Source of the DNA: Rhodobacterales bacterium
GTDB lineage: Bacteria; Pseudomonadota; Alphaproteobacteria; Rhodobacterales; Rhodobacteraceae
Length of the DNA stretch: 36,232 nt
Reading direction: 5' to 3'
NCBI GenBank assembly: GCA_013297695.1
Contig: JAAFHX010000017.1
Span: forward strand, 1 to 36,232
Part shown: positions 1 through 36,232 of the stretch, piece after piece
How the letters are laid out: each line of letters begins with the position of its first letter
Position numbering within the stretch: the first letter of the stretch is position 1
Program-made: the position numbers and the translations under genes
Notes under the pieces: model-generated
Databases searched by the model: none
The model's input: only the letters and a program-made list of their open reading frames with translations
What the model was told of the DNA's origin: nothing

Positions 1-657
1 GCAGACCGACACGTTCACGTCGGCCCGCAGGTTGCCGTTCTGCATGTTGCCGTCGCAGGTGCCCAGATAGCGCAGGATCTGGCGCAGCTTGGCGACATAG
101 GCCGCCGCCTCTTCCGGCCCGCGGATGTCGGGGCGGCTGACGATCTCCATCAGCGCGACGCCAGTGCGGTTGAAATCGACGAAGGACATGGTCGGGTCCA
201 TGTCGTGAATCGACTTGCCCGCGTCCTGTTCCAGATGGATGCGTTCTATCCGCACAAGGCGGCCCACGCCCGGCCCCATTTCCACCAGCACCTCGCCCTC
301 GCCCACGATGGGGTGATAAAGCTGGCTGATCTGATAGCCCTGCGGCAGGTCGGGGTAGAAATAGTTCTTGCGGTCAAAGGCCGAGGTCAGATTGATCCGC
401 GCCTTCAGCCCCAGCCCGGTGCGCACCGCCTGTTCCACGCAGAATTCGTTGATCACCGGCAGCATGCCCGGCATCGCGGCATCGACAAAGGCCACATGGC
501 TGTTCGGCTCGGCCCCGACGGCGGTCGACGCGCCGGAGAACAGCTTGGCGTTCGAGGCGACCTGGGCGTGAATTTCCATCCCGATGACCAGTTCCCAATC
601 GGCCTTCGCCCCGGCGATGACCTTGGGAACGGGCGGGGTATGGGTCAGATCAAGCAT
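1..657 (-). CDS. gatB: GatB, Asp-tRNA(Asn)/Glu-tRNA(Gln) amidotransferase subunit B (5' part, cut by window edge)
   Basis: Subunit B of the GatCAB amidotransferase, which converts misacylated Asp-tRNA(Asn) or Glu-tRNA(Gln) to the amide form in the cytoplasm. I translated it from the minus strand; the ORF track shows only shadows because the reading frame runs off position 1. The 219 visible codons begin [16 protein letters not shown] and contain the family signatures [41 protein letters not shown] and [17 protein letters not shown], ending within [11 protein letters not shown]. The start is fixed by AGGAGG (663-668) five bases upstream of ATG at 657. A full GatB is about 500 residues, so more than half lies outside the window. 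The downstream neighbours cannot be seen. Identification is firm. Confidence 0.97.
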
Positions 658-662
658 GTGAA

Positions 663-668
663 CCTCCT
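663..668 (-). promoter_or_regulatory. Shine-Dalgarno site of gatB
   Basis: A perfect AGGAGG on the minus strand lies five bases before the ATG at 657. It fixes the gatB start. The rest of the 207-base gap to the next gene holds nothing else I can support. Confidence 0.8.
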
Positions 669-864
669 GCACTGGCCTTTCGTCATACGGCAGAAAAGGG
701 CCGATCATCAAGCAGCCGACGGGCGGATTATGGCCGATCCAAGGCGCCGGGCGATGGAATGGGTTGCCGGCAGCCATGCGGCCGACGCATGACTCCTTCG
801 CCGGGCAAGGATCACGGTGCAGAACAGGTTAGGGCTTATGGCAGGTGTGATGGTGGGAAACAGG

Positions 865-1449
865 ATGCGCGCGGGTGTTCGTGCGGTGCTTCTGGGGGGG
901 CTTCTTGCCCTGCCGATGGCCTGCGAACAGATCAAGACCGAACAGGGGCTGCCCGCGATGCGGTGGGACAATCACCCTGAAGGCACCCTCTGGACGACCC
1001 GCACCCTGGATGCCATCGACACCCATGCCCCCAGCCTGCTGCAGACTGTGCCGCGCGATATCGAAACCTGGTGTCCCGGCTATCCCGAAGCCAGCACCGA
1101 CGAAAGGGAAGCCTTCTGGACCGGCATCCTGTCGGCGCTGGCCAAACATGAAAGCACCTGGAACCCGAATGCTTCGGGCGGCGGCGGGCGCTGGATCGGT
1201 CTGTTGCAGATCGCCCCGGCGACGGCCCGGCAGTACGGCTGCGAGGCTACCACGGTCGGGGCGCTGAAGAACGGTGCGTCGAACCTGACCTGCGCCGTGC
1301 AGATTGCCGCTGTCCAGGTGCCCAAGGACGACATGGTGGCCGGGAACGGCGCGCAGGGTCTGGGCCGCGACTGGGCCCCGTTCCGCAGCAGCGCCAAGCG
1401 GGCCGAAATGGCCGCCTGGACGCGCAAGCAAAGCTACTGCCAGGGTTAA
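865..1449 (+). CDS. Exported lytic transglycosylase-like protein (SLT domain)
   Basis: A small lysozyme-fold protein predicted to cleave or bind peptidoglycan in the periplasm. Starting at ATG 865 gives 194 residues with a typical signal sequence (MRAGVRAVLLGGLLALPMAC), where Cys20 could be a lipidation site, although the lipobox (PMAC) is not canonical. The SLT signature runs from about residue 92 to 122: ALAKHESTWNPNASGG, with Glu96 as the likely catalytic acid, then WIGLLQIAPATARQYGC. Four cysteines after the signal could form disulfides. The ORF track starts at GTG 817; ATG 838 and 850 are also in frame. I prefer 865 because the signal peptide begins there and GGTGGG lies seven bases upstream. 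It stands alone, divergent from gatB and convergent with the acyltransferase. The substrate is inferred from the fold only. Confidence 0.8.
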   Translation: MRAGVRAVLLGGLLALPMACEQIKTEQGLPAMRWDNHPEGTLWTTRTLDAIDTHAPSLLQTVPRDIETWCPGYPEASTDEREAFWTGILSALAKHESTWNPNASGGGGRWIGLLQIAPATARQYGCEATTVGALKNGASNLTCAVQIAAVQVPKDDMVAGNGAQGLGRDWAPFRSSAKRAEMAAWTRKQSYCQG

Positions 1450-1467
1450 CCAACCCTATCAGGCCCT

Positions 1468-1502
1468 TGCCCCATGTCGGCACCGGTCAGCCCGACAGGG
1501 CA
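1468..1502. terminator. Hairpin between convergent genes, possible bidirectional terminator
   Basis: TGCCC-ca-TGTCGG pairs with CCGACA-GGGCA around an 11-base loop, with a two-base bulge. It sits between the stop of the SLT protein and the end of the acyltransferase gene, overlapping the last codons of the latter. There is no strong T run on either side, so intrinsic termination is only a guess. Confidence 0.35.
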
Positions 1503-2389
1503 CCGCCCTTGAGCCAGGATGGCCGTTTGGTCGCCTGCACCAGGCTGACGGCGGGCGCATGCCGCCCGCCAAGCGCAAGCGTGGCGGCGCGCAGCATCTC
1601 GATGGCGTCTTCCGAACGTTGCGGCAACCGCTCGCCCGCGATGGGTTTGCCAAGGGTCACGCGGAACGGCTGGCGGCTTTTGTTCAGCACTTCGTGGAAC
1701 AGGGTGATGTCGCGCAGGGTCGGGTGGATCAGGTCGAACAGGTAGAACAGCACCGAGTTGCGCGCGCTGATGTGCAGGGGAATGACCGGCAGCGCATGCT
1801 TGCGCGCCAGCGTCGCGGCGGTCGCCATCCACGGGCGTTCAACCAGCCGCAGCCCCCGCCGCTTGGCCAGTCGCCCTGACGGAAAGATCACGCCCAGCCG
1901 ACCGTTCCCGATGGCCTGAAGGGTGAATTCCATCGTCTCGCGCGCCTTGGCATGGCTGCGCTTTTCGGGGCGCCATTCCACCGGGGCCACAAGGTCGGCC
2001 AGTTGCGGCAGCACACGCAGCACGTCGCGGTTGGTGTAGATGAAAAGGTCGGGGCGCAGCGGAGCGAGCACATGGTGCAGCACGATCCCGTCCGCGATGC
2101 CGGTCGGATGATTCGCGACCACCAGCGCCGGGCCGTTCCGCGGCAGATTCTCCAGCCCCGAGACTTCGACATCGCGCGCGATCAGGTCGGCAAGGCGGGC
2201 CAGAATCTCCCTGCGGTCCAGCGGCACCAGGGTTTCGGTCAGCACCACGGTCTGCGGATAGGACAGCATCCGGTCAAGCATGGGCCGCAGCACATGCGCG
2301 CCCATGCCGCCCCGGGCCAGCCAGGGCGCACGTTCGGCGATGAGAGGGTCGAGCCGGTCGCGCATTTCGGTACAACAGCACGCGGCCAT
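1487..2389 (-). CDS. Lysophospholipid acyltransferase family protein (PlsC-like)
   Basis: A probable membrane-associated acyltransferase of the glycerolphosphate/1-acyl-glycerolphosphate family, moving an acyl group onto a lysolipid. With ATG 2389 it has 300 residues. Motif I is NHPTGIADG (residues 93-101): His94 and Asp100 are separated by five residues, as in the NHPFGGLDG type of ornithine-lipid and hemolysin-related acyltransferases, rather than the usual four. The substrate-binding block FPSGRLAKRRG is at about 169-179 and VIPLHISARNS follows. The ORF track starts at TTG 2440, which overlaps the pepN stop as TTGA; ATG 2389 or the ATG eight codons further in are alternatives, and none has a strong ribosome site. 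Order and strand place it directly behind pepN, so co-transcription is likely. The acyl acceptor is unknown. Confidence 0.8.
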   Translation of the reverse strand: MAACCCTEMRDRLDPLIAERAPWLARGGMGAHVLRPMLDRMLSYPQTVVLTETLVPLDRREILARLADLIARDVEVSGLENLPRNGPALVVANHPTGIADGIVLHHVLAPLRPDLFIYTNRDVLRVLPQLADLVAPVEWRPEKRSHAKARETMEFTLQAIGNGRLGVIFPSGRLAKRRGLRLVERPWMATAATLARKHALPVIPLHISARNSVLFYLFDLIHPTLRDITLFHEVLNKSRQPFRVTLGKPIAGERLPQRSEDAIEMLRAATLALGGRHAPAVSLVQATKRPSWLKGGALSG

Positions 2390-2436
2390 GACGGTTCCAT
2401 GACGTTCGGCGTCTGCGGATAGGGGTCTTCGTCCGG

Positions 2437-4998
2437 TCAACCCTCGGTCCCGAGAATGCGCCCCGCCATCTCGGCCAGATCCTGGCTCAGGTCCGGCTGC
2501 GACAGGATTCGGTCCAGTTCGCCCCGCACAAGCGCCTGACGGCCGACGTCATAGCGCGGCCATGTTTCAAAGGCGGTGGACATGCGCGCGGCAGTCTGCG
2601 GGTTGACCGGGTCAAGCCGGATCAGCCAGTCGGCCAGCAGACGGTAGCCTGCACCCGTTGCCTGATGAAAGCCCGCGTGATGCGCCGACAGCGCACCCAG
2701 CACCGACCGGAACCGGTTGGGGTTCTTCCAGTCGAAATCGGGGTGCCGGGTCAGCCGGTCGGCCAGTGCCGGTGCTTCGGCCGAGGGGGCAAGCATGATC
2801 TGCAGGCCGAACCACTTGTCCATCACCAGCCGATCATTCTGCCATTGTGCGGCAAAGGCCGCGAGTTCCGCCTGCCCTGCGCCCACGTCAAGCAGGCAGG
2901 CCAGCGCGCCCACCTGGTCGGTCATGTTGTCGGCGGCGCGGAACCGGGCGGCGGCCCGCGCCCCGCCGTCGATCCGCGACAGCAGCGACAGCAGCGACTG
3001 GCGCAAGGCGCGGCGGCCTGCCGCGCGCGCCTCGGGGGTGAAGGGGCCGGGTTCCGACAGAGCCTCGATCAGCCGCGGCAAGGCCGGGGCCAGATGGTGG
3101 GCCAGCGCCTCGGCCATCTGGCGGCGGGCAGCATGAATTCGGTCGGGATCGGGGGTGATCCCTGCGGCATGCAGCGTCTGGGCCATGTCATCCTCGCCCG
3201 GCAGGCGCAGGGCAAGGGCGCGAAAGGCCGGTTCCAGCGCCTCGTCCTGTGCCACCCGCGCCAGAGCATCCAGCCAGCCGGGTGCCGGGGCAATGCCGTC
3301 GGTGACCATGCGGGCCAGCACGTCCTTTGCCAGGTGCCGCCCTGCCTCGAACTTGTTCACGGGGTCGGTATCATGGGCCAGCAGAAAGGCCCGTTCCTCG
3401 GGCGAGGTCTGTCGATCCAGCAGCACTGGGGCCGAAAAGCCGCGCAGGATCGACGGGATCGGGCGCGCGGAAAGGCCGGGGAAGGCAAAGCTCTGTGTGG
3501 TTTGCGTCAGTTCCAGCGTGGTGGTGGGCAACACCTCGTCGCCATTCGGGTTCAACAGGCCAATGGCAACGGGAATGACCTTGGCCCCCTTGTCGGGCTG
3601 GCCGGGGGTGGGCGGGTTCACCTGGGTGAAGGTCAGCGTGTAGGTGCCGCCCGCCGCGTCCGGCGCCCAGTGATCGCCGACCTTGAGCGTGGGCGTGCCC
3701 GCTTCGGTGTACCAGCGCCCGAACTGCGTCAGATCGCGGCCGGTCACGTCCTGAAACACCGCCAGCCAATCCTCGATCGTGGCGGCCTGTCCGTCGTGTC
3801 GGGTGAAATAGAGGTCCAGCGCCTGCGCCCAGGCCGCATCGCCGACAAGGCGTTTCAGCATGCCGATGACCTCGGCGCCCTTCTCGTAGACCGTGGCGGT
3901 GTAGAAGTTGTTGATCTCCTGATAATGGTCGGGCCGCACCGGGTGGGCGAGCGGCCCCTGATCCTCGCGGAACTGGCGGGCCATCAGCGCCAGCACATCC
4001 TCGATCCGCTTGACCGGGGCCGAGCGCATGTCGGCACTGAACTGCTGATCGCGAAAGACCGTCAGCCCTTCCTTCAGGCAAAGCTGGAACCAGTCGCGGC
4101 AGGTGATGCGGTTGCCCGTCCAGTTATGGAAATACTCATGCGCGATGATCGCCTCGATCCGGGCGAAATCGTCGTCGGTCGCGGTTTCGGGCAGGGCAAG
4201 CACATAGCGGCTGTTGAAGATGTTCAGCCCCTTGTTCTCCATCGCGCCCATGTTGAAGTCATCGACCGCAACGATGTTAAAGACCGACAGGTCGTATTCG
4301 CGCCCATAGGCCGTCTCGTCCCACCGCATCGACCGTTTCAGAGCGTCCATCGCATAGGCGCATTTGCCCTGATCGCCGGGACGGACCCAGATGTTCAGGG
4401 CGACAGGGCGGCCCGACATTGTGGTAAAGTGGTCGGAATGCGCGACCAGGTCGCCGGCGACCAGCGCGAACAGGTACGACGGCTTCGGCCAGGGATCGAC
4501 CCATTCGGCCCATCCCGGACCAGCGCCTGCCGGATCGCCATTCGACAAAAGCACCGGCATGTCCGACTCGATCCGCACGCGGAAGGGGGCCATCACGTCG
4601 GGGCGGTCGGGGTAGAAGGTGATCTTGCGGAACCCCTCGGCCTCGCATTGCGTGCAATACATGCCGTTCGACATGTAAAGCCCTTCAAGCGCGGTGTTGC
4701 CCTCGGGGGCGATCTGCACTTCCGCCTCGAAGGTGAAGGGGCCGGGGGGCAGCAGGGCGGCAGGGATCGTCAGCCCGGTCGCGTCCGGCACAAGGCCGAC
4801 GGGTGTGCCGTCGATGCTGGCCGCGATCAGGGTCAGCTTCTCGCCATCCAGCCGCAGATCGGCGGGGCCTTGGGTGGCCGCAAGGCGCAGGCGCGACAGG
4901 ACCCGCGTGGCCGTGGGGGCCAGGCGGAAGGTCAGATCGACAGCTTCGACGCGAAAGGGAAAAGGGCGATAGTCGGCAAGGCGGATGGTGGTGGTCAT
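2437..4998 (-). CDS. pepN: Aminopeptidase N (M1 family zinc metallopeptidase)
   Basis: Removes N-terminal residues from peptides in the cytoplasm. The 853 residues fit the bacterial PepN type (about 870). The exopeptidase motif GAMEN is at 251-255, and the zinc site HEYFH at 287-291 is followed by Glu310 in CLKEGLTVFRDQQF, giving the expected HEXXH-X18-E spacing. The C-terminal half is the helical DUF3458-type region. ATG 4998 is preceded by GGAGTG at suitable distance, which supports the start. The gene overlaps or abuts the acyltransferase downstream and is divergent from the photolyase upstream. The 920-codon frame on the opposite strand is a GC-driven shadow. Confidence 0.97.
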   Translation of the reverse strand: MTTTIRLADYRPFPFRVEAVDLTFRLAPTATRVLSRLRLAATQGPADLRLDGEKLTLIAASIDGTPVGLVPDATGLTIPAALLPPGPFTFEAEVQIAPEGNTALEGLYMSNGMYCTQCEAEGFRKITFYPDRPDVMAPFRVRIESDMPVLLSNGDPAGAGPGWAEWVDPWPKPSYLFALVAGDLVAHSDHFTTMSGRPVALNIWVRPGDQGKCAYAMDALKRSMRWDETAYGREYDLSVFNIVAVDDFNMGAMENKGLNIFNSRYVLALPETATDDDFARIEAIIAHEYFHNWTGNRITCRDWFQLCLKEGLTVFRDQQFSADMRSAPVKRIEDVLALMARQFREDQGPLAHPVRPDHYQEINNFYTATVYEKGAEVIGMLKRLVGDAAWAQALDLYFTRHDGQAATIEDWLAVFQDVTGRDLTQFGRWYTEAGTPTLKVGDHWAPDAAGGTYTLTFTQVNPPTPGQPDKGAKVIPVAIGLLNPNGDEVLPTTTLELTQTTQSFAFPGLSARPIPSILRGFSAPVLLDRQTSPEERAFLLAHDTDPVNKFEAGRHLAKDVLARMVTDGIAPAPGWLDALARVAQDEALEPAFRALALRLPGEDDMAQTLHAAGITPDPDRIHAARRQMAEALAHHLAPALPRLIEALSEPGPFTPEARAAGRRALRQSLLSLLSRIDGGARAAARFRAADNMTDQVGALACLLDVGAGQAELAAFAAQWQNDRLVMDKWFGLQIMLAPSAEAPALADRLTRHPDFDWKNPNRFRSVLGALSAHHAGFHQATGAGYRLLADWLIRLDPVNPQTAARMSTAFETWPRYDVGRQALVRGELDRILSQPDLSQDLAEMAGRILGTEG

Positions 4999-5206
4999 GG
5001 GGCACTCCGTTGGACTGTCACAGTAGTGTCGCAGCGCCCGGGCGCAAGGGCGGGGCAGTGCCGCCGGGTCGGTGATCCCGGCGAGGGTGCCAAGGACGGC
5101 GGGACCATTCGTGCTGCGTCAGGGTTCTTGCCGCGTCCGTTCGGAAGACCACGATCCCGTGTCGGCCGGTTTCAGGCCGCAGGGATCGCCTTTTCCCTGA
5201 TCGGGG

Positions 5207-5234
5207 TTTACGAATCGCCCCGCTCTGCTACATC
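5207..5234 (+). promoter_or_regulatory. Candidate promoter of the photolyase operon
   Basis: TTTACG and TACATC are separated by 16 bases, an acceptable match to a housekeeping promoter. The predicted transcript would start around 5241, immediately before ATG 5243, which has no Shine-Dalgarno sequence. This would make the message leaderless. The rest of the 244-base gap between pepN and this gene shows no other clear element. Read by eye only. Confidence 0.3.
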
Positions 5235-5242
5235 CTTGTTCC

Positions 5243-6763
5243 ATGAATGTTCTTGTCTGGTTCAAGCGCGACCTGCGGGTTGCCGATCATCCTGCGCTGG
5301 CCCTGGCGGCAAGCTTTGGTCGCGTCTTGCCCCTTTACATCGTCGAGCCCGAGTACTGGTCCCTGCCCGATACCTCGGCCCGGCAATGGGCCTTCACGGC
5401 AGAATGCCTGGAAGGGTTGCGCGATGATCTGGGGGCGGTCGGTGCGCCGCTGGTGCTGCGCGTCGGCGCGGCGGTCGAGGTGCTGGACAAACTGGTGCGC
5501 GCCCACCGGATCGCGCGCATCGTCAGCCACGAAGAGACCGGGAACCTGTGGACCTATGCCCGCGACCGGGCCGTGGCGGCCTGGGCACGCGGGGCCGGGG
5601 TGGACTGGGTGGAACTGCCGCAATCGGGCGTGGTCCGAAAGCTTGCGGGGCGCGACGGCTGGGCCGCGCGGCGCGATGCCTTCACCGCAGCGCCGCTGGT
5701 TCCGGTGAGGCAGCTTGACCCGGTACCGGGGGTGGAACGGGGCGCGATCCCCTCGGCCCGGGCGCTGAAGCTGGCGGAAGACCGCTGTCCGCACCGGCAG
5801 GCGGGCGGGCGCGCGCGCGGGCTGGAGATGCTGGACTCCTTTCTGACGGTGCGGGGCGCGCCCTATCGCGCCGCGATGTCCTCGCCGCTGACTGGGGAAC
5901 GGGCCTGTTCGCGCCTGTCGCCGCATCTGGCCCTGGGCACGCTGTCGGGGCGCGAAGTGGCGCAGGCGGCGGCGGCGCGGGCAGCCGAGCGGCCCGGCGG
6001 GACCTGGGGCGGGGCGCTGGCCAGCTTTCAAAGCCGCCTCGCCTGGCGCGACCATTTCATGCAGAAGCTGGAGGATCAGCCCGCGATCGAAACCGACTGC
6101 CTGCACCGCGCGATGGAGGGGCTGCGCCCCCGCGTGCCCGATGCCGCGCGTCTTGCGGCGTGGGAGGCGGGTGAGACCGGGCTTCCCTTTACCGATGCCT
6201 GCCTGCGTTATCTGGCCGCGACGGGGTGGCTGAATTTCCGCATGCGGTCGATGGTGATGGCCGTGGCGAGCTATCATCTATGGCTGGATTGGCGGGCGAC
6301 GGGGGCAGTGCTGGCGCGGCGGTTCACCGATTACGAACCCGGCATCCACTGGCCGCAGGTGCAGATGCAGTCGGGCACCACGGGGATCAATACGATCCGC
6401 ATCTACAATCCGGTCAAGCAGGGCTGGGATCAGGACCCGACCGGGGCCTTCACCCGGCGTTGGGTGCCGGAACTGGCCGCCGTGCCGGATGCCTTTCTGC
6501 AAGAGCCGTGGAAATGGCCGGGTGCGGCGGGGCTTCTGGGCAGACGTTATCCCGAACCGGTGGTGGATGTCGGCGCTGCGGCACGGATTGCACGCGAAAC
6601 GGTCTGGGGTCGCCGGGCGACCCCGGGATTTGCCTCGGAGGCCGGGCGCATCGTTCAGCGGCATGCCAGCCGGGCCGATGGTTCGGGCCGTTTCGTCAAT
6701 GACCGCGCCCCCGCGCCGCGCCGTGGCGCGGCGCCCGACGCCCAGTTGAGCCTTGATCTGTGA
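5243..6763 (+). CDS. Cryptochrome/DNA photolyase family flavoprotein
   Basis: An FAD protein of the photolyase/cryptochrome superfamily, expected to repair UV pyrimidine dimers with light or to act as a blue-light sensor. The 506 residues begin with the Rossmann-like photolyase domain ([17 protein letters not shown]) and end with the helical FAD-binding domain. Typical blocks are [79 protein letters not shown] and [10 protein letters not shown]. In the region that in E. coli PhrB reads WQWAAS, this protein has [10 protein letters not shown], so the flavin-proximal Trp of the classical electron chain appears replaced. It is therefore not a plain class I enzyme. Its stop overlaps the next ATG (TGATG), coupling it to a DUF2256 gene, a recurrent partnership of this subgroup. 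No ribosome site precedes the ATG. Confidence 0.88.
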
Positions 6764-6921
6764 TGCCGAAAATGCGCCGGAAATCCGATCTTCCGACCAA
6801 GGTCTGTGCGACCTGCGGCAAGCCCTTTGCGTGGCGCAAAAAGTGGGAAAAGGTGTGGGACGAGGTGCGCTATTGCTCGGACCGGTGCCGCGCCTCCAGG
6901 CCCGGCCCGGCCAGGACCTGA
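6763..6921 (+). CDS. DUF2256 small zinc-ribbon-like protein
   Basis: A 52-residue gene too short for the ORF track. It begins at ATG 6763, sharing the A of the photolyase stop (TGATG), and ends at TGA 6921. The product starts [22 protein letters not shown] and continues with [19 protein letters not shown], so it carries CxxC and CxxxC pairs that probably bind one zinc. The pattern KxCxxCGxPFxWRKKWxxxWxEVxYCSxRC is the DUF2256 signature. Members of this family lie next to, or are fused with, cryptochrome/photolyase genes in many bacteria, so a role as partner of that flavoprotein is inferred; the molecular function is not known. Translation is probably coupled to the upstream gene. Confidence 0.92.
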
Positions 6922-7198
6922 GCGCCCCCGAAGCGCCGGTCCCGCCCCAAGCCCGACTGTCGCACGGCGCAACTCCATGTCCTGCCGTCTGGACATGTTG
7001 AAAGGGAAACAACCTTTCCGCCAGGCAGCATTTCCGGGCCGCATGCCCGACTGCTGCCGCATTCTGCGCCCGAGGCGGCCGATCCTGCGCGTTTGCTGTG
7101 CTTTTTGCCGAAATGCAGGGCGTCTGTGCAAGAATACCCCCTTCAAAGGCACCGCAACCATGCCTATGATTCCCGAACGCGGAAAAGGAAATCGGCCC
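6922..7198 (+). other. Intergenic stretch without recognised gene
   Basis: This 277-base gap separates the DUF2256 gene from the amidotransferase-like gene. An upstream extension of the next reading frame is open through it, but the translation (many Cys, Arg and Pro residues) resembles no protein and the family start is further in. I see no RNA gene, repeat or convincing promoter. Confidence 0.4.
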
Positions 7199-7972
7199 AT
7201 GACACGCCCCGTTGTCGGCATCATCGGCAACATGACCCTGCTGAACGAAAGCTATCCGGTGCATGCCGGCGGGCGGATGAACAGCGAAGCCGTGGCAGAG
7301 GTGGCGGGGTGCCTGCCGCTGATCATTCCGTCCGACCCCGCGCTGGTGTCCGTGCCCGAGTTGCTTGACCTGTGTGACGGTTTTCTGCTCACCGGGGGGC
7401 GACCGAACGTTCATCCCGAAGAATATGGCGAGGAAGAGACGCCCGCCCACGGGTGCTTTGACCGCTGCCGCGACGCGGTGACGCTGCCGCTGATCCGCGC
7501 CTGCGTTGATCGCGGCCAGCCGTTCCTGGGTGTCTGCCGGGGGTTTCAGGAGGTGAACGTTGCCCTGGGGGGCACGCTTTATCCCGAAATTCGCGATCTG
7601 CCGGGCAGGATGAACCATCGCATGCCGCCCGACGGGACGCTGGACGAGAAATTTGCCCTGCGCCATCCGGTGCGGTTGACCCCCGGCGGACCGTTCCACC
7701 GGCTGCTTGGGGCGCAAGAGGTCATGACCAATTCCCTGCACGGCCAGGGGATCAAGGTCGCAGGCCCCCGCATCGTGATCGACGGCACGGCCCCGGACGG
7801 CACGCCCGAGGCGATCTATGTCCAGGGCGCGCCGGGGTTTACCCTTTCGGTCCAATGGCACCCTGAATACAATGCCGGTGCAGATCCGGTATCGCGCCCG
7901 CTGTTCCAGGCCTTTGGCGAAGCGGCGCAGGCGTGGTCCCGGCGCGGCACGGGCGTGCGCCTGAGCGCCTGA
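7199..7972 (+). CDS. Gamma-glutamyl-gamma-aminobutyrate hydrolase family protein (peptidase C26, PuuD-like)
   Basis: A class I glutamine amidotransferase-fold hydrolase of the C26 group, whose characterised member PuuD cleaves gamma-glutamyl-GABA in putrescine breakdown. The 257-residue product starts MTRPVVGIIGN. The nucleophile is Cys113 in FLGVCRGFQEVN, and the His/Glu pair is His221 and Glu223 in QWHPEYN. The ORF track begins at 6806, but the family start is ATG 7199, with AAAGGAAA about ten bases upstream; ATG 7160 is a weaker option. No other putrescine-pathway gene is adjacent, so the exact substrate (gamma-glutamyl-GABA or another gamma-glutamyl compound) is not shown. It converges on the tetR gene with only 19 bases between them. 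Confidence 0.85.
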   Translation: MTRPVVGIIGNMTLLNESYPVHAGGRMNSEAVAEVAGCLPLIIPSDPALVSVPELLDLCDGFLLTGGRPNVHPEEYGEEETPAHGCFDRCRDAVTLPLIRACVDRGQPFLGVCRGFQEVNVALGGTLYPEIRDLPGRMNHRMPPDGTLDEKFALRHPVRLTPGGPFHRLLGAQEVMTNSLHGQGIKVAGPRIVIDGTAPDGTPEAIYVQGAPGFTLSVQWHPEYNAGADPVSRPLFQAFGEAAQAWSRRGTGVRLSA

Positions 7973-7991
7973 ATACCCGGGTGCCAGTGCC

Positions 7992-8606
7992 TCAGGGGTG
8001 CGAGGTTCCGTCCGCTGTCAGCCCGTCCAGAACCAGCGCAAGCGTCCGCTTTGCCCGGTCGACCCGCTGTTCGGCGGGTGCGCCTTCGGCGGCCCAGAAG
8101 GCCAGATTTGCAATCGCGCCGTTCAGCAGATGGGCCGTCGCCTCGGGGTCGACCGGGCGCACGCGGCCAAGCGCGACCAACCGTGTAAGGTCGGCGATCA
8201 CCTCGGCAATGCCGCCGTCCAGCAGGATATCGACCGCCTTCATGCCCAGGACCGCCGTCGCGTCCTGAAACAAGATGCGGCGGCGCGACGGGTGCAGCGC
8301 CTCGTCCAGATAGCGGTCATACCACCGCCGGAACCCGCGCCAGGGGTCGGGCTCGGCCACCCATTCCGCATCAAGAAGGGCGCTGATTTCGGCATCCACC
8401 CGGCGCAGCACCGCCTCGAACAGCCCGGCCTTGTTGCCGAAATGATGGTGCAGCGCGCCGCGCGTCATGCCGGCCTCGGCGGCCAGTGCATCCAGGGACG
8501 TCGCCGCAAATCCTTCTTCGGCAAAGGCGCGGCGGGCGACCGACAGCAGCCGTTCGGTCGTGTCCTGTGCCATCTCGGCGCGGCGTCTTCGGGGTTCTGT
8601 TGACAT
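7992..8606 (-). CDS. TetR family transcriptional repressor
   Basis: A 204-residue DNA-binding regulator. The N-terminal helix-turn-helix is clear: TTERLLSVARRAFAEEGFAATSLDALAAEAGMTRGALHHHFGNKAGLFEAV, roughly residues 15-65. The helical C-terminal ligand-binding half is of TetR type (YDRYLDEALHPSRRRILFQDATAVLG). The ORF track extends to 8741, which would cross the operators and the transporter start. ATG 8606 is the best full-length start but lies inside the first palindrome and has no ribosome site; the ATG at 8573 (MAQDTTERLL) is an alternative that would leave the palindrome in the leader. It is divergent from the MATE exporter and probably represses both genes, relieved by an exporter substrate. 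Confidence 0.9.
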   Translation of the reverse strand: MSTEPRRRRAEMAQDTTERLLSVARRAFAEEGFAATSLDALAAEAGMTRGALHHHFGNKAGLFEAVLRRVDAEISALLDAEWVAEPDPWRGFRRWYDRYLDEALHPSRRRILFQDATAVLGMKAVDILLDGGIAEVIADLTRLVALGRVRPVDPEATAHLLNGAIANLAFWAAEGAPAEQRVDRAKRTLALVLDGLTADGTSHP

Positions 8607-8618
8607 ACGGCCCGTATG
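8604..8618. promoter_or_regulatory. Operator 1 of the tetR-MATE intergenic region
   Basis: Perfect palindrome CATACG-GCC-CGTATG, extended by A and T to 17 bases at 8603-8619. It shares both half-sites with operator 2; only the three central bases differ. It overlaps the tetR ATG on the minus strand and a TTGACA (8600-8605) that may be the -35 box of the transporter promoter. The likely ligand is the adjacent TetR protein, by inference from position and symmetry. Confidence 0.8.
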
Positions 8619-8633
8619 TAAGTTAGGGGGTCG

Positions 8634-8648
8634 CATACGAAGCGTATG
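8634..8648. promoter_or_regulatory. Operator 2 of the tetR-MATE intergenic region
   Basis: Perfect palindrome CATACG-AAG-CGTATG. Its centre is 30 bases from that of operator 1, close to three helical turns, so two TetR dimers could sit on nearly the same face of the DNA. It ends 22 bases before the transporter ATG. Confidence 0.8.
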
Positions 8649-8670
8649 TGAATGCAGGCAGGGTCGCAAG

Positions 8671-10041
8671 ATGTCGGACATGGCGCGGAAGATGCGGGCC
8701 GAGGTGCCGCGGCTGACCTTTTTCGCCGTGCCGATCATCATCGGCTATTCGGCCTCGATGCTGCCGGGGATCACGGATTCGCTGATGCTGGCCCCGCTTG
8801 GTCCGGTGCCGCTGGCGGCGGTCGGGCTGACGGGGGCGATCTCGACCATCCTTTTCGCAACGGTCTGGGGGGTGCTGACCACCCTGGGTGTCCGCGTGGG
8901 CACGGCCTGGGGGGCGGGCGAGGCCCGGCGCATCCCGCATATCCTGCGCAACGGTCTGGTCCTTGGGGCGCTGATCGGTCTGGGGGCGGCTGCGGTCATG
9001 GGCCTGGGCTGGCTGGCGCTGCCGCTGTTCGGCCAGCCGCCCGAGGTGCTGGCGGCGATGCCCGGCTACTGGGTCTGCATGGCGCTGTTCATGGTGCCCT
9101 TCGCGGTGCAGACCGTCTTCACCTCGGCCTTCGAGGCGGTGGACCGGCCCTGGCTGGGCACCGGGTTCGCCTTTCTGGCAGTGGTCATCAACGTGCCGCT
9201 GAACTGGCTTCTGATCTGGGGCGGATTTGGCATTCCGCCCCTGGGCCTGACCGGCGCAGGGATTGCGAGCCTTGCAGCCGAAAGTCTGGCTTTGGCCGCG
9301 ACCTGGGCCTTCTGGCAGTTCGCGCCTTCCATGAAACGGCTGCGGCTGCGCCGGTCGCTCGACTGGACCGAGATCGGGGCGACCTTCCGCGAGGGCGCGC
9401 CGCTCGGGTTTCTCTATGCGGTGGAAACCGGGGCGGTGGCCGTGGGCACGATGCTGATCGGAACCTTCGGCACGGTGGCGCTTGCGGCAAATCAGGTCGT
9501 CTCGTCGGTCGGCGGGCTTTTGTACATGGTGCCGCTTGGGTTTGCGGGGGCCGTGGCGCTGCGGGTGGCGCAGGAAAACGGTGCGGGCAACGGCACGGCG
9601 CTGCGGCCCATCGCCTGGACGGCACTGGCGCTGGTCACGGGCTGGCTGGCTGCGGCGGTGCTGGTGCTGGTCCTTGGCGGCAGGGTCATCGCCGCCGCGA
9701 TCACCGCCGACCCCGAGGTGGTCGCGCTGGCGGCTACGCTGTTCATCGCAATTGCAGCCATGCAGATTTCGGATGGCGTGCAATCGACCATGCTGGGTGC
9801 CTTGCGCGGCATGTCGGACACGCGCTGGCCTGCGGTTGTGTCTATCCTGGCCTATTGGTCCGTGGCCATTCCGGCGGGCTGGCTGCTGGCCGTGCCGCTT
9901 GGCATGGGGCCGGTCGGCGTCTGGCTTGGTTTCGGGATGGGTCTTTCCCTGGCCGGCCTTGCGCTGCTGCTGCGGTTTCGCAGCCGGACCCCGGCGCAGG
10001 GCGGGAAAAACATCTCGCAAGTTGCTTCTGGCCTGCGCTAA
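8671..10041 (+). CDS. MATE family multidrug/metabolite efflux transporter
   Basis: A 456-residue inner-membrane antiporter of the MATE (NorM/DinF) family, exporting organic cations, drugs or metabolites with sodium or proton entry. The sequence has about twelve hydrophobic segments in two halves. The N-terminal half contains FAVPIIIGYSASMLPGITDSLMLAPLGPVPLAAVGLTGAI, and the second half starts near EGAPLGFLYAVETGAVAVGTMLIG, echoing the first. The ORF track begins at 8467 inside the antisense tetR region; ATG 8671 with AGGCAGGG upstream is the sensible start. It is divergent from tetR with two shared operators, so induction by an exported compound is likely. The substrate cannot be read from the sequence. 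Confidence 0.9.
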   Translation: MSDMARKMRAEVPRLTFFAVPIIIGYSASMLPGITDSLMLAPLGPVPLAAVGLTGAISTILFATVWGVLTTLGVRVGTAWGAGEARRIPHILRNGLVLGALIGLGAAAVMGLGWLALPLFGQPPEVLAAMPGYWVCMALFMVPFAVQTVFTSAFEAVDRPWLGTGFAFLAVVINVPLNWLLIWGGFGIPPLGLTGAGIASLAAESLALAATWAFWQFAPSMKRLRLRRSLDWTEIGATFREGAPLGFLYAVETGAVAVGTMLIGTFGTVALAANQVVSSVGGLLYMVPLGFAGAVALRVAQENGAGNGTALRPIAWTALALVTGWLAAAVLVLVLGGRVIAAAITADPEVVALAATLFIAIAAMQISDGVQSTMLGALRGMSDTRWPAVVSILAYWSVAIPAGWLLAVPLGMGPVGVWLGFGMGLSLAGLALLLRFRSRTPAQGGKNISQVASGLR

Positions 10042-10075
10042 CTCAGGGTGACGCGGGGCAGTCAGGGGAACCAGC

Positions 10076-10762
10076 ATGAAACGGTCGCGGATCAACGCCA
10101 TCATCGCCGACGCAGACGACCTGATCCGCCGTCACGGCTTTGCCCTGCCGCCCTTTGCCCGGTGGACCCCGTCCGGGTTCGTGGCCAACAAGGACCGGGC
10201 CGGGGCGATCACCTCGGCCCGACTGGGCTGGGACATCACCGATTTCGGGCAGGGCCGCTTTGACACGATGGGGCTGTTCCTGTTCACCCTGCGCAACGGG
10301 CGACTTGCCGACCTGCGGCGCGGCGGTGGCATGGTCTATGCCGAAAAGCTGCTGATCGCCCGGCAGGATCAGTGGACGCCGATGCACACCCACATCATCA
10401 AGGCCGAAGATATCATCAACCGGGGCGGGGCAAGGCTGGCGGTAAAGCTGTATGGGTCTGACGCTCAGGGGCGGTTCGACAAGACACGGGGTGGCACCGT
10501 GTTCTGCGACGGTATGGCGCGGGACTTTGCGCCGGGCGAGGTTCTTCTGCTGTCCCCGGGTGAAAGCGTCACGCTGCTGCCGGGGGACTGGCATGCCTTT
10601 TGGGGCGAAGGCGGCGATGTGCTGATCGGCGAGGTTTCGACCGTGAACGACGATGTGACCGACAACATCTTTGTCGCCCCCGTTGGCCGGTTTGCCGAGA
10701 TCGAGGAAGACGAGGCCCCGATGCATCTGCTGGTCAGCGACTATGACCGCTGGCTGGCCTGA
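10076..10762 (+). CDS. D-lyxose/D-mannose isomerase family protein (cupin)
   Basis: A 228-residue cupin enzyme resembling D-lyxose isomerase, which interconverts D-lyxose and D-xylulose (and often D-mannose and D-fructose) using Mn(II) or another divalent metal. The visible metal ligands are His104 and His106 in TPMHTHIIKAEDIINRGG, Glu111, and His173 in LLPGDWHAFWGE. The length matches the family. GGGGA lies six bases before ATG 10076. It follows the MATE gene after 34 bases, so read-through is possible, but no other sugar gene is near and the physiological substrate is unknown. Its last 22 bases overlap the end of the convergent sigma-factor gene. Confidence 0.82.
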   Translation: MKRSRINAIIADADDLIRRHGFALPPFARWTPSGFVANKDRAGAITSARLGWDITDFGQGRFDTMGLFLFTLRNGRLADLRRGGGMVYAEKLLIARQDQWTPMHTHIIKAEDIINRGGARLAVKLYGSDAQGRFDKTRGGTVFCDGMARDFAPGEVLLLSPGESVTLLPGDWHAFWGEGGDVLIGEVSTVNDDVTDNIFVAPVGRFAEIEEDEAPMHLLVSDYDRWLA

Positions 10763-11970
10763 GAAAGTCGCGCCGCCAGCCAGGCCCGAAGGGCCGCATC
10801 CCCGGTCAGACCCATGGCCCGATGCAGGGCCTGTGCCTGCCCCACCTTGTCGCCCATCCGCGCCAGCGCCTCGGCACGCAGCGCCCACCAGGGCTGGAAC
10901 CCCTGCGCCCCGGTCAGGGCATCCAGCGCGGCCAGCGCCGCTTTTGGGCCGTCCAGTTCCAGCGTGACGGCGGCGGCGGCTGTCGCCCCGCCAAGGCTGG
11001 GCGACAGCCGGTCAAGGGCGGCATGCAGTGTCGCAAGCGCGGGCCAGTTGGTCCGCCCCAGCATCGCCCCTTCGCTGTGCACCGACTGGATTGCTGCTTC
11101 GCACTGGAAACGGCCAAAGTGGCCCATGGCTGCCGCATCGGCCAGCAGACGGTCGGCCCGGTGGATCATGCGGTGGTCCCATAAAGCCGTATCTTGTTCG
11201 AAAACTGCAAGATACTGCCCGTTTCTTGCCGGTTCCCGCGCCCGGATATGCAGTATAAGGGAAAGCAGCCCCTTGGGCTCCGGCTGGTCCGGGGTCAGGT
11301 CGGCCAGCAGTTCCGCCAGATAGATCGCTTCAGACGCAAGATCTGCGCGGGCGGGGTCCGACCCCGGAACCGCCTCCCAGCCAAGCGCGGCGGCGGCAAG
11401 CACCGCCTCCATGACCTGCGGAAGGCGAGGGCCGATCTCGTCGGGGTCGGGCCGGGAAAAGCGTGCGCCCGCCTCGCGCAGGCGGGTCTTGGCGCGTGAC
11501 AGGCGCTGCCCCATGGTGGCGGGCGAGATCAGGAAGGCCCCCGCGATGCGCTCGGCCGACAGGCCCAGCACGGCCTGCAGCATCAGCGGGGTCTGGGTGC
11601 CGGGGTCGATGGCCGGATGGGTGCATGCGAACAGAAGGCCCAGCCGATGGTCGGGAAAGGCATCGGGCATGGCACTTGCCTCGTCGGTCAGCAGGGTCAG
11701 GTCCGGCAGGGCTGCGGCGGCGGTGGCAGCCCGGGCGCGGGCATGGCCCGCCGCCCGTTTCGCCGCCGTCATCAGCCAGGCTTCGGGTCGGTCGGGCACG
11801 CCGCGCCGGGGCCAGGTTTCCAGTGCGGCCCGCAGCGCCTCGGACAAGGCATCCTCTGCCGCGGCCAGATCGCAATTGCGTGCCGCGAGCAGCGCCACCA
11901 GCCGCCCATAGGCCGCGCGCACCGCCCGTTCCGCGGCAGCCTGCGCGGCGTCTGGCGCGGGCGGGGTCAC
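10741..11970 (-). CDS. ECF sigma factor with C-terminal extension (ECF42 type)
   Basis: An extracytoplasmic-function sigma factor of 409 residues, far longer than the usual 170-200. Region 2 is near residues 10-75 (AAEDALSEALRAALETWPRRGVPDRPEAWLMTAAKRAA). Region 4 is near 130-165 (MLQAVLGLSAERIAGAFLISPATMGQRLSRAKTRL). The remainder is the DUF6596/TPR-like domain typical of ECF42 (NGQYLAVFEQDTALWDHRMI, then helical repeats). The ORF track extends to 12246, but the true start is GTG 11970, overlapping the stop of the DGPF gene as GTGA. ECF42 factors lack an anti-sigma partner and are encoded with DGPF (YCII-like) proteins, exactly as here; the C-terminal domain is thought to control activity. 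Confidence 0.92.
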   Translation of the reverse strand: MTPPAPDAAQAAAERAVRAAYGRLVALLAARNCDLAAAEDALSEALRAALETWPRRGVPDRPEAWLMTAAKRAAGHARARAATAAAALPDLTLLTDEASAMPDAFPDHRLGLLFACTHPAIDPGTQTPLMLQAVLGLSAERIAGAFLISPATMGQRLSRAKTRLREAGARFSRPDPDEIGPRLPQVMEAVLAAAALGWEAVPGSDPARADLASEAIYLAELLADLTPDQPEPKGLLSLILHIRAREPARNGQYLAVFEQDTALWDHRMIHRADRLLADAAAMGHFGRFQCEAAIQSVHSEGAMLGRTNWPALATLHAALDRLSPSLGGATAAAAVTLELDGPKAALAALDALTGAQGFQPWWALRAEALARMGDKVGQAQALHRAMGLTGDAALRAWLAARLSQASQRS

Positions 11971-12323
11971 CCCGGCATGGCCAGCACGGGGCGCACCTCG
12001 GTCGAACCCGTGGCGCTGGAGGGGGCCCTTGCAGCCCAATCCAGCGCCGCGTCCATATCGGGCACCTCGATCAGGAAGAACCCGCCCAGATGTTCCTTGA
12101 CCTCGGCGAAGGGGCCGTCCTGCACGGTGCGACCGGTGGCGCGTATCCGGACGGTGGCGGCGGTTGCGGGCGGCAGCAGGCCCGCGCCCGACACGAACAC
12201 GCCTGCCTGAGCCAGCGTTGCGCCATAGGCGGACCATCCGGCCCAATAGGTGCCCGCTTCGGCCGGGTTGTCGCGCCGCGCGAAATCGGCGGGGGTCTCA
12301 TGGCACAGGATCATGTATTGCAT
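11967..12323 (-). CDS. YCII-related DGPF-domain protein
   Basis: A 118-residue cytoplasmic protein starting MQYMILCHETPADFARRDNP and carrying the family motif at residues 69-72 in VQDGPFAEVKEHLGGFFLIEVPDMDAALDWA. DGPF proteins have a ferredoxin-like YCII fold and accompany ECF42 sigma factors; their role is unknown, though they are usually the main targets of that sigma factor. The start is supported by GAGGA, which overlaps the stop codon of the upstream gene. Its own stop overlaps the sigma-factor GTG (GTGA), so the three genes are translationally linked. Confidence 0.92.
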   Translation of the reverse strand: MQYMILCHETPADFARRDNPAEAGTYWAGWSAYGATLAQAGVFVSGAGLLPPATAATVRIRATGRTVQDGPFAEVKEHLGGFFLIEVPDMDAALDWAARAPSSATGSTEVRPVLAMPG

Positions 12324-12332
12324 GGCTTTTCC

Positions 12333-12710
12333 TCACATTCCGGGGGCGGCGATGGTGGCGCGAACCTCGACCCCTGCGGCGGGCAATCGCGCCGCCCAGC
12401 CTGCGGCGGCGGCGGCATCGGCCACGTCGATCAGGAAAAAGCCGCCAAACACCAGCGCGCTCGGGTCGGTCGCGGTGCCGACCTGCGCAACCGGCGTCGG
12501 AACCAGTGCCGCCCCGCCCCGCAGGACCCCGGCTGCGGCGGCCTGCTTGCCGAAATCGGCATAGGCGGCCCAATAGGACTGCCCCTTTGCCCCGGCATCG
12601 CTGCGCAAGGCAATCTGCGCCGGTGTTTCGTGGATCAGAAGGACAAAGGGTTCGGCAAGGGCCGGGCCAATGCCAAGGCAAAGGGCCAAGGCCAGAGCGG
12701 CGGATTTCAT
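12333..12710 (-). CDS. Exported YCII/DGPF-like paralogue
   Basis: A 125-residue protein with a clear signal peptide, MKSAALALALCLGIGPALA, cut before EPF. The mature part aligns with the neighbouring DGPF protein: FVLLIHETPAQIALR matches YMILCHETPADFARR, SYWAAYADFGKQAAAAGVLRGGAALVP matches TYWAGWSAYGATLAQAGVFVSGAGLLP, and GGFFLIDVADAAAAAGWAARLP matches GGFFLIEVPDMDAALDWAARAP. The DGPF loop itself is lost (ATDPSALVFGGFF). The ORF track start at 12809 crosses the promoter; ATG 12710 with AGGTG upstream gives the signal peptide. It is first in the operon, nine bases before the DGPF gene. A periplasmic member in an ECF42 operon is unusual; its role is unknown. Confidence 0.85.
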   Translation of the reverse strand: MKSAALALALCLGIGPALAEPFVLLIHETPAQIALRSDAGAKGQSYWAAYADFGKQAAAAGVLRGGAALVPTPVAQVGTATDPSALVFGGFFLIDVADAAAAAGWAARLPAAGVEVRATIAAPGM

Positions 12711-12719
12711 CGTTTTCAC

Positions 12720-12762
12720 CTCATCAGGACAGGGCCGCACCATGCGGTCCTGAACTGATGAG
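12720..12762. repeat. 43-bp imperfect inverted repeat before the DGPF operon
   Basis: Two 20-base arms around a three-base centre, matching at 17 of 20 positions. The outer eight bases, CTCATCAG and CTGATGAG, match perfectly. The inner end, on the minus strand, runs into GAGG of the ribosome site of the exported protein. It sits just downstream of the TGTCGA element. It could be a DNA-binding site or, if transcribed in full, a hairpin that hides the ribosome site. Confidence 0.7.
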
Positions 12763-12777
12763 CGGCGCGCCATCGGC

Positions 12778-12786
12778 ATTTCGACA
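12778..12786 (-). promoter_or_regulatory. Candidate ECF42-type -35 element
   Basis: TGTCGAAAT on the minus strand, 71 bases before the ATG of the first operon gene. TGTCGA is, as I recall it, the conserved -35 motif of ECF42-dependent promoters of DGPF genes. A clear -10 match is not evident at the expected distance (the region reads CGCTC). The inference is that the sigma factor drives its own operon. Confidence 0.55.
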
Positions 12787-12824
12787 GGCCGCGCGGAAAA
12801 ATCCTGCACGAGGCCCGGGTCCGG

Positions 12825-13637
12825 TCAGATCACGACCGGCGGGGGAACCGGCACTTCGGGCAGAACCGGTTCGCCAAAGGGGGCGGGCGCTGCCGGATTG
12901 GCTGCAGGCCTGGGCTTCACCGCCACAGGCTTCGGGGCTGCAGGGGGCAGCGAAAGCCCCGTCGGCATCTGCCCGTCGCGGGTCATCACGATGACCTTCG
13001 CCCCATCCGGCACGCGCGAATACAGGTCGATCACGTCCTGGTTTATCATCCGGATGCAGCCGGACGACGCATTGCGCCCGATCGACCGCCATTCCGGTGT
13101 GCCGTGGATGCGGTAGCCGTAATCGATCCCGTTCGTCTGAAGGTACAGCGCCCGGGCCCCAAGCGGGTTCTCCGGCCCGCCCGGCTGGCCGTTCGCCCAT
13201 TTCGCCAGTTCCGGCTTGCGCGCGATCATCTCGGGTGGCGGGGTCCAGTTCGGCCAGGTCTTGCGACCCGAAATCACGGCCTCTCCGGACCATTCAAAAC
13301 CGTCCCGCCCGACCGCGATGCCATAGCGGATCGCCTCGTTCGGGCCGGTGACCAGATGCAACTGCCGCAGTGCCGGGTTGATGATGATCGTGCCGGGGGC
13401 CTGATCTGTCGGATATACAACTGTCTGCCGCCGGAATTCGGGCGGAATTTCATCCACCGGCAGCGCCGGGATCGAGAACGGCCCGTCCTGACGCGAGACA
13501 TAGATGGTGTCGGGGGCGGGGACCTCGACAGGTACGGGTGCTGCGGCCATCGTGACCGTCGGTCCGCCCGGAACACATCCTGCAACGGTCAGCGACAGAA
13601 GCCCTGCCACGACCAGCCTGCCCGTAAGCCCCACCAT
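12825..13637 (-). CDS. L,D-transpeptidase lipoprotein (YkuD/ErfK family)
   Basis: A 270-residue envelope enzyme of the YkuD fold, which makes 3-3 peptidoglycan cross-links or attaches proteins to peptidoglycan. The start at ATG 13637 yields MVGLTGRLVVAGLLSLTVAGC, a good lipobox with lipidated Cys21. The catalytic signature is YRIHGTPEWRSIGRNASSGCIRM, with His178 and the nucleophile Cys194. Between residues 82 and 125 lies the usual N-terminal YkuD strand (TIIINPALRQLHLV). The C-terminal 40 residues are Pro/Ala-rich and probably a flexible tail. The ORF track start (TTG 13709) lacks support. It stands behind kynA after 121 bases and probably has its own promoter. Which cross-link it forms is not shown. 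Confidence 0.9.
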   Translation of the reverse strand: MVGLTGRLVVAGLLSLTVAGCVPGGPTVTMAAAPVPVEVPAPDTIYVSRQDGPFSIPALPVDEIPPEFRRQTVVYPTDQAPGTIIINPALRQLHLVTGPNEAIRYGIAVGRDGFEWSGEAVISGRKTWPNWTPPPEMIARKPELAKWANGQPGGPENPLGARALYLQTNGIDYGYRIHGTPEWRSIGRNASSGCIRMINQDVIDLYSRVPDGAKVIVMTRDGQMPTGLSLPPAAPKPVAVKPRPAANPAAPAPFGEPVLPEVPVPPPVVI

Positions 13638-13758
13638 CTGCCTGATCCTCTTGCGTCTTGTTGCGTTCCGACGCCACGCGCCGATCCGATTGCCGCGCAG
13701 AATACTCAACCCACCGCCAAGATTCCAGCGGATAGACCGAAGAATTCGGGGATATCGG

Positions 13759-14595
13759 TCACAGGCTTGTGCGCAGGTGCCACAGTTCGGGGAACAATTC
13801 CACCTCCAGCATCCGCCGCAGATAGCCGACGCCGGATGTCCCGCCGGTGCCGCGTTTCAACCCGATCACCCGTTCCACCGTGGTGACATGGTTGAATCGC
13901 CAGCGGCGGAAGTAGTCTTCGAAGTCCACGAGCTTTTCGGCCAGTTCGTACAGGTCCCAATGCGCCTCGGGGGTGCGGTAGACGGTTTCCCACACCGCCT
14001 GCACGCCCGTGTCCGCGACCCAGGGCTGCGACAGATCGCGGGTCAGAACAGCCTGCGGAACCGGCAGGCCCGCCCGTGCCAGCGCCCGCAGCGCCTCGTC
14101 ATACAGCGAGGGGCGGGCAAGTTCGGCCTCCAGCAGTGCCAGGATGTCGGGGCGGTGCACATGGGGCCGCAGCATCGCCGGATTGCGGTTGCCCACCGCA
14201 TATTCGATCAGCCGGTACTGCCAGGACTGGAACCCCGAGGATTGGCCGAGGTCGTTGCGAAAACGGGTATAGTCTGCCGGGGTCATCGTGCGCAGCACGT
14301 CCCAGGCCGAATTGAGCTGTTCGAAAATGCGCGAAATCCTCGCCAGCAGCTTGAACGCCGGGCGCAGCCGGTCTGCGGCAATGGCGTCGCGTGCGGCATC
14401 AAGTTCGTGCAGTGCCAGCCGCATCCAAAGTTCCGAGGTCTGGTGCTGGATGATGAACAGCATTTCGTCATGTGCCCCGGTCAGACAGCGTTGTGCCCCG
14501 AGGATCGCGTCGATCCGAAGGTAGTCACCGTAGGACATGCGGCCGTCAAAGTTCATCTCGGCACCCTCGCGGGCGGGATCGTGCGGGGTGGTCAT
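13759..14595 (-). CDS. kynA: Tryptophan 2,3-dioxygenase
   Basis: A haem enzyme that opens the indole ring of L-tryptophan with O2 to give N-formylkynurenine, the first step of the kynurenine pathway. The 278 residues match bacterial [19 protein letters not shown] contains the substrate-pocket His51, [13 protein letters not shown] contains the proximal haem ligand His236, and [19 protein letters not shown] is the C-terminal signature. ATG 14595 is chosen because GGAGG lies a few bases upstream; the ORF track runs to 14883 without support. It is the last gene of the kynU-GNAT-kynA unit, 136 bases behind the acetyltransferase. A kynurenine formamidase (KynB) is not present in the window. Confidence 0.96.
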
Positions 14596-14731
14596 GATGA
14601 AGCCTCCGTCAGGGGAAGGGCGTGGTGCGGGCGATGAAGGGCGCGGCACCGGGCAGGGCTGAGATGCGCCCCGCATCGCCCGCGCCGCACCCCCGGCGCG
14701 CAGGCAGACGGGGCGGGCTGGCGGTGCAGGG

Positions 14732-15229
14732 TCATGCGGGGGTGATCCGGTCCAGCGCCATCGCCCGGTTGACCGGGTTGTCTTCGGGCCGGTTGCGCAG
14801 GTCCTGCCCGCCGATCTCCCGTATCTCCGGGGCAAGCCGCCAGCCGTGCCGGAAAAAGAAGCCTTGCGCATACCGGCTGGCAAGCACCGTCAGGCGGGTC
14901 AGGCCCAGGCCGCGCGCCTCGTCCAGCAGCGCGGCATACAGCCGGTCGGCAAGACCGGTCCCCATGCGGTCCGGGCACACGAAGGCCATGTTCAGATACC
15001 CGTCGCGTTCCAGCATCATGAACCCCGTGATCCGCAAACCCTCGGCCGCAACCAGCGTCAGATGCCGGTCAAGCCAGGGGCCCCAGTCGGCGGTCAGGGC
15101 GGGATCGGGCACCCATGCCAGCCGCTCTGCCTGTGAATAGCGCCCGGCGCATCCCTCGCGGACCGCCTGCACAAAGACATCTCTCGTGGCGGCGGCATCC
15201 TCGGGACGAAAGCGGCGGATCGTGGCCAT
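14732..15229 (-). CDS. GNAT family N-acetyltransferase within the kyn operon
   Basis: A 165-residue acetyl-CoA-dependent N-acyltransferase. The N-terminus ([22 protein letters not shown]) is the common GNAT first strand and helix. The acetyl-CoA loop is [29 protein letters not shown], and FFFRHGWRL is the typical motif B end. The start is ATG 15229. It lies between kynU (90 bases upstream) and kynA (136 bases downstream) on the same strand, so it is probably co-transcribed. It might acetylate a kynurenine-pathway amine or an unrelated metabolite; the sequence gives no substrate. Confidence 0.85.
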
Positions 15230-15319
15230 GGCGGGTCTCGGTCAGGCTGCGGTGCGGTCGTCGGGGGTCCGAGGGATCATTGCGCGGCAGGTCCGTCCCT
15301 GCCGGATCAGGCCAGGCGC

Positions 15320-16513
15320 TCAGGTCACCCGGGCGCGTGTCTTGTACTCCGGACGGTCCCACAGGTTTCCGGCCATCACCTCGGCAAGGATCGCCATTGC
15401 TGCCCGGACCTCGTCCAAGCCGATGTACAGCGGGGTGAACCCGAAGCGCAGGATGTCGGGTGCGCGGAAATCGCCGATCACGCCACGCGCGATCAGCGCC
15501 TGCATGATGGCATAGCCCTCGGGGTGGCGGAAACTGACCTGGCTGCCGCGCTTGTGTGGGTCGCTCGGCGAGGCGAGGGTCAGCATGGGGCAGGCAGCCT
15601 CGACCCCTGCGATGAACCCTTCGGTCAGTTCGATCGACCGTGCGCGCACATCGGCCATCTCGGCCATGTCCCAGACATCCAGCGCCGCCTCGAGCGCCGC
15701 AAGTTGCAGCACCGGCGGCGTGCCCACCCGCATTCGCTCGATCCCCCGGCCGGGGCGATAGTCGGCGTCAAAGGCAAAGGGGGCCTCGTGCCCCAGCCAA
15801 CCCGACAGGGCAGGGCGCACACCCTCGGCATGGTGGGGGGCCACATAGATGAAGGCTGGGCCGCCGGGGCCGGAGTTGAGGTATTTGTAGGTGCAGCCCA
15901 CGGCAAAATCGGCCCCTGCCCCGGTCAGATCGACCGGGATCGCCCCCGCCGAATGGGCCAGATCCCAGATCGCCAGCGCGCCTGCCGCGTGGGCGCGGGC
16001 GGTAAGGTCGGCCATGTCGTGCAGACGTCCGGTGCGGTAATCCACCTCGGTCAGCATCGTCACCGCGACGGTGTCATCGACGGCCCCTGCAACCTCTTCC
16101 GGCGCGACGGTGCGCAGGCAATAGCCATCGCCCAAAGTCCGGCACAGCCCGTCGGCCATGTAAAGGTCGGACGGAAAGTTGCCGGTATCTGAAAGGATCA
16201 CGCGGCGGCCGGGGCGCATTTCCAGCGCCGAGGCCAGCGCCTGATAGACCTTGACCGACAGCGTGTCGCCCATCACCACCGTTCCGGGCGGCGCCCCGAT
16301 CAGCCGCCCGATCCGGTCGCCCACGCGTGATGGCTGGTCCATCCACCCGGCCTTGTTCCAGCCGGTTATCAGCATCTCGCCCCATTCGTCGGTGATGCTG
16401 CGGGCAACGCGCGCCGCTGCTGCACGCGGCAGCGGGCCAAGCGAGTTGCCGTCCAGATAGATCACCCCGTCCGGCAGGTGGAACATCGCGCGGGTCGCAT
16501 CAAAATCGGTCAT
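15320..16513 (-). CDS. kynU: Kynureninase
   Basis: A pyridoxal-phosphate enzyme that cleaves L-kynurenine to anthranilate and L-alanine. The 397-residue product starts MTDFDATRAMFHLPDGVIYLDGNSLGPLP, a signature kynureninase N-terminus. Lys210 in FAVGCTYKYLNSGPGGPAFIYV is the Schiff-base lysine, and DLAHSAGAIPVDL supplies the PLP-ring contacts. ATG 16513 has AGGAGG upstream and starts the operon. Together with KynA it gives anthranilate, provided a formamidase is encoded elsewhere. The ORF track extension to 16921 is spurious. A possible promoter is present upstream but weak. Confidence 0.96.
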   Translation of the reverse strand: MTDFDATRAMFHLPDGVIYLDGNSLGPLPRAAAARVARSITDEWGEMLITGWNKAGWMDQPSRVGDRIGRLIGAPPGTVVMGDTLSVKVYQALASALEMRPGRRVILSDTGNFPSDLYMADGLCRTLGDGYCLRTVAPEEVAGAVDDTVAVTMLTEVDYRTGRLHDMADLTARAHAAGALAIWDLAHSAGAIPVDLTGAGADFAVGCTYKYLNSGPGGPAFIYVAPHHAEGVRPALSGWLGHEAPFAFDADYRPGRGIERMRVGTPPVLQLAALEAALDVWDMAEMADVRARSIELTEGFIAGVEAACPMLTLASPSDPHKRGSQVSFRHPEGYAIMQALIARGVIGDFRAPDILRFGFTPLYIGLDEVRAAMAILAEVMAGNLWDRPEYKTRARVT

Positions 16514-16655
16514 GGTGGCCTCCTGCCGCAAGCCTAGCGTTGCTGCTGCGCGATTGAAAGCCGGAGGTCGGCGTTGCCCTGACCCCCGAGCGTCCGCCCG
16601 GCACCGCTTGCCGCCACGCCGGGCCGGTGCCAGACTTGGGTTCCAGACAGGGGAT

Positions 16656-17132
16656 ATGACGGGGATGGGCAAGGGCCTGACCGGACGGCTTGTGCGGCAG
16701 TGGGAAAGCCCGCCAACATGGCTGGCGCTGTTTCTCGTGCTGGCCTGGGTCCAGTCGCGGATGCTGCCCGCATTCCCGCCGGGTCCGCAGGTCAGGACGG
16801 CAGGCGCAGTCCTGATTGCGGCGGGCCTTGGGGTGATGGTGCTGGCGGTGCTGCAGTTTCGCCGCCACCGTACGACGGTTCTGCCGCGCGAGACGCCGAC
16901 GGCGATGATCGACACCGGCATCTACCGGTTTTCGCGCAACCCGATCTACCTTGCCGATACGCTGATTCTGTCCGGCGCAATCCTGCGTTGGGATCTGGGC
17001 GGGATCATCCTGGTGCCGCTGTTCATGGCGGTCATCCGCCAGCGGTTCATTCTGGGCGAAGAAGCCGGGTTGCGCGCATGTTTCGGAGCGGAATTCGACG
17101 CCTATTCCGCCCGCACGCGCCGCTGGCTTTGA
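16656..17132 (+). CDS. Isoprenylcysteine carboxyl methyltransferase-like integral membrane protein
   Basis: A 158-residue membrane protein of the ICMT/phospholipid-methyltransferase family, expected to use S-adenosylmethionine at the inner membrane. Hydrophobic segments are at about 20-36, 50-66 and 98-120. The family signature IDTGIYRFSRNPIYLADTLIL and the C-terminal FGAEFDAYSARTRRWL are clear. Starts at ATG 16656 or 16665 are both possible; AGGGGA at 16649-16654 is spaced better for 16665. The ORF track start at 16512 crosses the kynU leader. The bacterial substrate of such proteins is unknown. It stands alone, divergent from kynU. Confidence 0.8.
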   Translation: MTGMGKGLTGRLVRQWESPPTWLALFLVLAWVQSRMLPAFPPGPQVRTAGAVLIAAGLGVMVLAVLQFRRHRTTVLPRETPTAMIDTGIYRFSRNPIYLADTLILSGAILRWDLGGIILVPLFMAVIRQRFILGEEAGLRACFGAEFDAYSARTRRWL

Positions 17133-17193
17133 CACCCGGGGCGTGAAACGCAGGCCCGGCCCCGCAGGGCAGCGCGCTGCTTGTGAAATATTG

Positions 17194-17222
17194 TTGCGCA
17201 AGTTACATCGGGCCGCGATACA
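17194..17222 (+). promoter_or_regulatory. Candidate promoter of pntAB
   Basis: TTGCGC and GATACA are separated by 17 bases in the 135-base leader before pntA. The -35 part lies in the palindrome TTGCGCAA (17194-17201). An overlapping alternative is TTGTGA at 17181 with TACATC at 17204. Both are weak matches read by eye. Confidence 0.25.
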
Positions 17223-17267
17223 TATGGGCCGGGTCGCGGCCTTGAGAGCATCAGACGGGGGAACACT

Positions 17268-18839
17268 GTGAAGATCGGTGCACCGAAAGAGATTTACGAA
17301 GGCGAGGCGCGCGTTGCCATGACGCCCGACAGTGCCGTCCAGTTGCAGAAACTGGGGCACGCCTGCCTGATCGAGTCCGGGGCCGGGGCAAAAGCCGGCT
17401 TCTCGGACGCGGCCTATGCGGCGGCGGGGGTCACCGTGGTGCCCGATGCGGCCTCGGTCTTCACCCTCGCCGATGTGGTGGTCAAGGTGCGCGGCCCGGA
17501 ACGGTCCGAGGCGGAGCATCTGCGGCAGGGGCAGACGCTGATCTCGTTCTTCTGGCCCGCGCAGAACGCAGACCTCTTGGACCTGTGCAAGGACAAGGGT
17601 GCCACCGTCATCGCGATGGACATGGTGCCGCGGATCAGCCGCGCGCAGAAGATGGATGCGCTGTCGTCCATGGCGAACATCGCGGGCTACCGCGCGGTGA
17701 TCGAGGCCGGCAGCAATTTCGGCCGGTTCTTCACCGGCCAGGTGACGGCGGCGGGCAAGGTGCCGCCCGCCAAGGTGCTGATCGTCGGCGCGGGCGTTGC
17801 GGGGCTTGCCGCCATCGGCACGGCGACCTCGCTTGGCGCGATCACCTACGCCTTCGACGTGCGCCCCGAAGTGGCCGAGCAGATCGAATCGATGGGCGCG
17901 AATTTCGTTTTTCTGGAGTTCGAGGCGACGCAGGACGGGGCCGCGACGGGGGGCTATGCCGCACCCTCGTCGCCCGAATTCCGCGAGAAGCAGCTTGCGA
18001 AGTTCCGCGATCTGGCGCCAGACATGGACATCGTCATCACCACGGCGCTGATCCCCGGCCGCCCTGCGCCAAAGCTCTGGACCGAGGACATGGTGCGGCT
18101 GATGAAGCCCGGATCGGTGATCGTGGACCTTGCCGCCGAACGCGGCGGCAACTGCGACCTGACGGTGCCCGACCAGAAGATCGTGACCGACAACGGCGTG
18201 ACCATCGTCGGCTACACCGATTTCCCCAGCCGCATGGCGGCGCAGGCCAGCACGCTCTATTCCACCAACATCCGCCACATGCTGACCGACCTGACGCCGA
18301 AGAAGGACGGCGTGATCGTCCAGAACATGGAAGATGACGTGATCCGGGGGGCGACCGTGACCCATGACGGCGCGATCACCTTCCCGCCGCCGCCGCCGAA
18401 GATCGCCGCCATCGCGGCAGCCAAACCCAAGGAAAAACCAAAGGAACTGACGCCGGTGGAACGCCGCGCGCAGGAAACCGCAGCGTTCCGCAAGCAGACC
18501 ATCAGCCAGGTCGGTCTGCTGGTCGTGGGCGGGGCGCTTCTGCTGGCGCTTGGTCTGGTGGCCCCCGCCAGCTTCATGCAGCACTTCATCGTCTTCGTGC
18601 TGTCGGTCTTCATCGGCTTTTCGGTCATCTGGAACGTCAGCCATTCGTTGCACACACCGCTGATGGCCGTGACAAACGCGATTTCGTCGATCATCATTCT
18701 GGGTGCCCTGCTGCAGATCGGGTCGGGAAGCTGGCTGATCGGACTGCTCGCCGCGCTGGCAATCGTGATGGCGGGCGTCAACATCTTCGGTGGCTTCATG
18801 GTCACCCGGCGCATGCTCGCCATGTTCCAGAAATCCTGA
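17268..18839 (+). CDS. pntA: NAD(P) transhydrogenase subunit alpha
   Basis: The alpha subunit of the proton-translocating transhydrogenase, which uses the proton gradient to reduce NADP+ with NADH. The 523 residues start [20 protein letters not shown]. The NAD-binding domain I has the Rossmann motif [22 protein letters not shown] (GAGVAG at 174-179), and [23 protein letters not shown] corresponds to the mobile RQD loop region. A Pro/Ala/Lys-rich linker ([21 protein letters not shown]) leads to about four membrane helices at the C-terminus. The start is GTG 17268 with GGGGGA upstream. The single long chain is of the E. coli type, not split into A1 and A2. pntB follows after 13 bases. Confidence 0.97.
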
Positions 18840-18852
18840 AGGGGCGACCAGC

Positions 18853-20286
18853 ATGGAATACGGATTCACCACTGCGGCCTATGTCGTCGCCGCAATCCTG
18901 TTCATCCTGTCGCTTGGCGGCCTGTCGGGGCAGGAAAGCGCCAAGCGCGCGGTCTGGTACGGCATCGCGGGCATGGCCCTTGCGGTTGCCGCAACGCTTG
19001 CCGGTCCGGGGGCCAGCCTGTGGCTGCTGTCGGTCGTGCTGATCTTCGCGGGCGGGGCGGGCGGCTGGCTGGTCGCACAGCGCGTGCAGATGACCGAGAT
19101 GCCGCAGCTTGTGGCGGCGATGCACAGCCTTGTCGGTCTGGCAGCGGTGCTGATCGGTATCAACACCCATGCCGAACTGGCCGCCGTGACCGGGCTGACC
19201 GAAGAAGCCCGGGCGGCGCTGACCGGATTTGCAGCGCTGATCGCCCACAAAACCGGTGTCGAAGTGTCGATCCTTCGGGTCGAGACATTCCTGGGCATCT
19301 TCATCGGGGCCGTGACCTTCACCGGATCCGTCATCGCCTACGGCAAGCTGGCCGGAAAGGTCGATACCAAGGCGACGAAACTTCCGGGCGGGCATCTGCT
19401 GAACGCGGGTGCGGCGGCGTTGTCGCTGGTGCTGCTGCTGGTCTATCTGAACACCGGGTCCACGCTGGCGCTTGTCGTCATGACGCTGGCGGCGCTGTTC
19501 ATCGGCTATCACCTCATCATGGGCATCGGCGGGGCCGACATGCCGGTCGTGGTGTCGATGTTGAACAGCTATTCCGGCTGGGCGGCGGCGGCCATCGGCT
19601 TTTCGCTGTCGAATGACCTGCTGATCGTGGTGGGCGCGCTCGTCGGCTCTTCCGGCGCGATCCTGTCCTACATCATGTGCAAGGCGATGAACCGGTCCTT
19701 CGTCAGCGTGATCCTCGGCGGCTTCGGCAATACCGCCGGTCCCGCGATGGAAGTCACGGGCGAGCAGATCGCCATCGACGCCGAAGGTGTGGCGGCAGCG
19801 CTGAACGATGCGGATTCGGTCATCATCATCCCCGGCTACGGCATGGCGGTGGCCCAGGCGCAGCAGTCGGTTTCGGAACTGACCCGCAAGCTGCGCGCCA
19901 AGGGCAAGACCGTGCGCTTTGCCATCCACCCCGTGGCGGGTCGCCTTCCCGGCCACATGAACGTGCTTCTGGCCGAGGCCAAGGTGCCCTATGACATCGT
20001 GCTGGAGATGGACGAGATCAACGAGGATTTCCCCCAGACCGACGTGGCCATCGTCATCGGGTCGAACGACATCGTGAACCCGGCGGCGCAGGAAGACCCC
20101 AACAGTCCCATCGCCGGCATGCCGGTGCTGGAATGCTGGAAGGCCAAGCAGGTCTTCGTATCCAAGCGCGGTCAGGGCACCGGCTATTCCGGCATCGAGA
20201 ACCCGCTGTTCTACAAGGAGAACACGCGGATGTTCTATGGCGACGCGAAGAAGTCTCTGGATGCCCTGCTACCGATGATTGACTGA
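18853..20286 (+). CDS. pntB: NAD(P) transhydrogenase subunit beta
   Basis: The beta subunit of the transhydrogenase, carrying most of the membrane channel and the NADP(H)-binding domain III. The 477 residues begin [31 protein letters not shown], continue with eight or nine membrane helices, and end with the NADP domain: [53 protein letters not shown] and [32 protein letters not shown]. The ORF track start at 18790 lies inside pntA; ATG 18853 with AGGGG upstream is right. A hairpin ten bases after the stop may end the operon. Confidence 0.97.
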
Positions 20287-20295
20287 CGGTCCTGT

Positions 20296-20322
20296 GCCCG
20301 GCGTCTGCGGCAGACTCCGGGC
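20296..20322 (+). terminator. Hairpin after pntB, possible terminator
   Basis: GCCCGG-C-GTCTG pairs with CAGAC-T-CCGGGC around a CGG loop, with one mismatch, starting ten bases after the pntB stop. It is GC-rich and strong but not followed by a T run, so it could be a Rho-dependent end, a 3' stabiliser or a terminator of the reduced kind. Confidence 0.5.
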
Positions 20323-20371
20323 AACCGCCGCTTGCGGAAGGCGTCGCAAAGAACGCCACCCTGCCACAGGA

Positions 20372-20399
20372 AGCGGCATGCATGCCATGGTATGCCGCT
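20372..20399. repeat. Palindrome upstream of the DUF3422 gene
   Basis: AGCGGCAT and ATGCCGCT are perfect inverted 8-base arms around 12 bases that include GCATGC. It lies 80 bases before the DUF3422 start and about 30 before a candidate promoter, so it could be a regulator binding site. No adjacent regulator gene is present. Confidence 0.45.
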
Positions 20400-20427
20400 A
20401 AATGTCGGGAATGCTTGAGCAAACGGG

Positions 20428-20455
20428 TTTACACGCGGCGCAGGGTCGCTACCTT
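20428..20455 (+). promoter_or_regulatory. Candidate promoter of the DUF3422 gene
   Basis: TTTACA and TACCTT are separated by 16 bases. The transcript would start near 20462, leaving a short leader that contains AGGAG (20468-20472) six bases before ATG 20479. The element resembles the one proposed for the photolyase gene. Confidence 0.3.
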
Positions 20456-20478
20456 GCCCGTAAGTGCAGGAGCCCCCC

Positions 20479-21762
20479 ATGCCCCCCATCGAAGACCACC
20501 CGCTGCGCTATCCGCTGACCAACGAGTTGCACGCGCGGCCCTTTCCTTCGCTGGAGGTGCCCTGCACGGCCGCGTTCCTTGCGATCAAGGAACCGCTGGA
20601 CGCCGCGAACCGCGACCGGGCAAAGGATCGTGCACATCTGGTGGACCTTCTGGACCGCAACGCCAGCCCGCATCCGCAGCCCGATGCCACCCATTTTTCC
20701 GGCCCCATCGGGCGGCACGAGGTGAAATGGGAAAGCCATACCGAATTCGTGACCTATTCGGCCTTCACGAAAGGCATTTCCGCCCGCCCCTTCGATCCGC
20801 AGGAAATGCAGGTCTTTCCCGAAGACTGGCTGGCCCGCGCGCCTGGCAAGCGCCTCGTCTCGGTTCTTGTCCGGGTCGAGGTGATGCCCGATGATGACGA
20901 TGCCATCCTTGCCAAGCTGGAAGACTGGTTCGTTCCCGAAAGCCTGGCTTGTTCGCGCGTGGTCGATGGCGCGGCCATCGTGGCGGGTGATTTCCGGATC
21001 GACCCGGCGGGGATCATGCGCTTTGCAGTCTTCGTGCGCCCCGGCGTCGGCGAACGCCGCGTCGGACGCATCGTGCAGCGCCTGTGCGAGATCGAGACCT
21101 ATCGCGCGATGTCGATGCTGGGGCTCATGCGCGCCCGCAAGATGTCAAGCCGGCTGAACGGCATTGATCCCAAACTGTCGGAACTCGTGTCCTCGCTTGA
21201 CAGTGCGGCGCAAAGTCCCGAGGCGACGCTGCATGAACTGCTGTCGATCTCGGCCGAACTGGAAAGCCAGGCGGTGCAGGTCAGCTTCCGCTTCGGTGCC
21301 ACGGCGGCTTATGAGGCCATCGTCAACCAGCGGGTCGAGGTCCTGCGCGAGGAACGCATCCAGGGCCGCCAGACCTTCGGCGAATTCATGATGCGCCGCT
21401 ACGACCCCGCGATGCGCACGGTGAAATCGGCCGAGGCGCGGCTGCGCAGCATGGCCGAACGGGCACAGCGGGCGGCGGAACTCTTGCGCACGCGGGTCGA
21501 TGTGGAACGCTCGGCCCAGAACCAGAAGCTGCTGGAAAGCATGGACCGCCGCGCCGACCTGCAACTGCGGCTGCAGCGCACGGTCGAAGGGCTGTCGGTG
21601 GTGGCCATCAGCTATTACGCCGTGAACCTCGCGGCCTATGCGGCTTATCCGTTCACCGAACCGCTTCACCTGACGCATGGGATGACCATGGCGCTTCTGA
21701 CCCCGGTCGTCATCGCGGTTGTCTGGCTGGCCATTGCGCGTATCCGCAGGCACATCGACTGA
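20479..21762 (+). CDS. DUF3422 family membrane protein
   Basis: A 427-residue protein of the uncharacterised DUF3422 family, widespread in Alphaproteobacteria. It begins MPPIEDHPLRYPLTNELHARPFPSLEVPCTAAFLAI, with the diagnostic LTNELHARPFP block, followed by HEVKWESHTEFVTYSAF. A long helical middle region (about 230-350) probably forms a coiled coil (LRSMAERAQRAAELLRTRVDVERSAQNQKLLESMDRRADLQLRLQRTVEGLSVVAISYY). Two membrane segments follow at the C-terminus (SYYAVNLAAYAAYPF and MTMALLTPVVIAVVWLAIARI). The ORF track uses GTG 20464, but AGGAG lies inside that extension and is spaced for ATG 20479. Function is unknown; the layout suggests a membrane-anchored protein with most of its mass in the cytoplasm. 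Confidence 0.9.
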   Translation: MPPIEDHPLRYPLTNELHARPFPSLEVPCTAAFLAIKEPLDAANRDRAKDRAHLVDLLDRNASPHPQPDATHFSGPIGRHEVKWESHTEFVTYSAFTKGISARPFDPQEMQVFPEDWLARAPGKRLVSVLVRVEVMPDDDDAILAKLEDWFVPESLACSRVVDGAAIVAGDFRIDPAGIMRFAVFVRPGVGERRVGRIVQRLCEIETYRAMSMLGLMRARKMSSRLNGIDPKLSELVSSLDSAAQSPEATLHELLSISAELESQAVQVSFRFGATAAYEAIVNQRVEVLREERIQGRQTFGEFMMRRYDPAMRTVKSAEARLRSMAERAQRAAELLRTRVDVERSAQNQKLLESMDRRADLQLRLQRTVEGLSVVAISYYAVNLAAYAAYPFTEPLHLTHGMTMALLTPVVIAVVWLAIARIRRHID

Positions 21763-21814
21763 CGCCCCGGACCGCGATCCCTTCCCGGTCCATCTTCCGT
21801 TCGCAAATTTCCCA

Positions 21815-21877
21815 CGGGGGTTGCCGATGGTTCGCCATTGGTTCAAGAACCAATCGGCAACGGGTGTGAAACCCCCG
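21815..21877. repeat. Nested inverted-repeat element between convergent genes
   Basis: Three nested pairs: CGGGGGTT/AACCCCCG (21815-21822, 21870-21877), GTTGCCGAT/ATCGGCAAC (21820-21828, 21853-21861) and ATTGGTTC/GAACCAAT (21837-21844, 21847-21854). It lies between the DUF3422 stop and the end of the permease gene, where both transcripts must finish. It may be a bidirectional terminator or a repeated extragenic palindrome; copy number cannot be judged from one window. Confidence 0.55.
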
Positions 21878-21886
21878 CTTCTGCCC

Positions 21887-22804
21887 TTACCGGCCGCGAA
21901 TCCGCGGGTCCAGCGCGTCCCGCAGCCCGTCGCCGATGTAGTTGACGCTCAGCACCGTCAAAGAAATCGCCAGCCCGGGCCAGATCACCCGTTCGGGGTA
22001 TTGCGTCAGATAGTCCACCCCGTCGAACAGCAGCCGCCCCCAGGTCGGGAAATCGGGCGGAAAGCCCAGGCCCAGAAACGACAGCGCGCTTTCGGTGATG
22101 ATCGCACTGGCGATCCCCAGGGTCGCCGCCACCATGATCGGCGACATCACGTTGGGCAGGATATGGCGCAGGATCATCCGGCTGGGCGGCGTGCCGATGG
22201 ACCGCGCGGCCAGCACGAACTCGCGTTCCTTCAGCGCCAGCACCTCGCCGCGCACGATCCGGGCCGACTGCATCCAGCTTGTGACCCCGATGGCAAAGAC
22301 GATCAGGAGGAACGTCCCCAGTTCCGGCCCGAGTATCCCGGCCAGCGTGTCGCGGAACAGCATCACCATGACCAGCAGCAGGGGCAGCAGCGGCAGCGCC
22401 AGGAACAGGTCGGTCAGCCGCATCAGCGGCCCGTCGAGGCGGCGGAAATAGCCCGCCAGAACGCCGACGAAGGTGCCGAGCAGGATCGAGATCGCCATCG
22501 CCACCATGCCCACGGCCATCGACACCTTGCCGCCCGCCATCATGCGGGCCAGCATGTCGCGGCCCAACTGGTCGGTTCCGAGCGGCGAGGCCCAGCTTGG
22601 CGGCTTGTTGCGCGCCTTGATCATCGCCGCCGCGTCGGGGTTGATGTAGGCCGGATCGACCCGCCAGATCAGCGGCCCGACCAGCACGAAGGCCAGCAGC
22701 AACCCCAGGATGACCAGCCCCGCCATCGCGCCCCGGTGGCTGCGGAACTGCTGCCAGACGGCGCGGCTCTGGCTGACGGGTTTCGGAATGGCGCTGTCAG
22801 TCAT
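21887..22804 (-). CDS. ABC transporter permease (DppC/OppC-type)
   Basis: The second inner-membrane permease of a peptide/opine/nickel-type importer. With ATG 22804 it has 305 residues. It shows the N-terminal segment of the DppC type (RGAMAGLVILGLLLAFVLVGPLI), GTDQLGRDMLARMMAGGKVSMAVGM at the start of the transport domain, and the ATPase-contacting EAA-like loop EREFVLAARSIGTPPSRMILRHILPNVMSPI. Six membrane helices are expected. Its ATG overlaps the end of the partner permease by eight bases, so translation is coupled. It is the last gene of the importer operon. The ORF track start at 22846 is upstream of the likely one. Confidence 0.92.
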   Translation of the reverse strand: MTDSAIPKPVSQSRAVWQQFRSHRGAMAGLVILGLLLAFVLVGPLIWRVDPAYINPDAAAMIKARNKPPSWASPLGTDQLGRDMLARMMAGGKVSMAVGMVAMAISILLGTFVGVLAGYFRRLDGPLMRLTDLFLALPLLPLLLVMVMLFRDTLAGILGPELGTFLLIVFAIGVTSWMQSARIVRGEVLALKEREFVLAARSIGTPPSRMILRHILPNVMSPIMVAATLGIASAIITESALSFLGLGFPPDFPTWGRLLFDGVDYLTQYPERVIWPGLAISLTVLSVNYIGDGLRDALDPRIRGR

Positions 22805-23804
22805 AGCGAATCCGGGGGTCAAGGACACCATAGAGGATGTCGGCAATCAGGTTGAACAGGACGATCAGCACGGCAAAGATGAAGGTCAGCGTCTGCACCA
22901 TCGGCAGGTCATTGGCATGGATCGCCCCGATCAGCGCCGCGCCGATGCCGTTCACCTTGAACACCTGTTCGGTGATGATCGCGCCGCCGAACACGGTGGG
23001 CAGGCCAAGCGCGATCACCGTGACCACCGGGATCAGCGAATTGCGCAGCACATGCTTCAGCAGCACCGTGCGTTCCGACATGCCCTTGGCGCGGGCCGTG
23101 CGCACATAATCCTGGCCCAGGTTTTCCAGCATCGCCGACCGGGTATAGCGGCTGATCTCGGCCGCGTTGAACAGCGCAAGCACCGTCACCGGCAGCGCCA
23201 TCTGGCGCACCTGCTGCCAGAAACTCGCCCAGTCCGTCACCTTCAGCGTGGTGTCGTAGGTCGAGGGGAACCAGTGCAGGTTGACCGCGAAGATGACGAT
23301 CAGCAGCACGCCGGTAAAGAAGGTGGGCACCGAATAGCCCACCATGGAAATGAAGGTGCCCAACTGGTCGAACCAGGAATACTGCCGATAGGCCGACCAG
23401 ATGCCGATCGGCAGGGCGATCAGCACGCCGAACAGATAGGCCGTGCCCACCACGGTCAGCGTCTGCGGAACGCGCTGCGCGATCACGTCGAACACCGGGC
23501 TGCGCGACTGCCAACTGACGATGCGCTGCTGCCCTTCGGCAAAGGCCGTGCCGAACAGGTGGTCCCACAGATGCAGCGGCTCGACCCAGAAGAACTGGCG
23601 CAGCCACAAAAGATAGCGCCACCAGACCGGCTCGTTTGCGCCAAGCGATTCGATGATCTTCTGCCGCACGTCCGGCGGCACGGTCAGCGGAATTTCCGAC
23701 ATCGGGCTGCCGGGCGCGAAATCCACCAGCAGGAAGATCACAAGCGAGATCAGAAGCAGCGTCGGGATGGCAAGCAGAAGCCTCCGGACGATGAAGGTGA
23801 ACAT
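22797..23804 (-). CDS. ABC transporter permease (DppB/OppB-type)
   Basis: The first inner-membrane permease of the importer, 335 residues. The family N-terminus MFTFIVRRLLLAIPTLLLISLVIFLLVDFAPGSP is clear, and EAA-type contact with the ATPases is in DYVRTARAKGMSERTVLLKHVLRNSLIPVVTVIALGLPTVFGGAIITEQVF. About six membrane helices are present. The periplasmic loop after helix 1 is longer than in short members and includes WWRYLLWLRQFFWVEPLHLW. It follows the binding-protein gene after 126 bases filled with strong hairpins, which probably set its expression below that of the binding protein. Confidence 0.92.
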   Translation of the reverse strand: MFTFIVRRLLLAIPTLLLISLVIFLLVDFAPGSPMSEIPLTVPPDVRQKIIESLGANEPVWWRYLLWLRQFFWVEPLHLWDHLFGTAFAEGQQRIVSWQSRSPVFDVIAQRVPQTLTVVGTAYLFGVLIALPIGIWSAYRQYSWFDQLGTFISMVGYSVPTFFTGVLLIVIFAVNLHWFPSTYDTTLKVTDWASFWQQVRQMALPVTVLALFNAAEISRYTRSAMLENLGQDYVRTARAKGMSERTVLLKHVLRNSLIPVVTVIALGLPTVFGGAIITEQVFKVNGIGAALIGAIHANDLPMVQTLTFIFAVLIVLFNLIADILYGVLDPRIRYD

Positions 23805-23847
23805 GCGGGCGCGCCTCGGATGTGCGGAACGGGGGGAAAGGAAGCCA

Positions 23848-23920
23848 CGCAGCCCCGGCCCCCGCGCCGGGGCCTCTCTGCACAGGGGCAGGGAGGCCCC
23901 GGATCAGGTCCGGGGCTGCG
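23848..23920. repeat. Nested hairpin block between binding-protein and permease genes
   Basis: An outer stem CGCAGCCCCGG/CCGGGGCTGCG (23848-23858, 23910-23920) encloses a 15-pair hairpin (23867-23902, one wobble or mismatch, six-base loop). A third stem, CCCCGGA/TCCGGGG (23897-23915), competes with both. All are transcribed between the ABC binding-protein stop and the next ATG. Likely roles are partial termination or protection of the upstream message from decay. The CCCCGGA-N5-TCCGGGG core also resembles a dispersed GC-rich palindrome. Confidence 0.7.
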
Positions 23921-23930
23921 CCGGGTCAGG

Positions 23931-25634
23931 TCACTTCACGCGATACCAGTCTTCGATGTTGGTGATCTCGTTGTCCCAGGCGTTGATCGCCACGCCGCCA
24001 AGCGCGTTCGAATGCGCCGACAGCGTGCCGCGATGGACCAGCGGAATGATGACCTTGCTGTCCTTGGTCAGCATGTCGTTCAGCTTGATCGCGATCTCGG
24101 CGCGCTTGGCCGGGTCGGTCGCCGCAGTCAGTTCCTTCAGAGCCGCATCATAGGCCGGGTCGCAGAAGCGGTTGATGTTCGGCCCCTGCCACTGGTTTTC
24201 CGGGCTGGGGGCCTGATCGCAGGCATGTTCCGCCAGATAGGCTTCGGGGTCGGTGCCGCTGAAGTTGTTGGCATACATCTCGACATCGGCATAGAACTTC
24301 TGGAACGTGTCGGGCGAGCCCGCATCGCCGCCGAAGAACACGCCCGGGTCGATCGACTTCAGTTCCACCTCGATGCCGATCTCGTTCCACCAGCTTTTGA
24401 TCAGCGCCTGGAAGTCCTGACGGATCGGGTTGACGGTGGTCTGATACAGCAGCGACAGCTTCTTGCCGTCCTTCTCGCGGATGCCGTCACCGTCGCTGTC
24501 AACCCAGCCTGCGTCTTCCAGAAGCTTCTTGGCGCCCTCAAGGTCCTGGGTCAGGCAATCGGTGTTGTCGCTGGCGAACATCGCCGGGGCGGGCACCAGG
24601 TTGCAGGTTGGCTTGCCGCCCGCGCCATAGCCCACCTCGACCAGCGTGTTGCGGTCGATGGCCTTGCTCAGCGCAAGGCGCACGTTCACGTCGCTCAGGA
24701 TCGGGTGGGGGTGCTTGGCGGTGGACCGCTCGCCTTCGGCAAGGTCGGCTGAGGGGTCGGTCAGGTTCGTCTCGATCCGCTCGACCAGCGTGCCGAAGGC
24801 CACGACGAACTGGCCCTTGCCGGCCGCGGTCATCTGCGCCTGGGCATCGGGCGGAATCTGGGTGTTCCAGGCATAGTCGAATTCGCCCGTCTCCATTACC
24901 GCGCGGGCCGAGCCGATGGCATCGCCGCCGCCCTTGATGACCAGCGTGGCAAAGGCAGGCTTCGCCGGGTCGCGGTAGTTCGGGTTGGCTTCCATCTGCA
25001 CCGTGTCATTCACGGTGAAACCGGTGACACGGAAGGGTCCGGTGCCGATGGGCCCGGAGTTCTGTGCGGTGCAGGTCGGCGCTGCGGCACCAAGGCAGGC
25101 TTCGAACTGCGCCTTCTGCAGGATCGGGGTCTGGCCGCCCACAAAGGCCTGGAACGGGTTCGACTGCGGGCCCTTGAAGGTGATCTTCACGGTCTGGTCA
25201 TCGACCGCTTCCACCTTGTCGATGTTGGCGAACTTGGCGCTTTGCGCACAGCCGCCGGCGGGGTCCATGCAATACTGCGCCGTGAAGGCCACATCCGCCG
25301 CCGTCACCGGCGATCCGTCCGACCACATGAGGCCCGGGATCAGTTTCCAGGTGATCGAGGTCAGATCGGCCGAGATGCCGCCGTTCTCGACTGTCGGCAA
25401 TTCGGTGACAAGCCGCGCGACCCGGTTGCCTTCGGTGTCATAGCCTGCCAGCGGCTCGATCACGAAGCCTGCTGCCAGCACGTCCTTTGTGCCGTCGGTC
25501 AGATAGGGGTTCAGGATCGACACGGCCTGCGGGAAGGTCAGCTTGACCTCGCCGTCGGTGCCGCGTTCGGCCCAGGCCGCCGGGGCCGCGACAAGCGCCG
25601 CCACCGCGCCCAGAAGGGCAGTTTTCAGTTTCAT
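23931..25634 (-). CDS. ABC transporter substrate-binding protein (peptide/opine, SBP family 5)
   Basis: The periplasmic receptor of the importer, 567 residues. A Sec signal peptide ([22 protein letters not shown]) is cut before [10 protein letters not shown]. The family-5 fold is shown by [63 protein letters not shown] and [13 protein letters not shown]. Two cysteine-containing inserts ([22 protein letters not shown]) may form disulfides. ATG 25634 overlaps the stop of the upstream ATPase gene (ATGA) and has AAGGAGA upstream. Ligand specificity cannot be read; the divergent amine oxidase-like gene suggests an amino acid, opine or small peptide. Confidence 0.93.
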
Positions 25635-26692
25635 CGGGGTTCTCCTTGTTGGGAATGCTCTTTGGCCTCGGTGCCGCCGGTTGGCCCGGCTGTTCCGGAT
25701 TGGGGGGTGACGAAGTGACAGGCCACATGTCGGCCGGGTGTCACTTCGACCAGGGCGGGTTCCACCTCGCGGCAGACGGGTTGCACCTGCGGACAGCGGG
25801 TGCAGAAATTGCAGCCTTTTGGCGGGTTGGCGGGCGAGGGAACGTCGCCTTTCAGGATGATCCGCTGGCGACTGGCCTCGCGCGTCGGGTCGGGCTCGCA
25901 GACTGCCGAAAGAAGCGCCTTGGCATAGGGATGCAGCGGGTCGGCATACAGCGCGTCGCGCGGGGAAAGCTCGGCGATCTGGCCCAGATACATCACCGCG
26001 ACCCGGTCGGCGATGTGGCGGACCATGCTCAGGTCATGGCTGATGAACAGATAGGTCAGGCCCAGCCGGTCCTGCAGGTCTTCCAGCAGGTTCACCACCT
26101 GCGCCTGGATCGACACGTCCAGCGCCGCAATCGGCTCGTCGCAGACGATGAACCGCGGGTTCAGCGCCAGCGCGCGGGCAATGCCGATGCGCTGACGCTG
26201 CCCGCCCGAGAATTCATGCGGAAAGCGGTTGGCGAAGACCCGGTTCAGGCCCACCTGATCCATCAGTTCATAGACCCGGTCGAGCTTTTCGGCGCGGCTG
26301 AGCGTGGTGTGTTCGTCCAGCGGTTCGCCAATGATCCGGGCCAGGGTCATGCGGGGGTTGAGGCTGGCCTGCGGGTCCTGGAAGACCATCTGCATCTTCG
26401 GCCTGATCTGCCGCAGCGCCTCGGGCGGCAGGGTGGCGATGTCGGTGCCGTCAATCACCACCGACCCGGAGGTGACCTCGTACAGCCGCAGCAGCGTGCG
26501 CCCCACGGTGGACTTGCCGCAGCCGCTTTCGCCCACCAGCCCCAGAGTCTCGCCCTGCAGGATGTCAAAGCTGATGCCGTCCACCGCCTTCACGTCGCCG
26601 GTGTGGCGGCGCAAGAGCCCGGAGTGGATCGGAAAGTACTTGCGCAGGTCCCTGACCTGAACCAGCGGGCGGGCGGGGCTTGCATCAAGCAT
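25631..26692 (-). CDS. ABC transporter ATP-binding protein (DppF/OppF-type)
   Basis: One of two ATPases energising the importer. With ATG 26692 it has 353 residues. Walker A is GESGCGKST, the Q-loop lies in [17 protein letters not shown], the signature is [15 protein letters not shown], and Walker B is [12 protein letters not shown], followed by the switch His in [17 protein letters not shown]. The C-terminal oligopeptide-transporter extension has the cysteine set [15 protein letters not shown], the type reported to bind an iron-sulfur cluster in related proteins. The ORF track uses GTG 26698; AGAGGG is spaced for ATG 26692. It overlaps its neighbours at both ends by a few bases. Confidence 0.93.
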
Positions 26693-27680
26693 CGGCACCC
26701 TCTGGCGTCCAGTGGCAGGCTACGTCATGCCCGCGCCCGACCGGGCGGCGGGCCGGGTTCTCGCGCGCACAGCGGTCAAACGCATGGCGGCAGCGCGCCC
26801 GGAACGGGCAAGCGGTGGGGGCGGCGCCCAGAATCGGCGGCTGACCCTGGATCACCTGCAGCCGGTCACCCCGGGCACCTGCATTGGACGGAATCGTTTT
26901 CAGCAAGGCCCGCGTGTAGGGGTGGCGCGGGTTGGCGAACAGCTCCTTGACAGGGGCCTGTTCCACGACCTGACCCGCATACATCACCATGACCCGGTCG
27001 GCGATGCCCGCGATCACGCCCAGATCATGCGTGATCCAGACGATCGCCATGCCCAGCTTCGACCGCAGGTCGCGCACCAGTTCCAGAATCTGCGCCTGGA
27101 TCGTCACGTCCAGCGCGGTCGTCGGTTCGTCGGCGATCAGCACCTTGGGGTCGCAGGCCAGCGCGATGGCGATCATCACCCGCTGGCGCATCCCGCCGGA
27201 AAACTGGTGCGGATAGCTTTTCAGCCGCTTGCGCGCATCGGGAATGCCCACAAGGTCCAGCAACTCTGCCGCGCGCGTTTCGGCCTGCGCGCGGGTCATG
27301 CCCAGATGGGTGCGCAGCGGCTCCATGATCTGATCGCCCACGGTGAAGACCGGGTTCAGGCTGGTCATCGGGTCCTGAAAGACAAAGCCCACTTCGGCCC
27401 CGCGCACCGACCGCAGCGCCTCGGGGGTGATCCGCAAGAGGTCGCGCCCCTCCAGCAGCACCTGCCCGTCGCGCACATCGGCGGGGGGCGACGGCAGCAG
27501 TCCGATCAGCGACATCATCGTGACCGACTTGCCCGAGCCGCTTTCGCCCACCACCCCCAGCAACTCTCCGGGCTGGAGGTGAAAGCTGACCGAGTTGACG
27601 GCGTGGACCTCACCGCCCCGCGTCCGGAAAACGGTCTTCAGGCCCCTTACGTCAAGCACGGGCGCGGCCCCATCGGGCAT
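26685..27680 (-). CDS. ABC transporter ATP-binding protein (DppD/OppD-type)
   Basis: The first gene of the importer operon. With ATG 27680 it has 331 residues. Walker A is GESGSGKS (45-52), the signature is [15 protein letters not shown], Walker B is [12 protein letters not shown], and [28 protein letters not shown] holds the switch His. The C-terminal [15 protein letters not shown] extension resembles the Cys-rich tail of oligopeptide ATPases. The start at 27680 has GGGGAGA upstream, whereas the ORF track start at 27728 is unsupported. It ends eight bases inside the next gene. Together with the second ATPase it would form a heterodimer under the two permeases. Confidence 0.93.
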
Positions 27681-27709
27681 CCCAGTCTCCCCAGTCGGTC
27701 TTTTTTCGG

Positions 27710-27726
27710 GGTCTGACGGGCAGACC
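27710..27726. repeat. Inverted repeat in the leader of the importer operon
   Basis: GGTCTG-ACGGG-CAGACC, a perfect six-base inverted repeat 30 bases before the first ATPase start. It could be a leader hairpin or a regulator site; there is no T run after it in the direction of the operon. Confidence 0.35.
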
Positions 27727-27785
27727 ACACTTGTTGGACAGCACTGTTAGCCAGAATCCTGCGCTGCGCAACCGATTGCGCGCGG

Positions 27786-27800
27786 CTGACGCGGCGTCAG
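27786..27800. promoter_or_regulatory. Palindromic operator-like site between divergent importer and oxidase genes
   Basis: CTGACG-CGG-CGTCAG, a perfect 15-base palindrome in the 248-base divergent gap. Its position suits a single regulator controlling both directions. No regulator gene is adjacent. The rest of the gap shows only weak promoter-like sequences. Confidence 0.45.
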
Positions 27801-27928
27801 GTTTGCAGATCAGCCGGGCTTGACCTTGCCGGCGCGCCGCGCCACCCTTTCGGCATGATGCCAATCTGCACCGCACCCGACGCCCGCGATCAACCCGCTT
27901 CTTTCCGCAAAGCCTGCGCGCGCGTCGG

Positions 27929-29272
27929 ATGAGCTTTCCGATTTCCCTTGAGACACCGGTCCGCTTTCCCGGACCTCTGCCCGCCGCATGCGATGTCGTG
28001 GTCATCGGCGGCGGTGTCATCGGGGTGATGACGGCGTGGTTTCTGGCTGAACGCGGGCTGCGGGTGACAGTCTGCGAAAAGGGCCGGATCGCGGCCGAGC
28101 AATCATCGCGCAACTGGGGCTGGGTGCGCCAGCAGGGCCGCGACCCCGCCGAACTGCCGATCATGGTCGAGGCGATGCGGCATTGGGACAGCCTGGCGCA
28201 GGGCTTTGGCGATGCGCTCGGGTTCCGCCGGACCGGGGTGATGTACCTCGCCACGACCGACCGCGAGATTGCGGGGTTCGAGGGGTGGCTGCCCCATGCG
28301 CGGGACCACGGGGTCGATACCCGCCTGATCTCGCGGGCCGAGGTGGTTTCCACGCTGAAGGGCGCTGTCGCGGGCTGGACGGGCGGGTTGGTCACGCCGT
28401 CTGACGCCCGCGCCGAACCCTGGGTCGCAGTGCCGATGATCGCCGCAGAAGCCGCGCGGCGCGGGGTCACGGTGGTCGAAGGCTGCGCGGTCCGCAGTCT
28501 GGACCTTGCGGCGGGCCGGGTGGTGGGGGTTGTCACCGAACAGGGTCGCGTTGCCTGCGATCGGGCGGTGCTGGCAGGCGGGGCCTGGTCATCACTGTTC
28601 GCGCGCGCCCATGGTGTCAGCTTTCCGCAACTGTCGGTGCTGGCCTCGGTTGCGGCAACCGAGCCGATGCCCGAGGTCTGGCCGGGGGCGGCAGCCGACG
28701 ACGAGTTCGCCTTTCGCCGCCGCGCCGATGGCGGCTATTCGCTGGCTCCGGGCAGCGGGCATGATTTCTGGATCGGCCCCGATGCGGTGCGCAACCTTGG
28801 AACCTATCTGCCTGTGCTGAAGAAGGATTTCCGATCCACAGGGTTTCGCCCGGCGGCGCCTTCGGGTTTTCCCGATGGCTGGAGGACCCCGCGCCGCTGG
28901 TCGGCGGACCGCGTGTCGCCGTTCGAACGCCAGCGCATCCTGAACCCCGCTCCGAACATGACGCGGCTTGGGCGGGTGCAGGATGCCTTTGCCCGCGCCT
29001 TCCCCGGTCTGGGGCGACCCCGATTGAAGACCGCCTGGGCCGGCATGATCGACACGCTGCCCGACGTGGTGCCGGTGATCGACCGGGTGGCGGCGATCCC
29101 CGGTCTGGTGCTGGCGACGGGGATGAGCGGGCATGGCTTTGGCATCGGCCCCGGCATGGGGCGGGTGATTGCCGATCTGGTGGCCGGGCGCGCGGTGGGG
29201 CATGACCTGTCACGGTTCCGGCTGTCGCGGTTCAGCGACGGGTCGGTCCTTGCGCCGGGGCCATCCCTGTGA
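27929..29272 (+). CDS. FAD-dependent oxidoreductase (D-amino-acid/amine oxidase fold)
   Basis: A 447-residue flavoprotein of the DAO family, oxidising an amine or amino acid to an imine. The dinucleotide-binding motif is CDVVVIGGGVIGVMTAWFLAERGLRVTVCEKGRIAAEQSSRNWGWVRQQGRD, where SSRNWGWVRQ is typical of the group that includes gamma-glutamylputrescine oxidase-like proteins. The C-terminal FAD block is GLVLATGMSGHGFGIGPGMGRVIADLV. The ATG at 27929 has no good ribosome site. It is divergent from the ABC importer and overlaps the VOC gene as GTGA. The substrate is inferred to be what the importer brings in; its identity is unknown. Confidence 0.88.
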   Translation: MSFPISLETPVRFPGPLPAACDVVVIGGGVIGVMTAWFLAERGLRVTVCEKGRIAAEQSSRNWGWVRQQGRDPAELPIMVEAMRHWDSLAQGFGDALGFRRTGVMYLATTDREIAGFEGWLPHARDHGVDTRLISRAEVVSTLKGAVAGWTGGLVTPSDARAEPWVAVPMIAAEAARRGVTVVEGCAVRSLDLAAGRVVGVVTEQGRVACDRAVLAGGAWSSLFARAHGVSFPQLSVLASVAATEPMPEVWPGAAADDEFAFRRRADGGYSLAPGSGHDFWIGPDAVRNLGTYLPVLKKDFRSTGFRPAAPSGFPDGWRTPRRWSADRVSPFERQRILNPAPNMTRLGRVQDAFARAFPGLGRPRLKTAWAGMIDTLPDVVPVIDRVAAIPGLVLATGMSGHGFGIGPGMGRVIADLVAGRAVGHDLSRFRLSRFSDGSVLAPGPSL

Positions 29273-29940
29273 CTGCGGCCCCGTCCGCGCGCGAGATCGT
29301 TCCCGAACTGGTCCTGCAGGACCCGGCGGCCGGTGCGGCGCTGCTGCGGCATCGGTTGGGGTTCGTGCCCGACGCCGGGCTGCTGCGGTTGGGCAGCCAG
29401 CGGGTCGCGCTGCGGCAGGGGGTGTCTTCGGGCCACGGGCCGATGGATCACCTTGCACTGGCGGTTGATGCCGTGGCCCCTGCACTTGCCGGCGTGATTG
29501 CGCGCGGCGGCACGGCGGATGCGGCGGTGACCCCTGACGGGCCGGTGCTGATCCCCGAATTCTGGGACGCGGGCACCGAATACATCTTTGTCGAAGGCCC
29601 CGAGGGCGCGCGGATCGAGCTTTGCGCCCGCCCCGGCAGCACCCGCCCGGGCCTGCCCGGCCATGACCATCTGGGCATCGCCTGCCGCGACCTGCCCGCG
29701 ATGCGCGCCTTCTTCCTGGGCCTTGGTCTGACCGAGATCGCGGCAACGGTGCTGCGCCGCGCCACGGGTGATGTGGCGGTGGCCTTCCTGTCCTCCGGCC
29801 TGTCCACGGTCGAGCTTTACGCCCCCCCGGTGCCGCCCGTGCCTGCCGCCGCCCCGTTCTGGCGCGGTCTGATGCTGGCTGGATTGACCGAGGCGCAACA
29901 GGGTCCCGAAGGGCTGCTGGTCCGCCCCCTCACGCCTTGA
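29269..29940 (+). CDS. VOC family (glyoxalase/bleomycin-resistance/dioxygenase fold) protein
   Basis: A 223-residue protein made of two VOC modules. The first has HGPMDHLALAVDAVAPALAGVIARGGTADAAVTPDG and ARIELCARPG; the second has GLPGHDHLGIACRDLPAMRAFFLGLGLTEI and ends with VELYAPP. His in MDHLALAV and HDHLGIAC and Glu in IELC are in positions of VOC metal ligands. It starts at GTG 29269, overlapping the stop of the oxidase gene (GTGA), so the two are coupled. A role in handling the oxidase product is inferred. The last 11 bases overlap the convergent GcvT-oxidoreductase gene. Confidence 0.8.
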   Translation: MTAAPSAREIVPELVLQDPAAGAALLRHRLGFVPDAGLLRLGSQRVALRQGVSSGHGPMDHLALAVDAVAPALAGVIARGGTADAAVTPDGPVLIPEFWDAGTEYIFVEGPEGARIELCARPGSTRPGLPGHDHLGIACRDLPAMRAFFLGLGLTEIAATVLRRATGDVAVAFLSSGLSTVELYAPPVPPVPAAAPFWRGLMLAGLTEAQQGPEGLLVRPLTP

Positions 29941-32380
29941 TTCGCGCCATGTCGGGGTCGTAAAGCGGCCGCAGGCTCAGCCGCGCCGGAACCCGGACCG
30001 AGGCCACGTCAAGCGCATAGCTGCCGCTGGTCAGCCAGTCGGCGGTCACGCCGCCCGGATTGCGCACATAGCCATAACCGACGGGCCGCCCGAGCGTATG
30101 GCCGAACCCGCCAGACGACAGCCAGCCCACGCGCTGCCCGTCGCGGTAGATCGTCTCGCGCCCCAGCAGAACTACCTGCGGATCGTCAACGACGAACCCG
30201 GCCAGACGCTTGGCCACGCCGCCCGCCTGCTGCGCCGCGACCGCCGCGCGCCCGATGAAAGGCAGGCCCGACCGCATCTTGCAGGCCCAGTCCAGCCCCG
30301 CCTCGACCGGGGTATGGTCTGGCCCGATATCCGACCCCCAGGCGCGATAGCCCTTTTCCAGCCGCAGCGTTTCAATGGCCCGGTAGCCCGCGTTCCGCAG
30401 GCCATGGGGCGCGCCTGCTGCCATCAGCGCCTCGTACACCGTCACGGCGCAATCGGCGGGCAGGTGCAGCTCCCACCCCAGTTCACCCACAAAGGTCACC
30501 CGCAGCGCCAGGACCGGGCAGCCGCGGATGCCGATGTCCCGTGCCGTGGCAAAGGGAAAGGCGGCGTTCGACACGTCTTCGCCCGTGACTGCCGAAAGAA
30601 TGTCGCGCGCGCGCGGCCCCATCAGCGACAGCACGGCGTTCGACGAGGTGACATCGGTCAGCACCGCCCGCGCGCCGTCGGGCAGGTTGCGGGCGATCCA
30701 GTCGAAATCATGCGTGGCGAAGCCGGTGCCGGTCACGATGTAGAAGCTTTCGAGGGCGGTGCGCACCACTGTTAGGTCGGCCTCGATGCCGCCCCGGTCG
30801 TTCAGCATCTGGGTATAAACCAGACTCCCCACGGGCCGGTCGATGTTGTTCGCCGCGATGTGGTTCAGGGCAGATGCCGCATCCGGACCATCCAGCCGGA
30901 ACTTGGCAAAGGATGACTGGTCGATCACCACGGCCGCAGTCCGGCAGGCATGATGTTCTCGCGCGACCGCGTCGAACCAGCCGGGGCGGCCATAGGAATA
31001 GCGGTCCGCCGGGGTTTCCCCTGCGGCAAGGTCGGCAAACCAGTTGGGTCGTTCCCAGCCGAGTTTCTCGCCGAAACAGGCCCCCGCCGCCGCCAGATGT
31101 GCATAAAGCGCCGACCGGCGCGTGGGGCGGGCCGAGGTGAATTCCTCGGACGGCCAGGCGATGGTGTAGTGCCGCGCATAGGCTTGCAGCGTGCGGTCGC
31201 GCACCCAGGGTCCGTCGCGGTGCACCCGTCCGAAACGGCGGATGTCGACGGGCCAGAGGTCAAAGGGTGCCGCCCCCTTCGCCACCCATTCCGCCAGCGC
31301 CATGCCCGCGCCGCCCCCGCTTGCGATGCCAAAGGCGTTGAACCCCGCGCCGACGAACAGGTTGCGCAGTTCGGGTGCCTCGCCCAGGATGAAGTTGCCG
31401 TCGGGGGTAAAGCTTTCCGGTCCGTTCAGAAGCTGCTTGATCCCGGCGCTTTCCAGCGCCGGGACGCGACCGACCGCCTTATCCATGAATTGTTCGAAAT
31501 GGTCAAAATCCGAGGTCAAGGTCTGGTAATGGAACCCCTTGGGTATTCCATTTTTCGCCCAAGGCTTCGGGTTCGGTTCATAGCCGCCCATCACCAGACC
31601 GCCGACTTCCTCTTTCCAGTAGGTCAGCCGGTCGGGGTCGCGCAGGGTGGGCAGGTCGGCCGTCACGCCCGCGATCCGTTCGGTGATCATGTACTGATGC
31701 TCGACCGACACCAGCGGCACCGAAACGCCGACCGTTGCCGCCAGCGCACGGGTCCACTGGCCGCAACACAGCACGACCTTTTCGCAGGCGATGGTTCCGC
31801 CGGGTGTTTCCACCCCCCGGATGCGGCCGCCTTCGACCAGAATGCGGGTGACGGGCATGTCCTCGACAATCGTCACCCCCGCCATCCGCGCGCCCTTGGC
31901 CAGGCTTTGCGTGATGTCGGACGGGTTGGCCTGCCCGTCGGTGGGCAGAAAGGCCGCCCCCACCAGATCGTCGATGGTCATCAGCGGCCACAGGTCCTGC
32001 GCCTCGCGCGGGGTCAGAAGGTGCATCTCCAGCCCGAAGGAGGCGGCCGTGGTGGCCTGCCGCCTGACTTCCGTCCAGCGTTCGGCGTCGCAGGCCAGCC
32101 GCAGCCCGCCGTTGCGTTTCCACCCTGTCGCAAGGCCCGTCTCCTGCGCCAGACGGTCATAAAGCGCGACCGAATAGCCCAGCAATTGCGTGATGTTGGC
32201 CGAGGTGCGCAATTGCCCCACCAGCCCCGCCGCATGAAACGTCGTGCCCGAGGTCAGCTTGTGACGCTCCAGCAGGATCGTGTCGGTCAGCCCCATCTTG
32301 CCCAGGTGGTAAGCCGTGGAACAGCCGATGATGCCGCCGCCGATGACGACGATGCGGGCAGAGGTGGGAAGATCGGTCAT
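29930..32380 (-). CDS. GcvT-domain FAD oxidoreductase (dimethylglycine/sarcosine dehydrogenase-like)
   Basis: An 816-residue enzyme of the dimethylglycine/sarcosine dehydrogenase group, which removes N-methyl groups and passes the C1 unit to tetrahydrofolate. The N-terminal DAO domain has VVIGGGIIGCSTAYHLGKMGLTDTILLERHKLTSGTTFHAAGL, where His49 matches the covalent FAD-linking His of rat DMGDH. The FAO_M-type linker follows, then the GcvT aminomethyltransferase domain (about 440-700; DQSSFAKFRLDGPDAASALNHIAANNID, VTFVGELGWELHLPAD, RAIETLRLEKGYRAWGSDIGPDHTPVEAGL) and the GcvT C-terminal barrel. The ORF track runs to 33139, through a spurious frame in the next gene; ATG 32380 forms TGATG with the phosphotransferase stop. 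The exact substrate is not shown. Confidence 0.92.
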   Translation of the reverse strand: MTDLPTSARIVVIGGGIIGCSTAYHLGKMGLTDTILLERHKLTSGTTFHAAGLVGQLRTSANITQLLGYSVALYDRLAQETGLATGWKRNGGLRLACDAERWTEVRRQATTAASFGLEMHLLTPREAQDLWPLMTIDDLVGAAFLPTDGQANPSDITQSLAKGARMAGVTIVEDMPVTRILVEGGRIRGVETPGGTIACEKVVLCCGQWTRALAATVGVSVPLVSVEHQYMITERIAGVTADLPTLRDPDRLTYWKEEVGGLVMGGYEPNPKPWAKNGIPKGFHYQTLTSDFDHFEQFMDKAVGRVPALESAGIKQLLNGPESFTPDGNFILGEAPELRNLFVGAGFNAFGIASGGGAGMALAEWVAKGAAPFDLWPVDIRRFGRVHRDGPWVRDRTLQAYARHYTIAWPSEEFTSARPTRRSALYAHLAAAGACFGEKLGWERPNWFADLAAGETPADRYSYGRPGWFDAVAREHHACRTAAVVIDQSSFAKFRLDGPDAASALNHIAANNIDRPVGSLVYTQMLNDRGGIEADLTVVRTALESFYIVTGTGFATHDFDWIARNLPDGARAVLTDVTSSNAVLSLMGPRARDILSAVTGEDVSNAAFPFATARDIGIRGCPVLALRVTFVGELGWELHLPADCAVTVYEALMAAGAPHGLRNAGYRAIETLRLEKGYRAWGSDIGPDHTPVEAGLDWACKMRSGLPFIGRAAVAAQQAGGVAKRLAGFVVDDPQVVLLGRETIYRDGQRVGWLSSGGFGHTLGRPVGYGYVRNPGGVTADWLTSGSYALDVASVRVPARLSLRPLYDPDMARIKA

Positions 32381-33255
32381 CAAGGCCCCGGATTGTTGTG
32401 AAAATCGGCCAGTGCCGCGCGAAACGCGGCCAGCGTGGTTTCGGTATAGGCGGGGAAATCCACCGCCAGATCGGAATGGGTTTCCGACACCATCGACCAC
32501 ATCGCCTCGCGCAATGCTGCCGCTGCCTTCATCGCGCGGTAGCTGTGCCAGAGGGCGGGCGACGGGGGGCGGGCAAAGTACCGCTCCAGCATCGCCGCTT
32601 CCTGATCGGCCGACAGGCTGTTGTTGGCCGCCAGCCCGCCCAGATCGAACAGCGGCGAGTTGAAGCCGGCATAATCCCAGTCGATCAGCCACAGCCGGTG
32701 GCCATCGTCGATCAGGTTGGCAGGCAGCAGGTCGTTGTGGCCGAAGACCAGATGCACCGGCCCCACTGCGGCCTCCAGTACCTCGGCGGTCGCCAGATAT
32801 CCCGGCAGGTCGAGCGCATGGCGGCTTCCGGCCAGCGTGGCGGCATAGTCGCGCAGCACATGAAAGACCCAGAAGGCCAGAACCGGGCCGCGCAGGTGCT
32901 GCGGCATCTCGCGGTGCACGCGCGCCAGCAGGTCGGTCACCCGATCCGCCATGCCGGGCGCGCGCACATCGGCGGCGGTCAGGGTCCGGCCCTCGATCCA
33001 GTCGATCACAAGCAAGCCGGGCTGATGGTGCAGAACGGCCGGCGACAGTCCGGCCGCATGGGCGGCGCGGCTGGCTGCCAATTCGTTGAACCGCATGACC
33101 TGGTGCACGGGAATGTCCGCGCCCACCCGCACCACGCACCGCCGCCCACCATCCTGCACCACGAAATTGACGTTGGTGATGCCGCCGTCCAGCGGCATGG
33201 CGATGATCGGGCCCTGCCAGATCGGCAGGGCGTGCACCCGGTCAAGCGGGGTCAT
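32380..33255 (-). CDS. Choline/ethanolamine kinase-like phosphotransferase (APH family)
   Basis: A 291-residue protein-kinase-fold small-molecule phosphotransferase. The nucleotide loop region is MPLDGGITNVNFVVQDGGRRCVVRVG, the catalytic Brenner motif is HLVFGHNDLLPANLIDDG (Asp175 as base, Asn180), and the metal site is LIDWDYAGFNSPLFDLGGLAAN (Asp192), all of the choline/ethanolamine-kinase type. ATG 33255 is chosen; TTG 33291 (ORF track) and GTG 33285 are alternatives and none has a clear ribosome site. It ends at 32380 in a TGATG overlap with the GcvT-oxidoreductase, so the two are one unit. Choline, ethanolamine or a related amino alcohol would fit. Confidence 0.87.
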   Translation of the reverse strand: MTPLDRVHALPIWQGPIIAMPLDGGITNVNFVVQDGGRRCVVRVGADIPVHQVMRFNELAASRAAHAAGLSPAVLHHQPGLLVIDWIEGRTLTAADVRAPGMADRVTDLLARVHREMPQHLRGPVLAFWVFHVLRDYAATLAGSRHALDLPGYLATAEVLEAAVGPVHLVFGHNDLLPANLIDDGHRLWLIDWDYAGFNSPLFDLGGLAANNSLSADQEAAMLERYFARPPSPALWHSYRAMKAAAALREAMWSMVSETHSDLAVDFPAYTETTLAAFRAALADFHNNPGP

Positions 33256-33347
33256 CGGGCAAGAGATGTCAGGTCGCGCATGCACTGCCAAGCGTTACCC
33301 CGCCACAGGGTCGCGTCAATGGTCATGTCGCGCCGGTTGACCCGCCG

Positions 33348-35066
33348 TCAGGTCCGCACCCCGGCAAACCGGGTCTGCCAGTCCGCACGTTCCTCGTCCG
33401 TGATCTTGCGGAACAGGTTTTCGGGCACGGTGAAGGCATGGCCGGGCGGCAGGGCAGTCAGCGCCGAGCCGATGTGGTCGGGCCACTGCGCATCCGGGCT
33501 TCCCATCGCCGCCAGCATTGCCTGTGCGGCATCCGGGATGAAGGGCTGCGACAGGATCGCATAGACCCGGATCAGGTTCAGCGCGAGGCGCACGATGGCC
33601 TCGGCACGGGCCGGATCGGTCTTGATCGCGCTCCACGGGGCCGCCGCTTGCAGGTATTCGTTGCCGATCACCCAGATCCCGCGCAGTTCGGCGGCGGCCT
33701 TGCGCACCTCCATCGCCTCCATCAGCGCCTCGTACTCGCGCACCCGCGCGCCCAGATCGGCGATCAAGGCCGTTTCCAGCGGACCAGGCGCGCCCCCGCC
33801 CGGCACGGTATCGCCCAGCTTGGTGGCGGCGAACTTGGTCACCCGGCTGACGAAGTTGCCCAGCACATCGGCGAGGTCCTTGTTGACCGAGGCCTGAAAA
33901 TTCTCCCAGGTGAACTCGGCATCGCTGTTTTCCGGCGCATGCGACAGAAGCCACCAGCGCCAGTAGTCGGCGGGCAGGACCTGCAATGCCTGATCCATGA
34001 ACACGCCGCGCCCCTGGCTGGTCGAGAACTGGCCACCGTCATAATTCAGGTAGTTGAACGACTTGATATAGTCGACCAGCTTCCACGGCTCGCCCGATCC
34101 CATGATCGTCGCGGGGAAGGACAGGGTGTGGAAGGGCACGTTGTCCTTGCCCATGAATTGCACATATCGAACATCCTCAGCCCCCTTGTCGGTGCGCCAC
34201 CAGCGTTCCCATGCAGAATCCGCATATCCATGCGCATCTGCCCATTCGGCGGCACAGGCGATGTACTCGATCGGCGCATCGAACCAGACGTAAAAGACCT
34301 TGCCCTCCATCCCCGGCCAGGGCCGGTCGCCGCGCATCACGGGCACGCCCCAGTGCAGGTCGCGCGTGATCCCCCGGTCCTGCAGGCCGTCGCCGTCATA
34401 CAGCCATTTCTTCGCGATGGAGGTGGTCAGCACCGGCCAGTCGGTCTTGCTGTCGATCCATGCCTCCAGCCGGTCGCGCAGGGCGCGCTGGCGCAGGAAA
34501 AGGTGCTTGGTTTCCCGCACTTCCAGCCGGGTCGAGCCCGAGATGGCCGAGCGCGGGTCGATCAGGTCGGTCGGATCAAGCTGCTTGGTGCAGTTCTCGC
34601 ACTGGTCGCCGCGGGCCTGGGTATAGCCGCAGTTCGGGCAGGTGCCGGTGATGTAGCGGTCGGGCAGAAAGCGGTTGTCGTCGATGGAAAAGACCTGCCG
34701 TTCCGACACTTCCTCGATCAGGCCGTTGTCGGCCAGACGGCCTGCGAAATGCTGGGTCAGGGCGCGGTTGCGCGCGCTGGACGACCGGCCGAAATGGTCG
34801 AAGGACAGCCGGAACCCCTCGGCGATCTCTTTCTGCACCGCATGCATCTGCGCGCAGAATTCATCCACGGGCTGACCCGCCTTGGCCGCCGCCAGTTCCG
34901 CCGGAGTGCCGTGTTCGTCGGTGGCGCAGAGAAACAGCACCTCATGCCCCCGACTGCGCTGGTAGCGGGCGTACAGGTCGGCGGGCAACTGGCTGCCGAC
35001 GAGGTTTCCCAGATGCTTGATCCCGTTGATATAGGGAATGGCGGAAGTGATGAGGATCCGGGCCAT
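33348..35066 (-). CDS. metG: Methionyl-tRNA synthetase
   Basis: Charges tRNA(Met) with methionine in the cytoplasm. The 572 residues start [34 protein letters not shown], with the HIGH-type site at KHLG (17-20). A four-cysteine zinc knuckle is [17 protein letters not shown] (Cys143, 146, 156, 159). The KMSKS loop is [18 protein letters not shown], with QFSTS (346-350) in place of KMSKS: both lysines are missing, as in an alternative MetRS subgroup. The anticodon-binding helical domain follows. There is no C-terminal EMAP-like tRNA-binding domain, which fits the length. The cytochrome b561 gene lies 79 bases upstream on the same strand. Confidence 0.97.
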
Positions 35067-35145
35067 GCGCTCTTTCCATCGCTGTGCGCGCCGGGTTTAG
35101 CGCAAGGCGGGGGCAAGGGCCAGAAGCGTTGCACGCGGCCGGGGA

Positions 35146-35685
35146 TCAGCCGCGCAACATGCGCCGCACGGTACCGTCACCGCCGATGGCCCGTTTCAGC
35201 GCGCCCGCCACATGCAGCAGGATCACCGCCATCAGCAGTTTGGTCAGCAGGCCATGCGCGGCAAAACCCGCGTCCTCCCACGCCGCCGATACCGGAGCGA
35301 GGGGCGGCAGCACCCACCGGTCGAACAGCATCACGTCGATTCCGGTGGCGGAACTGGCCACATAGCCCGACAGCGGCACGGCAATCAGCAGGGTATACAG
35401 CGCCAGATGGGCGGCACGGGCCAGGCGCTGCTCCATCCCGCCGGGTGGGCCCAAGGGGGCCGGGGGCGGGCTGATCCGGTGCCAGACGATCCGCGCCAGA
35501 ACCAGCGCCAGCAGGATCAGCCCGATGCTTTTGTGCAGGCTGTACAGCCACAGGTTCGCCAGCCCCGGCTGCATGTCGGAAATCCGGGTGCCAAGTGCCA
35601 GCATGCCCAGGATGCCGATGGCCATGCCCCAATGGATCGCGCGGCTGACCAGGCCGAAGCTGTCGGTCGAGTTGGCCAGCCGCAT
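35146..35685 (-). CDS. Cytochrome b561 family membrane protein
   Basis: A 179-residue inner-membrane dihaem b-type cytochrome of the E. coli b561/YceJ kind, moving electrons between quinol and a periplasmic acceptor. Four membrane helices are expected. Candidate haem ligands are His18 (RAIHWGMAIG), His51 (YSLHKSIGL) and two in the C-terminal part (AAHGLLTKLLMAVILLHVAGALKRA), with a further RAAHLALYT. The ORF track start at 35769 runs into the YceI gene; ATG 35685 gives the b561 N-terminus (MRLANSTDSFGLVSRAIHWGM). It follows the YceI gene after four bases. The pair b561-YceI is recurrent. Confidence 0.92.
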   Translation of the reverse strand: MRLANSTDSFGLVSRAIHWGMAIGILGMLALGTRISDMQPGLANLWLYSLHKSIGLILLALVLARIVWHRISPPPAPLGPPGGMEQRLARAAHLALYTLLIAVPLSGYVASSATGIDVMLFDRWVLPPLAPVSAAWEDAGFAAHGLLTKLLMAVILLHVAGALKRAIGGDGTVRRMLRG

Positions 35686-35689
35686 CGCT

Positions 35690-36232
35690 TCAGTCCGCCT
35701 GCCGGATGCGCGCCAGGATATCCAGCCGCACCTGATCGCCGACCATGTCGTTCCAGCCGGTGGCACCATAGTCGCTGCGGTTGATCGTGCCGGTCATCCG
35801 GACGGTCAACTGGCTCAGGTCGCCGTCGGCGCTGCCCTGCTGGCGGTAGATGGCGGCATTCAGCGTGACGGGCCGTGTCACGCCCCGGATGGTCAGCGCG
35901 CCGTCCACCTGCGCGCCGTCTGCGGTCTTGCGCAGGGCACTGCTGACAAAGGTGATCTCGGGGAAGGTGGCGCTGTCGAGCACCTTCGGTCCGCGCATCG
36001 CCTGCGCGGCAAAGGGAAAGCTGGCCGTTGCCTTGCTGGTGTCCAGCGTGACGGCGATCTTGCTGTTCGCCACGGTGTCGAAATCGACGGTCAGATCGGC
36101 CCGGGTGACGGTGAATTTGCCGGTGATCCGGTCGGGGCCGAAATCGGTCTCGAAGCCGACCGAGGATTCGGCAGGCTCCAGCACATAGTCCCGGGGGGCA
36201 GCACTGGCGGGGGCGGCAAGGGCAAGCATCAG
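35690..36232 (-). CDS. YceI family periplasmic protein (5' end cut by window edge)
   Basis: A lipocalin-like barrel protein of the YceI family, which binds polyprenoid or other amphiphilic molecules in the periplasm. The visible 180 codons contain the end of a signal peptide (LMLALAAPASAAPRDYVLEPAESSVGFETDFG), the family core ITGKFTVTRADLTVDFD, and GALTIRGVTRPVTLNAAIY near the C-terminus. The frame is open to the window edge, and the visible signal is too short, so the real start lies beyond 36232; the ORF track ATG at 36229 is probably internal. Four bases separate it from the cytochrome b561 gene, indicating joint expression and possibly quinone-related function. Confidence 0.92.
   Translation of the reverse strand: MMLALAAPASAAPRDYVLEPAESSVGFETDFGPDRITGKFTVTRADLTVDFDTVANSKIAVTLDTSKATASFPFAAQAMRGPKVLDSATFPEITFVSSALRKTADGAQVDGALTIRGVTRPVTLNAAIYRQQGSADGDLSQLTVRMTGTINRSDYGATGWNDMVGDQVRLDILARIRQAD

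Follow-up and report, generated by a model that had tools for sequence, protein, structure and literature searches.

A putative exported YCII protein as the first gene of an ECF42 sigma factor operon in Rhodobacteraceae

The switching of ECF42 sigma factors and the set of genes under their control are open questions. Their activity depends on a C-terminal extension whose partner is still to be identified, and a role in their regulation has been suggested for the neighbouring YCII protein (PMC8999054). The locus described here, from a Rhodobacterales bacterium, lies in a stretch of 36,232 nucleotides (contig JAAFHX010000017.1; the window), in which a first-pass annotation had placed an ECF42-type operon at 10741-12710 that opens with an exported YCII/DGPF-like paralogue. 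What might such a protein do beside a sigma factor of this group? The open reading frames and Pfam matches agreed with these coordinates and gene identities, and the first gene does encode a YCII paralogue, with a conserved signal peptide (Table 1).

Table 1. Features of the operon and its promoter in the window
Feature	Positions	Strand	Details
Exported (predicted) YCII protein, 125 aa	12333..12710	minus	ATG at 12710, stop 12333-12335
Cytoplasmic YCII/DGPF protein, 118 aa	11967..12323	minus	QDGPFAEVKE motif
ECF42 sigma factor, 409 aa	10741..11970	minus	GTG start at 11970, stop 10741-10743
ECF42-type promoter	12758..12786	minus	-35 TGTCGA 12786-12781, 17-bp spacer, -10 GCTCAT 12763-12758

The operon and its three products

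The genes are tightly packed in the 5' to 3' order exported YCII, DGPF protein, ECF42 sigma factor, with a gap of 9 nt between the first two and an overlap (GTGA) between the DGPF stop and the GTG start of the sigma factor gene. The 5' neighbour of the operon is a co-oriented L,D-transpeptidase gene (12825-13709), and the 3' neighbour is a convergent D-lyxose isomerase gene. The sigma factor matched Sigma70_r4_2 above the Pfam cut-off and Sigma70_r2 with 23.4 bits against a cut-off of 24, and carries a C-terminal extension of about 230 residues with DUF6596 (Pfam E=2.1e-21), in line with the DUF6596/TPR-rich extension of about 200 residues that marks the group; the adjacent YCII/DGPF gene, a trait of the ECF42 group, is present as the overlapping DGPF gene. 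A PDB search with the sigma factor as query returned no match. The DGPF protein is a YCII protein (PF03795; Pfam E=3.2e-17) whose model (pLDDT 92.8) has the YCII fold and matches best, at 38% identity, PDB entry 1s7i (PA1349); the residues that are invariant among DGPF proteins sit in the DGPF hairpin.

The ECF42 operons of S. venezuelae (Sven_0747), P. putida (ECF-10) and S. meliloti (RpoE10) also have a DGPF/YCII gene followed by a sigma factor with a long C-terminal extension, and their promoter type, TGTCGR-N17-CGTC, is like that of the window in kind (PMC8999054, PMC6180224). Compared with them, the window operon has an extra exported YCII gene in first position, GCTC rather than CGTC as its -10, and a changed region 2.4. 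The ECF42 papers that we found do not mention an exported YCII protein. Classical pairs of ECF sigma factors and membrane anti-sigma factors likewise encode an extracytoplasmic component together with the sigma factor; unlike them, the window operon encodes no transmembrane or anti-sigma protein.

The first gene product begins with a Sec signal peptide, MKSAALALALCLGIGPALA, the mature protein starting, as read from the sequence, at about EPF. It matches YCII (PF03795) with E=1.4e-5 and 25.9 bits (curated Pfam cut-off 24), and is 42% identical to the DGPF protein (BLASTP E=3e-20 in a single pairwise comparison). Nine such proteins were compared, those of the window and of loci L036, L037, L038, L039, L040, L060, L061 and L064. 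By direct reading and hydropathy, all nine show a stretch of 14-20 hydrophobic, uncharged residues near the N-terminus, with a small-X-Ala cleavage site just ahead of the YCII domain, and eight have K or R within the first five residues (L036 does not). Their cytoplasmic DGPF partners start directly at the domain, none of them with a signal-peptide-type N-terminus. With the same N-terminal features in every homologue, the clear signal peptide seen in the first pass is well founded, and the predicted export of the protein is supported by its conservation. A chance or mis-annotated start was rejected, since signal peptide, promoter and gene order recur across genera.

The AlphaFold model of the exported protein (mean pLDDT 86.7) has the YCII alpha/beta fold, with a confident mature part and a first stretch of 19 residues that is unstructured and of low confidence; its best PDB match is 1s7i (PA1349), followed by 1mwq (HI0828) and 4lbh (TftG). 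Comparison of the two predicted structures, which had been proposed as a check, revealed a common YCII fold, in the exported protein without the two-strand hairpin that bears DGPF. None of the nine exported proteins has this DGP[FY] hairpin, in agreement with the earlier claim that the DGPF loop had been lost. With the YCII/YciI family (PF03795; HI0828, PA1349, TftG) the exported protein thus shares fold and Pfam match, but a signal peptide has been added, the hairpin is missing and no invariant His was found: position 27 is His in only six of the nine, and no invariant catalytic residue was identified. The exported proteins do have a conserved set, E28/R36/D38/Y46-W47. We know of no biochemical function for exported YCII proteins. 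Values of dN/dS (NG86) were about 0.13-0.34 for the exported YCII and about 0.07-0.17 for the DGPF partner, and the exported gene is, by this measure, under purifying selection.

Distribution and ancestry

Homologues with a signal peptide and without the DGPF motif were found in eight more genomes or contigs, all Rhodobacteraceae-type, and wherever the contig continues the gene adjoins DGPF and ECF42 genes. The gene order is the same in Fertoeibacter niger, a Rhodobacter MAG, UBA996, Co_bin.241 and Roseicyclus-type genomes, so that the exported gene, whose conservation beside ECF42 in relatives the first-pass annotation had made its test, recurs in several genera. The family search (397 genomes) gave six intact cases, the window included, and one decayed (L041, G316); DGPF and ECF42 genes, or their remains, adjoin the exported gene in all of them. 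Further Roseicyclus-type genomes came from a collection-wide scan and an order-wide search, as did one uncultured Rhodobacteraceae contig, the end of which falls within the exported gene. In the decayed operon (L041, 5682-6785) the promoter is kept, the exported YCII is truncated, and the DGPF gene and sigma region 2 are deleted.

DUF6596 (ECF42) occurs in 82 of the 397 family genomes, and the exported form is therefore a minority variant; all seven genomes with an exported YCII (one decayed) are among these 82 carriers (hypergeometric p=1.3e-5, ignoring kinship). Within the window's genus, none of the six other genomes has an exported YCII. A general occurrence of exported YCII proteins was rejected, as a phylum-wide search gave, among the matches listed, only cytoplasmic DGPF proteins and no further exported case, and a mobile origin was rejected, plasmids and phages having given no match.

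All nine exported proteins group together in the YCII tree, in one clade with support of 100/100, and the exported protein is, on this tree, of single origin. In the ECF42 tree the sigma factors of the exported loci fall within one supported clade of 14 rows, in which two label changes are needed, a distribution compatible with one gain plus losses. Three other ECF42 operons (L044, 5808-6888; L067; L069) likewise have two YCII genes ahead of one sigma factor, their cytoplasmic DGPF gene having been duplicated in tandem; unlike those of the window, both copies retain the DGP motif and lack a signal peptide, and the tree makes the duplication an independent one.

Promoter and sigma factor region 2.4

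The pattern TGTCGA-N17-GCTCAT has a single match in the window, where shuffled sequences gave an expectation of 0, and this match is also the only one in the whole genome of the organism. In nine loci a TGTCGA-N17-GCTC promoter lies 74-86 bp 5' of the exported gene, with a near variant of the -35, TGTCAA, in L061. For S. meliloti the ECF42 motif has been mapped as TGTCGG-N17-CGTCAT at SMb20475 (PMC6180224), and the window promoter is its counterpart. The -35 and spacing in the window are those of TGTCGA-N17-CGTC, a form common in the ECF42 group though not obligatory there, with GCTC as -10 instead. The fetched loci contained 43 ECF42 promoter sites ahead of YCII genes, and the spacer was 17 in all of them, with 16-18 allowed. 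The -10 was GCTC in the exported operons (9/9, decayed L041 counted) and CGTC in 31 of the 34 cytoplasmic-only ECF42 operons.

Region 2.4 of the window sigma factor reads WLMTAAKRAAGH. Two adjacent positions in this region go with the -10: G-x with GCTC (9/9), x-D with CGTC (26/26) and M-Q with CCTC (2/2). This pairing had no exception in 37 loci, which are related sequences and therefore represent few evolutionary events rather than 37 independent ones. The co-change ties the promoter to this sigma factor. Judged from these loci, GCTC is a subgroup dialect of the ECF42 -10 that goes with a changed region 2.4, and the pair may be a natural promoter-specificity switch.

Eight genomes were searched in full with TGTCGR-N17-GCTCAT: six had the site at the operon, a single stray site turned up in all eight together, and the reversed-pattern control gave 0 matches; G149 and G680 deviate from the strict GCTCAT. 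At strict matching, this predicted promoter form is nearly absent elsewhere in the genome. The search for further targets of the sigma factor gave, with the strict patterns, essentially its own operon; weaker targets can escape a strict motif, and targets could be missing because the window's own assembly is 84% complete. A looser pattern also matched second ECF42 operons (G375, G400) and scattered sites in the other genomes. These second operons (G375 C11:528373, G400 C85:44218) are ordinary ones with CGTC promoters, in genomes that have the exported variant.

Possible roles of the exported protein

The explanation we favour, and hold to be somewhat better than evenly likely, is an ECF42 module that transcribes itself and whose YCII paralogue became a secreted product, a periplasmic output arm. 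The switch would be the cytoplasmic DGPF protein together with the C-terminal extension of the sigma factor, as proposed for ECF42 generally. Once switched on, the sigma factor would transcribe mainly its own operon, giving more sigma factor, more DGPF protein and the periplasmic YCII, the only non-regulatory product found. Since the YCII fold and E28/R36/D38/Y46-W47 are kept and the DGPF hairpin is lost, the exported protein would most likely bind or convert a small molecule in the periplasm rather than contact the sigma factor, and it is probably an output of that kind. The predicted promoter puts it first among the products of the sigma factor, a place that suits an output no less well than it would an input.

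The first-pass annotation had speculated on two-compartment sensing or signalling. As a periplasmic sensor, the exported YCII would bind an outside signal and control the sigma factor through an unlinked membrane protein. That its gene is always linked with that of an ECF sigma factor lacking a linked anti-sigma factor speaks for this, as does the homology to the cytoplasmic partner, which suggests similar ligands. As stated, however, the proposal found no support: there is no transmembrane gene in the operon to relay a signal, the promoter makes the exported protein a product of the sigma factor, and it is missing from most ECF42 operons (7 genomes have it, against 82 with ECF42). We consider sensing possible but unlikely. 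YCII proteins form dimers, and a precursor building up at slow Sec export might pair with its homologue, the DGPF protein encoded 9 nt away, and alter the sigma factor, so that the module would read export capacity. No membrane transducer would be necessary, but the exported YCII lacks precisely the hairpin in which the residues invariant among DGPF proteins sit, and such feedback seems to us distinctly unlikely. An uncleaved precursor that interferes with the DGPF-sigma pair, by which a sigma factor without an anti-sigma factor would sense the envelope or Sec export, is a very unlikely variant.

We give little credence to a function in peptidoglycan maintenance shared with the L,D-transpeptidase next door. 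The transpeptidase gene adjoins the operon upstream in the window, L036 and L061 and downstream in L037 (3362-4348), but was not found beside it in L038 (where the contig ends early), L039, L040 and L060, and in the window it lies outside the promoter-driven unit. Its upstream position in three loci and downstream position in L037 look as if the operon had moved by one gene. That the exported gene is a decaying duplicate without function we regard as highly improbable: it evolves faster than its DGPF partner and the operon is broken in L041, but the decay there hits the whole operon rather than the exported gene alone, dN/dS is well below 1, and signal peptide and promoter are kept across genera, a conservation that largely refutes this reading.

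What is new here is that one Rhodobacteraceae branch appears to have gained a secreted copy of the usual ECF42 partner as the first gene of the operon. The resulting subgroup is a very small circuit, with one clear promoter and three products, one of them predicted to be extracytoplasmic, so that deleting the three genes would allow input, switch and output to be told apart. The joint change in the -10 and region 2.4 would in turn offer a directly testable natural specificity switch.
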